DNA from: Corynebacterium afermentans subsp. afermentans
Lineage (GTDB): Bacteria > Actinomycetota > Actinomycetes > Mycobacteriales > Mycobacteriaceae
Direction of reading: 5' to 3'
DNA length: 64,000 nucleotides
NCBI RefSeq assembly: GCF_030408355.1
Contig: NZ_CP046606.1
Location: 1,116,001 to 1,180,000, forward strand
Shown: positions 1-64,000 of the stretch, piece after piece
Numbering within the stretch: position 1 is the stretch's first letter
How the letters are laid out: each line of letters starts with the position of its first letter
Position numbers and translations under genes: made by a program
Notes under the pieces: model-generated
The model's database searches: none
Told to the model about the DNA's origin: nothing
What the model saw: only the letters and a program-made list of their open reading frames with translations

Positions 1-41
1 AAAGCACCTGCGAATTATTTGCTCTAGCTGGGCAAAGTGTC

Positions 42-224
42 TACACTCGTGCGGGCGTGTCTACGCGTGAGCGCGGTGCCCACCGTAATAGGAGGGTGAG
101 GTGGCCGTTGCGGCGCGAGATCGGCGCACGCGAGCTTACGGCTTCTAGCTGCGGGTTTACGTGGTCGAGAGAGGCGCTCCTGTCCAATCACGATCTCCTA
201 TTTTTTTCGGAGCACATAGAACTT
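42..224 (+). promoter_or_regulatory. rpsA promoter and long 5' leader
   Basis: A TACACT -10 hexamer lies at 42-47, so transcription would begin near 54 and leave about 170 nt of leader before the rpsA ATG at 225. The leader is open in the rpsA frame from a GTG at 57, but the 56 extra residues do not look like ribosomal protein S1, so I treat it as untranslated. Whether it regulates rpsA cannot be told from the sequence alone. Confidence 0.5.
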
Positions 225-1688
225 ATGCGCACTTCCAACGCACCCCAGGTAGCCATCAACGACATCGGTGGCCCTGAGGAATTCCTCGCCGCAGTCGACG
301 AGACCATCAAGTACTTCAACGATGGCGACATCGTCACCGGCACCGTGGTCAAGGTCGACCACGACGAGGTCCTGCTCGACATCGGCTACAAGACCGAGGG
401 CATCATCCTCACCCGCGAGCTTTCCATCAAGCACGACGTCGACCCGGAAGACGTGGTCGAGGTCGGCGATGAGATCGACGCACTTGTCCTGACCAAGGAG
501 GACAAGGAAGGCCGCCTGATGCTGTCCAAGAAGCGCGCTCAGTACGAGCGCGCTTGGGGCACCATCGAGGAGCTGCAGGCCAACGACCAGCCGGTTACCG
601 GTACCGTCATCGAGGTTGTCAAGGGCGGCCTCATCCTCGACATCGGCCTGCGCGGCTTCCTGCCGGCATCGCTGGTGGAGATGCGTCGCGTCCGCGACCT
701 GGATCCGTACATCGGCCAGGAGCTCGAGGCGAAGATCATCGAGCTGGACAAGCACCGCAACAACGTGGTCCTGTCCCGCCGTGCCTACCTGGAGGAGACC
801 CAGTCCGCGGTCCGCTCCGACTTCCTGCACCAGCTGCAGAAGGGCCAGGTCCGCAAGGGCGTCGTGTCCTCCATCGTCAACTTCGGTGCGTTCGTCGATC
901 TCGGCGGCGTCGACGGCCTGGTGCACGTCTCCGAGCTGTCCTGGAAGCACATCGACCACCCGTCCGAGGTTGTCGCAGTGGGCGACGAGGTCACCGTCGA
1001 GGTGCTCGACGTCGATCTCGACCGCGAGCGTGTCTCCCTGTCGCTGAAGGCGACCCAGGAGGATCCGTGGCGCGTGTTCGCCCGCACCCACGCTGTGGGC
1101 CAGATCGTCCCGGGCAAGGTCACCAAGCTCGTCCCGTTCGGCGCGTTCGTCCGCGTCGAGGAGGGCATTGAGGGCCTCGTCCACATCTCCGAGCTGGCTC
1201 AGCGCCACGTGGAGGTCCCGGACCAGGTTGTCAACGTCGGCGAAGAGGTCATGGTCAAGGTCATCGACATCGACCTGGACCGTCGCCGCATCTCCCTGTC
1301 CCTCAAGCAGGCTGACGAGGACTACGTCGAAGAGTTCGATCCGTCCCGCTACGGCATGGCCGACTCCTACGACGAGCAGGGCAACTACATCTTCCCGGAG
1401 GGCTTCGACCCGGAGACCAACGAGTGGATGGAAGGCTACGACGAGGCTCGTCAGGCATGGGAGGCACGCTACGCCGAGGCAGAGCGTCGCCACCAGGCCC
1501 ACACCGCTCAGATCGAGCGTCACCGCGCCGCTGCCGCCGAGGCTGCGGAGCAGGAGGGCGAGCAGGCCAACTACTCCTCCGAGTCTGCAGCTGCAGCTCC
1601 GGCAGCTGACCAGGCTGAGGAGAACATCGGCTCCCTCGCCTCCGACGAGCAGCTCGCGGCTCTGCGCGACAAGCTCGCCGGCAACTAA
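225..1688 (+). CDS. rpsA: 30S ribosomal protein S1
   Basis: Ribosomal protein S1 binds mRNA on the 30S subunit and helps translation initiation. The 487-residue product carries four consecutive S1 (OB-fold) repeats, at roughly residues 35-105, 120-185, 205-275 and 290-360, with motifs such as GAFVDLGGVDGLVHVSEL and GAFVRVEEGIEGLVHISEL. An acidic, alanine-rich tail follows, as in other actinobacterial S1 proteins, which have four rather than six repeats. I chose the ATG at 225 because the family's N-terminus (MRTSNAPQVAINDIGG) begins there; the frame stays open upstream to a GTG at 57 but that part is not family-like. It is monocistronic, followed by an imperfect hairpin and coaE. Confidence 0.96.
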   Translation: MRTSNAPQVAINDIGGPEEFLAAVDETIKYFNDGDIVTGTVVKVDHDEVLLDIGYKTEGIILTRELSIKHDVDPEDVVEVGDEIDALVLTKEDKEGRLMLSKKRAQYERAWGTIEELQANDQPVTGTVIEVVKGGLILDIGLRGFLPASLVEMRRVRDLDPYIGQELEAKIIELDKHRNNVVLSRRAYLEETQSAVRSDFLHQLQKGQVRKGVVSSIVNFGAFVDLGGVDGLVHVSELSWKHIDHPSEVVAVGDEVTVEVLDVDLDRERVSLSLKATQEDPWRVFARTHAVGQIVPGKVTKLVPFGAFVRVEEGIEGLVHISELAQRHVEVPDQVVNVGEEVMVKVIDIDLDRRRISLSLKQADEDYVEEFDPSRYGMADSYDEQGNYIFPEGFDPETNEWMEGYDEARQAWEARYAEAERRHQAHTAQIERHRAAAAEAAEQEGEQANYSSESAAAAPAADQAEENIGSLASDEQLAALRDKLAGN

Positions 1689-1741
1689 GCACTCGCAGGC
1701 TCGTGCTTAGGAGAAACTCTTAAGCATCTCGCTTAGCGACG

Positions 1742-1779
1742 AGCGCTCCGCACACCACCTCGGTGGGCGGGGCGCTTTG
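1742..1779 (+). terminator. probable rpsA terminator
   Basis: An imperfect hairpin with outer arms AGCGCTCCGC and GCGGGGCGCT (one G-U pair) and inner CCAC/GTGG pairing is followed by a short TTT. It ends just before the coaE start region. The T tract is weak, so termination may be incomplete. Confidence 0.5.
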
Positions 1780-1793
1780 CTATGTTCGGCCCC

Positions 1794-2387
1794 ATGGAGA
1801 AAGTTGGGCTGACAGGCGGTATCGGCAGCGGTAAATCCACGGTGGCGCGAATGCTTGGCGGCGCCGCCTTTGCCGTGGTTGACGCCGACCAAGTCGCGCG
1901 CGACATCATGGAACCCGGCTCACCGGTACTGGAGGAGGTCGCCGCTGCGTTCGGCGCGGACCTCATCGGCGACGACGGTGCACTGGACCGAGGGGAGCTC
2001 GCGCGGCGCGCGTTCGCCACCACGGAGGACACGCAGCGCCTCAACGCTATTACGCACCCTGCTATCCGTGCTGAGTCCGAACGTCGCTTCGCTGCCGCCG
2101 AGGAAGCGGGGGAGCAGGCCGTCATCTACGACATGCCGCTCCTCGTGGACCTCGGGCTGAATCAGGACATGGATCTCACCGTTGTCGTGGATGTGGACAA
2201 GGAGGAGAGGATCCGGAGGCTCGTCGATAAGCGAGGGCTCGACGAGGCCGACGCGAGGGCACGCATGGCGCAGCAGATCGACGATGCGACAAGGCTCGCG
2301 GCTGCAGACGTCGTGATCGACAACAACGGCCCGCTTGACACGCTCGAACCGCAGGTGGCTGCGCTTATTAAGAAAATCAAAGATTAG
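1794..2387 (+). CDS. coaE: dephospho-CoA kinase
   Basis: CoaE phosphorylates the 3'-hydroxyl of dephospho-CoA with ATP, the last step of coenzyme A synthesis. The 197-residue protein opens with MEKVGLTGGIGSGKST, a P-loop of the CoaE type, and contains the conserved DADQVAR and a THPAI segment in the expected positions. Length suits a single-domain CoaE without the GrpB-like C-terminal extension found in some actinobacteria. An ATG exists at 1782, but ATG 1794 is preferred: a TATGTT -10 hexamer at 1781-1786 lies exactly 7 nt before it, giving a leaderless transcript, and the conserved N-terminus starts there. Confidence 0.93.
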   Translation: MEKVGLTGGIGSGKSTVARMLGGAAFAVVDADQVARDIMEPGSPVLEEVAAAFGADLIGDDGALDRGELARRAFATTEDTQRLNAITHPAIRAESERRFAAAEEAGEQAVIYDMPLLVDLGLNQDMDLTVVVDVDKEERIRRLVDKRGLDEADARARMAQQIDDATRLAAADVVIDNNGPLDTLEPQVAALIKKIKD

Positions 2388-2455
2388 TGAATTGTACTGT
2401 CGAATTTAACCGTTGTGACATGTTTCATTTACCTTTCTGTCTTAACTTGCTGTGC

Positions 2456-2806
2456 ATGGGAACGTGGAACACGGGGCCGTTCGACAACGACTCGGCCAAT
2501 GATGCCGTTAACGCACTGGTTAACGGCACGTTCTGTATGGCCCAGTTCCGCTTCGAATGCGGGCTCGGATCCTTAGGCACGGACGAGGCGGAATCCGTGA
2601 TCGCGCTCGCCGCCCTCATCAACGGCCACCTGCCGGAGGGGTTCGAGGACACGATCGACTACCCGTTTACCTTGGATGACAAACAGTGGATCCGCCGCCG
2701 CGCGCAAGCAGTGTTACGGCCCGGCGGATCCGCGTTGTACTCCATGTGGGAAGAGACCGGCGAGCTGCAGGAGTGGCTGGAGGCTTCCCGCAAGTACGCC
2801 GCGTAG
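2456..2806 (+). CDS. DUF4259 domain protein
   Basis: A 116-residue cytoplasmic protein starting MGTWNTGPFDNDSANDAV, the hallmark N-terminus of the DUF4259 family. Its biochemical function is unknown. The rest is rich in acidic and aromatic residues and shows no signal peptide or membrane segment. The ATG at 2456 is chosen because the family motif starts there and because a TAACTT -10 hexamer (2443-2448) lies 7 nt upstream, predicting a leaderless message; the open frame upstream to 2387 has no family character. It stands alone between coaE and uvrB, each of which also appears to have its own promoter. Confidence 0.82.
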   Translation: MGTWNTGPFDNDSANDAVNALVNGTFCMAQFRFECGLGSLGTDEAESVIALAALINGHLPEGFEDTIDYPFTLDDKQWIRRRAQAVLRPGGSALYSMWEETGELQEWLEASRKYAA

Positions 2807-2940
2807 GCTCTCGTAAAAGTTAACGAGGTGGGGGTTCACAGCCCGAAAATCGTCCTCTTGTCAACCTTTACGAATCCGGGAGCCATTGCCTATCGACGAG
2901 CAATGCCTCGACCGACGCACTTGGCGATACACTGACCGCT

Positions 2941-5040
2941 ATGGCTTTTGCTGCTGAACATCCCGTCCTTGCGCAGTCCGAATTCCGCCCAGTGGGGAAG
3001 ATTGAGCGGCGCGAAAAACCCTTCGAGGTCGTCTCCGAGTTTGAGCCCTCCGGCGACCAGCCCACGGCGATCGCGCAGCTGGACGAGCGGCTCAACCGCG
3101 GCGAGCGCGACGTCGTGCTAATGGGCGCGACCGGTACCGGTAAGTCAGCCACCGCCGCGTGGTTAATTGAGAAGCAGCAGCGACCCACGCTGGTGATGGC
3201 ACCGAACAAGACGCTGGCGGCGCAGCTGGCCAACGAGCTGCGCCAGCTGCTGCCGAACAACGCGGTGGAGTACTTCGTGTCGTACTACGACTACTACCAA
3301 CCAGAGGCCTACATCGCGCAGACGGACACCTACATCGAGAAGGATTCGTCTATCAACGACGACGTGGAGCGCCTGCGCCACTCCGCCACTTCCGCGCTGC
3401 TGAGCCGGCGCGACGTGGTTGTGGTCTCGTCGGTGTCCTGCATCTACGGCCTCGGCACGCCGCAGTCCTACCTGGACCGCTCCATTGTGCTGCGCGTGGG
3501 CGAGGAGGTGGAGCGCGACCGCTTCCTGCGCCTGCTAGTGGACGTGCAGTACGAGCGCAACGACATCGACTTCAAGCGCGGCACCTTCCGCGTCAAGGGC
3601 GACACCGTGGACATTATCCCGGCCTACGAAGAGGTGGCGGTGCGCGTGGAGTTCTTCGGTGACGAGGTGGACTCGCTGTACTACATCCACCCCCTCACCG
3701 GCGATGTGATCAGCCAGGAAGATGAAGTGCGCATCTTCCCGGCTACGCACTACGTGGCCACGGACGAGCGCATGGAAAAGGCTATCGAGGCCATTAAGGA
3801 AGAGCTCGCGGACAGGCTCGAGGAGCTGGAGAACAAGGGCAAGCTGCTCGAGGCGCAGCGCCTGCGCATGCGCACTGAGTACGACCTGGAGATGATCCAG
3901 CAGGTCGGGTTCTGCTCCGGCATCGAGAACTACTCGCGGCACATGGACGGCCGCCCGGCAGGGTCCGCGCCGGCGACGTTGATCGACTACTTCCCGGAGG
4001 ACTTCCTGACCATCATCGACGAGTCCCACGTCACCGTGCCGCAGATCGGCGGCATGTTTGAAGGCGATATGTCGCGAAAGCGCAACCTGGTGGAATTCGG
4101 CTTCCGCCTGCCGTCCGCGGTGGACAACCGCCCGCTGACCTTCGACGAGTTCGAGGCCCGCGTGGGGCAGACCGTGTACATGTCCGCCACTCCCGGCGAC
4201 TACGAGCTCGAGGCCACCCAGGGCGAGTTTGTGGAGCAGGTGATTCGCCCGACCGGCCTGGTGGATCCGAAGGTCACCGTCAAACCCACGAAGGGCCAGA
4301 TCGACGACCTGATCGACGAGATCCGCACCCGCACCGCCAAGGACGAGCGTGTCCTAGTGACCACCCTGACCAAGCGCATGGCCGAGGACCTCACGGACTA
4401 CCTGCTGGACAACGGCATCAAGGTGCGTTACCTGCACTCGGACATCGACACCCTGCAGCGCGTGGAGCTGCTGCGCCAGCTGCGCCTGGGCGAGTACGAC
4501 GTGCTCGTGGGCATCAACCTGCTGCGCGAGGGACTGGACCTGCCAGAGGTCTCCCTGGTTGCGATCCTGGATGCGGACAAGGAGGGCTTCTTGCGCTCGA
4601 CCAAGTCGCTGATTCAGACGATCGGCCGCGCGGCGCGAAACGTCTCCGGTGAGGTGATCATGTACGCCGACCAGGTCACCGAGTCCATGCAGGAGGCCAT
4701 CGACGAAACCGAGCGCCGCCGCGAGAAGCAGATCGCCTACAACGAAGAACACGGCATTGACCCGCAGCCGCTGCGCAAGGCGATCGCGGACATTTTGGAC
4801 CAGGTGTACGAAGATGCGGACGCGGATGCGTCGGCAAGCTTGAGCTCCGATACGGCCGTTGCGGAGCGCGCGGACGTGTCCAACATGGCCTCCGACGAGG
4901 TGCAAAAGCTTATCGACGACCTGACGGTCCAAATGCGCGACGCCGCCGGCGAACTCAAATTTGAGCTTGCCGGAAGACTTAGGGACGAGATTGCGGATCT
5001 CAAACGAGAGCTGCGTGGTATTAAAGACACAGGCAATTAG
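2941..5040 (+). CDS. uvrB: excinuclease ABC subunit B
   Basis: UvrB is the damage-verifying helicase-like subunit of nucleotide excision repair; it is loaded by UvrA and recruits UvrC. The 699-residue protein has Walker [14 protein letters not shown] near residue 62, the beta-hairpin segment [15 protein letters not shown], the DESHVT box, the helicase motif region ending QTIGRAARN, and a C-terminal UVR domain ([20 protein letters not shown]) that contacts UvrC. All parts are in the expected order and full length. The start is supported by TACACT at 2928-2933, 7 nt before the ATG, indicating a leaderless mRNA. No clear LexA box of the actinobacterial type is visible just upstream. uvrA lies 5 kb downstream in its own unit. 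Confidence 0.97.
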
Positions 5041-5055
5041 CGAAAGGAACCTGCT

Positions 5056-5514
5056 TTGCACACCTACAAGTCGATCGCTGTCGGCACCGACGGCTCCGCC
5101 ACCTCCATGGTCGCAGTGCGCGCCGCAGCCAGCCTCGCCCGCGTTTACGGCGCTGAGCTGACCATCATCTGCGCCCACTACACCGCGTCCGGCTCGATGC
5201 TGAACTCCACCAACGCGGAATTGTCCCGCGTGGACATCGTCACCGCCACCAACGCGCGCGACATTCTGCGCAAGGCGGACGAGATTGCCAAGGAGGAGCA
5301 GGCCGAAAAAATCAACCTTGTGTCCAAGGGAGGACAGCCCGCAAACGTACTGGTGGAGGCCGTCGGCGAGTACGACGTCGACCTGCTCGTGGTGGGCAAC
5401 AAGGGCATGCGCTCGATGGCCGGCCGCATCTTCGGCAACATCCCCGGCAACGTGGCCAAGAAGGCCCCGGTGGACGTCATGCTCGTGGATACCCGGGCAG
5501 AGGGACACGATTAA
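5056..5514 (+). CDS. universal stress protein (UspA family)
   Basis: A 152-residue single-domain Usp, a nucleotide-binding alpha/beta protein linked in other bacteria to stress and stationary-phase survival. It starts at TTG, supported by GAAAGGA eight bases upstream (5042-5048) and by the family start HTYKSIAVGTDGS. The ATP-binding signature GNKGMRSMAGRIFGN matches the G-2x-G-9x-G pattern but has Asn where Ser or Thr normally follows the last Gly. It lies 15 bp after uvrB, so it may be partly read through from that gene. A second Usp gene follows after 59 bp, suggesting a local duplication. Confidence 0.88.
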   Translation: MHTYKSIAVGTDGSATSMVAVRAAASLARVYGAELTIICAHYTASGSMLNSTNAELSRVDIVTATNARDILRKADEIAKEEQAEKINLVSKGGQPANVLVEAVGEYDVDLLVVGNKGMRSMAGRIFGNIPGNVAKKAPVDVMLVDTRAEGHD

Positions 5515-5573
5515 ACCGCCAAGGGGTACACTAACCACGCTAACCGCGTCGCATTTTTGAAAGGTGATTTCAC

Positions 5574-6017
5574 ATGGCCGATAACTACAAGACCATCGTC
5601 GTCGGCTCCGACGGTTCCAAGTCCTCTCTGCTGGCCGTTGAGCGCGCCGCGAAGATTGCCGCAGCGTTCGGTTCCACCCTCGTCATCGGCACCGCCTACT
5701 ACGAGAACGAAGAAGAGGCCGCGAAGACGCTGCGCCAGGATTCCGTGACCATTCTGGGCGACGACAAGGCGCTGGAGAACCTCGAGGGCGCAGCTGAGCA
5801 CGCCCGCGCCGCAGGCGCACCGGACGTGCAGACCGCAACCCGCCCGGGCACCCCGGTGCAGGCCTTGATGGCCATCGTCAACGACAACAAGGCTGACCTG
5901 CTCGTGGTGGGCAACCGCGGCATCAACTCCCTGACCGGCCGCCTGCTGGGTTCCGTGCCGGCGGACGTCGCGCGTCAGTCCGACTGCGACGTCATGATCG
6001 TTCACACCGTGAACTAG
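5574..6017 (+). CDS. universal stress protein (UspA family), second copy
   Basis: A 147-residue Usp paralogue of the preceding gene, with N-terminal YKTIVVGSDGSKSSLLAVERAA and the full ATP-binding motif GNRGINSLTGRLLGS, which here includes the Ser that the neighbour lacks. A ribosome-binding site GAAAGG lies about 9 nt before the ATG, and a TACACT hexamer near 5527 could be its own -10 box. The gene is convergent with the HelD-type gene on the minus strand; only three bases separate the two stop codons and no strong bidirectional terminator is evident there. Confidence 0.9.
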   Translation: MADNYKTIVVGSDGSKSSLLAVERAAKIAAAFGSTLVIGTAYYENEEEAAKTLRQDSVTILGDDKALENLEGAAEHARAAGAPDVQTATRPGTPVQALMAIVNDNKADLLVVGNRGINSLTGRLLGSVPADVARQSDCDVMIVHTVN

Positions 6018-6020
6018 CAG

Positions 6021-8174
6021 TTATTCGCCGACCACCGTCAGCGTCTGCGTGGCGCGGGTGACGGCGACGTAGAGGTCTTGCCACCCTTGTGGCGAGGCCT
6101 CTTTAATTTTGCTCGGCTCCACCACCACGACGTTGTCGAACTCCAGGCCCTTCATCTCGCCTACGTTGTCCGCATCAATGACGGCGGTCAAGCCGTCGCG
6201 CTTTTCGACGTCCTCCGGTCTGCCCACAAACTGCACCGGCACACCGGATTCGCGGATCGCCTCCGGGACAGCGGCGTCCGGGTCGATCTCGGCCAAGAGC
6301 TCGGCGGCGTAGTCCGCGATCTCCTTCGGCGTGCGGTAGTTCACGGTGAGCTCGTGGAGGCGGAAGCGGTGGCCCACGAAGGGCGCCAGCGCGTTCGTCC
6401 AATCGTCCACGCCGGCGGGGGAGGACGTCTGGGCAGTATCTCCCACGAGCGTCATCCACCGCGACGGGCAGCGGCGGAACACCATGCGCCACTCCATAGG
6501 GGACAGCTCCTGGGCCTCGTCGACGATGATGTGCCCGTACGCCCACGTCTGATCCGCCCGTGCGCGCTGTGCGGTTGAGCGGGTGTCAGTCTCGCGCTGG
6601 CGGCTGGCGAGTGTCTCCGCATCGATGACATCCGCGGCGGAGAGGATCTCGGCCTCGAACTGGTCGTCGTCATTGTCCGTGGATTCAGAGGAGGACAGCA
6701 CGTCGAGCGCGCCCTCAGCCTCGGCGACGAGCTCGCGCCATTCCTCTTCTTCCTTCCGGCGCTGCTCTTCGGGGTCGACGGTACCGATGAGCACGGCCAG
6801 CTCGTCCACGAGCGCGGTGTCCGCGCGGGTAAACGGGGAGTCCGGCGCACGGTACAAAGCGTCGCGGGTGTAGTCGTCGTAGTCGTGCGCTACCTCGGCG
6901 ATGGCGTCCTTGTCGGTCAGCAGCGCGCCCAGCACCTCGACGGGGTCTAGCTCCGGGAAGTGCGTGTCGATGAGTTGCTCTACCTGGGGGTCGTCCGCGA
7001 GGTCGTCGTGAAGCTGGTCCACATCCGCGTCCGAGAGCAAGTTCGCACCGCCGAGCGGGTCCTCGCCGATGCGCTTCGCCAGCGCCTCCGCGAGTAGTTG
7101 CGTTAAGCGCTCCGCGAAGTAGGCGCGCGCCTGGTTATGCGGGCGGCGGGAGCGCCGCGCCCGCGTGCGGGCGGCCTTGACCATCTGCGGGGTGGCATCC
7201 ACCGGCACCGAATCGAAGGTGAGGCGCACCGGCTCCTCCGGCACCGTCTCGTAGGCATGTACAGCTCGCTTCAGGATGGACACCATCTCCTCGGAGCCCT
7301 TCACCTCGCGCGCAGCGATGGAGTCCTCGCCGGTGGGGGCAAAACCCGGCACCAGCTGCTCGGCGGTGGCCAGCACCACGCCAGTTTCGCCCAGCTCCGG
7401 CAGCACGCGGGAGATGTACTCGAGGAACGTCGGGTTCGGGCCGACCACCAGGACACCAGTGCGGGTGAGCTGCTCGCGCCATGTGTAGAGCAAATACGCG
7501 ATCCGGTGCAGCGCCACCGCCGTCTTCCCGGTGCCCGGTCCGCCCTGGACCACCATGACGCCGCGGGTGGTGTCGCGGATGATCTCGTCCTGCTCGCGCT
7601 GGATCGTTTCCACGATGGAGCGCATGTGGCCAGTGCGGGCCTCGTTCATTGCTCGGCGCAGCGCCGCCTCGGAGCCGACGCCGGCGTTGGAGGTTTCCGC
7701 GCCGTCGCCGGAGAGCGCCTCGTCATCAACCGCCGTGACTGTGCGCCCCCGCATGCGGATGTTGCGGCGCGTTTCCACGCCCTCCGGGTTCGCGGTGGTC
7801 GCCAGGTAGAACGGGCGCGCGAGGGGAGCGCGCCAGTCCAGCAGGAGGGTGCGGTAATTGTCCTGCCTGTCATCGATGCCCATGCGGCCGATGTAACGCC
7901 GCTCCAGATCCGGCCGGCCCGGCACCGGGTTCTCCGGGTCGTCGTCGGCGACGTCGATACGGCCGAAGACTAAGCCGGTCTCGGCCACGTTAAGCGCATC
8001 CAGCTTCGCGTTGAGCCCGTGGTACTCCGTTTCGCGGCGCACCAGCGCGTCCGAATCCGGGTTGTCCGGGTCCACGTCGCGCTGTACTTCTTCAAGGCGC
8101 GCTTGCGCTCGCGCCACCTCGCCATCCAGGTGCGCGAAAAGCTGATCCACGTACGTCTGTTCTGTTTCCTGCAT
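6021..8174 (-). CDS. HelD/HelR-like UvrD-family ATPase
   Basis: A 717-residue superfamily-1 helicase-like ATPase resembling HelD/HelR, which in actinobacteria and Firmicutes binds RNA polymerase and helps release or recycle it, in some cases giving rifampicin tolerance. An N-terminal coiled coil (roughly residues 1-45, MQETEQTYVDQLFAHLDGEV) is followed by Walker A VVQGGPGTGKTAVALHR, motif II IIVDEAQELSPMEW, motif III-like TLVGDTAQTSS and the C-terminal DLYVAVTRATQTLTVVGE. The ATG at 8174 is chosen over upstream codons because the frame before it runs into a terminator-like hairpin (8186-8223). HelD-like identity is well supported; the exact role (HelD or HelR) is inference. Confidence 0.85.
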   Translation of the reverse strand: MQETEQTYVDQLFAHLDGEVARAQARLEEVQRDVDPDNPDSDALVRRETEYHGLNAKLDALNVAETGLVFGRIDVADDDPENPVPGRPDLERRYIGRMGIDDRQDNYRTLLLDWRAPLARPFYLATTANPEGVETRRNIRMRGRTVTAVDDEALSGDGAETSNAGVGSEAALRRAMNEARTGHMRSIVETIQREQDEIIRDTTRGVMVVQGGPGTGKTAVALHRIAYLLYTWREQLTRTGVLVVGPNPTFLEYISRVLPELGETGVVLATAEQLVPGFAPTGEDSIAAREVKGSEEMVSILKRAVHAYETVPEEPVRLTFDSVPVDATPQMVKAARTRARRSRRPHNQARAYFAERLTQLLAEALAKRIGEDPLGGANLLSDADVDQLHDDLADDPQVEQLIDTHFPELDPVEVLGALLTDKDAIAEVAHDYDDYTRDALYRAPDSPFTRADTALVDELAVLIGTVDPEEQRRKEEEEWRELVAEAEGALDVLSSSESTDNDDDQFEAEILSAADVIDAETLASRQRETDTRSTAQRARADQTWAYGHIIVDEAQELSPMEWRMVFRRCPSRWMTLVGDTAQTSSPAGVDDWTNALAPFVGHRFRLHELTVNYRTPKEIADYAAELLAEIDPDAAVPEAIRESGVPVQFVGRPEDVEKRDGLTAVIDADNVGEMKGLEFDNVVVVEPSKIKEASPQGWQDLYVAVTRATQTLTVVGE

Positions 8175-8185
8175 CCTCACAACAA

Positions 8186-8223
8186 ACGGCCCCGGGACTG
8201 GGAATATTCCCAGCCTCAGGGCC
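8186..8223 (-). terminator. terminator between the DoxX-like gene and the HelD-like gene
   Basis: On the minus strand a long hairpin, with outer arms GGCCCTGAGG and CCCGGGGCC and inner perfect CTGGGAATATTCCCAG, is followed by GTTTGTT. It lies 28 bp past the stop of the DoxX-like gene and right before the next start, so it probably ends that transcript and limits read-through. Confidence 0.6.
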
Positions 8224-8250
8224 GCCAAGTAATTGAAGTAGTTACGGGTC

Positions 8251-9291
8251 TTAGGCGAACTTCTTCTGCGCCTTCTTCACCAGCTTCTGCGCCTTCTTCT
8301 CGGCCTTCTTCGCCTTGCGCTTCCACTTGAGCTTGGTAATCCAGGACGGGTTAGCGTCCAGCTTGTCCCAAGCGTTCTGTAGGGCATCGACCGCGTTCTG
8401 CGCCTTGTCCTGGGCCTTGGCGGAAGCCTTGTTCACCTTGCGCTTCGCCTTGAATTTGTCGAGGGCGGACGGCTGCAGGTCGTCCAGCTGGTCCTGCAGG
8501 TCGCCGACGACGCTGTTGACTTTGCGCTTCGCCTTGAACTGCTGGATCTTGGACGGCTTGATGTCGCCGTACGCGTCTTCGGCCTTGTCGGTGGCCTTCT
8601 CAGCAGCGTCGTCCAGCCAATCGCCCGCGTCGGACAGGAAGCTGGACGCCTGCTTCTTGGCGTCGCCGAGCCAGTCGTTGGCAGCGTCGCCCGCCTTGGA
8701 TGCCTTCTTCTTCCAGTCGCCCTTGTTATCGTCGACGTAGTCGGTGACCTGGTCGGTCGCGTCGGAGAACCAGTCGGACGCCTTGTCCCACGCCTTCTCG
8801 GTCTCAGACTTGGTCGGCAGCGCCTGCTTGACGTTCTTCTGCGCGGCCTCAGCAGCGTGCTGCGCGCGCCACTTCAGGTCCGGCTTGCCGTTGTTGTCCA
8901 CGGTGGCCAGCAGCACACCGCCAGCAAGCCCAAGGTCTGTCAGGGCACCGGTGCGGAGGCGTGCCTTCTCGTCATCGTCCTCAGCCTCCCAGAATGCGTG
9001 GCGGCCCATAACGGTCGGCAGCGCAGTGGCGGCGAGCAGGGTGGCGGACAGGCGCGGGAACTTGCCGATGGCGAAGGACGCGCCAGCGCCAGCCTTGGTA
9101 GCGCCGATGATCTGCGCGGCAGTCTCCGGGCTCTTCGGCAGGAAACCGCGGTACTCGCGCGGGGTCAGGGCGCGCAGCTTCTTCAATACGCTGTCCGCGC
9201 TGTCCTTGTGGCCAGCCGGGTTCAGCAGGGTCTCGACACCGTCGATCACGTAGACCGAAGCCAGCATCGGGCGTGCGATTTTCCGGATCAT
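8251..9291 (-). CDS. DoxX-like membrane protein with lysine-rich repeat tail
   Basis: A 346-residue protein whose first ~140 residues resemble the DoxX family: MIRKIARPMLASVYVIDGVETLL, then hydrophobic stretches around GASFAIGKFPRLSATLLAATALP and LTDLGLAGGVLLATV. The C-terminal ~200 residues are very unusual: soluble, alanine-, lysine- and aspartate-rich, probably helical, with three related segments (PSKIQQFKAKRKVN, PSALDKFKAKRKVN, PSWITKLKWKRKAKKAEKK) 28 and 41 residues apart. The ATG at 9291 has AAGGA 12 nt upstream, whereas the TTG at 9303 directly abuts that site. DoxX proteins are often quinone- or redox-linked membrane subunits; the function of the tail is unknown. Confidence 0.75.
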   Translation of the reverse strand: MIRKIARPMLASVYVIDGVETLLNPAGHKDSADSVLKKLRALTPREYRGFLPKSPETAAQIIGATKAGAGASFAIGKFPRLSATLLAATALPTVMGRHAFWEAEDDDEKARLRTGALTDLGLAGGVLLATVDNNGKPDLKWRAQHAAEAAQKNVKQALPTKSETEKAWDKASDWFSDATDQVTDYVDDNKGDWKKKASKAGDAANDWLGDAKKQASSFLSDAGDWLDDAAEKATDKAEDAYGDIKPSKIQQFKAKRKVNSVVGDLQDQLDDLQPSALDKFKAKRKVNKASAKAQDKAQNAVDALQNAWDKLDANPSWITKLKWKRKAKKAEKKAQKLVKKAQKKFA

Positions 9292-9378
9292 ACTTTTACC
9301 CAATCCTTACTTTTTGTAGCTGAATGTGCTCCCGTCGAGTGTAGCGATTTTGTGCCACCCCGGTAGCGGGTTTTGTCC

Positions 9379-9972
9379 TTACCAGCGGCGATCCCACCAG
9401 TCATCCAGGTGCGGACGCTCTTCGCCGAGCGTGGTGGGTTTACCGTGGCCCGGCCAAACGATGGCCTCGTCCGGGTAGACGTCGAAGACCTTCTCTTTGA
9501 CGTCGTTGAACAGGCGGACAAAGTCGCCCTCGGACTGGGTTTTGCCCAGCCCGCCTGGAAACAGCGAGTCGCCGACGAACAGGTTGACGGTGCCGTCGAT
9601 CTCTGCCGCCACGCAGGCGCCGCCCGGGGTGTGACCACGCAGGATGGTCACGGGGAGGCGGTGGCCGGCGAACTCGATCCTGTCGCCGTCGTTGAGCTCC
9701 ACATCCGCCGGGGCAGGAATTGCCGGGGCGTCCAAAAAAGGCGCGTAGTGGGTCGCGCCAGTGGCCTCGAGCACGTCCTTGAGGGCCCGGGTGTGGTCGT
9801 AGTGCCGGTGCGTGGTCAGCACCGCGGTGATCTTCACGCCGGCGTCGTCGGCCATGGCCAGAAGCTCGGGGGCGTGCGAAGCTGCGTCGATAAGCAACCC
9901 TTGCCCCTCGCTGCAGAGGAGGTAGCAGTTGTTGTCCATGTCGGAGACAGAAATATGGCGAAGAGAAAGCAT
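9379..9972 (-). CDS. MBL-fold metallo-hydrolase (glyoxalase II-like)
   Basis: A 197-residue metallo-beta-lactamase-fold hydrolase. The metal-binding motif TTHRHYDHT gives the H-x-H-x-D-H ligands, followed by GHTPGG (third His), GDSLFPGG (bridging Asp) and GHGKPT (last His), the order found in glyoxalase II and related thioester hydrolases. The substrate cannot be read from the sequence. On the minus strand TAGTCT (9980-9985) sits exactly 7 nt before the ATG, so the transcript is probably leaderless. It is divergent from uvrA with 85 bp between the start codons. Confidence 0.88.
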   Translation of the reverse strand: MLSLRHISVSDMDNNCYLLCSEGQGLLIDAASHAPELLAMADDAGVKITAVLTTHRHYDHTRALKDVLEATGATHYAPFLDAPAIPAPADVELNDGDRIEFAGHRLPVTILRGHTPGGACVAAEIDGTVNLFVGDSLFPGGLGKTQSEGDFVRLFNDVKEKVFDVYPDEAIVWPGHGKPTTLGEERPHLDDWWDRRW

Positions 9973-10057
9973 GCGGCCAAGACTAGTGAGGAATGTTTAA
10001 TCGCACCGGTGCGTTGGTAGCGTCTTGGGAGTACTAATCGACGAAAGCGAGAGTGAC

Positions 10058-12916
10058 GTGGCCGAAAAGCTGACAGTGCGCGGCGCGCGCGAACACAACC
10101 TCAAGGGCGTGGATATTGAGCTGCCCCGCGACAAGATGGCGGTGTTTACCGGCCTGTCCGGCTCCGGCAAGTCCTCGCTCGCCTTCGACACAATCTTCGC
10201 CGAAGGGCAGCGCCGCTACGTGGAATCGCTGTCCTCCTACGCCCGCATGTTCTTAGGCCAGATGGACAAGCCGGACGTGGACTACATCGACGGGTTGAGC
10301 CCGGCGGTGTCTATCGACCAGAAGTCCACCAACCGCAACCCGCGCTCCACCGTGGGCACCATCACGGAAATCTACGACTACCTGCGCCTTTTGTACTCGC
10401 GCGCCGGCACCCCGCACTGCCCGGTGTGTGACGCGGTGATTGAGCGCCAGACCCCGCAGCAAATTGTCGACCGTGTGCTCGAGTTGGAAGAGCGCACCAA
10501 GTTCCAGGTACTCGCGCCGATTGTGCGCAAGCGCAAGGGCGAGTTTCAGGACCTTTTCGCCGACCTGTCGTCGCAGGGCTACTCGCGCGTGAACGTGGAC
10601 GGGGAGACCTACCAGCTTTCGGACCCGCCGAAGCTGGAAAAGCAGATCAAGCACAACATCGACGTGGTGGTGGACCGCCTCACCGTCAAGGCCAGCCAGA
10701 AGCAGCGCCTGACGGATTCCGTGGAAACGGCGCTCAAGCTTGCCGACGGCCTAGTCGGCTTCGATTTTGTCGAACTGGAGGCCAACGACCCGGAGCGCGT
10801 GCAGATCTTCTCTGAGAAGATGGCCTGCCCGAACGGCCACAAGCTCAACGTGGAGGAGTACGAGCCGCGCGCGTTTTCCTTCAACTCGCCGTTCGGCGCT
10901 TGCCCGGCCTGCGACGGCCTGGGCGTGCGCAAGGAGATCGACGTGGACCTGGTCATCCCGGATCCGGACGCACCTGCGGTGGATGCGTTCCAGCCGTGGA
11001 ACTCCAGCCCGAACAAGAAGTACTTCACCAAACTCATTGAGGCGCTGGCGAAAGAAGAGAACTTTGACGCCAATGCGCCGTTGAGCTCGCTGACCAAGAC
11101 GCAGCAGAAGCACCTGATCCACGGCTCGTCCACGAAGGTGAACGTGCGCTACAAGAACCGCTACGGGCGCCAGCGCTCCTACACGGCAGCCTACGAGGGC
11201 ATCGTGGGCTACCTGGAGCGCAAACTGGAGCAGACCGAGTCCGAAACGCAGAAGGAACGCCTGCTCGCCTACACCCGCGAGGTGCCATGCCCGACCTGCA
11301 ACGGCGCGCGCTTGAAGCCGGAGATCCTGGCGGTGCGCCTGGCATCGACCACGCACGGGGAGCGCTCCATCGCAGGCCTGACTGAACTGTCGATCGAGGA
11401 CGCCTCCGAATACCTGGACAACCTGGTGCTGGGGTACCGCGAAGAAATGATCGCCGGTGCCGTGCTGCGCGAAATCCAGGCTCGCCTGCACTTCCTTTTG
11501 GACGTGGGGCTGAACTACCTCACCCTGGCCCGCTCCGCCGGCACGCTGTCCGGCGGCGAGGCGCAGCGCATCCGCCTGGCCACCCAGATCGGCTCCGGCC
11601 TGGCTGGTGTGCTCTACGTGCTGGACGAGCCGTCCATCGGCCTGCACCAGCGCGACAACCAGCGCTTGATCACCACCTTGAAGAAGCTGCGCGACCTGGG
11701 CAACACTCTGGTCGTGGTGGAGCACGACGAGGACACCATCCGCGAGGCCGACTGGCTCATCGACATCGGCCCGCGCGCCGGCGAGTACGGCGGGGAAGTG
11801 GTCTACCAGGGCAAGCCGGAAGGCATTCTCAAGTCCAAGGACTCCATCACGGGCGACTACCTGTCCGGCCGCAAGGTTATTGAGGTGCCGGAGCACCGGA
11901 GGGACGTCGATAAGCAAAAGCAACTGAAGATTATCGGCGCGCGGGAGAACAACCTCGACAACGTCAGCGTGGACATTCCGCTCGGCGTACTGGTGGCCGT
12001 GACCGGCGTTTCCGGCTCCGGCAAGTCCACGCTGGTGAACCAGATTCTGGCGAAGACGCTGCAGAATCAGCTCAACGGCGCGCGCCAGGTTCCCGGCCGT
12101 GTGAAGAAGGTCGAGGGGCTGGAGCACCTGGACAAACTCGTGCAGGTGGACCAAAGCCCGATCGGGCGCACCCCGCGCTCCAACCCGGCGACGTACACCG
12201 GCGTGTTCGACAAGATCCGCAACCTGTTCGCCGAGACCCAGGAGGCAAAAGTGCGCGGCTACAAGGCCGGGCGCTTCTCCTTCAACGTCAAGGGCGGGCG
12301 CTGCGAAGCCTGCCACGGCGACGGCACCATCAAAATCGAGATGAACTTCCTGCCGGACGTGTACGTGCCGTGCGAGGTGTGCGAAGGCGCGCGCTACAAC
12401 CGCGAGACGCTCGAAGTGCTCTACAAGGGCAAGAACATCGCTGAGGTGCTGGAGATGCCCATCTCGGAGGCCGCTGAGTTCTTCGAGCCGATCAACTCCA
12501 TCCACCGCTACCTGCAGACGCTTGTAGACGTCGGGCTGGGCTACGTCCGCCTCGGCCAGAGCGCTACCACGCTGTCCGGCGGCGAGGCGCAGCGCGTGAA
12601 GCTCGCCGCGGAGCTGCAGAAACGCTCCAACGGCCGCACGATCTACATCTTGGACGAGCCGACGACGGGCCTGCACTTCGAGGACATCCGCAAGCTCATG
12701 CTGGTGCTCAACGGCCTGGTGGAGAAGGGCAACACCGTGCTGGTGATCGAGCACAACCTGGACGTGATCAAGTCCGCGGACTGGATCGTGGACATGGGGC
12801 CCGAGGGCGGCTCGGGCGGCGGCACTGTGGTCGCACAGGGCACACCGGAGGACGTCGCAAAGGTGCAAGGCTCCTTCACTGGACAGTTCCTGCAGGACGT
12901 TTTAGCGAAGGGGTAG
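10058..12916 (+). CDS. uvrA: excinuclease ABC subunit A
   Basis: UvrA is the dimeric ABC-type ATPase that finds DNA lesions and loads UvrB. The 952-residue protein has two ATP-binding modules: [12 protein letters not shown] near residue 35 and [13 protein letters not shown] near 650, two LSGGEAQR signatures, two D-E-P Walker B motifs ([18 protein letters not shown]) and zinc-binding Cys motifs such as CEACHGDG with CEVCEGARY. The start GTG at 10058 follows a purine-rich CGAAAGCGAGAG and gives the family N-terminus [17 protein letters not shown]; the frame is open upstream to a TTG at 10025 with no conserved residues. A TAGCGT hexamer near 10018 may be the -10 box. Confidence 0.97.
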
Positions 12917-12926
12917 CGCGCCCGAT

Positions 12927-13207
12927 TTGGTTTGTGCAGGCATGAGCATGTATATTGCTGCCTACACCGCCCAGCGCGCCCGTGTCATGCGGGTGCGGGG
13001 GCCGCAAGAGGAGTGAATCCCACCCCAAGCCGCTCAGTCAACTGAGTTGGATACGGGTCAAACGGTGCGCCAGGCGAGACAACTGTCTTGGCGTGCTTTG
13101 GACGAACTCCCGCCACCCGTCAGGGTGAGCGGGTTTTTCGCGTGGGATGAGTCTGATTGCGGTTCAAGTGCGGCACGCATTGTTTCTTTAAGTCTCTAGG
13201 AGTTCTC
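12927..13207 (+). promoter_or_regulatory. infC-rpmI-rplT promoter and structured leader
   Basis: A good promoter (TTGGTT at 12927-12932, 18-bp spacer, TATATT at 12951-12956) would start RNA near 12963, leaving about 245 nt before infC. The leader holds a perfect hairpin CTCAGTCAACTGAG at 13033-13046, a larger stem-loop at about 13068-13093 (CGCCA/TGGCG with AGAC/GTCT) and a terminator hairpin at 13109-13138. Leaders before infC-rpmI-rplT control these genes in other bacteria (L20 leader in Firmicutes, translational control in E. coli). Here the layout suggests transcription attenuation; the ligand, perhaps L20 or IF3, is inference. Confidence 0.6.
13109..13138 (+). terminator. intrinsic terminator inside the infC leader (attenuator)
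   Basis: A ten-pair stem with one bulged A (CCCGC CACCC, loop GTCA, GGGTG A GCGGG) is followed immediately by TTTTT. It stands 150 nt after the predicted transcription start and 70 nt before infC, with no gene ending upstream that needs it, since uvrA stops 190 bp earlier before the promoter. This placement is typical of an attenuator. Confidence 0.7.
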
Positions 13208-13729
<522 letters not shown>

Positions 13730-13762
13730 TTCCAACAATCGACACTCTGAAGGGCTTTCACC

Positions 13763-13957
13763 ATGAAGCAGAAGACCCACAAGGGCACCGCAAAGCGCAT
13801 CAAGGTCAACGGCAAGGGCAAGCTGCGCCGCGAGCAGGCTGGTAAGCGCCACCTGAACGAGAAGCTCTCCTCGAAGCGCCGTCGCAAGCTGTCCGGCTCC
13901 ACCGACGTCGCTAAGGCTGACGTCAAGCGCGCAAAGCGCCTCCTCGGCATGTCCTAA
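13763..13957 (+). CDS. rpmI: 50S ribosomal protein L35
   Basis: A 64-residue basic ribosomal protein, MKQKTHKGTAKRIKVNGKGKLRREQAGKRH, ending in KRLLGMS as expected of bL35. It lies 33 bp after infC and 52 bp before rplT in the conserved infC-rpmI-rplT operon, with an AAGGG ribosome-binding site ahead. It is part of the large subunit. Confidence 0.96.
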   Translation: MKQKTHKGTAKRIKVNGKGKLRREQAGKRHLNEKLSSKRRRKLSGSTDVAKADVKRAKRLLGMS

Positions 13958-14009
13958 GCACTGCCCGTTCAATCAACCGATTACGAGAAAAGAAAAGGAA
14001 GTTTGACTC

Positions 14010-14393
14010 ATGGCACGTGTGAAGCGTTCAGTCAATGCTAAGAAGAAGCGCCGCGCAATCCTCAAGTCTGCGAAGGGCTACCGCGGCCAGCGATCCCGCC
14101 TGTACCGCAAGGCGAAGGAGCAGTGGCTGCACTCCCAGACCTACGCGTACCGCGACCGCCGCAAGCGTAAGAGCGAGTTCCGCAAGCTGTGGATCCAGCG
14201 CATCAACGCCGCTGCCCGCATGAACGACATCACCTACAACCGCCTCATCCACGGCCTGAAGCTGGCCGAGGTCGAGGTCGACCGCAAGATCCTGGCCGAG
14301 CTGGCTGTCAGCGACTTCGCTGCATTCTCTGCTCTGTGCGAGGTTGCGAAGAACGCGCTGCCGGAGGACGTCAACGCTCCGAAGGCTGCATAA
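14010..14393 (+). CDS. rplT: 50S ribosomal protein L20
   Basis: A 127-residue bL20, starting [25 protein letters not shown] and containing the [10 protein letters not shown] segment. L20 binds 23S rRNA early in 50S assembly and, in several bacteria, represses its own operon by binding a leader RNA that mimics its rRNA site; the leader ahead of infC here is a candidate for such control. An AAAAGGAAG ribosome-binding site precedes the ATG. A strong intrinsic terminator ends the operon 20 bp after the stop. Confidence 0.97.
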
Positions 14394-14413
14394 GCACTTT
14401 CGCTTAACGACGA

Positions 14414-14458
14414 AGCTCCCGCCCACCCCCGAACAATCGGGACGGGCGGGAGCTTTTT
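14414..14458 (+). terminator. rplT operon terminator
   Basis: A perfect 11-bp stem AGCTCCCGCCC / GGGCGGGAGCT with a 19-nt loop is followed by TTTT (the run continues as TTTTTCG). A classical rho-independent terminator for infC-rpmI-rplT. Confidence 0.9.
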
Positions 14459-14473
14459 CGTGCGTGGTAACGA

Positions 14474-14503
14474 AAAGGCGCACCCACCACGGGGGTGGGC
14501 ACG
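14474..14503 (-). terminator. terminator of the minus-strand membrane gene
   Basis: Read on the minus strand, a G+C-rich hairpin (GGCG TGCCCACC, loop CCCGT, GGTGGG TGCGCC) is followed by TTTTCG. It lies 25 bp beyond the stop of the small membrane protein gene at 14528-14938 and just past the rplT terminator on the other strand. Confidence 0.7.
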
Positions 14504-14527
14504 CCATTCGTGGTTGTTGGGGCTGTT

Positions 14528-14938
14528 TTAGAAGATGCCCTCGTTCTCGATGGCCTTCTTGGAGCCGTTCACGGAAGCGGAGATGGTCTGGGTGCGTGAG
14601 AGATCCTGCTGCAGCGGGATTGCCTCGTCGGAAAGGTTCGTGGTGGAGATGGTGACCACCGGTAGGAAGTAGTCCTTCACCTTGTACACGACGGTGCGGT
14701 ACTCGGGTGCTATCGCGGAAAATTGCAGCAGAAAGCCGTATCCCAACCCGGCGGTGACCGGGGCGAAGAACGCGGCGAAGATGAGAAAGACCGCGTAGAG
14801 CGCCACCACAAATCGGGACCACTCAACGGCAATAGGAGCCCCGAGCATAGTTAGCAGCCCAAGAGCGAAAAGGAGAACTGCGAGCGCAAAACCGATGCGC
14901 CAAGGGCGCGCCGCCGGTGAAAGAAGGCGGGCGCTCAC
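14528..14938 (-). CDS. small membrane protein, unrecognised
   Basis: I do not recognise a named family. From GTG 14938 the product has 136 residues: two clear hydrophobic helices (RIGFALAVLLFALGLLTML and FVVALYAVFLIFAAFFAPVTAGLGYGFLL, the latter possibly two passes) followed by a soluble C-terminal part of about 55 residues. The frame is open further upstream to 15166, but that part overlaps the divergent TrmH gene and its promoter and is rich in unlikely residues, so I reject it. AGGAG lies three bases before GTG 14938, a little close. Function unknown; the start is the least certain part. Confidence 0.55.
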   Translation of the reverse strand: MSARLLSPAARPWRIGFALAVLLFALGLLTMLGAPIAVEWSRFVVALYAVFLIFAAFFAPVTAGLGYGFLLQFSAIAPEYRTVVYKVKDYFLPVVTISTTNLSDEAIPLQQDLSRTQTISASVNGSKKAIENEGIF

Positions 14939-14996
14939 GAGCTCCTGAAACGTAGGTACGGCTAACAGCGTAGCGCCCGCAACGTAGTCTGGAGCT

Positions 14997-15809
14997 ATGC
15001 CATTGGATTTCCAGCAGCCGTTCACAGAACGCACTCCGCGTGTGGTTAATGCGGGGAAGTTAAAGAGGGCGCAAGCTCGTCGTAAAGCGAAGGCTTTCTT
15101 AGCGGAAGGCGAAAACGCTGTGGAAGCCGCCGTGGCAACGGGGGCGGCAACCGACCTTTTTGTCACCGAAGATGCCGCCGAGCGCTTCGAGGAAATCGTG
15201 CGGGCGGCGGGCTACATGGATGTGTACACGCACGCGATCACGGACAAAGCTGCGGATGCGCTCGCGGACGCGGTGACCTCGACCGGCATCTTCGCCGTGT
15301 GCCGCCCGGTGCTGTGGACCGTGCCGAAGATCATGAAGGGCCGTCCGAAGCTGGTGGCGGTGTGCGTGGAAACCAACGACCCTGGCAACGCTGGCACCAT
15401 CATCCGCATTGCAGACGCCGTGGGCGCAGACGCGGTAATTTTTGCGGGCGACACCGTGGACCCAGAGTCGCCGAAGGTGGTGCGATCGACCGCGGGCACG
15501 CTGTTTCACATCCCCGTGGCGCGCGACCGCGACGTGCGTCGCGTCATCGGGCAGCTCGAAGACGCCGGGCTGTCCACCTTCGCCACCACCATGAACGGCG
15601 AGGTGAACCTGGCGGCCCCGGGGGAGACGCTCGCGCAGCCAACTGCGTGGCTGTTCGGCAACGAGGCGCATGGGCTTAGCGACGACATCCTCGCGGCCGC
15701 CGACCACCGCGTTTCCATCCCCATCCAGGGCAGCGCGGAGTCGCTGAACCTGGCCACCGCAGCGAGTATCTGCCTGTGGGAGTCGTCGAAGACGCTCTCT
15801 GAGGAATAG
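14997..15809 (+). CDS. TrmH-family RNA 2'-O-methyltransferase
   Basis: A 270-residue SPOUT-class RNA methyltransferase, using S-adenosylmethionine to methylate a ribose 2'-OH in rRNA or tRNA. The N-terminal ~100 residues form a substrate-binding domain (RVVNAGKLKRAQARRKAKAFLAEGENAVEAA). The C-terminal SpoU domain shows motif 1 NDPGNAGTIIRIADAVGADAV, motif 2 WLFGNEAHGLSDD and motif 3 IPIQGSAESLNLATAASI, with a knot-forming arrangement typical of the family. TAGTCT at 14985-14990 lies six bases before the ATG, predicting a leaderless message. The exact RNA target cannot be assigned. It lies upstream of pheS, as in related genomes. Confidence 0.9.
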   Translation: MPLDFQQPFTERTPRVVNAGKLKRAQARRKAKAFLAEGENAVEAAVATGAATDLFVTEDAAERFEEIVRAAGYMDVYTHAITDKAADALADAVTSTGIFAVCRPVLWTVPKIMKGRPKLVAVCVETNDPGNAGTIIRIADAVGADAVIFAGDTVDPESPKVVRSTAGTLFHIPVARDRDVRRVIGQLEDAGLSTFATTMNGEVNLAAPGETLAQPTAWLFGNEAHGLSDDILAAADHRVSIPIQGSAESLNLATAASICLWESSKTLSEE

Positions 15810-15913
15810 CTGCGACTGATAGATTTTGCGCGCCCGCCCTCGCGCGGGCGCTGTGTCGAACGATAGGTAGAGTAGTGGACGCTTTTGAACCGACACTGCT
15901 GCGGTCTGTATGA

Positions 15914-17014
<1,101 letters not shown>

Positions 17015-17028
17015 AGGAGACACTGATA

Positions 17029-19536
17029 ATGCTCATTTCCAAAAATTGGATCGTCCGCCTGCTGCAGAACGCAGGTAACAAGGACTTCAATCCCACCGAC
17101 GAGGAGCTCGACGCGGGCTTCGTGCGCGTCGGCTTCGAAACAGAGGGCTACGAACCGCTTCCAGAAGTCACCGGCCCGCTGGTCATCGGCCGCGTCGCCG
17201 AGATTGAGGAGCTGACCGGTTTTAAGAAGCCGATCCGCTACTGCCAGGTGGACGTGGGCCAGGCCAATGGCACCGGCGAGCCGCAGGGCATCATCTGTGG
17301 TGCCCGCAACTTTAAGCAGGGCGACCTGGTCGTCGTGTCGCTTCCGGGCGCGGTGCTGCCGGGCGGATTCGAGATCTCGGCGCGTAAGACCTACGACCAC
17401 ATCTCCGCCGGCATGATGGCGTCTGCGGCTGAGCTTGGGCTCGCCGCAAAGAGCGAGGGCATCATCACGCTTCACGACGGCTCCGCCACCCCCGGCCAGG
17501 ACGCGCGCGAGATTCTGGGCTCGGACGACACCGTCTTTGAGGTCAACGTCACCCCGGACCGCGGCTACGCCCTGTCCGCCCGCGGCCTAACCCGCGAGAT
17601 CGCCTCCGCCTTCGACCTCGAGTTCGCAGACGTGGCGCAGAATCCCGCGATCGCCGGCATCGACCTCTCTGGTGTTCCAGCCCCGGCAGGTGAGACCATC
17701 CCGGTGACCGTGGAGGAATCCACCAAGGCGAAGCGTTTCGGCGTGCGCACTGTCGCAGGCATCGATGCGAACGCGACGGCACCGTTCTGGATGCAGCGCG
17801 AGCTCATGCTCGCCGGCGTGCGCTCGGTCAACGCCGCAACGGACGTGACCAACTACGTCATGCTGCTTACCGGCCAGCCGATGCACGCCTTCGACGCCGA
17901 CAGAATTGCCGGCGGACTGCGTGTGCACAACGCCGCCGACGGCGAGAAGTTTGAAACGCTCGACCACGTCGAGCGCACCTTGACCGCTGAAGACGTGGTG
18001 ATCAGCGACGACAACGGCATTCAGTCGCTCGCTGGCGTCATGGGTGGGACCACCTCCGAGATTTCGGACGAAACGGTCAACGTCCACTTCGAGGCCGCAA
18101 CCTGGGATCCGCTGACCGTGGCGCGCACTGCGCGCCGGCTGAAGCTGAGCTCAGAGGCGTCGCGCCGATTCGAGCGCGGCGTGGACCCGCAGCTGGTGGA
18201 AAACGCCCTGGACATCGCGTGCGCGCTGCTGGTGGAGATCGCTGGCGGCACGATTCATGCGGGCAGGACGCTGGTCGGTGACGTCGAGAAGCGTGACGCC
18301 ATTGCGATGCGCGCCGCGCGGCCGGCTGAGCTGATCGGTGTGGATTACGCGCGCGAGACCGTGGTCCGCCGCCTGCAGGAGGTCGGCTGCGAGGTCGCTG
18401 GCGACGGCGACGAGCTTCAGGTCACCCCGCCGACTTGGCGCACCGACATCACCGTGCCGGTGGAGCTGGTCGAAGAGGTCGTGCGCCTGGAGGGGCTGGA
18501 CGACATCCCGTCGATCCTGCCCACGCCCCGTGGAGGCCGTGGTTTGAGCCCGCTGCAGCGCCGCCGTCGTGCGGTGACCCACGCGCTGGCGTACTCCGGC
18601 TACGCGGAGATCATCCCTACGCCGTTTATCGCCAACGACACCTTCGACACCTGGGGCCTGGACGCAGAGGATCCGCGCCGCAACACCGTCAAGGTGCAGA
18701 ACCCGTTGGATGCGGACTACAGCATCCTGGGCACTACGCTGCTGCCGCCGATGCTGGAGGCCGCCGGCCGAAACGTCGCGCGCGGTCGCGGTGATTTGGC
18801 GATCTACTCCGTGGCGCAGACCTCGGAAAAGCGCGCTGATGTCTCGCCGCTGCCGGACGTGTCCGAGCGCCCGGCGGATGAGGTCGTCGCGGAGCTCGTC
18901 GAGTCGCTGCCGAAGCAGCACCTCCACGCCGCGACCGTGGCACTGGGCAACACGGAGCTGGAAGGCCCGTGGGGCGCCGGCCGCGCCTACGAGTGGTCGG
19001 ACGCCATCGAGGCAGCCCAGCTCGTTGCCCGTGTCTGCGGTGTTGAGCTGGACGTCCAGGCGGCCGAGTACCTGCCGTGGCACCCAGGCCGCTGCGCTGA
19101 GCTGCAAGTCGACGGTGAGGTTGTCGGCCACGCCGGCGAGCTGCACCCGCAGATCCTTGAAAAGCTGAATCTGCCGGCGCGCACCTGCGCGATGGAGATC
19201 GATCTGACCGCGATCCCGCTGGCAGAGCGCCTGCCGGCACCCCGGCTGTCGGCGTTCCCGCTGCTCAACCAGGACATCGCCCTGGTCGTCGACGAGGCTG
19301 TGGCAGCCGAGGATGTGCGCCGAGCCGTCGAGGAAGGCGCGGGCGAGCTCGTCGAGGCAGTCACGCTTTTCGACGTCTACCGTTCCGAGAGCCTCGGCGA
19401 GGGCAAGAAGTCGCTCGCATTCGGCCTGGCGTTCCGCGCCCCGGACCGCACGCTGACCGAGGAGGATGCCTCCGAGGCGCGTCTGAAGGCGGCCGAGTTG
19501 GCCAAGGAGCGCTACGGCGCGGAAATGCGTGGCTAA
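17029..19536 (+). CDS. pheT: phenylalanyl-tRNA synthetase beta subunit
   Basis: PheT binds tRNA-Phe and carries the editing site that hydrolyses Tyr-tRNA-Phe. The 835-residue protein has, in order, a tRNA-binding OB domain (residues ~40-150), the B3/B4 editing region including LTGQPMHAFDADRI, a B5 domain (~410-475), a catalytic-like core, and a C-terminal anticodon-binding fold (SAFPLLNQDIALVVDEAV). Length is normal for actinobacteria. The ATG at 17029 follows AAAGGAGA by eight bases. The frame is open far upstream inside pheS, but only the part from MLISKNWIVRLLQN is PheT. Co-transcribed with pheS. Confidence 0.97.
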   Translation: MLISKNWIVRLLQNAGNKDFNPTDEELDAGFVRVGFETEGYEPLPEVTGPLVIGRVAEIEELTGFKKPIRYCQVDVGQANGTGEPQGIICGARNFKQGDLVVVSLPGAVLPGGFEISARKTYDHISAGMMASAAELGLAAKSEGIITLHDGSATPGQDAREILGSDDTVFEVNVTPDRGYALSARGLTREIASAFDLEFADVAQNPAIAGIDLSGVPAPAGETIPVTVEESTKAKRFGVRTVAGIDANATAPFWMQRELMLAGVRSVNAATDVTNYVMLLTGQPMHAFDADRIAGGLRVHNAADGEKFETLDHVERTLTAEDVVISDDNGIQSLAGVMGGTTSEISDETVNVHFEAATWDPLTVARTARRLKLSSEASRRFERGVDPQLVENALDIACALLVEIAGGTIHAGRTLVGDVEKRDAIAMRAARPAELIGVDYARETVVRRLQEVGCEVAGDGDELQVTPPTWRTDITVPVELVEEVVRLEGLDDIPSILPTPRGGRGLSPLQRRRRAVTHALAYSGYAEIIPTPFIANDTFDTWGLDAEDPRRNTVKVQNPLDADYSILGTTLLPPMLEAAGRNVARGRGDLAIYSVAQTSEKRADVSPLPDVSERPADEVVAELVESLPKQHLHAATVALGNTELEGPWGAGRAYEWSDAIEAAQLVARVCGVELDVQAAEYLPWHPGRCAELQVDGEVVGHAGELHPQILEKLNLPARTCAMEIDLTAIPLAERLPAPRLSAFPLLNQDIALVVDEAVAAEDVRRAVEEGAGELVEAVTLFDVYRSESLGEGKKSLAFGLAFRAPDRTLTEEDASEARLKAAELAKERYGAEMRG

Positions 19537-19544
19537 ATTTCTTC

Positions 19545-20645
<1,101 letters not shown>

Positions 20646-20700
20646 CCGCCGACGAGACCCCCAAACTAGCTTCCTCATTTCCCGAAAGGATCCCTCCATC

Positions 20701-21861
20701 ATGAGTGCTCTTGGAGTCACCGCACCTCAAGGCTTTTCCGCCGCCGCCACAGGCGCGGGCCTGAAAGCATCCGGCAGCCCGGACATCGCCGTCGTGGTCA
20801 GCGAAGGCCCCGAGTTCGCCGCCGCCGCCGTATTCACCCGCAACAAGGTCTTCGCCGCGCCCGTGAAGGTCAGCCGCGCGGCCGTGGCCGCAGGCGAGCT
20901 GAAAGCGGTGGTGTTTAACTCCGGCAACGCCAACGCCTGCACTGGAGAGCAGGGGCTGCATGACGCGCAAATTATGCAGCAACTCACGGCCGAAGGTGTG
21001 GGCGCGGAGCCCACGCAAGTCGCTGTTTGTTCGACCGGCATCATCGGCGATCTGCTGCCGATGGAAAAGGTGGAAAGCGGCATCGCAGCCGTCGTCACGC
21101 AGCTCGGCGACCACGGGGCAGACGCCGCCGATGCCATCCGCACCACCGACACCATCGCCAAGGAAGTCTTGGTCAAGGGCGACGGCTGGACTGTCGGAGG
21201 CATGGGTAAAGGTGCCGGCATGATGGCGCCGTCGCTGGCGACGATGCTGGTGTGCCTGACCACCGACGCGAAGGTAGATGCCCAGGCGCTGCAGACAGCG
21301 CTAGAGCGCGCCAACTCAACCACCTTCAACACCCTGGACATCGACGGCTCCACCTCCACCAACGACACCGTTATCGCGATGGCTAGCGGTGCAAGCGGGG
21401 TGGCCCCGGACCAGGACGAGCTGGACGCTGCGGTACACGAAGCATGCGCGCAGCTAGCCGGGATGATGCAGTCCGACGCCGAGGGCGTGACCAAACGGGT
21501 GAGCATCACCGTCGAAGGCGCCGCGGACGACGAGCAAGCGCTGGATGCCGCGCGCGCCATCGGGCGCGACAGCCTGGTCAAGACCGCCATGTTCGGTTCG
21601 GACCCGAACTGGGGCCGCGTGCTTGCCGCCGTCGGCATGGCTGACGCGGAAATGGACGCGGACAACATCTCGGTGACCTTCAACGGGCACACCGTCTGCG
21701 AATACTCCACCGGTGCCCCCGGCGCGCGAGACGTGGACCTAAGTGGTGCGGACATCGCGGTTGTGGTGGACCTGGGCACTGGCGGCGAGGGCCGCGCGAC
21801 GGTGCGCACGACGGACTTGTCGCACGCCTACGTTGAGATCAACTCGGCCTACACCAGCTAA
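20701..21861 (+). CDS. argJ: glutamate N-acetyltransferase / ornithine acetyltransferase
   Basis: ArgJ transfers the acetyl group from N-acetylornithine to glutamate, so acetyl groups are recycled; some forms also use acetyl-CoA. The 386-residue precursor carries the self-cleavage site [13 protein letters not shown], with Thr181 as the nucleophile that becomes the new N-terminus of the beta chain. Other landmarks are [11 protein letters not shown] and STSTNDTV. A ribosome-binding site GAAAGGA lies about ten bases before the ATG. Presence of argJ and absence of argA or argE here fits the cyclic acetyl pathway known in corynebacteria. Confidence 0.97.
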
Positions 21862-21873
21862 GGAGTGCGCGAG

Positions 21874-22805
21874 ATGATGCCGAATTTGTCCAACGAACAG
21901 CGCGCCACCGTGCTGGCGGAGGCGCTGCCGTGGCTGCAGCACTACCGCGACAAGATTGTCGTGGTCAAATACGGCGGCAACGCCATGATCGATGAGGACT
22001 TAAAGGCCGCGTTCGCCGCCGACATGGTGTTCCTGCGCACCGTGGGCGCGAAACCCGTGGTGGTGCACGGAGGCGGTCCGCAGATCACCCAGATGCTCGC
22101 CCGCCTGGGCTTGGACGGCGGAGAGTTCATCGGCGGGTTCCGCGTGACTACTCCGGAGATCCTGGACGTGGTGCGTATGGTGCTCTTCGGCCAGGTGGGC
22201 CGGGACCTTTTGGGCAAGATCAACTCGCACGGGCCCTACGCAGTAGGCACGTCGGGCGAGGACGCCGGGTTGTTTACTGCGAAGCAGCGCAAGGTGGTAG
22301 TCGACGGCGAGCCGCAGGACATTGGCCTGGTGGGCACAATCACGGATGTGAACCCGGAAGCGGTGATGGACATCATCGAGGCCGGCCGAATCCCGGTGGT
22401 CTCCGGAATCGCCCCGGGGGAAAACGGCGAGGTCTACAACATCAACGCTGACGAAGCCGCCGGCGCGCTCGCCGCCGCAATCGGTGCCGAGCGCCTCGTG
22501 GTGCTCACCAATGTTGAAGGGCTGTACACGGACTGGCCGAACAAGGACTCGCTGCTGTCCAAGATCGAGGCGGGGGAGCTGGCCAAGATGCTCCCTGGCT
22601 TAGACACCGGCATGATCCCCAAGATGGAGGCCTGTCTCAACGCGGTCAAGGGTGGGGTGAAGGCAGCGCACGTCATCGACGGCCGCGTGGCGCACTCTGT
22701 GCTGCTGGAGCTTCTGACCATGGGAGGCGTTGGCACCATGGTGCTGCCGGACGATTACGACCGAGCGCACTACCCGGACGGCACGATCTTTAGAAAGGAC
22801 GATGC

Positions 22806-22809
<4 letters not shown>
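21874..22809 (+). CDS. argB: acetylglutamate kinase
   Basis: ArgB phosphorylates N-acetylglutamate, the second step and in corynebacteria the arginine-inhibited control point. The 311-residue amino-acid-kinase-fold protein shows VVKYGGNAM (ATP site), VVHGGGPQI (substrate site) and the [15 protein letters not shown] nucleotide-binding segment. The N-terminal helix ([22 protein letters not shown]) is the kind found in arginine-sensitive hexameric enzymes. AAGGAG eight bases upstream supports ATG 21874; a GTG at 21865 overlaps that site. The stop overlaps the argD start by four bases. Confidence 0.97.
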
Positions 22810-25424
<2,615 letters not shown>

Positions 25425-25454
25425 ACATCGCCACACCGATCGCATAATTTTACG

Positions 25455-25500
25455 TACACTGTATAATACTGAATAACTCTGAATCATCCTGGACTTCGAA
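25455..25500 (+). promoter_or_regulatory. argG promoter with three ARG-box-like repeats
   Basis: A perfect TATAAT -10 box lies at 25462-25467. Three similar elements, TGTATAATACT (25460), TGAATAACT (25470) and TGAATCATC (25480), begin exactly ten bases apart, so they face the same side of the helix and cover the -10 and start region. TGAATAACT is also found before argC. Binding by ArgR would block RNA polymerase directly. Confidence 0.65.
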
Positions 25501-25514
25501 GGAGATCTTTCACT

Positions 25515-26729
25515 ATGACTAACCGCGTTGTGCTCGCGTACTCGGGCGGCCTGGACACCTCTGTCGCCATCCCTTACCTCGCCGAGATGACCGACGGCGA
25601 GGTCATCGCCGTCTCTCTGGACCTGGGGCAGGGCGGCGAGGACATGGAGTCCGTTCGCCAGCGCGCGCTGGACTGCGGCGCTGTGGAGTCCATCGTGGTG
25701 GATGCCAAGGACGAGTTCGCTGAGGAATACTGCCTGCCCACCATCAAAGCCAACGGCATGTACCAGGGCGAATACCCGCTGGTCTCCGCCATTTCCCGCC
25801 CGCTGATTGTCAAGCACTTGGTGGAGGCCGGCCACAAGTACGGCGGCACCCACGTCGCCCACGGCTGCACCGGCAAGGGCAACGACCAGGTCCGCTTCGA
25901 GGTCGGCTTCCTCAACCAGGACCCGGACTTGGAGATCATCGCCCCGGCCCGCGACTACGCCTGGACCCGCGACAAGGCTATCGAGTACGCCGAGGGCAAG
26001 GACCTGCCGATTGAGCAGTCCGCCGCGTCTCCGTTCTCCATCGACCAGAACGTCTGGGGCCGCGCAGTCGAGACCGGCTTCCTGGAGGACCTGTGGAACC
26101 CGCCGACAAAGGACCTCTACGCCTACACGGAGGATCCGGCGCTGGGCAACGCCCCGGACGAGGTGATCATCTCCTTCGAGGCCGGTAAGCCGGTGGCTAT
26201 CGACGGCCGCAAGGTCACCGTCCTCGAGGCCATCGAGGAGATGAACCGTCGCGCCGGCGCCCAGGGCATCGGCCGCCTGGACATGGTGGAGGACCGCCTG
26301 GTGGGCATCAAGTCCCGCGAGGTCTACGAAGCACCGGGTGCTGTTGCGCTGATCACCGCGCACAAGGCGCTTGAAGACGTCACGGTCGAGCGCGAGCTGG
26401 CCCGCTACAAGCGCCTCATCGACGCCCGCTGGTCTGAGGAGGTCTACGACGGCCTCTGGTTCGGCCCGCTGAAGCGCTCCCTGGACGCGTTCATCGAGTC
26501 CACCCAGGAGCACGTCACCGGCGACATCCGCATGGTGCTGCACGCCGGCACCTGCACCGTCAACGGCCGCCGCTCCAACCACTCCCTGTACGACTTCAAC
26601 CTGGCCACCTACGACACCGGCGATTCCTTCGACCAGACCCTGGCCAAGGGCTTTGTGCGCCTGCACGGTCTGTCCTCCCAGATCGCCAACAAGCGCGATC
26701 GTGCCGCTGGCGCCGACCAGGAGAAGTAG
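25515..26729 (+). CDS. argG: argininosuccinate synthase
   Basis: ArgG joins citrulline and aspartate with ATP to make argininosuccinate. The 404-residue protein has the PP-loop [17 protein letters not shown] at the N-terminus, the [18 protein letters not shown] segment and EVYEAPGA near the C-terminal half. A ribosome-binding site GAAGGAG lies about nine bases before the ATG. It has its own promoter with ARG-box-like repeats and is followed after three bases by argH. Confidence 0.97.
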
Positions 26730-28169
<1,440 letters not shown>

Positions 28170-28218
28170 TTGTTCGATTGTGGCGCGCATCTCGGCCCGG
28201 CCATTTAGCATGTGAGGC

Positions 28219-29353
28219 ATGAATGTGCCGAGCAGCCATGACGCCAAGCCCCGGGGACGGAAAGTCTCCGTGGTGCTTGGCGTCATTTTAGTTGGGGTGG
28301 TCATCGCCGCCGTCGCGCTGGGTCGGGGGGCTGCTGCCCTTCGGCGACGGGGATGAGGGGGAAACAACCGGCGGGCCCGGCGGCAAGCTGACGCAGCTGC
28401 ACGGCGTGATCGGCTAGGAAAAGCGGGCCTACTTCGAAGATCCCGACGTGGTGGCCCGGCTGGAGGAGCTGGGGTATAGCGTCAGCGTCACCACCGCCGG
28501 CTCGCGCCAGATCGCCACCACCACGGACATTGCGGAGCAGGACTTCGTCTTCCCGTCCTCGGCGCCGGCGACGCAGAAGGTGCGCGAGCAGGGCAGCGGC
28601 TACTCCGTGGACTTCCCGTTCTTCACGCCGATGGCGGTGGCGAGCTGGAAGCCGATCGCTGACCTCCTCGTCGCAGAAGGCGTGGTCAGGGAAGAAAACG
28701 GCGCCTACACCCTGGATGTGAACAAGTACATGGACTTGGCCCGCTCCGGCAAGCGTTGGCGGGACCTGGGTGAGGCGTACCCGTCGCCACGCAATGTGCA
28801 GATCCGCTCCACGGACATCCGCACCTCTAACTCTGCGGCGATGTACCTGTCGCTTCTGGCGTGGGAGGTGGCCGAGCGTGACCCGGAGCGCAGGGACGAC
28901 GTCGGCTTTCCGGCGGAGCCCACACCGGTGGTGCTAGACCGCTCGCTGCGGGAGACGTCCAAGCGCCTCGGCGGTGCCCGTCCGCCGCGCCAGGTGATGG
29001 CCCAGGCGCGTGCGCTCGAAGACACTGTCCGGTTTGTGCTCTCCGAGTGGGAGCATTTGGAACCCACCCCGGAGCACCGCCAAACGATATGGGATGTGGT
29101 GAAGGTGTAATACCCGGAGGTCGTCGACACGTATCTCGATGCTCCGCAGTACCGCGACGCCTCTGCGGTGTGGGTGGTTGTGGACTCTTTGACCACGCTT
29201 ACGCGCGCGGCAGGACGGGTGCGGCAGGGCATATTGGACGACAACCTGCGGGCGATGGACTCCCAGGCGCAGTTTTTACGAGAGGAGCTCGGCGAGTTGC
29301 CCGGACTCGACGACAGCTACCACGGTGGCGACGGGTACGATCCGAAACCATGA
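28219..29353 (+). pseudogene. decayed membrane-anchored or exported protein, possibly solute-binding-like
   Basis: A gene of about 375 codons broken in three places. ATG 28219 (leaderless: TAGCAT at 28206-28211, seven-base spacer) starts MNVPSSHDAKPRGRKVSVVLGVILVG, an N-terminus with a hydrophobic helix. A run of six G at 28325-28330 then shifts the frame; with five G it would continue GLLPFGDGDEG. In that restored frame a TAG at 28415-28417 and a TAA at 29108-29110 interrupt otherwise good coding sequence, which ends at TGA 29351-29353. The middle (VTTAGSRQIATTTDIAEQDFVFPSSAPATQKV) recalls extracytoplasmic binding proteins, but the family is not certain. The final TGA overlaps the next start by four bases, as expected of a once-coupled gene. 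Confidence 0.75.
28240..28289 (+). terminator. terminator-like hairpin after argH, inside the pseudogene start
   Basis: A perfect ten-base inverted repeat GACGCCAAGC / GCTTGGCGTC, with partly paired interior, is followed by ATTTTAG. It begins 70 bp after the argH stop and could end the argGH transcript. It also lies within codons 8-22 of the pseudogene, so one element may once have served both as terminator and coding sequence. Confidence 0.5.
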
Positions 29354-29529
29354 GTCTGGATCCGAAGCTTCTCAGCGTCCTCGCGTGCCCCAAGGACAAG
29401 GGCCCGCTGGAATATAACCAAGAACAGCAGCTCTTGGTCAACGAACGCCTCGGAATTGCCTATCGTATTGATGACGGCATCCCGGTTCTGCTCATCGACG
29501 AAGCAGAGCCCTACACCCCAGCGAACTAG
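29350..29529 (+). CDS. Trm112-like small zinc-ribbon-type protein
   Basis: A 59-residue protein, SLDPKLLSVLACPKDKGPLEYNQEQQLLVN, of the Trm112 family (UPF0434, YcaR-like). It keeps the fold's hallmark CP-x-C-like start (LACPKDKGPL, here with one Cys only) and ends GIPVLLIDEAE. Eukaryotic Trm112 activates methyltransferases; bacterial members have no firm role. The ATG overlaps the stop of the preceding pseudogene (ATGA). A longer frame upstream from 29047 overlaps that pseudogene and is not family-like. tyrS follows after 12 bp. Confidence 0.85.
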   Translation: MSLDPKLLSVLACPKDKGPLEYNQEQQLLVNERLGIAYRIDDGIPVLLIDEAEPYTPAN

Positions 29530-29541
29530 AAGAAAGCGACC

Positions 29542-30804
29542 ATGACTTCCACCAACATCATTGATGAGCTGACCTGGCGCGGCCTGATCAACCAGTCCAC
29601 CGACCTGGATAACTTGCGCGAGGCAACCGAAACGCCGATCACCCTGTACTGCGGCTTCGACCCGACGGGTCCGTCGCTGCACGCCGGCCACCTCGTGCCG
29701 CTGTTGATGCTGCGGCGCTTTCAGGAGGCTGGCCACACCCCAATCGTGCTCGCCGGCGGCGCCACGGGCATGATCGGCGATCCGCGCGACGTGGGGGAGC
29801 GCTCCATGAACTCCGCGGACACCGTTAAGGACTGGGCGGGGCGCATCTCCGGCCAGCTTCAGCGCTTCGTGCATTTCGACGGCGACAACGCAGCAAAGCT
29901 GGTCAACAACAACGACTGGACCAAGGATCTCGGCGTGATCGAGTTCCTGCGCGACATTGGCAAGCACTTCTCCCTGTCCACAATGCTTGGACGCGAGACG
30001 GTGAAGCGTCGCCTGGAAAACGACGGCATCTCCTACACCGAGTTCTCCTACATGTTGCTGCAGGCCAACGACTTTGTGCAGCTGCGCCGCGAGCACGATT
30101 GCATCCTGCAGATCGGCGGCGGCGACCAGTGGGGCAACCTCGTTGCTGGCGTAGACCTGAACCGCCGCATCGACGGCGCACAGACCCACGCGCTGACCGT
30201 TCCGCTGGTCACCGACTCCGAGGGCAAGAAGTTTGGCAAGTCCACAGGCGGCGGATCGCTGTGGCTCGACCCGGAGATGACCAGCCCGTACACCTGGTAC
30301 CAGTACTTCGTGAACACCGCGGACGCCGACGTGATCCGTTACCTGCGCTGGTTCACCTTCCTGGACCAGGAGGAACTCGCCCGCCTCGAGGTGGAGGTTG
30401 CGGAGCGTCCCTTCAAGCGCGAGGCGCAGCGCCGCCTTGCCCAGGAGATGACGGATCTGGTCCACGGCGTGAAAGCGCGCGAGGCCGTCGAGCTCGCCTC
30501 CCAGGCGTTGTTCGGTCGCGCGGAGCTTTCGGATCTGGATGAGGCGACTCTTGCCGCCTCCGTTTCCGAGACCGACGTCTTCGAGTTCTCCGGCGAAACC
30601 ACCATCGTGGATCTACTCGTCGGTGCCGGGCTGGCGGATTCCAAGGGCGCCGCCCGCCGCTCCATCAAGGAGGGCGGCGCGTACGTGAACAACGTCCGCA
30701 TCGAAGACGAGGCGTGGGCGCCCACCGAGGACGACTTCCTCCACGGTTCCTGGCTCGTGCTGCGGCGCGGCAAGAAGAACTTCGCGGGCGCGAAGCGCGT
30801 GTAG
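29542..30804 (+). CDS. tyrS: tyrosyl-tRNA synthetase
   Basis: TyrS charges tRNA-Tyr. The 420-residue class I synthetase shows the HIGH-type motif as HAGH in [16 protein letters not shown], the tyrosine-binding region [10 protein letters not shown] with GGGDQWGN, the KMSKS loop as KFGKS, and a C-terminal S4 RNA-binding domain ([28 protein letters not shown]). GAAAG lies about seven bases before the ATG. It is followed by a clear terminator and then the rRNA operon. Confidence 0.97.
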
Positions 30805-30828
30805 CACCCAGCTTTACGACGAGCTATC

Positions 30829-30864
30829 GGCCAGGCCAGTTTTACCCTCTGGCCTGGGCGTTTT
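30829..30864 (+). terminator. tyrS terminator
   Basis: A perfect stem CCAGGCCAG / CTGGCCTGG with a nine-base loop (30831-30857) is followed by GCGTTTTG. It separates tyrS from the rRNA promoter region. Confidence 0.85.
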
Positions 30865-31429
30865 GTGTTGTGTTTGCGTTCGTGGTTATATTTCCCTCCG
30901 TTGCTTCCGAGCGGTTCGGCCGGTTGGGAGGGACGAGTTAATTTGAATAGGGGTTACGTTCTGGTTAACCGGGGTTTAACGTGAGTTTGACTTGTGGTTG
31001 GTTGGTTGTGTAGCTTCTGACGAAGCCGCTTTTTCCGGCTGGGGCCGTGTTTGGTTCTGGTTGGTGGGTGTGCTGGTGTTGTTTGAGAACTCGATAGTGT
31101 GCCAATGTACTTTTGTTGCGTGGGTGTGTTTGCCTGTCTCTTTTTGTGCACTGTGTGGTGGACGCCTTTTTGGGTGTGTGCCGGTGGTGGCGTGGTTGAA
31201 TTCCAATGATGGATCGCGTCATCTTTTTTGGTTCATAGTGTGCGTGGGGTGTGGTTGAACATGTTTCACGTATTTTTGGCCGACCCCTGTTTTGCCCCGT
31301 CGGGTTGGGGTCGGTTGTTGAACCTTGTAATTTTTGGATTTTTGCCAGTCCGGCGCCTGTTTGGGTGTTGGTTGGTTTGTTTTTGGTTGGGTATTGGGCT
31401 TTTCACGGCCTGTTTCTGCTGAAACATAT
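30865..31429 (+). promoter_or_regulatory. rRNA operon promoter and leader region
   Basis: No protein gene is apparent in these 565 bp. The sequence is locally richer in T and G than its neighbours, as in pre-rRNA leaders. The best promoter is TTGACT (30987-30992), 18-bp spacer, TAGCTT (31011-31016); a TATATT near 30891 may be another -10 box. The boxA-like motif at 31081-31101 lies within the leader. The rest, up to the mature 16S, is probably removed in rRNA processing. Confidence 0.6.
31081..31101 (+). promoter_or_regulatory. boxA-like antitermination motif in the rRNA leader
   Basis: The motif GTTTGAGAACTCGATAGTG matches the conserved leader element seen before 16S genes in high-GC Gram-positive bacteria, which includes the Nus-factor boxA. 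A related copy, GTGAGAACTGTATAGTGG, occurs in the 16S-23S spacer. Confidence 0.6.
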
Positions 31430-36418
<4,989 letters not shown>

Positions 36419-36587
36419 CAAACAATACGTTTGATGGTGTAAACACCGCGAAGAAACACGAAGAAACGTTTTGCTTGCGCCCACTGTGCAGTCACTGACA
36501 CAACACACCAACCCGGTTTGCACCGGGATGGCCAACATAATTGCATAACGCTGAATTGTTGATCAGCCGTACATGCCCCTATAGGTG

Positions 36588-36706
36588 TGTCGGTGGTTGA
36601 TGGCGGCGGGGAAACGCCCGGTCCCATTCCGAACCCGGAAGCTAAGCCCGCCCGCGCCGATGGTACTGCTCCCGGGAGGGAGTGGGAGAGTAGGTTACCG
36701 CCGACC
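36588..36706 (+). rRNA. rrf: 5S ribosomal RNA
   Basis: About 119 nt, with closing stem TGTCGGTGG / CCGCCGAC, the conserved GAAACGCCCGGTCCCATTCC loop region and CCGAACCCGGAAGCTAAG. It lies 170 bp after 23S, whose spacer holds no tRNA. Confidence 0.95.
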
Positions 36707-36720
36707 CAACAACTTCACAC

Positions 36721-36766
36721 AAGCACCCGCCGCACCAACACTGATGGTGCGGCGGGTGCTTTGCTA
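36721..36766 (+). terminator. rRNA operon terminator
   Basis: A perfect 16-bp stem AGCACCCGCCGCACCA / TGGTGCGGCGGGTGCT with a seven-base loop ACACTGA, followed by TTGCT. The strongest hairpin in the window and correctly placed after 5S. Confidence 0.92.
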
Positions 36767-36792
36767 TGCCTGGCCCGAACCCACCTGGCTAG

Positions 36793-36840
36793 ACTCCGCA
36801 TTGCGGACAACCACAGTGGCACCCATCATTGGTGCACACC
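36793..36840 (+). repeat. double-palindrome repeat, copy 1
   Basis: First of five related elements of about 48 bp. Box A is ACTCCGCATTGCGGACAAC (palindromic TCCGCA/TGCGGA); nine variable bases follow; box B is GGCACCCATCATTGGTGCAC (arms GCACC/GGTGC). It starts 27 bp after the rRNA terminator and exactly 71 bp before copy 2. Confidence 0.85.
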
Positions 36841-36863
36841 AACCAATTCCGTGCCCGGGCCTC

Positions 36864-36911
36864 ACTCCGCTTTGCGGACAACCACGACGGCACCCATCAT
36901 TGGCGCACACC
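36864..36911 (+). repeat. double-palindrome repeat, copy 2
   Basis: Same layout as copy 1 with box A ACTCCGCTTTGCGGACAAC and box B GGCACCCATCATTGGCGCAC. The 23 bp between copies 1 and 2 are not conserved. About 106 bp separate it from the left end of the IS element. Confidence 0.85.
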
Positions 36912-37017
36912 CATGAAATCCCCGGGGCGAAATCACCCGGCGGGACGCGACCTGCCAACTAGGGGCCACATAGGTCGCGGGGACAGCAGCAACGACGATG
37001 CCTACTGCGGGACGAAA

Positions 37018-38796
37018 GTCGAGTACCGGACGTCGAGTACGCCCGGAGTTGTCAGTGGGTGAATGCGCCACCTCGACTTGGAGGTTGTTGTGGCTGGTCG
37101 TTGGACTCCGAAGGATGTGAAGGCTGCGTCTGTGGCGCGGCTTGTTGCAGGCGATGATGTCGGCGAGATTGCTCGTGAGGCCGGTGTGGCAGAGGCCACG
37201 GTTTATGAATGGGTCAAGCAAGCAGGCGTGCTCCCGCCGAAGAAGGCGTTGGCACGTGCACGCGACCAGCTCATCGACGAGGCGGTGGCGCTGGTGGCTT
37301 CAGGTATGTCGGTACCGGATGCGGCTGCGACGTTAGGCATGTCACCAGGGGCGTTGTACCAGCGGTTGGCGAAAGTCGGTGTGCTGACCGAACTGCAGCA
37401 AAAGCCCCGCATCACCCCGCAGCAGAAAGCTGACGCGGTCGCACGGGTGCTGGCTGGTGAGCCGGTTGACGAGGTTGCGGCGGCGTTCGACCGGTCTGCG
37501 AATTCGGTGTATCGCTGGGTGCAGCAAGCACGCCAGGAGAAGGCGGGCGGAAACCGTGATGCGTCACAGCGCGCGGACACGCCGGAGGCTTGCACGGTAA
37601 AACCACCTGCACACAGCAAAGTTGATTCCGTGCCAGCACCAATGAAAACACAGGCAGGCCACGCGCCTGCCGACTATGCCGAGGACCGTGTGAAAGTCGG
37701 CCGCGGGGTCCGACTGTCGTATGAAGACCGCCTGACGATCCAACATGGGTGCAACCAGGGAATGTCAGCCAGGCAGATCGGAGCACTTCTGGGGCGCCAC
37801 CATAGCGTGATCAGCCGGGAAATCGCCCGCAACGGGTGGGAAGTTCCCGGCGAAGACGGTGAGGCCACGGTGTACTACAACGCCCGGCAAGCCGGCCTGG
37901 GCGCCAAGGCGCGTGCGCACCGGCCGAAGGTGCGCAAGCTCGACGACAACCCGGCACTTCGTGCTGTGGTGGTGACGTGTCTTGCCCGCCGGTGGTCGCC
38001 CGGGCGCATCAGTGTGTGGCTTCAGCATGCTTTCGCCGATGATGAAAGCATGCGTATTTCCCACGAAGCGATCTACAGTGCCTTGTACATCCAGGGCAAA
38101 GGCAGCTTGCGCGCCGAGCTTGAAGCGGTGATGAAGACCCAAGATGTGCTCATCCGCGGCGGCAAGCGGCGAAAAGCTCGGCCCCGTAATGCCGGTGTGC
38201 TCACCGGTAAGCCGTGGATCAAAGGTGCTGAAATCACCAAGCGCAGCCCAGAGGCTGACGACCGGGCAATCCCCGGGCACTGGGAAGGCGATCTTGTTAT
38301 CGGCACCGGCGGCAAAAGCGCGCTGATTACCCTGGTGGAGCGCACCAGCCGCTACACCCTGCTTGGTCATCTGCCCACCGAACACACATCGATGACGGTG
38401 ATTGCAACGATCCAGCAGATGGTCAAAGACCTCAACGCTGAACAGCTCAAGACCATCACCTGGGATCAAGGCGTGGAAATGGCTGAAACCGCAAGTGTGC
38501 GCATCAAAGACGGCTGCGAGGTGTACTTTTGCGATCCGCACGCGCCGTGGCAGCGACCGACCAACGAGAACACCAACGGTGAGATCCGCCGCCGGTTCTA
38601 CAAGAAAGGCACCGACTTCGCCGAAGTAACCCCCGAGCACGTCGCCTGGGTACAAGACGAACTCAACGACACACCACGACAAGTCCTCGGCGGAGCAACC
38701 CCACGTGAGATACTCCAGCAAATATTCAATCGTGGCGCATTAACCGCTTGATCCCGCCCCCGCATACACCGACAGACTCGACCTCCACTACTCGAC
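37018..38796 (+). mobile_element. IS30-family insertion sequence
   Basis: A roughly 1.78-kb element built around an IS30-type transposase. Proposed ends are an inverted pair of tandem GTCGAGT motifs: left GTCGAGTACCGGACGTCGAG at 37018-37037, and right, on the minus strand, GTCGAGTAGTGGAGGTCGAGT at 38776-38796. A second, inner inverted pair reads GGTGAATGCGCCAC at 37058-37071 and GGTTAATGCGCCAC (minus strand) at 38732-38745. I could not find a convincing target-site duplication, so the exact edges are uncertain. It sits inside the repeat cluster, between copies 2 and 3. Confidence 0.75.
37090..38751 (+). CDS. IS30-family transposase
   Basis: A DDE transposase of 553 residues from GTG 37090, which lies five bases after GGAGG (37080-37084); an ATG at 37063 lies within the inner inverted repeat and before that site. 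IS30 transposases are usually about 380 residues; here the N-terminal part is enlarged. It has four helix-turn-helix-like units: VGEIAREAGVAEATVYEWVK, VPDAAATLGMSPGALYQRL, VDEVAAAFDRSANSVYRWVQ and the standard IS30 unit SARQIGALLGRHHSVISREI. The catalytic core follows with Asp401 (GHWEGDLVIG), Asp459 (WDQGVEMA) and Glu498 (NTNGEIRRRFYKKG). No frameshift or stop is seen, so it may be active. Confidence 0.93.
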   Translation: MAGRWTPKDVKAASVARLVAGDDVGEIAREAGVAEATVYEWVKQAGVLPPKKALARARDQLIDEAVALVASGMSVPDAAATLGMSPGALYQRLAKVGVLTELQQKPRITPQQKADAVARVLAGEPVDEVAAAFDRSANSVYRWVQQARQEKAGGNRDASQRADTPEACTVKPPAHSKVDSVPAPMKTQAGHAPADYAEDRVKVGRGVRLSYEDRLTIQHGCNQGMSARQIGALLGRHHSVISREIARNGWEVPGEDGEATVYYNARQAGLGAKARAHRPKVRKLDDNPALRAVVVTCLARRWSPGRISVWLQHAFADDESMRISHEAIYSALYIQGKGSLRAELEAVMKTQDVLIRGGKRRKARPRNAGVLTGKPWIKGAEITKRSPEADDRAIPGHWEGDLVIGTGGKSALITLVERTSRYTLLGHLPTEHTSMTVIATIQQMVKDLNAEQLKTITWDQGVEMAETASVRIKDGCEVYFCDPHAPWQRPTNENTNGEIRRRFYKKGTDFAEVTPEHVAWVQDELNDTPRQVLGGATPREILQQIFNRGALTA

Positions 38797-38832
38797 CAAC
38801 AACGCACCCACAACAACCCAGGTACGGTCCAC

Positions 38833-38881
38833 ACTCCGCATTGCGGACAACACCGGGAACACCAACAATGGGTGCCTACCC
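38833..38881 (+). repeat. double-palindrome repeat, copy 3 (diverged)
   Basis: Box A ACTCCGCATTGCGGACAAC is identical to copy 1; box B is degenerate (ACACCAACAATGGGTGCCTA). It begins 36 bp after the proposed right end of the IS element. Confidence 0.75.
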
Positions 38882-38994
38882 ACGGACAATGTAGCTGGCG
38901 GTCTCGTAAAGGTTAACGCCGGCGATTTCCCATCTGGGTAAACACCGGTCGAAAACGGCTGGACCGTCAACGTTTGCGAAAGCCGCCCCCGCGA

Positions 38995-39043
38995 ACTCCG
39001 CATTGCGGACAACAAGAGCCGGCCCCATCATTGGTATGCACCC
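38995..39043 (+). repeat. double-palindrome repeat, copy 4
   Basis: Box A ACTCCGCATTGCGGACAAC and box B GGCCCCATCATTGGTATGCA. It lies 71 bp before copy 5, the same spacing as copies 1 and 2. Confidence 0.83.
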
Positions 39044-39065
39044 ACGAACTGCAGATCGGGGCGAT

Positions 39066-39114
39066 ACTCCGCAATGCGGACAACCCCAGATACACCCATC
39101 ATTGGTGCACCCCC
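39066..39114 (+). repeat. double-palindrome repeat, copy 5
   Basis: Box A ACTCCGCAATGCGGACAAC is a perfect palindrome at its centre (TCCGCAATGCGGA is one base off symmetrical); box B is ACACCCATCATTGGTGCACC. The non-coding stretch 38797-39295 contains copies 3 to 5 and otherwise nothing I can name until the promoter of the next gene (TATAAT at 39296-39301). Confidence 0.83.
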
Positions 39115-39328
39115 ACAAATATTTCCGAGTGGCACCCCCACAAACCGACAATCCACCAGGGCAAACACGGCGCGACGTGTACGACCAGTGCGATAGCCCT
39201 TAGGTAGGTTCTGGTTGCGGGGGCTGCGAGCGCGGGAGCGCGCGGCGGATCCTGCAGGTGGTGGGAGCAGTATGTGCCCGAGTGCCCAGCTTTCCTATAA
39301 TGGTCGAGATTAGAAACGGAGGTCCCCT

Positions 39329-40321
39329 ATGGCAGATGTGGACGAGGGAAGAGGGCAGGAGCGCTCTTTCGGTGACAAGGGTCGCGAGGACCGTCGGCGC
39401 GGGGAACGCGGTGGCCGCGATGCCCGTAACCGTGATGGTCAGGGCGGATCCCGTGGTGGTCGGTCCCATCGGGGTGAAGGCCGTGGTCGAGACGGTGAGC
39501 GTCGCCAAGACGGAGGACGCAACGGCCGGCGCGGCGACGCCCGTCGTGGAGAAGGCCGTGGCCGGGATGGCGACCGCCGCCGGGGTCGTGGCGGCGTGCG
39601 CCACGACCGATCCAACCCGCGCCGTGAGGGCTTCCGCGAGGATCGCATGGCGCAGAAGGAGCAGGAGCCCGATCTGCCGCAGGGCCTGGAAATCTCCGAC
39701 CTGGATCCTTCTGTACTGCAGGATTTGAAGGTGTTGTCGAAGGATAATGCGGAGCGTGTCGCAAAGCATATGCTCATGGCGACCGACCTGCTTTACGACG
39801 ACCCGAAGCTCGCGCTTCAGCACGCGCGCGCGGCGAAGAACCGCGCGGGGCGCGTCGGTGTGGTGCGCGAGACCAACGGTGTCGTCGCGTACCACGCCGG
39901 CGAGTGGAAGGAGGCGCTGTCTGAGCTGCGCGCCGCTCGTCGTATCTCCGGTGGTCCTGGCTTGCTGGCTGTGATGGCGGACGCTGAGCGCGGCCTTGGG
40001 CGCCCGGAGAAGGCGCTGGAGCTTGGCCGCAGCCCGGAGGCGCGCGAGTTGGACGAGGCCGGCCACATTGAGTTGGCGATCGTCCTGGCTGGTGCTCGTC
40101 ATGATCTCGGCCAGCATGAGTCTGCTGTTGCGCAGCTGCAGCGGTTGAACCCGTCGCTGGGTTCCCAAGGCTTTGAACAGGCCCGCCTGAGCTACGCCTA
40201 CGCGGACGCGCTTCTGGCTACTGGTGAGAAGGCTGAGGCGAAGCGGTGGTTCGAGCACGTGGCCAAGATTGACGTCGACGGCATGACTGACGCGTCCGAG
40301 CGTGTGGCGGAACTGGGCTAG
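39329..40321 (+). CDS. TPR-like protein with arginine/glycine-rich disordered N-terminus
   Basis: A 330-residue protein in two parts. Residues 1 to about 110 are low-complexity and highly charged, with many RG, RGG, RDG and RRG units (for example GGRSHRGEGRGRDGERRQDGG), typical of disordered nucleic-acid-binding segments. Residues ~115-330 form helical repeats of the TPR type (LQHARAAKNRAGRVGVVRETNGVVAYHAGEWKEAL and later ARLSYAYADALLATGEKAEAKRWFEHV). The name and function of the family are unknown to me. GGAGG six bases before ATG and TATAAT at 39296-39301 support the start and a dedicated promoter. RNA binding is inference from composition. The HAD gene follows four bases after the stop. 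Confidence 0.8.
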   Translation: MADVDEGRGQERSFGDKGREDRRRGERGGRDARNRDGQGGSRGGRSHRGEGRGRDGERRQDGGRNGRRGDARRGEGRGRDGDRRRGRGGVRHDRSNPRREGFREDRMAQKEQEPDLPQGLEISDLDPSVLQDLKVLSKDNAERVAKHMLMATDLLYDDPKLALQHARAAKNRAGRVGVVRETNGVVAYHAGEWKEALSELRAARRISGGPGLLAVMADAERGLGRPEKALELGRSPEARELDEAGHIELAIVLAGARHDLGQHESAVAQLQRLNPSLGSQGFEQARLSYAYADALLATGEKAEAKRWFEHVAKIDVDGMTDASERVAELG

Positions 40322-40325
40322 GCAT

Positions 40326-41309
40326 ATGACGCTTGCGGCGAACCACGACGGCCTGCTGCTGGACCTCGATGGCACCGTCTGGTCTGGCGGTGAGGCGATT
40401 GAGCACGCTGTCGAGGCGATTAACGCCTCGGGCCTGCCGGCGATGTGTGTGACCAACAACGCCTCTCGTAGTGCCAAAGATGTCGCGGAGATGCTCCGGG
40501 CCATTGGCCTTGATGCGGCTGAGGGGGACGTGCTTACGTCCGCGATGGCGGCGGTGACCATGGCGGCGCGCTACCTCGATCAGGGCGATGCGGTTTATGT
40601 CGTGGGCGCGCCGTCGCTGCGCCAGCTCGTTCAAGAGGCCGGCTACCGGATCGTGGACAGCGCCGACGATGCGCCGAAGGTGGTGCTGCACGGCCACAAC
40701 CCGGACACCGGGTGGCGCCAGCTGTCGGAGGCGGCGCTGAGCCTGCAGCAAGGGGCGAAGTACCTGGCCACGAATCTGGACACCTCGCTGCCGATGGAGC
40801 GCGGTTTCATGGTGGGCAACGGGTCCATGGTCGCGGCTGTGACTTCGGCGACTGGGGTTGTGCCGGAGGCGGCGGGCAAGCCGGAGCCGGCGATGTTTAT
40901 CCAGGCTGCGAAGGCGCGCGGTATGAATAAGCCGCTCGCTGTGGGCGACAGGTTGGACACGGACATTGCTGGCGGCGTCGCCGCGGAGATGCCTGCGCTG
41001 CACGTGCTCACCGGCGTTTCCGGCCCGCACGCGCTGCTGCAGGCGCCGCCGGAGCACCGCCCGACCTACATCGCGGCGGACATGCGCGGCCTCAGCGAGT
41101 CGCCTGAGCAACTCTCCCCGGGTGTGCAGGAGGGCTTCGAGGCGCGTATCGACGGCTCCGCCATCGTCCTCACCGGCGGCAACGCCAACGCCTCCGGCTT
41201 GGCTGCCCTCCGCACCGCACTCGACGTGGCGTGGCAGCAGCCTGACCCGCCGGCTGAGGTGCGTGCGGAGTCTGACGCCGCTGAGGCGGCGCTCGCAGAG
41301 TGGTGGTGA
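40326..41309 (+). CDS. HAD-IIA family hydrolase (NagD/PGP-like)
   Basis: A 327-residue haloacid-dehalogenase-type phosphatase. Motif I is LLLDLDGTVWSGGE, motif II lies in CVTNNASRS, and motifs III-IV in KPEPAMF and VGDRLDTDIAGGVAAEM; the C2a cap between them marks subclass IIA, with relatives acting on sugar phosphates, p-nitrophenyl phosphate or phosphoglycolate. The last ~70 residues are an extra segment of unclear role. The ATG lies four bases after the upstream TAG without an evident ribosome-binding site, so translation is probably coupled. Confidence 0.88.
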   Translation: MTLAANHDGLLLDLDGTVWSGGEAIEHAVEAINASGLPAMCVTNNASRSAKDVAEMLRAIGLDAAEGDVLTSAMAAVTMAARYLDQGDAVYVVGAPSLRQLVQEAGYRIVDSADDAPKVVLHGHNPDTGWRQLSEAALSLQQGAKYLATNLDTSLPMERGFMVGNGSMVAAVTSATGVVPEAAGKPEPAMFIQAAKARGMNKPLAVGDRLDTDIAGGVAAEMPALHVLTGVSGPHALLQAPPEHRPTYIAADMRGLSESPEQLSPGVQEGFEARIDGSAIVLTGGNANASGLAALRTALDVAWQQPDPPAEVRAESDAAEAALAEWW

Positions 41310-41314
41310 CGCTG

Positions 41315-41485
41315 ATGAGCCCGGCTCCGATTCCCCGCGACCCGCGGGCACCGAAGGTCAGCGCTGAGGAAGTGACACAGCGCGTTGAGTCGATTCTGGC
41401 GGAGGCGACGGATGGCCTCGCAGCGGAGGTGGACGCGCTGACTCGGGCGCACGCGGTGCTGCACGAGGCGCTGTCCGACAATTAG
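41315..41485 (+). CDS. small conserved-looking protein, unknown
   Basis: A 56-residue acidic, probably helical protein (SPAPIPRDPRAPKVSAEEVTQRVESILAEATDGLAAEVDALTRAH). I do not recognise a family. ATG 41315 is five bases after the HAD stop; a GTG at 41300 would overlap the HAD gene. Coding is supported by its place in a tight co-directional row (HAD, this, tlyA), by codon use like its neighbours and by a plausible amphipathic helix near residues 15-50. It could be a small partner of either neighbour, but that is speculation. Confidence 0.65.
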   Translation: MSPAPIPRDPRAPKVSAEEVTQRVESILAEATDGLAAEVDALTRAHAVLHEALSDN

Positions 41486-41506
41486 TTAAGAAAGGGGGCC
41501 GCTACC

Positions 41507-42331
41507 GTGGCACCGAAACGCACCCGGCTCGACGCGGAACTGGTCCGCCGTAAGATCGCGCGCTCGCGTGAGCAGGCGCAGAACTGGATCAAGGAAGGTC
41601 GCGTCCAGGTTGGTGGGTTCACCGCGACCAAACCCGCGACGGTGGTGGAGCCGGATGCTTCCATCAAGGTCAACACCGCCGATGTGGACGATTGGGCGTC
41701 ACGTGGTGCGCATAAGCTGCTGGGTGCGCTTGAGGTGTTTGGCGGGGGCGGGCTTGTCGTCGAGAAGCGAAAGGCGTTGGATGCTGGTGCCTCGACCGGT
41801 GGGTTTACTGATGTGCTGCTGTCGCGTGGCGTAAGTGAGGTCGTGGCGGTGGACGTGGGCTACGGCCAGCTGGTGTGGCGGCTGCAAAACGACGAGCGCG
41901 TGCGTGTGCTTGACCGGACCAACATCCGCAATCTCACCCCGGAGATGATGGGCGGGCCGGCGGATCTCATGGTCGGTGATCTGTCGTTCATCTCCCTGAA
42001 GCTGGTGCTGCCGGCGCTGGTGGAGTGCATGGTCGACGGCGCGGACATGCTGACCATGGTCAAACCGCAGTTCGAGGTGGGCAAGGACCGCCTCGGCAGC
42101 GGCGGCGTCGTGCGTTCGCCGGAGCTGCGCGCGGAGGTCACGCTGGACGTCGCGCGTTTCGCACAATCGCTGGGATTGTCGGTGCGCGGGGCGACGGCAT
42201 CCCCGCTGCCGGGGCCGAGCGGCAACGTGGAATACTTTTTGTGGTTGGTGAAAGACGGGGGCGAGCAGCAGCTTGACGACGACGCACTGACCGCGCTGGT
42301 CAATCGCGCGATCGAGGAAGGACCGAAGTAG
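41507..42331 (+). CDS. tlyA: TlyA-type rRNA 2'-O-methyltransferase
   Basis: TlyA methylates cytidine riboses in 16S and 23S rRNA in mycobacteria, which makes them sensitive to capreomycin. The 274-residue product has an N-terminal S4 RNA-binding domain (RLDAELVRRKIARSREQAQNW) and a FtsJ-type methyltransferase domain with SAM-binding DAGASTGGFTDVLLSRG, the VAVDVGYGQL segment and the MVKPQFEVGK catalytic-lysine region. It starts at GTG with AAAGGGGG eight bases ahead. nadK follows without a gap. The target sites in this organism are inferred from homologues. Confidence 0.92.
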   Translation: MAPKRTRLDAELVRRKIARSREQAQNWIKEGRVQVGGFTATKPATVVEPDASIKVNTADVDDWASRGAHKLLGALEVFGGGGLVVEKRKALDAGASTGGFTDVLLSRGVSEVVAVDVGYGQLVWRLQNDERVRVLDRTNIRNLTPEMMGGPADLMVGDLSFISLKLVLPALVECMVDGADMLTMVKPQFEVGKDRLGSGGVVRSPELRAEVTLDVARFAQSLGLSVRGATASPLPGPSGNVEYFLWLVKDGGEQQLDDDALTALVNRAIEEGPK

Positions 42332-43252
42332 ATGGGTGACGCAACACGCCGCGAGATCCTGCTGGTGCCGCACCTGTTCAGGGCCTCCAACATTGATTCG
42401 GCGGCCCGGGCAGCGCAGCTTTTGCAGCAGGCGGGCATTGAGGTCCGCCTGCTCGAACAGGAGCAGATGGACGTCATTGAGACCAACCCGGTGCTGTGCG
42501 GGGTGACCCGCGCGAAGGCGGACGACTCCGCGGCTGCGGGGTGCGAGCTGGTGCTGGTGCTCGGCGGCGACGGGACGTTTCTGCGGGCGGCGAGCTACGC
42601 GCGTGCGCAGGACATTCCGGTGCTGGGCATCAACCTGGGCCACGTGGGGTTCCTCGCGGAAGGGGAAGCGTCGAGTTTGGAAAAAGTCGTCGGCCAGGTG
42701 ATCGACCGCTCGTACCGCGTGGTGGAGCGGATGACGTTAGACGTTTCTGTGCTTGGCGAGGGCGGCGAGGTGCTCGGCCGCAGCTGGGCGCTCAACGAGT
42801 GCAGTATTGAGAACTCGGACCGCACCCGCGTGCTGGACGCGACGCTGGAGGTGGATTTCCGCCCCGTGTCCTCATTCGGCTGCGACGGCGTGCTCATTTC
42901 CACGCCGACGGGCTCGACCGCGTACGCGTTTTCCGCCGGCGGGCCGGTGATGTGGCCACAGCTGGAGGCGATCCTGGTGGTGCCGAACAACGCCCACGCG
43001 CTGTTTGCCAAGCCCCTGGTGGTCGCGCCGACGTCGACTGTGGCGGTGGAATCGGAGCGGCAGACCACGCAGGCCACCGCGGTGATGGACGGCCAGCGCC
43101 GCCTGACGGTGCCCGCCGGTTCGCGCGTTGAAGTGGTGCGGGGCGAGCGCGGGGTGCGCTGGGTACGCTTGGACGACAGACCGTTCACGGACAAGCTCGT
43201 GGACAAGTTCCAGCTCCCGGTTTCCGGGTGGCGCGGCCCGCGCGGGGCGTAA
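42332..43252 (+). CDS. nadK: NAD kinase
   Basis: NadK phosphorylates NAD to NADP using ATP or polyphosphate. The 306-residue protein has the signature VLVLGGDGTFLRAASYAR, the NLGHVGFLAE segment, TPTGSTAYAFSAGGP, and a C-terminal beta-rich domain. It begins directly after the tlyA stop and is part of the tlyA-nadK-recN row conserved in actinobacteria. The start ATG 42332 is preceded by GAAGGA. Confidence 0.95.
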   Translation: MGDATRREILLVPHLFRASNIDSAARAAQLLQQAGIEVRLLEQEQMDVIETNPVLCGVTRAKADDSAAAGCELVLVLGGDGTFLRAASYARAQDIPVLGINLGHVGFLAEGEASSLEKVVGQVIDRSYRVVERMTLDVSVLGEGGEVLGRSWALNECSIENSDRTRVLDATLEVDFRPVSSFGCDGVLISTPTGSTAYAFSAGGPVMWPQLEAILVVPNNAHALFAKPLVVAPTSTVAVESERQTTQATAVMDGQRRLTVPAGSRVEVVRGERGVRWVRLDDRPFTDKLVDKFQLPVSGWRGPRGA

Positions 43253-43273
43253 ATCTGACAGGGAGGCACGTTT

Positions 43274-45001
43274 TTGCTCGCTGAGATCGCTATCTCCAAC
43301 CTTGGCGTGATTAGCCACGCCTCGTCCGAGCTTTCGCCGGGGTTGACTGTGCTCACGGGCGAGACGGGCGCGGGTAAGACGATGGTGGTCACAGGTCTGC
43401 GCCTGCTCACCGGCGGGCGTGCGGACGCCTCCCGCGTGCGCACCGGCGCCGACGGCGCGGTGGTGGAGGGCGCGTTTGGCACCCAATGCCTGCCGGATGA
43501 AGTGCGCGAGGCTATCGACGCTATTGCGGCCGGTGCCGGAGCCGAACCGGACGAGAACGGTGAGTACCTGGTGTCGCGCTCTGTGAAGGCCTCGGGGCGC
43601 TCCAGCGCGCACCTCGGCGGGCGCAAGGTGCCGGCGGCGACGCTAAGCGAGCTAGCGGGCCACCTGCTTACCATCCACGGCCAGAACGACCAACTGCGGC
43701 TGATGGCGCCGGAACAGCAGTTGGCGGCCCTCGACCGCTTCGACCCGGCCATCCAGGCCAAGCTGGACGCGTACCGCGAGGCGTACACCGCGTGGCGCAG
43801 CGCCGCGAAGGAGCTGAAGGAGCGCACGGAAAAACGCCTGGAGCTGGCGCAGGAGGTGGACCGCCTCCAGTTCGCCATCGACGAGATCGATGCGGTAGCA
43901 CCGCAGGCCGGCGAGGACGAGGAACTGGTGGCCACCATCAACCGTCTCCAAGACGTGGACGCGTTGCGCGAGGCCGCCGAGACCGCGCTTGTGGCTATCG
44001 ACGGCGCGGACGCCGTCGGCGGTGTCGGCGGGGAAGAAGAGCCAGCCTCCGACCTGATCGGCCGCGCCCAGGCCGCGCTCGAAGGCGCAAGTGACCAAGA
44101 GCTGCGGGACCTGGGGGCCAGGCTGGGCGAGGTCGCTGGCGTGCTCTCGGACGTCTCGGCGGAGCTGGGCAGCTACACCAGTAGGCTGCCGTCCGACCCA
44201 GAGGAGCTGGAGAAGCTCCTGCAGCGCCAGCAGGAGATCAAGGGCTTGACCCGCAAGTACGCTCCGGACGCGGCAGGTGTGGTGGCGTGGCGTGACAAGG
44301 CGGGGGAGCGGCTGGCCAAGATCGATACGTCGGAAGGTGCCGTCGAAAAGCTCAAGGCGAAGGTGGCCGAGCTCGAGCGGTCGATGAGAAAGCATGCAGC
44401 CGCGCTGACGAAGGCGCGCACCAAGGCCGCGGGCAAGCTGGGCGCGGCGGTGACCGAGGAGCTGCACGGGTTGGCGATGCCGAAGGCGCAGCTTTCCGTC
44501 AACGTCACTCAGGCACAGTACGGCCGCGACGGCGCCGACGCGGTGGAGATCCTCCTCGCGCCGAACAGCGCGCTTGAGCCGAAGCCGCTGGCAACGAGCG
44601 CGTCCGGCGGCGAGCTGTCGCGCGTGATGCTCGCGCTGGAGGTCATCTTGTCTGAATCCTCCAGTGGCGCAACACTCGTTTTCGATGAGGTGGACGCGGG
44701 CGTGGGCGGGCGCGCAGCAGTGGAGATTGGCCGGCGCCTTGCGCGTCTGGCCCGCGGCAACCAGGTCATCGTGGTCACGCACCTGCCGCAGGTCGCAGCC
44801 TATGCTGACACGCACCTGCACGTGTCCAAGGACATCGGTGACGTGGCCGTGACCTCCGGTGTTGCTGCGTTGCAAAAGGAAGAACGCATCGAGGAGTTGG
44901 CCCGCATGATGGCCGGGATGGACGATTCGGACACCGGCCGCGCCCATGCCGCCGAGCTGTTCGAGCGCGCACAGGGTGAGGTGGCGCAGTTGCGCGGTTA
45001 G
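43274..45001 (+). CDS. recN: DNA repair protein RecN
   Basis: RecN is an SMC-like ATPase that acts in double-strand break repair. The 575-residue protein starts at TTG with GGGAGG seven bases upstream. It has Walker A GETGAGKTMVVTGL near residue 34, the His-Gly-Gln-Asn-Asp box HGQNDQLRLM, two coiled-coil arms (residues ~160-215 and ~300-400), the signature SGGELSRVMLALE and Walker B TLVFDEVDAGVGG. It is complete. No obvious LexA box is visible next to it, and it is probably read with nadK, 21 bp upstream. Confidence 0.95.
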   Translation: MLAEIAISNLGVISHASSELSPGLTVLTGETGAGKTMVVTGLRLLTGGRADASRVRTGADGAVVEGAFGTQCLPDEVREAIDAIAAGAGAEPDENGEYLVSRSVKASGRSSAHLGGRKVPAATLSELAGHLLTIHGQNDQLRLMAPEQQLAALDRFDPAIQAKLDAYREAYTAWRSAAKELKERTEKRLELAQEVDRLQFAIDEIDAVAPQAGEDEELVATINRLQDVDALREAAETALVAIDGADAVGGVGGEEEPASDLIGRAQAALEGASDQELRDLGARLGEVAGVLSDVSAELGSYTSRLPSDPEELEKLLQRQQEIKGLTRKYAPDAAGVVAWRDKAGERLAKIDTSEGAVEKLKAKVAELERSMRKHAAALTKARTKAAGKLGAAVTEELHGLAMPKAQLSVNVTQAQYGRDGADAVEILLAPNSALEPKPLATSASGGELSRVMLALEVILSESSSGATLVFDEVDAGVGGRAAVEIGRRLARLARGNQVIVVTHLPQVAAYADTHLHVSKDIGDVAVTSGVAALQKEERIEELARMMAGMDDSDTGRAHAAELFERAQGEVAQLRG

Positions 45002-45053
45002 TTCCCCGCGCGCCTCCCCGGTTCAGGCAGGTCATCGTTGCACAATGGTGCGC

Positions 45054-46286
45054 ATGACTGTTGCACCCTCCGCTCAAGAACCGACCAAGGAACCGCCCGC
45101 GTCCGAGCTGCGCGGCACCTTGCGCGACTGCACCCCGCAGGGCAAGGGACTGGGCAAGCTTAGCGAGGGCGACATCGTATTCGTGGACGCACCCGACATG
45201 CAGCGACGCTTGGCTGAGCAAATCATCGCGCGTCGCCCGGCGGCGGTGGTCAACCTCGCGCCGTACTCCACCGGCACGCTGCCTACGTTCGGTCCGCACT
45301 TGCTTCTCGACGCTGGCGTTCCACTGTTCGAGGCAGCTGGCACGGACCTGCGCGGGAAGATCCGCGACGGCAAGAAAGCTACTGTCTCGCCCACAGGCCA
45401 GATCACCGTGGGGCGCAAGGCTGCGGGCCAAGCGCAGCCGGTGACCCGCACCGAGGTCGACGCCACGTTCTCCCAGGCCCAGCGCGGCCTAGTGGAGAAC
45501 ATGGAGGCATACTTCGGCAACACCATCGAGTTCATCCACTCGGAGGCGGCGCTGCTTATCGACGGCGTCGGTGCCCCGGAACTCGGCGACATCATGACAG
45601 AGCGCAAGGTGTTGGTGGTGTCGCCGGCTCCCGACACTCGCCAGCGCATGGAGGAACTGAAGAACTTCATGCAGGAATACACGCCGGTTGTCATCGGCGT
45701 TGGTGCTGCCGCGGACACGCTTGCGTCCATGGGCTACGCGCCGGACATCATCGTGGGCGACCCGAAAAACGTGGCGTCCGAGAACCTGCGCTCGGATGCG
45801 AAGGTGATTTTGCCCGCGGAGCCGGACGGCTACGCGCCTGGTTTGGAACGCATTCAGGATCTGGGCGTGGGGGCCATGACGTTCCCAGCCGCGACGGATT
45901 CCCCGACGGACCTTGCGATTTTGCTGGCGACGTTCCACGACGCCGAGATGATCGTCACTGTGGGCCAGCCGGTGGAGCTGGACCGTATCTTCGCAGATTC
46001 GGCTACCACCGCGGGCACCCCGGCCACGGAACCGGCGGCGCTGCTCGCGCGGCTGAAGGCGGGGCGCAAGGTCGTGGATTCCTCCGTGATTACCAACCTG
46101 TACGCTGTCGAGTCCGGCGCAGGTGTGGCATGGGCGTGGGCGATCCTCGGCGTGCTGGTCGCCGCCGCGGTGGCGATCCTGATCGCCGGGCTGGGCGGCA
46201 ACGGCAACTTCGCCGACAACCTCGTGGACACCTGGAACACCATCGCGCTGACGGTGCGCGGCTGGTTCGATGGCTGGACTAACTAG
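45054..46286 (+). CDS. steA: cytokinetic ring protein SteA-like
   Basis: SteA is a septal membrane protein that, with SteB, affects cell separation in Corynebacterium glutamicum. The 410-residue product has a soluble region with a thiamin-pyrophosphokinase-like fold (VVIGVGAAADTLASMGYAPDIIVGDPKN) and a C-terminal membrane helix (VAWAWAILGVLVAAAVAILIAGLG). A CACAAT hexamer (45041-45046) lies seven bases before ATG 45054, so the mRNA is probably leaderless; the same 17-base start region recurs upstream of the broken carbonic anhydrase gene. steB follows after 14 bp. Confidence 0.9.
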   Translation: MTVAPSAQEPTKEPPASELRGTLRDCTPQGKGLGKLSEGDIVFVDAPDMQRRLAEQIIARRPAAVVNLAPYSTGTLPTFGPHLLLDAGVPLFEAAGTDLRGKIRDGKKATVSPTGQITVGRKAAGQAQPVTRTEVDATFSQAQRGLVENMEAYFGNTIEFIHSEAALLIDGVGAPELGDIMTERKVLVVSPAPDTRQRMEELKNFMQEYTPVVIGVGAAADTLASMGYAPDIIVGDPKNVASENLRSDAKVILPAEPDGYAPGLERIQDLGVGAMTFPAATDSPTDLAILLATFHDAEMIVTVGQPVELDRIFADSATTAGTPATEPAALLARLKAGRKVVDSSVITNLYAVESGAGVAWAWAILGVLVAAAVAILIAGLGGNGNFADNLVDTWNTIALTVRGWFDGWTN

Positions 46287-46300
46287 GAGGGCAGTGTCTG

Positions 46301-47149
46301 ATGGCGAAGACTCAAGGCAGGGTAGGCCTCATCGCAGCTGGCCTGGGCTGGGGCGCAGCGCTTGGAATCGCGCTGGGCGCTTTAGTGCTGGCACCAGCGA
46401 TGCCGGGAAAGGTGGACCTCGGCTTCTCCCAGTACAAGGCTGACGCCCCCGCGAAGCCAGCCGTAGATAATTCGGAACTTGAGGCGGCGCAGGCGCGAGC
46501 AGAGGAGGCGAACGACCTGTTGGCGCAGGAATCCGGCTCCATCGTCTCGGGTGCGCTGAAGGACGTGCCGGTGACCATCGTGCGCACGGCCGCGGCGGAC
46601 TCGGAAGATGTCGAGTCCGTGCGCTGGCTGCTCAACGCCGCCGGAGCGTCCGACTCCGGCGAGCTGACACTGACGGAGCGTTTCTCCGACCAGGCGGGCG
46701 CGGACGAGCTGTCCAGCATCGTCGCAAACACGCTGCCCTCGGGTGCGAAGCTGTCGGTGGAGGACCGTTCCCCGGGACTTCACGCAGGTCAGTCTCTCGC
46801 GACCGTGCTGTTCGACGACGGCACTTCCGGCGAATCCAAAACTTTGCCGGATGACCGCACGCTTGTGCTGGACTCGCTGCAGCAGGCCGGGTTTATCGAA
46901 TTCAGCGGTTCCATCGTGCCCGCCGGCGCGGTGGTGATCGTGGATGGGCCGGCGCGAAGCAGCGACTTCAGCGCACAAGTCATCGGCGACTTTGCCAAGG
47001 CGCTCGGGGCGGAAGGCAAGACCGCGCTGGCTACCCAGGGCGCTGAGCCCGATGCGATCAGCGGGGTAAAGACTGTCGGCGGTGTGGACGCGGAAGCTGG
47101 GCGCATCAAGTCCGTGCTTGCGGTGTCCAGTGGTGGCGGCGAGGCCTAA
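46301..47149 (+). CDS. steB: SteB / MctB-type membrane protein
   Basis: A 282-residue protein with one N-terminal membrane helix (VGLIAAGLGWGAALGIALGALVLAP), a short coiled coil (NSELEAAQARAEEANDLLA) and a large external domain, the layout of the copper-transporter-MctB/SteB family. In C. glutamicum SteB pairs with SteA at the septum and is linked to peptidoglycan hydrolase control; in mycobacteria MctB is linked to copper resistance. The neighbouring steA favours the SteB role. GGAGGG lies ahead of the start. Confidence 0.87.
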   Translation: MAKTQGRVGLIAAGLGWGAALGIALGALVLAPAMPGKVDLGFSQYKADAPAKPAVDNSELEAAQARAEEANDLLAQESGSIVSGALKDVPVTIVRTAAADSEDVESVRWLLNAAGASDSGELTLTERFSDQAGADELSSIVANTLPSGAKLSVEDRSPGLHAGQSLATVLFDDGTSGESKTLPDDRTLVLDSLQQAGFIEFSGSIVPAGAVVIVDGPARSSDFSAQVIGDFAKALGAEGKTALATQGAEPDAISGVKTVGGVDAEAGRIKSVLAVSSGGGEA

Positions 47150-47168
47150 GGCTCGTAGGCTTGTGCCC

Positions 47169-47816
47169 ATGAGCCACGAATTCACTGTCACTGGGTCCGA
47201 AGTCGTCCTTGACGCGCCGATCATCGCGGTGCGCCGCGACCAGGTGGTTATGCCGGGAGGCAACGAGGCTGCGCGCGAAATTGTGGAGCACTTCGGCGCC
47301 GTCGCCGTGGTCGCGCTGGACGATCAGGGACGTGTGGCGCTGGTGGAGCAGTACCGCCACAGCGTGGGTGAGCGTCTGCTGGAGCTTCCCGCCGGGCTGT
47401 TGGACATTCACGCGGAGGACGAGCTGAGCTGCGCGAAGCGCGAGCTGCAGGAGGAGGCGGGCCTGGCTGCCAACGAGTGGGGCGTGCTGGTGGACTTAGC
47501 CACCTCCCCAGGGTTCGCGGAGGAAGCAGTACGGGTGTTCATCGCCCGCGGCCTGCACGAAGTGGAACGTCCCGAGGCCGAAAACGAGGAGGCCGACATG
47601 GACTTTGCGTGGGTGGACCTGGAGGAGGCCGCCGATAAGGCGCTGCGCGGCGAAGTGGTCAACTCGATTGCGGTCTCCGGCATCCTCGCGGCCGCGCGTC
47701 TGGTCGCCCGGGGCGAAAAGCCCAGGCCTGTCGACGAGCCCTTCCACCTGCGCCCGACTTCGTTGGCCTACCGCCGCGCGGAAAAAGGCATCGTGCCGGA
47801 CATGAAACGGGTCTAG
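47169..47816 (+). CDS. NUDIX hydrolase (ADP-ribose pyrophosphatase-like)
   Basis: A 215-residue NUDIX enzyme that probably cleaves ADP-ribose or a similar nucleoside diphosphate. The NUDIX box is LPAGLLDIHAEDELSCAKRELQEEAGL, with the REL-EE-G core and an extra residue in the first loop as in actinobacterial ADP-ribose pyrophosphatases. TAGGCT (47156-47161) lies exactly seven bases before ATG 47169, giving a leaderless start just after steB; an in-frame start at 47082 lies within steB. xerD follows after three bases. Confidence 0.88.
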   Translation: MSHEFTVTGSEVVLDAPIIAVRRDQVVMPGGNEAAREIVEHFGAVAVVALDDQGRVALVEQYRHSVGERLLELPAGLLDIHAEDELSCAKRELQEEAGLAANEWGVLVDLATSPGFAEEAVRVFIARGLHEVERPEAENEEADMDFAWVDLEEAADKALRGEVVNSIAVSGILAAARLVARGEKPRPVDEPFHLRPTSLAYRRAEKGIVPDMKRV

Positions 47817-47819
47817 CCG

Positions 47820-48740
47820 GTGGACGCGGAGGCGCTGGCGCAGCGCTGGCTGACGCATCTTGCCGTCGAAAGGGGTGTGTCACCCCACACGCTGAGCAAT
47901 TACACCCGCGATGTGCACCGATACACTGCGTGGCTGGCCGCGGCTGGCAAAACGGATTTGAGTCAGGTTAGCGCCACCGACATCGAGGCGTATGTCGCGG
48001 ACCTGCGCCGGGGTGTGGACGGGGCGAAGCCCTTGGCCGCGTCCTCGGCGGGGCGGGCGCTGACCGTCGCACGCGGTCTGCATAAGTTCGGCGTGGGCGA
48101 GGGGGTTCTGCCAGCTGACGCAGCCGTTGAGGTCTCGCCGCCGCGGACCGGCGAGCGGCTGCCAGACACGTTGAGCATCGAAGAGGTGGCCAAGCTTCTC
48201 GACGCATGCCCGACCGAAACCCCATCCGGACTGCGCGACAAAGCACTGCTGGAGACGCTCTACGCCACCGGCGCCCGTGTCTCGGAGGTGCTGGGCTTAA
48301 GCGTCGACGACGCCAGCGCCGCCTTAGACGGCGAGTACGGCGGCGTGCTCGCGGTAACCGGCAAGGGCAACAAGCAACGTTTGGTGCCGCTGGGATCCAA
48401 GGCGCAGGAGGCGCTGGAGGCGTACTTGGTGCGCGGGCGTCCGGCGTTTGCCAACGGCACCTCGCACGCGCTGCTGCTAAACAAGCGCGGCGGAGCGTTG
48501 TCCCGCCAAAGCGCGTGGAACGCGATCAAGGCTGCGGCGGCCCGGGCGGGGATTGATAAGGACATCTCGCCGCACACCCTGCGGCATTCGTTTGCCACGC
48601 ACCTGCTGGAAGGCGGGGCGGACGTGCGAAGCGTTCAGGAACTCCTCGGGCACGCCTCAGTGACCACCACGCAGATTTACACCCACATCACAGCCGATAA
48701 CCTGCGCGAAGTTTGGCGCAGCACGCACCCACGTGCGTAG
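47820..48740 (+). CDS. xerD: site-specific tyrosine recombinase XerD
   Basis: XerD, with XerC, resolves chromosome dimers at dif near the replication terminus. The 306-residue protein has an N-terminal SAM-like core-binding domain (residues ~1-90) and a catalytic domain with Arg in [11 protein letters not shown], Lys in [14 protein letters not shown], His-x-x-Arg in [14 protein letters not shown], His in [10 protein letters not shown] and the nucleophile Tyr in QIYTHIT. It starts at GTG three bases after the NUDIX stop, so it is translationally linked. The parA-scpAB genes nearby share the chromosome-segregation theme. Confidence 0.94.
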
Positions 48741-48785
48741 ACTCGGCTGCTTGATTGACCCACACAATTAACGGGAGAACTATCT

Positions 48786-49916
48786 ATGCGACCCGCACCT
48801 TTTTCACCGCGCACCTCGCGCCGCGCTGCGCTGCTCGCCGTGCCTGCGGCTCTGCTTCTTGCGGCTCCGATCGCTCCGGTGGCGCACGCGCAGCTTCCAG
48901 ACGGCATGAGCCCGGAGGAGGTGCAGTCCATGATCCCCGGGGAGATCTCTGTTCCAGCGGGCGAGAGCACGACCGTGGATGTGGGCGTTCCGGTGGACGT
49001 GAACTACTCCTCGGGCGGATGGACGGTCACGTCCTCGGGCACGTCCGTGACCGTGAGCGCGCCGAACCAGCCGGGTGTTACGGCGGCGGTGCCAGCTAGC
49101 GCGGGCGGCTACTCGGCGACGGTAAACCTGGTCGCTGTCGGCGATGGTTCCGCGGATGTCGGCGGGGACTCCGGCGAGTCCGGCGGTTCCAGCGGGGGAG
49201 GCAGCGGTGCCGCTGCTGACGGTGAAGCCGCGGGTAGTGAGGCTGACGGCGGCGCGTCCCGCGGGGAGGGTAGTGACACTAGCTCCGGCGGCGGGGCCAG
49301 CGACGGTCGAGATGGCCGAGGTGGCCAGCCCGGCGAAGTCAGCGCAGACGACAACCGTGACGGCAGCGCCCCGGCGGTGTCGCACCCGTCGCGGTCCAAG
49401 GCGGAGCCCGCTGACGATACTGCCGCGACCAAGCTGTACTTCGACGGCGAAATTCGAGACAACACGATCGTGGTGAAGGTACCGCTGAGCCGTGTCAAGG
49501 ACCTGATGAAGTACGCCAGCTACGACACGGAGGGCGCCACGCTGCGGTACCTGGACGTCAACGGACAGGTCATTGAGGGCGTGGAGCGCGAGATTGATAA
49601 GGGCAAACGCACGATCACACTGACCTATCCGGAGGGGGAGACGCCGGACAACCCGTTCATCATGGAAATGGTGCGCGACGGCAAGGCGGATTTCGTCGCG
49701 GTGATCACCTCGACCAACGTCCCTGTGGAGCAGGCCGGCGACAGCAACGAGGACAACCAGTACGGCAACTACGCGAACCAGGATGGTCAAGGTCGTGGGT
49801 TTGACGAGACGTCGTCGTTAAGCGATGTTGTGCCCCTTGTGATCGCTGGAGCTGCGTTGCTGGCAGCAATCGCGGTGTTGATTGTGTTCCTGCGCCGGAG
49901 GCGCGCGCAGGCGTAA
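48786..49916 (+). CDS. exported, C-terminally membrane-anchored protein, unknown
   Basis: I recognise no named family. The 376-residue protein has a signal peptide (residues 1-36, RRAALLAVPAALLLAAPIAPVAHA), a beta-rich domain (~37-120), a long low-complexity linker rich in Gly, Ser, Asp and Glu (~125-210), a second folded domain with KLYFDGEIRDNTIVVKVPLSRVKDLM (~218-320) and a C-terminal membrane helix (VIAGAALLAAIAVLIVFLRRRRAQA). There is no LPxTG motif, so anchoring is by the helix rather than sortase. GGGAGA precedes the ATG; a TAGACT in the end of xerD may be its -10 box. A role at the cell surface is inferred from the layout. Confidence 0.8.
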   Translation: MRPAPFSPRTSRRAALLAVPAALLLAAPIAPVAHAQLPDGMSPEEVQSMIPGEISVPAGESTTVDVGVPVDVNYSSGGWTVTSSGTSVTVSAPNQPGVTAAVPASAGGYSATVNLVAVGDGSADVGGDSGESGGSSGGGSGAAADGEAAGSEADGGASRGEGSDTSSGGGASDGRDGRGGQPGEVSADDNRDGSAPAVSHPSRSKAEPADDTAATKLYFDGEIRDNTIVVKVPLSRVKDLMKYASYDTEGATLRYLDVNGQVIEGVEREIDKGKRTITLTYPEGETPDNPFIMEMVRDGKADFVAVITSTNVPVEQAGDSNEDNQYGNYANQDGQGRGFDETSSLSDVVPLVIAGAALLAAIAVLIVFLRRRRAQA

Positions 49917-49977
49917 TGACAACGTTGTAAGATGGCGGAAGTCAAGGGTTTGGACGTGATTGAGGGAAGGACCGGCC

Positions 49978-50847
49978 ATGGCGGACGAGGCGCTGTTTGA
50001 CGCTGCGGACCAGAAAACGTTTCTGACCGGGCGGCCGTGGCGCGAATTTGCCCAGCCGAAGGAGCTGGACAAGCACGGGCCTGCCACGGTGATCTCCATG
50101 GTCAACCAGAAGGGTGGTGTGGGCAAAACCACCTCGACGATCAATCTCGGCGCTTGCCTGGCGGAACAGGGCCGCAAGGTACTTCTCGTGGACCTGGACC
50201 CGCAGGGCGCGCTCTCAGCGGGGCTCGGCGTTTCCTACGAAGAGGAGCAGGTCACCGTCTACGACCTGTTGTTCGACAACACCGCAAGCATCCACGCCGC
50301 GATTAACACGACCAACGTCTCCGGCCTGGATGTGGTGCCCGCCAACATCGACCTGTCGGCGGCGGAGATTCAGCTGGTCAACGAGGTTGGTCGCGAGCAC
50401 ACGCTCGCCCGCGCTCTGCGTCCGGTGCGAAACGAGTACGACTTCATCATCCTCGACTGCGGGCCGTCCCTCGGCCTGCTCACCGTCAACGCGCTCGCCT
50501 GCTCCCACGGCGTGATCATCCCAATGGAGTGCGAGTACTTCTCCCTGCGCGGCTTGGCGCTGCTCACGGACACGGTGGAGAAGGTGCGCGACCGCATCAA
50601 CTTCGACCTGGACATCGTGGGCATCCTGGTGACCATGTTTGACCGCCGCACCACCCACGCCCGCGAGGTGATGGACCGGGTGGTGGAGGTCTTCGGCGAG
50701 CGCGTCTTTGACACCGTGATCACCCGCACCGTGCGTTTCCCGGAGACGTCTGTGGCCGGCGAGCCGATCATCACCTGGGCGCCGAACTCCCAGGGCGCGG
50801 ACCAGTACCGCAACCTTGCGCTCGAGGTGCTGGAGCGCACCAGCTAG
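49978..50847 (+). CDS. ParA-family ATPase
   Basis: A 289-residue ParA/Soj-type ATPase. The deviant Walker A is MVNQKGGVGKTTSTINLGACLA, with DLDPQGALSAGL (Walker A') and FIILDCGPSLGLLTVNAL (Walker B). About 35 N-terminal residues precede the core. It lies next to scpA and scpB, where actinobacteria commonly carry a second ParA that is not the ParAB system near oriC; no parB follows. ATG 49978 has GGGAAGG seven bases ahead; TAAGAT near 49928 may be its -10. Its role in segregation or in positioning is inferred. Confidence 0.9.
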   Translation: MADEALFDAADQKTFLTGRPWREFAQPKELDKHGPATVISMVNQKGGVGKTTSTINLGACLAEQGRKVLLVDLDPQGALSAGLGVSYEEEQVTVYDLLFDNTASIHAAINTTNVSGLDVVPANIDLSAAEIQLVNEVGREHTLARALRPVRNEYDFIILDCGPSLGLLTVNALACSHGVIIPMECEYFSLRGLALLTDTVEKVRDRINFDLDIVGILVTMFDRRTTHAREVMDRVVEVFGERVFDTVITRTVRFPETSVAGEPIITWAPNSQGADQYRNLALEVLERTS

Positions 50848-51668
50848 TGGCGGCGGCAGCGCCCGAGCAGTACCCCCAGCCGGAGATCACCGGGTTCACC
50901 CTGGCTCTGCAGAACTTCGAGGGGCCGTTCGACCTGCTGCTCACGCTGATCCAGTCGAAGAAGCTGGACGTGACAGAGGTGGCGTTGGCAGAGGTGACCG
51001 ACGAGTTCATCGCGTATACGCGCGCGCTCGGGGAGACGGAGGCGCTGGACGAGGTCACCGAGTTCCTCGTCGTTGCGGCGACCCTGCTGGACCTGAAGAC
51101 CGCGCGCCTGCTTCCGGGAAACGACGGCGAAAACATCGAAGACCTCGAGCTTTTGGAGGCACGCGACCTGTTGTTCGCCCGCCTGCTGCAGTACCGCGCC
51201 TACCAACGCGTGGCCGACCAGTTCGCCGAGTGGCAAAAACTCGCGCTGCGGCGCTACCCGCGCGCGGTGTCCATGGAGCCTAGGTTCGTGGACCTGCTGC
51301 CGCCGGTGGATCTCGGGCACACAGCTGCGAGTTTCGCCGAACTTGCCGCCAGCGTGTTCCGCCCCCGGCCGCCGGAGGAGGTGCGCACAGACCACCTGCA
51401 CGCACAGGCGGTGTCCGTGCCAGAACAGGCGGGCAAGATCCTGGACACGCTGAGACTGGCGGGTACCGGCTCCTGGCTGACGTTTGCGGCGCTCACGCGC
51501 GATTGCACCCGTTCAATGGAGGTGGTGGGCAGGTTCCTGGCACTGTTGGAGCTGTATAAGGCCAAGGCCGTGGAGACGGAGCAGCCGGAAGCGCTGGGAC
51601 GCCTGGACGTGTCCTGGACCGGGCTTGAGGTGGATCCAGCGGTCGTTGCCGCCTCGAACTGGACGTAA
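50847..51668 (+). CDS. scpA: segregation and condensation protein A
   Basis: ScpA is the kleisin that bridges the SMC heads in the bacterial condensin complex. The 273-residue protein has the N-terminal ScpA motif FEGPFDLLLTLIQSKKLDVTEVALAEVTDEF and a C-terminal winged helix. It starts at GTG overlapping the parA stop by one base, so the two are coupled. scpB follows after 40 bp. Confidence 0.94.
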   Translation: MAAAAPEQYPQPEITGFTLALQNFEGPFDLLLTLIQSKKLDVTEVALAEVTDEFIAYTRALGETEALDEVTEFLVVAATLLDLKTARLLPGNDGENIEDLELLEARDLLFARLLQYRAYQRVADQFAEWQKLALRRYPRAVSMEPRFVDLLPPVDLGHTAASFAELAASVFRPRPPEEVRTDHLHAQAVSVPEQAGKILDTLRLAGTGSWLTFAALTRDCTRSMEVVGRFLALLELYKAKAVETEQPEALGRLDVSWTGLEVDPAVVAASNWT

Positions 51669-51708
51669 CCGCCGGGCCGGCGCACGGTACCCGATACACT
51701 GCCGAATC

Positions 51709-52281
51709 ATGGATAGCTTGCCCATGGTCTCCCAGCTGCGCTCCCGAATTGAGTCGGTGCTGCTGGTCATCGACGCGCCCGTCGCCGTGGAGCAGCTGGC
51801 AAGTGCACTCGGTGCAACTTCCGAGGAGGTCTCTGACATACTGCGGGAATTTGCCCGCGAGCTGGACGAGCGCGGCTCCGGCATGGACCTGCGCGAAACC
51901 GCGGAGGGCTGGCGCCTGTACACCCGCACTGACAACGCCGACGCGGTCGAGGCGTTCCTGCTGGACGGCACGCAAAAGAAGCTGTCTCGCGCGGCGATGG
52001 AAACACTCGCGGTGGTGGCCTACCGTCAGCCGGTCACCCGCGCGCAGGTCGCGGGTGTGCGCGGCGTGAACGTGGACGGCGTGGTGCGTACGCTCACACT
52101 GCGAGGCCTGATCGCCGAGGTGGACCCGGGCGAGGCCGGGGAGGACGTGCCGGATCACGGCGCGCACCGCTACGTCACCACCGAGCTGTTTTTGGAGCTT
52201 TTAGGCATCGATTCCTTGGAGCGCCTGCCGGAGCTTGCGCCGCTGCTTCCGGACATCGATTCCATCGAGGATGCCTGGTAA
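51709..52281 (+). CDS. scpB: segregation and condensation protein B
   Basis: ScpB dimers bind ScpA in the SMC complex. The 190-residue protein has two winged-helix domains, with the motif LSRAAMETLAVVAYRQPVTRAQVAGVRGVNVDGVVRTL typical of ScpB. TACACT at 51695-51700, eight bases before the ATG, suggests an internal leaderless promoter in addition to read-through from scpA. An open frame upstream from 51484 overlaps scpA and is discarded. Confidence 0.94.
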   Translation: MDSLPMVSQLRSRIESVLLVIDAPVAVEQLASALGATSEEVSDILREFARELDERGSGMDLRETAEGWRLYTRTDNADAVEAFLLDGTQKKLSRAAMETLAVVAYRQPVTRAQVAGVRGVNVDGVVRTLTLRGLIAEVDPGEAGEDVPDHGAHRYVTTELFLELLGIDSLERLPELAPLLPDIDSIEDAW

Positions 52282-52292
52282 ACTCCCGGGGC

Positions 52293-53222
52293 ATGACACC
52301 ACCCGCTCGCCGAGATGGCACACCGGATAAGCGTGGGAAGGACGATACGTTCTACATCTCCTACGCCAAGCCGGCTAAGAAACAGAATGTCCGCCTGAAC
52401 AAGAGGCGCCAAAACGCCGCGAAGAATCAACCGAACCCGCTGGACGATAACTGGTGGGACGAAGACCCAGCAGCGGCGAAGGCCGCGGCTGAAGGCGTTC
52501 GACTGCAGAAGGTGCTCGCGCAAGCGGGCGTAGCTTCCCGTCGTCACGCAGAAGCGATGATCGAGCAGGGCCGCGTCGAGGTCAACGGCGAAATCGTGAT
52601 GCGCCAGGGCATGCGCGTGAACCCGAACGTGGACATCATCCGCGTCGACGGCGCGCGCATCAACGTCAACGAGGAGCACGAGTACTTCGTCTTCAACAAG
52701 CCCCGTGGCGTGCACTCGACCATGAAGGACGAGATGGACCGCGTCTCGGTGGGTTCCTACCTAGCGGAGCGCACCGCGTCCGGCCAGCGCCTGTTCCACG
52801 TCGGCCGCCTCGATGCGGACACCGAGGGCCTGCTGTTGCTCACGAACGACGGCGAAATGGCCAACCGCCTGACCCACCCGAAGTACGAGGTGGCCAAGAC
52901 CTACTTGGCCACGGTGCTCGGCGAGGCCAACAATGCGGTGGTCAAGCAGCTCAAGGGGGGCATCGAGCTTGACGACGGCCCCGCGAAGGTGGACTACGCG
53001 CAAATCGTGGACGTGCACAACGGCCAGTCCATCATCCGCGTGGAGCTGCACGAAGGCCGCAAGCACATTGTGCGCCGCATGCTGAAACAGGCCGGGTTCC
53101 CGGTGCAGCGCCTCGTTCGCACTAAGTTCCACACGGTACAGCTCGGCGACATGAAGCCGGGCTCCATGCGCGCGCTGAACTCTTCTGAGCTGGCATCGCT
53201 GTACAAGGCGGTGGGGATGTAA
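52293..53222 (+). CDS. rluB: 23S rRNA pseudouridine synthase RluB-like
   Basis: A 309-residue RsuA/RluB-type pseudouridine synthase. Residues 1 to ~65 are a basic disordered extension (KKQNVRLNKRRQNAAKNQPN); then an S4 domain (RLQKVLAQAGVASRRHAEAMIEQGRVEVNG) and the catalytic domain with the active Asp in HVGRLDADTEGLLLLTNDG. In relatives it makes pseudouridine 2605 in 23S rRNA. Its -10 box, TAAACT (52279-52284), begins with the scpB stop codon TAA, and the ATG is eight bases beyond, predicting a leaderless mRNA. cmk follows at once. Confidence 0.92.
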   Translation: MTPPARRDGTPDKRGKDDTFYISYAKPAKKQNVRLNKRRQNAAKNQPNPLDDNWWDEDPAAAKAAAEGVRLQKVLAQAGVASRRHAEAMIEQGRVEVNGEIVMRQGMRVNPNVDIIRVDGARINVNEEHEYFVFNKPRGVHSTMKDEMDRVSVGSYLAERTASGQRLFHVGRLDADTEGLLLLTNDGEMANRLTHPKYEVAKTYLATVLGEANNAVVKQLKGGIELDDGPAKVDYAQIVDVHNGQSIIRVELHEGRKHIVRRMLKQAGFPVQRLVRTKFHTVQLGDMKPGSMRALNSSELASLYKAVGM

Positions 53223-53924
53223 ATGGCGGACACACTTTCCAATATGGATAACGGCGGGCTCATCGTGGCTGTGGACGGGCCTTCGGGCACCGGCAAGTCC
53301 ACAATGTGCCGCGCGCTGGCGAAACGCCTGGACGCGAAGTACGTGGACACTGGGGCGATGTACCGCGTTGCCACCTTGGCTGTGCTGCGCGCGGGAGTAG
53401 ACCCGGCCGACACGGCGAAGGTAATTGAGGCGACCGCGGACTTGCCGTTGGAGGTCTCCGACGATCCGGATTCCACCGAGGTGCTTTTTGCTGGCGAGGA
53501 CGTCAAGGCGGAAATCCGCGGCGCCGAGGTGACCAAGCACGTCTCCGCCGTCTCCGCCATCCCCGAGGTGCGCGTGAACCTGGTGGAGTTGCAGCGCAAG
53601 CTCGCCCGCGAGTCCGGGCGCGCGATCGTGGAAGGCCGCGACATCGGCACCGTCGTTTTGCCGGATGCACCCGCGAAGGTGTTCATGACGGCGAGCGCAG
53701 AGGTGCGTGCGAAGCGTCGCTACGACCAGGACGTTGCGGCGGGGCGCGAGGCGGACTTCGACGCGGTGCTTGCGGACGTGCAGCGCCGCGACGAGGCAGA
53801 TTCCTCGCGAGCGACCAGCCCGCTCAAGCCCGCGGACGATGCGGTGCTTGTGGACACCTCCGAGATGACCCCGGACGAGGTCCTGGCGGCACTGACCGAG
53901 GTCGTGGAAAGGAGCGCGCGATGA
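53223..53924 (+). CDS. cmk: cytidylate kinase
   Basis: Cmk phosphorylates CMP and dCMP. The 233-residue NMP-kinase-fold protein has the P-loop VDGPSGTGKSTMCRALAKRL, DTGAMYRVATL, the insert-region, and VEGRDIGTVVLPDA. The ATG directly follows the rluB stop and its own stop overlaps der by four bases, so the three genes are coupled. The order rluB-cmk-der is conserved in actinobacteria. Confidence 0.95.
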   Translation: MADTLSNMDNGGLIVAVDGPSGTGKSTMCRALAKRLDAKYVDTGAMYRVATLAVLRAGVDPADTAKVIEATADLPLEVSDDPDSTEVLFAGEDVKAEIRGAEVTKHVSAVSAIPEVRVNLVELQRKLARESGRAIVEGRDIGTVVLPDAPAKVFMTASAEVRAKRRYDQDVAAGREADFDAVLADVQRRDEADSSRATSPLKPADDAVLVDTSEMTPDEVLAALTEVVERSAR

Positions 53925-55564
53925 GCGAGCGCAACAACAACCCCAGTTCCAACGACGGGCACCTCGAGCCGGAGACGCAGTTCATCCAGCCCGGCATCGA
54001 CCGTTCCGGCTACACCGACGTGGACGCCTACGTGGTCGGCGCCGATAGCGCCGAGTACTACGAGAACAAGGACTTCAACGCGGAGGAGGACCTGCAGGGC
54101 TTCGAAGACGCCGGCATCGACGAGTCCGAGTTCGGCGAGGCCGACTTTGGCGAGGGCTACGACTCCGACGACGAACTGACCGAGGAGGAGTGGGCCGAGC
54201 TCGAGGCGGAGTACGGCATTGCCCAGCCTGACGTGGTCACCGAGGCGCTGCCGACGGTCTCTATCGTGGGCCGTCCGAACGTGGGCAAGTCCTCGCTGGT
54301 CAACCGCTTCATCGGCCGCCGCGAGGCCGTGGTGGAGGACCACCCGGGCGTCACGCGCGACCGTGTCAGCTACATCACGGACTGGGGCGGGCGCCGCTTC
54401 TGGGTGCAGGACACCGGCGGCTGGGACCCGGACGCGAAGGGGATCCACGCCGCGATCGCCCGCCAGGCGGAGGCCGCGATGGCCACCTCCGATGTCATTG
54501 TCATGGTTGTGGACGCGAAAACCGCCATCACGGAGACGGACGCGGTGATGGCCCGCAACCTGCAGCGCTCCGAGGTTCCCGTGATCCTGGTGGCGAACAA
54601 GTTTGAGTCCGACAGCCAGTGGGGCGACGTGGCCGAGTTCTACGCGCTCGGCTTGGGCGACCCCTGGCCGGTCTCCGCGCTGCACGGCCGCGGCGGTGCG
54701 GATGTGTTGGACGAGATCATGCGCCTGTTCCCGGATGAGCCGCGGGTGAAGGAATCCATCACCGGCGGCCCGCGCCGCGTCGCGCTGGTGGGCCGTCCTA
54801 ACGTGGGCAAGTCCAGCCTGCTGAACAAGCTGACTAAGTCCAACCGCTCAGTGGTGGACAACGTTGCCGGCACCACCGTGGACCCGGTGGATGAGCTCGT
54901 GCAGCTGGACGAGGATCTGTGGACCTTCATCGACACCGCCGGCCTGCGCAAGAAGGTCAAAAACGCCCAGGGCCACGAGTACTACGCGTCGCTTCGCACC
55001 CGCGGCACTATCGAGGCCGCTGAGGTGTGCATCGTGCTCATCGACGCCTCGGAGGAGATCTCTGAGCAGGACCAGCGCGTGATCTCCATGGTGTTGGAAG
55101 CCGGTAAGGCGATGGTCATCTGCTTTAACAAGTGGGACCTGATGGATGAGGACCGTCGCTACGACTTCGACCGCGAATTCGACGAGACGATGGGTCAGCT
55201 CAAGTGGGTGACCAAGCTCAACATCTCCGCCGACACCGGCCGCGGCCTGCACCGCCTGGAGCCGGCGATGAAGGAGGCGTTGGAGAACTGGGATAAGCGC
55301 ATTTCCACCGGTCAGCTGAACAATTGGCTGCGCGAGGCGATCGCGGCGAACCCGCCGCCGATGAAGAACAACCGACTGCCCAAGTTGCTGTTTGCCACCA
55401 TGGCCAGCACCCGTCCGCCGACAATCGTGCTGTTTACCACCGGGTTCCTCGACGGCGGGTACCGCCGCTACCTGGAGCGGAAGTTCCGCGAGCAGTTCGG
55501 CTACCACGGCACCCCGGTGCGCATCGCGGTGCGCGTGCGCGAGCGGCGCGGCAAGAAGGGCTAG
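53921..55564 (+). CDS. der: GTPase Der (EngA)
   Basis: Der is a two-GTPase-domain protein that helps mature the 50S subunit. The 547-residue product has an acidic N-terminal extension (residues 1-110, EEDLQGFEDAGIDESEFGEADF), GTPase domain 1 with GRPNVGKSSLVNRF, G3 DTGGWD and NKFESD where the family consensus is NKxD, GTPase domain 2 with GRPNVGKSSLLNKL, DTAGLR and FNKWDLM, and a C-terminal KH-like domain. The Glu in place of Asp in the first NKxD could alter guanine recognition, or may be tolerated in this lineage. Confidence 0.95.
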   Translation: MSERNNNPSSNDGHLEPETQFIQPGIDRSGYTDVDAYVVGADSAEYYENKDFNAEEDLQGFEDAGIDESEFGEADFGEGYDSDDELTEEEWAELEAEYGIAQPDVVTEALPTVSIVGRPNVGKSSLVNRFIGRREAVVEDHPGVTRDRVSYITDWGGRRFWVQDTGGWDPDAKGIHAAIARQAEAAMATSDVIVMVVDAKTAITETDAVMARNLQRSEVPVILVANKFESDSQWGDVAEFYALGLGDPWPVSALHGRGGADVLDEIMRLFPDEPRVKESITGGPRRVALVGRPNVGKSSLLNKLTKSNRSVVDNVAGTTVDPVDELVQLDEDLWTFIDTAGLRKKVKNAQGHEYYASLRTRGTIEAAEVCIVLIDASEEISEQDQRVISMVLEAGKAMVICFNKWDLMDEDRRYDFDREFDETMGQLKWVTKLNISADTGRGLHRLEPAMKEALENWDKRISTGQLNNWLREAIAANPPPMKNNRLPKLLFATMASTRPPTIVLFTTGFLDGGYRRYLERKFREQFGYHGTPVRIAVRVRERRGKKG

Positions 55565-55568
55565 ACCG

Positions 55569-56282
55569 ATGCGGCAGCGCACACTCAACGTTGGTGGCGT
55601 GGAGCGCAGTTACCACGTCAGCGTTCCCGCAGGTCACACTGGCGCGTTGCCGGTGATCGTCGCGCTGCACGGCAAGGGCGACAATGGCCGCGATTTCCTT
55701 GCCGGCACGGGCCTGCACCGGGCGCGCGCCATCGTCGCCGCGCCAACGGGTGCGGGCCTTGCATGGTCGCCTGCGCCGTACGCGCGCACCACCTTCGATG
55801 AAGATGCGGCGTTTGTGCGTGCGCTTATCGACGACCTCCGGTCCACCTTCGCCACCACCAACACCTACCTTGTCGGCTTTTCCAACGGCGGGGGACTGGC
55901 GGTGCACCTGAGCCTGACCGACCTCGACCTCGCTGGCGTCGCCACTGTTGCAGCGGCTGTGCGTGCAACCCCGGACGAGCTGGCTGCAGCAGCACAGCCG
56001 CTGGATTACCTGAACATTCACGGCACCTTCGACGACGTGGTGCCGTTTGCCGGCGAGAAGCGCTCCCCGTACAGCGGGGGAGAAGACGACACCACTTACG
56101 GCGCACCCGACGTGGTGGCGGCGTTTGAGCGCCGCAACGGCGACCGCGCCAGCGCCGATCTGATTGCGGTGGAGGGCATGGGGCACGAGTGGCCCACTGG
56201 GCCGTGGGCTGCCCGGCGCGGCCTGGACGCCACCGAGGCGATTGTTGAGTTCTTCGGGCTGGAGTTCAACCGCGCCGGCTAG
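55569..56282 (+). CDS. cytoplasmic PHB-depolymerase/LpqC-like esterase
   Basis: A 237-residue alpha/beta-hydrolase of the esterase-PHB (LpqC-like) type. It has IVALHGKGDNGRDF, the nucleophile motif VGFSNGGGLAV, an IHGTFDDVVPF segment with the likely catalytic Asp and GHEWPTG with the His. It lacks a signal peptide. ATG 55569 lies four bases after the der stop; an open frame inside der is discarded. A lipoprotein relative lies 0.8 kb away at 57082. Natural substrates are unknown. Its stop overlaps the stop region of the minus-strand methyltransferase by four bases. Confidence 0.85.
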   Translation: MRQRTLNVGGVERSYHVSVPAGHTGALPVIVALHGKGDNGRDFLAGTGLHRARAIVAAPTGAGLAWSPAPYARTTFDEDAAFVRALIDDLRSTFATTNTYLVGFSNGGGLAVHLSLTDLDLAGVATVAAAVRATPDELAAAAQPLDYLNIHGTFDDVVPFAGEKRSPYSGGEDDTTYGAPDVVAAFERRNGDRASADLIAVEGMGHEWPTGPWAARRGLDATEAIVEFFGLEFNRAG

Positions 56283-57061
56283 GCGCGCTCGTAGACGAAC
56301 GCGTCGGTGCGGTACGGCAGCGGGATGGTGTCGCCGGGGTCGAAGCCGAGGCGCTCGTAGAGGTACCAGGCGAGGTTCGCCTCCATCTTGGCGCGAGTGC
56401 GCTCGTTCGCTTTCAGCCAGTAGGAGCGGGTAGCCATGAGCTCGAAGCAGCCCTCGACGGCGATGGGGTGGAGCCACTCCCGGCGCAGCTCGTCTGTCAG
56501 CTGCCAAGGGGAGGCGACCTCCGGGTAGAAGCCCTCGCGCTGTACGTCTCCGGAATGCATGATGCGGCTGAGCCTGAGCACCCAGGGGTGGCGCACGGCC
56601 AGGGTGTTCCAGCACAGCACCAGGCGCCCGCCGGGCCGGATCACGCGGTCCGCCTCCGCGCTAGCGGCGTGTACATCCACCCAGTGCCAGGTCTGCGCGC
56701 ACGTCAATGCATCGACCGCGTCATCGACCAAGCCGGTCGCCTCGGCGGTGGCGCGCCACACGGGCACTTCGGGAAGCACCGTGTGGAACACGCGGGTCAT
56801 GCCTCCGCTGGGATCGCAGGCGAACACGGAACGTGAATCGTCGCAAAGCAATTGTGTGAACTTGCCGGTACCTGCGCCAATGTCGCAGACAGTGCCGGGG
56901 CCGACGAGCTTACCTAATGCGTCGGGGTAGGTGGGGCGGGCGGTGTCGTAGCGATTTGCGTCGCGGGTGAACGCCTCGGCGGCGCCGCTGCGGTGCGCGG
57001 AGTTTCTGAACGTGGGGCCAGCTTTCCTGCTGGGGCCTGGCTGTGTTCTGCTCGCGTGCAC
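56279..57061 (-). CDS. class I SAM-dependent methyltransferase
   Basis: A 260-residue methyltransferase of the Methyltransf_11 type. Motif I is VCDIGAGTGKFTQLL, the acidic residue follows in VFACDPSGGM, then LTCAQTWHWVD and RPGGRLVLCWNTLA. The substrate is unknown. It starts at GTG 57061; on the minus strand TAGATT (57070-57075) lies eight bases upstream, so the mRNA should be leaderless. This -10 overlaps that of the divergent lipoprotein gene. It is convergent with the upstream esterase and overlaps its end by four bases. Confidence 0.85.
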   Translation of the reverse strand: MHASRTQPGPSRKAGPTFRNSAHRSGAAEAFTRDANRYDTARPTYPDALGKLVGPGTVCDIGAGTGKFTQLLCDDSRSVFACDPSGGMTRVFHTVLPEVPVWRATAEATGLVDDAVDALTCAQTWHWVDVHAASAEADRVIRPGGRLVLCWNTLAVRHPWVLRLSRIMHSGDVQREGFYPEVASPWQLTDELRREWLHPIAVEGCFELMATRSYWLKANERTRAKMEANLAWYLYERLGFDPGDTIPLPYRTDAFVYERA

Positions 57062-57084
57062 AATGGTCTAATCTACCTTGCGTG
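57059..57084. promoter_or_regulatory. bidirectional promoter with overlapping -10 boxes
   Basis: The seven bases TAATCTA at 57069-57075 contain a plus-strand -10 (TAATCT, 57069-57074) and a minus-strand -10 (TAGATT, 57075-57070). Start codons GTG 57082 (plus) lies seven and GTG 57061 (minus) eight bases from their boxes. Both messages should be leaderless, and the two polymerases would compete for the same melted bases. Confidence 0.65.
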
Positions 57085-58023
57085 TTTCTCCGCCAAAAGA
57101 TCCGCGCCGCGGCCGCCATCGGCTTGGCCGTCACCTGTTTTAGCGTCGCAGGGTGCGCGGGGGATACGGCACGGCTGCGTACTGCGATAACCACGCAGCC
57201 GGATCCTCCCCGGGACGTCGTGCGCGAGGTGGAGCCGTGGTCCGACCCGGCGATAGAACACCGGCAGATGACGTCCGCCGGGCTCAAGCGCGACTACATC
57301 CTGTCGGTGCCGAGGGGCGCGAAGCAGCGCGACAGGCTGCCGCTGATCCTGGTGTTCCACGGCTACATGGAAGACGCGGAGCGGATCCGCCAGCACTCGC
57401 AGCTGGACAAGGCGGACGCCGTTGTGGCGTTCATGGACGGAGTGGGCAAAGCCTGGGCGCCTGCCCCGTACGCGGAAACGACCGGAGAGCAGGACCTGGC
57501 GTTCGTCGACGATGTGCTTGGTCAGGTGGAGGGCGAATACTCCATCGACCGCACCCGCATCTTCGCCGCCGGTTTTTCCAACGGCGGCGGGTTCGCGACG
57601 TTTGTGGGCTGCCAGCGACCGCAGGAGTTCAGCGGCGTGGCCACTGTGGCCGGCGCGTTTTACCAGCGCGTTTCCTCCGGGTGCTCCAGTATCCCGATGA
57701 AGCACGTGGACATCCACGGCACCGCCGACCCGATCATCTCCTACGACGGCGGCGAGCGACACGAGACGGTGTACAACTCCACACCCGAGATGCTCGAGGA
57801 AGCGGCGGTGCGCAACCACTGCGCGGGGCGCAGGGAAGACGTTGCGCTGTCGCCCACGGTGACGAAGCTGAGCTGGGAGGACTGCGATGCCGCGCTGTCG
57901 CACTACCGCATTGAGGGCGGGCCGCACGTGTGGCCCGGCGGCACCTCCGACAAGACCGGCCTGGTGTCCGACGGGTTTGCCGCCCGCACGCTGCTGGAAT
58001 TTTTCGGCGTCGGGTTGTCGTAG
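57082..58023 (+). CDS. lipoprotein esterase of the PHB-depolymerase/LpqC type
   Basis: A 313-residue exported lipoprotein. Residues 1-26 form a lipoprotein signal (RQKIRAAAAIGLAVTCFSVAGC, lipobox VAGC), followed by an alpha/beta-hydrolase with ILVFHGYMEDAERI, nucleophile motif AAGFSNGGGFATF, DIHGTADPIISYDGG and EGGPHVWPGG. It is a paralogue of the cytoplasmic esterase at 55569. Mycobacterial LpqC is similar but substrates are not established. GTG 57082 is chosen because TAATCT lies seven bases upstream, and the signal peptide fits; the frame is open to 57043. Confidence 0.87.
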   Translation: MFLRQKIRAAAAIGLAVTCFSVAGCAGDTARLRTAITTQPDPPRDVVREVEPWSDPAIEHRQMTSAGLKRDYILSVPRGAKQRDRLPLILVFHGYMEDAERIRQHSQLDKADAVVAFMDGVGKAWAPAPYAETTGEQDLAFVDDVLGQVEGEYSIDRTRIFAAGFSNGGGFATFVGCQRPQEFSGVATVAGAFYQRVSSGCSSIPMKHVDIHGTADPIISYDGGERHETVYNSTPEMLEEAAVRNHCAGRREDVALSPTVTKLSWEDCDAALSHYRIEGGPHVWPGGTSDKTGLVSDGFAARTLLEFFGVGLS

Positions 58024-58071
58024 CCGCGCGGTGTGACGCGGTTGTGCCCAGGCACCGCTACGATGAGTCGC

Positions 58072-59037
58072 GTGAATGTCGCGTCTAGTTCCCGGGTAAC
58101 AGTGGTGTTCAACCCTGTGAAGGTCCACCTGGGAAGGCTGCGCCGCGCCGTGGAGCGCTACGCCTGGGAGGGTGCGGATATCGAGTGGGCAGAAACGACC
58201 GCGGAGGGGCCCGGGTTTTCCCAGGCCGTCCGCGCGCTCGAGCACGGCACCGACTTGATCATCGCCGCTGGTGGTGACGGCACGGTGCGCATGGTCGCGC
58301 TGGCCGTGTCCGGTTCCAAAACTCCCATGGCGATCGTGCCGGCGGGCACAGGCAACATGCTCGCGCGCAACCTCGGGGTGCCGCTTGTGCTGGAAGCGGC
58401 GGTGCGCCGGGCGTTTTCCCGCACCGACCGGCTCATCGACCTCTGCCGCGCCGAGATGGTCTACTCCGACGGCCGCACTGAGCACTCCGGCTTCGCCGTC
58501 ATGGCCGGTGTCGGTGCGGACGCTGGCATGATCCACCGCACCCGCGACGGCCTCAAGGCTGCGGTCGGGCCGCTCGCGTACGTTCCGGCCGTGCTCCAAT
58601 CGCTCGGCGGCGGCAATAGCGTGGACGTGAGCATCACAGTCGATGGCGATCCTTCGGTCACCACCTCCCTGCACACGTGCATCGTGGGCAACTGCAGTGA
58701 CCTGGTGGGCGGGGTCCCGCTGCTGCCGGACGCGCTGCCTGACGACGGGGTCCTCGACGCCGTGGTTCTGCGTGCCGAAGACGTCGCCGACTGGGCAGGT
58801 ATCGGTGGCAAGATCGCGCTGGACACCGTCCGCGACGGCATCAACGCGCTGCTGCCTGGCGAGGCGCAACCGCGCCCGCCAGCGTCGTTGCCTCCGACCA
58901 TGGAATACCTCGCGGGCCGGCGGATCACGCTCGAGTTTTCAGAACCCGAGCAACTCGAGCTTGACGGCGATGCCGCCGGTACCGTCAGCGCTGTCAGCTT
59001 TAGCGTGATGCCTGGCACCCTGCGCGTGGTGAGCTGA
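58072..59037 (+). CDS. diacylglycerol kinase family lipid kinase
   Basis: A 321-residue DAGK-catalytic-domain protein. It has the nucleotide-binding motif IIAAGGDGTVRMVA, the VPAGTGNMLARNLG segment and C-terminal beta-rich half with CIVGNCSDLVGGVPLLPDALPDDG. Relatives phosphorylate diacylglycerol, ceramide or other lipids. GTG 58072 follows TACGAT (58059-58064) by seven bases, a leaderless arrangement; the ATG at 58063 overlaps that box and is rejected. It lies 48 bp after the lipoprotein gene. Confidence 0.88.
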   Translation: MNVASSSRVTVVFNPVKVHLGRLRRAVERYAWEGADIEWAETTAEGPGFSQAVRALEHGTDLIIAAGGDGTVRMVALAVSGSKTPMAIVPAGTGNMLARNLGVPLVLEAAVRRAFSRTDRLIDLCRAEMVYSDGRTEHSGFAVMAGVGADAGMIHRTRDGLKAAVGPLAYVPAVLQSLGGGNSVDVSITVDGDPSVTTSLHTCIVGNCSDLVGGVPLLPDALPDDGVLDAVVLRAEDVADWAGIGGKIALDTVRDGINALLPGEAQPRPPASLPPTMEYLAGRRITLEFSEPEQLELDGDAAGTVSAVSFSVMPGTLRVVS

Positions 59038-59079
59038 AACCTTCTGCCGTCGCTTTGGCGTACAGACACAATGGTGCGC

Positions 59080-59569
59080 ATGATCTACAGCTTTGAGGGC
59101 AAAACCCCGCGGATCCATCCCTCGGTGTTTATCGCCGATGAGGCCACCATCATCGGCGACGTGAGCATCGGCGAAGACGCGAACATCTGGCCCGGCGTGG
59201 TCATTCGCGGCGACGTGGGCGCGATCCACAACGGACGGTCAAACGGTGCTAGAAGACGACGTGACCATTGGGCATCTGGCCATGGTACACGGCTGCCACA
59301 TCGAACCCGGTTGCCTGATCGGCATGAGCGCGACGGTGCTGTCGCGCTCGCGCGTGGGCAAGGGCTCCATCGTCGGTGGCGGGGCAGTGGTGCTCGAAGG
59401 CCAGCAGTTGCCGGAGTTCTCGCTTGCCGCCGGTGTGCCAGCAAAGGTCAAGCGCACACTGGAGCCGGACACCTTTGAGGCGCGGTTGAGGCACGCGGCT
59501 TACTACGTGGAGCTGGGCCGGCGGGCAGCGAGCGGTCTCGTGGCGGTGGACCGGGCGTCGCTTGCGTAA
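59080..59569 (+). pseudogene. gamma-carbonic-anhydrase-family protein, broken
   Basis: The first 53 or so codons from ATG 59080 encode IYSFEGKTPRIHPSVFIADEATIIGDVSIGEDANIWPGVVIRGDVGAI, a typical left-handed beta-helix start. Then comes HNGRS, followed by a frame change; the C-terminal half continues in another frame as TVLEDDVTIGHLAMVHGCHIEPG to the stop at 59567-59569. Family members have about 15-20 more residues between GDVG and the HNGR-like turn, so there seem to be two lesions: an internal deletion and a one- or two-base shift near 59240-59247. The deletion removes the region of the first metal-binding His. The promoter (CACAAT, seven-base spacer) is intact. Confidence 0.8.
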
Positions 59570-59624
59570 AAGTTCACCATAGAACTGACGTCGAAGTCAC
59601 ATCAGCAGGAGTAACGTGACGGGC

Positions 59625-60495
59625 ATGACATTCAAGAACGTAACAGTACTTGGTGCAGGCGTCCTGGGCGCGCAGATCGCTTTCTGCTCTGCGTTCGCGG
59701 GCAAGAAGGTAGTGTCCTACGGAGGCCCTCGCGGCCGGCAAACAGCGTTTCGACGCTATCGGTGAACAAATGAAGGCGGAGCTCGAATCCGCCAACGACG
59801 AAACCATCGCGGCGGCGCACGAAAACCTCACCCAGACCTCGGACCTCAAGGAAGCGGTAGCGAACGCGGACCTGGTCATCGAGGCGATCCCGGAAAACCT
59901 CGAGCTCAAGCGCAAGGTCTGGGCCGAAGTGGGGCAGTACGCCCCGGAGACCACCGTCTTTGCCACCAACACGTCCACGCTCATGCCGAGCAAGTTCGCG
60001 GACGCGACGGGTGCGCCGGAGCGCTTCTTAGCACTGCACTTTGCCAACCACATCTGGATCCAGAACACCGCCGAGGTGATGCCGCACGAGGGCACCGACC
60101 CGAAGTATGTGGACCAGCTCGTGGAGTTTGCGGAGCAGATCAACATGGTGCCGGTCCCGCTCAAGCGCGAGCAGCCCGGCTACGTGCTAAACACGCTGCT
60201 GGTGCCGCTGCTCAGTGCTGGCATGTACCTGCTGCACCACGACATCGCTGAACCTGCGGACATCGACCGCGACTGGTGCAACTCCACCGGCTCACCGCGC
60301 GGCCCGTTCGAGATCATGGACCTTATCGGCGTGCGCACCTTGGTCGCCGTGATCGAGTCCAACGAAAACGCCCCGCAGTGGCAGAAGGACTTCCTTGAGA
60401 CGACGCTCAAGCCGATGGTCGCAGAAGGCAGGATCGGCCTGGAAGCTGGGCAGGGCTTCTACACCTACGACGCGAACGGCAAGATCGTTTCCTAA
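59625..60495 (+). pseudogene. 3-hydroxyacyl-CoA dehydrogenase-like gene, frameshifted
   Basis: ATG 59625 (TAACGT at 59612-59617, seven-base spacer) opens TFKNVTVLGAGVLGAQIAFCSAFAGKKVVSY, the NAD-binding Rossmann start of a 3-hydroxyacyl-CoA dehydrogenase. After Tyr at 59718-59720 the frame breaks: the next family-like residues, EALAAGKQRFDAIGEQM, are one base out of frame from 59722, and the usual D-I-x-x loop after the second beta strand is missing. A deletion of about 11 bases would explain this. The rest, including DLVIEAIPENLELKRKVW, FATNTSTLMPS and the C-terminal helical domain, is intact to 60495. Without the acidic loop residue the enzyme could not bind NAD normally, even if translated from an internal start at 59770. 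Confidence 0.8.
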
Positions 60496-61721
60496 GCGCG
60501 TTGCTCGCGGATAAGCACTTGAGCTCGCTGCAGATGCCCTCCGTCAAAACTGGGCGCAACCTGTTTGTCCTCGGCGACGGCGATTTGGTTTCTGCGTGCG
60601 AGCTCTTTCCATTGTTTCACTGCGTCGACTGCGCGGCTGAGTCGTTCGATGGCTTGATTGTCATTGAGACCAAACCAGCCCGCGGCACCCATGAGTGTGT
60701 CTACTGAATCGTCGCCGACAACGTCCACGGAAGTGGCAAAATTGGTTTTAGTGGTGGCGGGCGTGATATCGAATACGGGGGAGAGTCGCCACGCGCCATC
60801 TACGCGAATGAATCCGTGGTTTCGCAGGTGGTTGTCGGTGTTGCCCACCAGGAGGTTGATCGCCGTCCTGCTGAAAAGCTCAGCCGCGGAATCGCCATTG
60901 ATGCTCAGCAGCCGAAGCTCCTCAGCGATCTCGACCATGGATGCACGGTCACCGTCCGTACGATTGAGCAGAGTCATTGCGGACATGTAGGGGATACGGG
61001 CTTCGCTTCCATCCTCACCGTAGGCTCGGTCGAACCTTTCCAGAAGCAATACGGACCGCCCGTTAATCTCCAAAAGTCTCGAACTCGGTGTGGAGATGCC
61101 CGCAAGTTCTGCGATATCCAAACAAACCTTTTCCCAGGCAACCGCGTCGATAGTGTCTGCGGATGAGGAGAACTTCGCCATCATCAGTTTGCCTTCGTCA
61201 TCAATGACTGTGGCTTTCGGGCGGGCGCCACCCAGAGAGGATCCGGCAACAGCGATGCGTTTCAGGGCATCCACTGCATCATCGTCTTCCTCAACGGCGC
61301 GCGAGGCACGCTCAATGTCAGCGAGGTTCACAAGTTTGGGCACCCGGCTGCTCGGCGATTGGGTCACCCCGTTCACTTCGAAACGCAACGCTCCTAGGCG
61401 AAGGCGATCATCAACACCGAGGAGGTAGTCGACTTCTGTCGGCTGTTCACCCTGCCGCGCAAACTGCTTTTGAATCAGCATTCGCCCCCAGCGATCCGGA
61501 GCAGAATCAGAAAGAGCGGTGGGCAGATGCCCGCGATCAGAGACGAGAGGTTGCTTTCCGCCGTGAAGGGGAAGCGCAGGGCTGATCGCGTACGCGCCTG
61601 GAAGTTGTATCCACTCCTTTTCGTACTCGAGCGTCCCACCGTGCTGGTGCGGAAAATAGGTTGCGACAGAGAGCTTGCGGTCTTCGACCTCCGTCCAGAT
61701 GCGTATAGACGTGGGTGCCAT
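60492..61721 (-). CDS. HipA-family serine/threonine kinase toxin
   Basis: HipA toxins phosphorylate translation components such as glutamyl-tRNA synthetase and slow growth until the cognate HipB binds them. The 409-residue protein has an N-terminal HipA_N domain (LSVATYFPHQHGGTLEYEKEWI), LSDSAPDRWGRML, the ATP-binding loop AGSSLGGARPKATV, and the catalytic and metal sites in LLVGNTDNHLRNHGFI and LSPVFDITP. No residue is visibly missing. The ATG 61721 lies two bases after the stop of hipB, so they are coupled. It ends four bases inside the dehydrogenase pseudogene stop region. Confidence 0.9.
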   Translation of the reverse strand: MAPTSIRIWTEVEDRKLSVATYFPHQHGGTLEYEKEWIQLPGAYAISPALPLHGGKQPLVSDRGHLPTALSDSAPDRWGRMLIQKQFARQGEQPTEVDYLLGVDDRLRLGALRFEVNGVTQSPSSRVPKLVNLADIERASRAVEEDDDAVDALKRIAVAGSSLGGARPKATVIDDEGKLMMAKFSSSADTIDAVAWEKVCLDIAELAGISTPSSRLLEINGRSVLLLERFDRAYGEDGSEARIPYMSAMTLLNRTDGDRASMVEIAEELRLLSINGDSAAELFSRTAINLLVGNTDNHLRNHGFIRVDGAWRLSPVFDITPATTKTNFATSVDVVGDDSVDTLMGAAGWFGLNDNQAIERLSRAVDAVKQWKELARRNQIAVAEDKQVAPSFDGGHLQRAQVLIREQRA

Positions 61722-61723
61722 CG

Positions 61724-62020
61724 CTAAATCATCTGCTCAATCAAAGCCCGACCGCGATCGTGCTCCATCGGATCAACCGCGTCTCTCACCCGGTCAAGCA
61801 GTTGAAACGCACGGCACACCCGGAGGAAGTTTTCCAGTGTTGCGCCGTGGCCTTGCTCTAAGCGCCGCAGCGTGGACACGCTCACGTCAGCGCGGTACGC
61901 AGCCTGCTCGATCGTGAGACGGTTGAGGCGGCGCCAGCGCTGTAGATCTTCGCCGATCTCTATGAGCCCACCTGCGACCGCGCGAGGGGTTCGACGGCTA
62001 CCCATTTGTGACGTACTCAT
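61724..62020 (-). CDS. HipB-like XRE-family antitoxin
   Basis: A 98-residue helix-turn-helix protein (IGEDLQRWRRLNRLTIEQAAYRADVSVSTLRRLEQGHG) with a short C-terminal tail, the usual antitoxin partner and repressor of the hipA operon. Start is uncertain: ATG 62020 is given because ATG 62026 lies in a CATATT repeat that may be the operator. It is transcribed away from the VOC gene. Binding HipA is inferred from the gene pair. Confidence 0.85.
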   Translation of the reverse strand: MSTSQMGSRRTPRAVAGGLIEIGEDLQRWRRLNRLTIEQAAYRADVSVSTLRRLEQGHGATLENFLRVCRAFQLLDRVRDAVDPMEHDRGRALIEQMI

Positions 62021-62088
62021 GCCCATATTCTTTCATATTTGAGTAGTCTGTGGGATGACAGTTCATTCAGAAGGAGAAGGGTGCCCAA
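62021..62088. promoter_or_regulatory. divergent hipBA / VOC promoter region
   Basis: Two CATATT elements at 62024-62029 and 62034-62039 start ten bases apart on the plus strand, a candidate HipB operator close to the hipB start. On the plus strand TAGTCT at 62044-62049 is a -10 box for the VOC gene, with AGAAGG eight bases before its ATG as ribosome-binding site. Confidence 0.5.
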
Positions 62089-62448
62089 ATGAACCGCGAA
62101 ATCGTCTTCATCGTTTACGTGACCGACATTGATAGATCGGTCGAGTTCTACTCAGACCTCCTGGAGCTGGAAACTGACTTTGTTTCACCCCGCTATGTGA
62201 CGTTCGCTTTGGCGGACGGTGTGGCTCTCGCACTGTGGACTGGGAACTCCGAAGTGCTTGCAGACGCTCCCGCACGCACCACCGAAGTGTGCCTCAACGT
62301 CAACGGGGACGAAGTCATGGACGTGTTCCAGGCCTGGACTGGCAAGGGGGTCGACGTCATCAAAGAACCCCACCAGGACGTCTTCGGAACGACGTTCGTG
62401 GTTGCCGATCCCGACGGGAACCAGATCCGAGTGGCACCTATCGACTAG
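62089..62448 (+). CDS. VOC-family (glyoxalase-like) protein
   Basis: A 119-residue vicinal-oxygen-chelate protein: VFIVYVTDIDRSVEFYSDLLELE at the N-terminus and FVVADPDGNQIRVAP at the C-terminus, the paired beta-alpha-beta-beta-beta units of glyoxalase I, bleomycin-resistance and dioxygenase relatives. The usual metal ligand positions are not all present, so the activity cannot be named. It is complete and stands alone between hipBA and tRNA-Pro. Confidence 0.82.
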   Translation: MNREIVFIVYVTDIDRSVEFYSDLLELETDFVSPRYVTFALADGVALALWTGNSEVLADAPARTTEVCLNVNGDEVMDVFQAWTGKGVDVIKEPHQDVFGTTFVVADPDGNQIRVAPID

Positions 62449-62483
62449 GCAAAGAGAAACCCCGACCCCGAAAGAAAACTTTG

Positions 62484-62557
62484 TCGGACTGACAGGATTT
62501 GAACCTGCGACCCCCACACCCCCAGTGTGGTGCGCTACCAAACTGCGCCACAGCCCG
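62484..62557 (-). tRNA. tRNA-Pro (GGG anticodon)
   Basis: On the minus strand a 74-nt cloverleaf: acceptor CGGGCTG with CAGTCCG and discriminator A, D arm with AGTTTGGTAGCGC, anticodon stem CCACA/TGTGG with loop CTGGGGG (anticodon GGG), and T arm GTTCAAATC. CCA is not encoded. It decodes CCC and CCU. Confidence 0.93.
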
Positions 62558-62654
62558 ATCCGCTACCTAAACGGTAACTGCGCAAATATTACAGCACTGT
62601 CATACGGACCCAAAACCGGCAGGTCACCAGACAGTCACTGCTGACACCCCAGGG

Positions 62655-63053
62655 TTAGCGGACCACGCCGTCGACGTACACCCACCGCCCGGCGCGGCGC
62701 TCGAAGCGGGAGCGCTCCCGCATCACGCCGCCGGGGTGGTGCGCGGCGAACTCGACTACGCCCTCGGCGTCGAAGGGCCCGCCGCCGGAGGTGCCCAGCA
62801 CTTCCAGGCGAGTAAACGGCTCGCCAGACGGGTCCACAGCCAGATCCGCCGGCCGCGTCTCATCCGCCCAAGTCTCCGCGACGTAGGAGCCCGCGCCGCG
62901 CACGTAGGCGGTGTAGCGCGAGCGCATCAGCGCCTCAGCGGTGGGCGCCGCGGCAGCGCCGTCGATGTAACGCCCGCAGCACGCCTCGTACGGCAGACCC
63001 TGCCCGCAGGGGCACAAACCCCGCACGTCCGCCCACAACCCGGATTCAGCCAT
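62655..63053 (-). CDS. YchJ/UPF0225-family protein with SEC-C-like motif
   Basis: A 132-residue protein with an N-terminal zinc-binding CPCGQGLPYEACCGRY (SEC-C type) motif and the family block ALMRSRYTAYV. The rest has the NTF2-like fold of UPF0225 (VVEFAAHHPGGVMRERSRF). Function is unknown. The ATG overlaps the stop of the upstream hydrolase gene by one base (TAATG), so it is in the same operon. It ends about 100 bp before tRNA-Pro. Confidence 0.85.
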   Translation of the reverse strand: MAESGLWADVRGLCPCGQGLPYEACCGRYIDGAAAAPTAEALMRSRYTAYVRGAGSYVAETWADETRPADLAVDPSGEPFTRLEVLGTSGGGPFDAEGVVEFAAHHPGGVMRERSRFERRAGRWVYVDGVVR

Positions 63054-64000
63054 TACTTGCCCAGGCGCTCCGCGCGGTGGAGCTTGTTCTGGCGGCGTCG
63101 GCGCTCAAGCGAGGCGGTCTCCGCAGTCGTTTCGATTTCGCCCTTGGCCACGTAGCCGTCCACGGTGGAGGAGGCACCCGCGGCGCGCAGGGTCTCCACC
63201 TCGTCGTCGGTCAGGTCGCCGTAGAGGGTGATCAGGCGGGTGAAGGTGCCGTCGCCGTTGTGGTTGACTTCCACGCGGACGTCGTCAAGCTGCATGCCCT
63301 TGGCCGCCTCACGCACCGCCTGCGAGCAGCTGACCGCGAGCGCGGACATGTACAGGCCGGTGGAGGTGACACCCTGGCCCTTGCCACCGGTGTTCTTGGA
63401 ACGGTCGGTGGTGATCGCGCGGTCGGAGGTGCGCACCACGTCGCCGTACTTCGTGCCGCGCGCGGAGTAGGACACGGCGTTGGTGTCCGTGGTCTTCGCG
63501 GGGACGAACAGCGGCTGGATGTATTGCTGCGCCCAGGAGCCGATGATGTCCGCGGCGCGCTGCGCGGTGCCCTGGCGGGTGAGCAGGTGGTCCGCCTTGT
63601 CCAGCGCCATCAGGGACTTGGGGTAGCGAGCCAAGGAGAAGATGTTCTGGGCGTTGTCGATGCCGACGGTGACGTCGATAGGCGAGTGCACGACAAGCAG
63701 GGGCTTGCGCAGCTTCGGCAGGTACTCCTCCGGGTTGGTCTCAGCCAGATCTTCGAGGAACTCGCGCGAGATGGTCAGCTCGCGGCCGCCGAGCACCACG
63801 CCGACGGAGCCGTTCGCATCCGCCTCACCGATGGCGTGGGCGTAGTGCAGTACCGAGTGCGCTGGGTCGAACGGCGCGCCGACGGTGGCCACCGCCTTGA
63901 TCATCTTCTTCAGCTCGGGGCGGGTGGCGGCCTTCAGGGTGGCGGCGCCGCCGAGTGAGTGGCCCATGAGCAGCTGCGGGGCCTTGTAGTTCTCCTCCAG
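63053..64000 (-). CDS. alpha/beta-hydrolase-OsmC fusion protein, 5' end beyond the window
   Basis: An incomplete gene with 315 codons in the window. The N-terminal part is an alpha/beta-hydrolase with the nucleophile elbow LLMGHSLGGAATLKAA and the catalytic Asp and His region in VVHSPIDVTVG and DKADHLLTR. The C-terminal ~140 residues are an OsmC-like domain (TSTGLYMSALAVSCSQAVREAAKGMQL), a family active on organic hydroperoxides; only one Cys is seen in its core. This two-domain layout is known in bacteria. Its start lies beyond position 64000. Confidence 0.85.
   Translation of the reverse strand: MEENYKAPQLLMGHSLGGAATLKAATRPELKKMIKAVATVGAPFDPAHSVLHYAHAIGEADANGSVGVVLGGRELTISREFLEDLAETNPEEYLPKLRKPLLVVHSPIDVTVGIDNAQNIFSLARYPKSLMALDKADHLLTRQGTAQRAADIIGSWAQQYIQPLFVPAKTTDTNAVSYSARGTKYGDVVRTSDRAITTDRSKNTGGKGQGVTSTGLYMSALAVSCSQAVREAAKGMQLDDVRVEVNHNGDGTFTRLITLYGDLTDDEVETLRAAGASSTVDGYVAKGEIETTAETASLERRRRQNKLHRAERLGK

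Follow-up and report, generated by a model that had tools for sequence, protein, structure and literature searches.

The palindromic repeats that lie behind an rRNA operon of Corynebacterium afermentans subsp. afermentans are probably sites, scattered through the genome, for a clade-specific family of HNH nucleases predicted to bind DNA, with the palindrome as the candidate binding site. The nuclease genes form two subfamilies, A and B, and gene and palindrome subfamilies pair specifically, in 18 of 18 cases for A and five of seven for B. The best reading is that dispersed palindromes and a cognate protein form a pair, as REP sequences and RAYT proteins do, here built on an unrelated enzyme. 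The argument draws on the association of gene and palindrome, the specificity of the subfamilies, the predicted fold of the proteins and the conservation of their catalytic residues.

The window analysed is a stretch of 64,000 nucleotides, bases 1116001-1180000 of a contig of 2,375,453 bases. The unit ACTCCGCNNTGCGGACAAC occurs in it five times, starting at 36793, 36864, 38833, 38995 and 39066, with no mismatch in any copy. The features of the array and its surroundings, in window coordinates, are as follows.

36589..36706, + strand: 5S rRNA gene (Rfam RF00001, 96 bits), the last gene of the rRNA operon preceding the array
36723..36762, + strand: terminator-like hairpin with a short T-run, 3' of the 5S gene, as read from the sequence
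36793..36843, + strand: copy 1; first palindrome 36795-36807, second 36820-36834; among the listed matches to sequence model R1
36864..36914, + strand: copy 2; first palindrome TCCGCTTTGCGGA at 36866-36878, second 36891-36905
37046-38755, + strand: IS30-family element inserted in the linker that separates copies 2 and 3; its terminal inverted repeats are imperfect and its ends were read by eye
38833..38883, + strand: copy 3; first palindrome 38835-38847, second (CACCAACAATGGGTG) 38860-38874; a listed model match
38995..39045, + strand: copy 4; first palindrome 38997-39009, second 39022-39036; a listed model match
39066..39116, + strand: copy 5; first palindrome 39068-39080, second 39093-39107; a listed model match

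With up to three mismatches allowed, 0.36 copies of ACTCCGCNNTGCGGACAAC are expected by chance, and five were reached in none of 100 shuffles. The preliminary description, which reported five copies with copies 1-2 and 4-5 spaced exactly 71 bp start to start, is borne out: the copies are exact and far above chance. It also had the bases between copies differing, and the linkers of the two pairs are indeed unlike each other, with the same linkers recurring in the arrays of other rRNA operons. Since the linkers are common to other operons, the 71-bp period apparently arose by tandem duplication together with exchange from operon to operon. The second palindrome, described as shared, is present as an element, but only copies 1 and 5 have it whole (CACCCATCATTGGTG); it reads CACCCATCATTGGCG in copy 2 and GCCCCATCATTGGTA in copy 4, and the element of copy 3, CACCAACAATGGGTG, is close to the reverse complement of CACCCATCATTGGTG. 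Confinement to a single non-coding island holds insofar as the window has no copies elsewhere, but the island is partly coding because it contains an IS30 transposase frame (37063-38751, 562 aa; NCBIfam IS30 E 3.8e-66; Pfam rve and HTH_38). The arrays at rrn1, rrn3 and rrn4 have the same linker without the IS30 element, which is a later arrival outside the repeat system and, as a simple insertion into one of four rrn arrays, is ruled out as the maker of the array. The statement that the array is not a CRISPR fits; the repeats vary, and start-to-start distances run from 67 to 1969 bp across the four rrn arrays. Helical phasing of the spacing was set aside; the periods seen are about 65-71, 43/44 and 54, or 92-104 in different species.

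The genome-wide count that had been proposed gives 41 matches with up to two mismatches, and a reversed control pattern gives one. The genome has four 5S genes, each followed by an array (6, 5, 6 and 8 copies), and these arrays hold 25 of the 41 matches, all in the direction of the operon. A nearly identical terminator-like hairpin lies 3' of all four operons; that at 36723..36762 is read from its sequence as the operon terminator, and the window array lies downstream of it. Among the 16 matches outside the rrn arrays, 14 fall within about 102 kb of the origin, taken as the dnaA-dnaN region at the contig start, and there is one further match at 633 kb. Those non-rrn copies whose surroundings were read lie between ORFs.

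Further copies, on which the preliminary description had let its repeat family stand or fall, are present in relatives as well as in the same genome. In a set of 201 Corynebacterium genomes, a strict 17-base form with one mismatch is found in 18, several of them with a single match; a sequence model built on 92 copies has seven or more matches in 10; and the core TCCGCAWTGCGGA occurs at least four times in 21, where a control never occurs more than once. The core is found no more than three times in each of the 387 non-Corynebacterium Mycobacteriales in a 397-genome draw of the order. Apart from the window's genome, nine are model-positive, and its eight closest relatives by gyrB are all among them; the next three (G025, G060 and G009, by our genome handles) have no model match, and then comes the ninth positive, G122.

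The placement behind rRNA operons was counted as the core TCCGCAWTGCGGA, allowing one mismatch, in the 4 kb 3' of a 5S gene. Copies lie behind 31 of 40 operons in ten genomes with an A gene: 4/4 in G000, four each in G016, G159, G189, G059, G042 and G020, three in G049, and none of four in either G122 or G121. One of the four G020 operons is positive by one-mismatch variants only, and for one operon each of G042 and G020 and for all four of G121 the call is based on exact core positions alone. The count leaves aside the drafts G038 and G070 and the A carriers G118, G021, G162, G130 and G104. The rRNA setting is not obligatory, since the operons of G122 and G121 and one of the four in G049 are empty. 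The five copy-bearing G118 loci that were read contain no rRNA, and in G060, G009 and G178, which have no arrays, copies are found at 0 of 12 rRNA operons. The array runs forward with respect to the operon in G000, G049, G159 and G038 and in reverse in G189 and G016. In G016 (locus L039), about 3 kb with an apparent insertion element and small genes, judged by eye, separates the 5S gene from the array.

Among the loci read, several arrays in other species immediately precede an HNH gene. Searching 14 selected genomes with a DUF222 profile, together with tblastn over fetched loci, gave 18 subfamily A genes in 16 genomes (two each in G059 and G042; one each in G000, G049, G189, G016, G159, G070, G118, G020, G122, G021, G121, G162, G130 and G104). 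They occupy about eight neighbourhoods, with palindromes at each. These are ORFs of about 370-490 aa with a DUF222-like region and a C-terminal HNH nuclease. For the A gene at L020:5469-6791, comparing the promoters points to residue 22 of the ORF as the probable real start. The core TCCGCAWTGCGGA lies upstream of all 18, in one to six copies that precede the conserved promoter-like region of the gene. For 17 of them a perfect palindrome is found at most 350 bp before the first aligned codon; the remaining gene, in G104, has a one-mismatch copy within that distance and a perfect copy slightly further away. In the 700 bp downstream, a palindrome with up to one mismatch was found for none of the 18. 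G104 also has one perfect A palindrome inside the A gene itself (L230, near 2813).

The palindrome played no part in locating nine of the 18 A genes, which are among the weak matches of the protein profile; their genomes, however, had been selected because they carry it, and four of these nine genes were already known from the arrays. Loci fetched by palindrome position, 20 in all, contained an A gene in four of 11 cases (G121, G162, G130 and G104, one per genome) and in 0/9 for G097, G029, G149, G163, G199, G178 and G023. The A-positive genome G104 has two palindrome copies, as do G097 and G029, each A-negative at the loci fetched. The comparison of A genes with palindrome-free genomes is made within an origin-proximal interval of ten genomes, and the whole-genome search for A genes covers all but seven of the 21 multi-copy genomes. 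The outer base pair of the A palindrome agrees between gene copies and dispersed copies in G162 (5/5), G189 (9/9), G070 (2/2) and 29 of 31 cases in G000; it is mixed or different in G049, G118, G020, G042, G059, G121 and G104. One of the two A genes of G042 (L144) has an in-frame stop near its start and therefore may be decaying. Support for A as a single clade is modest (68/84). A search for an A-like protein on plasmids and on phages gave a single distant match in each (31.7% and 33.9% identity), and the idea was rejected.

In Pfam, DUF222 is a domain of unknown function. Profile PF02720 scores 30.5 bits on the L134 protein against a curated cut-off of 24.4, and the four other A or B proteins scanned fall below it. 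Both subfamilies are separate from the canonical DUF222 genes that these genomes also carry. For the nuclease domain, PF01844 is above its cut-off in all five A and B proteins scanned, and the H-N-H residues are invariant in 42 sequences. The N-terminal domain of A is predicted to adopt a ParB/Noc-type helix-turn-helix fold. The Foldseek match of A to ParB is weak (best E 0.65, several of nine rows with rmsd near 6), and the whole A model gave no Foldseek match below E 0.001. The CTP-binding ParB N-domain (ParB/Srx) is not among the Pfam matches listed, and the middle of the model is of low confidence. Defence-system models gave only weak matches, in the HNH region. The predicted recognition helix mostly reads TAHEY or SAHEY in A (TAYEY in G122) and TAFEY, TAYEY or LAYEY in B, and the variable residue is a candidate for the one that sets specificity.

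The sister subfamily B (n=7) has a palindrome of its own, ACT[AC][TC]GC-N4-GC[AG][TG]AGT, which is found two or three times upstream of five of the seven genes with up to two mismatches. The A palindrome is upstream of none of the seven. The two B genes without a B palindrome are in G009 and G178, genomes without arrays. Reading of the 53 DUF222 matches covered those that came as loci or were fetched afterwards; in 29 such loci other than A genes (28 apart from one B gene), the A palindrome is not found upstream, and one has a one-mismatch, non-symmetric match to the loose B pattern. The B palindrome is also the second palindrome of dispersed units, of the ACTATGC type in G000 (1602 kb), G189, G159 and G038 and of the ACTCTGC type in G118. 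In G118 the CTGC arm is common to the B gene and seven of eight dispersed copies; in G059 the arms differ, with CCGC at the B gene versus CTGC in the one dispersed copy. In the lineage of the window, the second element is CACCAA-N3-TTGGTG. It accepts CACC[A/C]A in either half, as would be expected of two independent DNA half-sites. An owner for this third palindrome was not found among the 29 DUF222 loci, two of which match it loosely, at up to two mismatches.

These observations lead to a model of which the first part is the firmer. We infer that the A protein would bind the palindrome TCCGCAWTGCGGA, as a dimer, and since its own promoter-like region is preceded by one to six copies, A probably regulates itself. 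Its further sites would be the intergenic arrays, above all those behind rRNA operons, and subfamily B would have its own palindrome as the second element of dispersed units in several species. As to spread, we conjecture that the palindromes may be mobilised by cleavage: sites would be nicked or cut and then repaired from other copies, so that arrays spread and become homogenised. What commends such a route is the conservation of the HNH residues and the presence of the gene in about eight neighbourhoods, with palindromes in every one. Tandem duplication and exchange between rRNA operons might also spread and homogenise the arrays, and exchange between operons would explain the shared linkers. 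No clean pair of occupied and empty sites was seen for a single unit. In full, the model would have A, B and perhaps a third HNH nuclease, all with a ParB/Noc-like domain, each own a palindrome, regulate itself through it and, by cleavage and repair, seed composite arrays that often lie behind rRNA operons. They would be an HNH counterpart of REPtrons and a new class of gene plus palindrome, and we put this larger proposal forward tentatively, as somewhat less than an even bet.

The strongest competitor is that the palindromes serve the host as chromosome sites for a Noc-like organiser or regulator, selected near rRNA operons and the origin, the HNH domain having another or a lost role and cleavage having no part in their spread. 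The predicted ParB/Noc-type fold, the 31 of 40 rRNA operons with copies in ten carriers, the concentration of 14 of 16 non-rrn matches near the origin in the window's genome, and sites near rpsF that are kept in four species would all fit. Yet the distribution is patchy among close species, G122 and G121 have no copies at any of their rRNA operons, orientation flips between lineages, and the HNH residues are invariant. We consider this reading rather unlikely. Less likely again is that these are non-autonomous mobile palindromes of a MITE- or REP-like kind, spread by an insertion sequence transposase, for which the ends of rRNA operons are safe landing sites and the nuclease genes another. The copies are clustered, and besides the IS30 element in the window array, apparent insertion elements, judged by eye, lie near copies elsewhere. 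That IS30 element, however, is a simple insertion missing from the other three rrn arrays, and landing sites leave unexplained why A genes go with A palindromes and B genes with B palindromes. A REP-type (Y1, PF01797) transposase, which the preliminary description suggested looking for, has a match in 0 of 17 genomes, whereas five of 14 control genomes are positive.

Of the two roles suggested at the outset, a protein-binding array fits, since the palindromes behave as DNA sites, and a transcribed structure does not find support. RNA hairpins, for example in a trailing regulatory RNA of the rRNA operon, might be suggested by the palindromic form, the highly transcribed neighbour and the single orientation per genome in the rrn arrays read. 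In an alignment of 92 copies, however, paired cells make up 83.5%, equal to the shuffled mean of 83.5%, and the covariation score is at chance; the first helix is nearly invariant and the second is often broken. The compensatory changes expected of the palindromes are thus lacking, which argues against RNA hairpins and not against DNA-binding sites. Rfam finds nothing in the whole window beyond rRNA and tRNA genes and has no match in the island, the array lies 3' of the terminator-like hairpin, and it is reversed with respect to the operon in G189 and G016. Hairpins in RNA are thus a very improbable account. DnaA boxes or another replication site can be dismissed as scarcely credible: TTGTCCGCA is one base off the actinobacterial DnaA box, TTGTCCACA, but the origin-region stretches read in four genomes contain other boxes, TTATCCACA and TTGTCCACA, and lack TTGTCCGCA.

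Returning to the reading as cognate sites of an HNH nuclease family, its parts have parallels in known systems. With ParB-parS and Noc it has in common the predicted fold of the DNA-binding domain and the palindromic sites, and ParB and Noc sites are of similar length to the palindromes here. The A protein differs in having a C-terminal HNH nuclease and no ParB N-domain among the Pfam matches listed, and its sites lie behind rRNA operons and at the promoter of its own gene. To our knowledge, dispersed palindromes outside REP/RAYT are usually without a known partner. In REP systems, short intergenic palindromes are often clustered, the cognate gene is flanked by its own palindromes, and subfamilies of gene and palindrome pair (PMC2817692). 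The short clustered intergenic palindromes, the gene with its own palindromes and the subfamily-specific pairing are the same here. The differences are an HNH nuclease with a predicted ParB/Noc-like domain instead of the Y1 HUH transposase, palindromes upstream only instead of inverted on both sides of the gene, no GTAG head in the 92-copy consensus, and copies in the tens, not the hundreds. The system works like a REPtron but lacks two features by which one is defined, an HUH transposase and palindromes on both sides of the gene, and we therefore do not file it as a REPtron; the upstream-only palindromes are also unlike the two-sided layout of mobile elements. BIMEs, in the same source, are likewise mosaic islands of intergenic palindromes (PMC2817692); here the sequences are others, there is more than one palindrome type per unit, and the islands are often behind rRNA operons. 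The REP13E12 or DUF222-HNH genes of mycobacteria, a repeated element in genomes, share the DUF222-like plus HNH architecture, but A and B lie apart from canonical DUF222 genes, and the part of the source available mentions no cognate palindromes (PMC10589994). Among the papers listed by our literature searches, none dealt with a pairing of palindromes with HNH genes. Such a pairing gives the DUF222/HNH genes and the dispersed palindromes a testable partner each, joins a parS-like fold for DNA binding to a nuclease, and suggests why there are palindrome islands behind rRNA operons. It also provides a defined candidate binding site for biochemistry on a DUF222/HNH-type protein.

Several smaller observations concern the islands themselves. 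Near rpsF (L017, L028, L049), G159 has one unit versus two in G000 and G049, which recombination between two units would explain. A variant unit, ending in several copies with CTTTGGTGCGTCGATAGG, recurs in origin-proximal positions (L029, L037, L051, L019), with two copies 310 bp apart in both G000 and G049. The same islands contain further long imperfect palindromes, of the types CTCGTAAAAGTTGAC...CGTCA..TTTTACGA, TTTTGTAAAACTCG and GTCGAGTAC (L045, L022, L017 and the rrn arrays of L014-L016), and these may belong to further protein partners.
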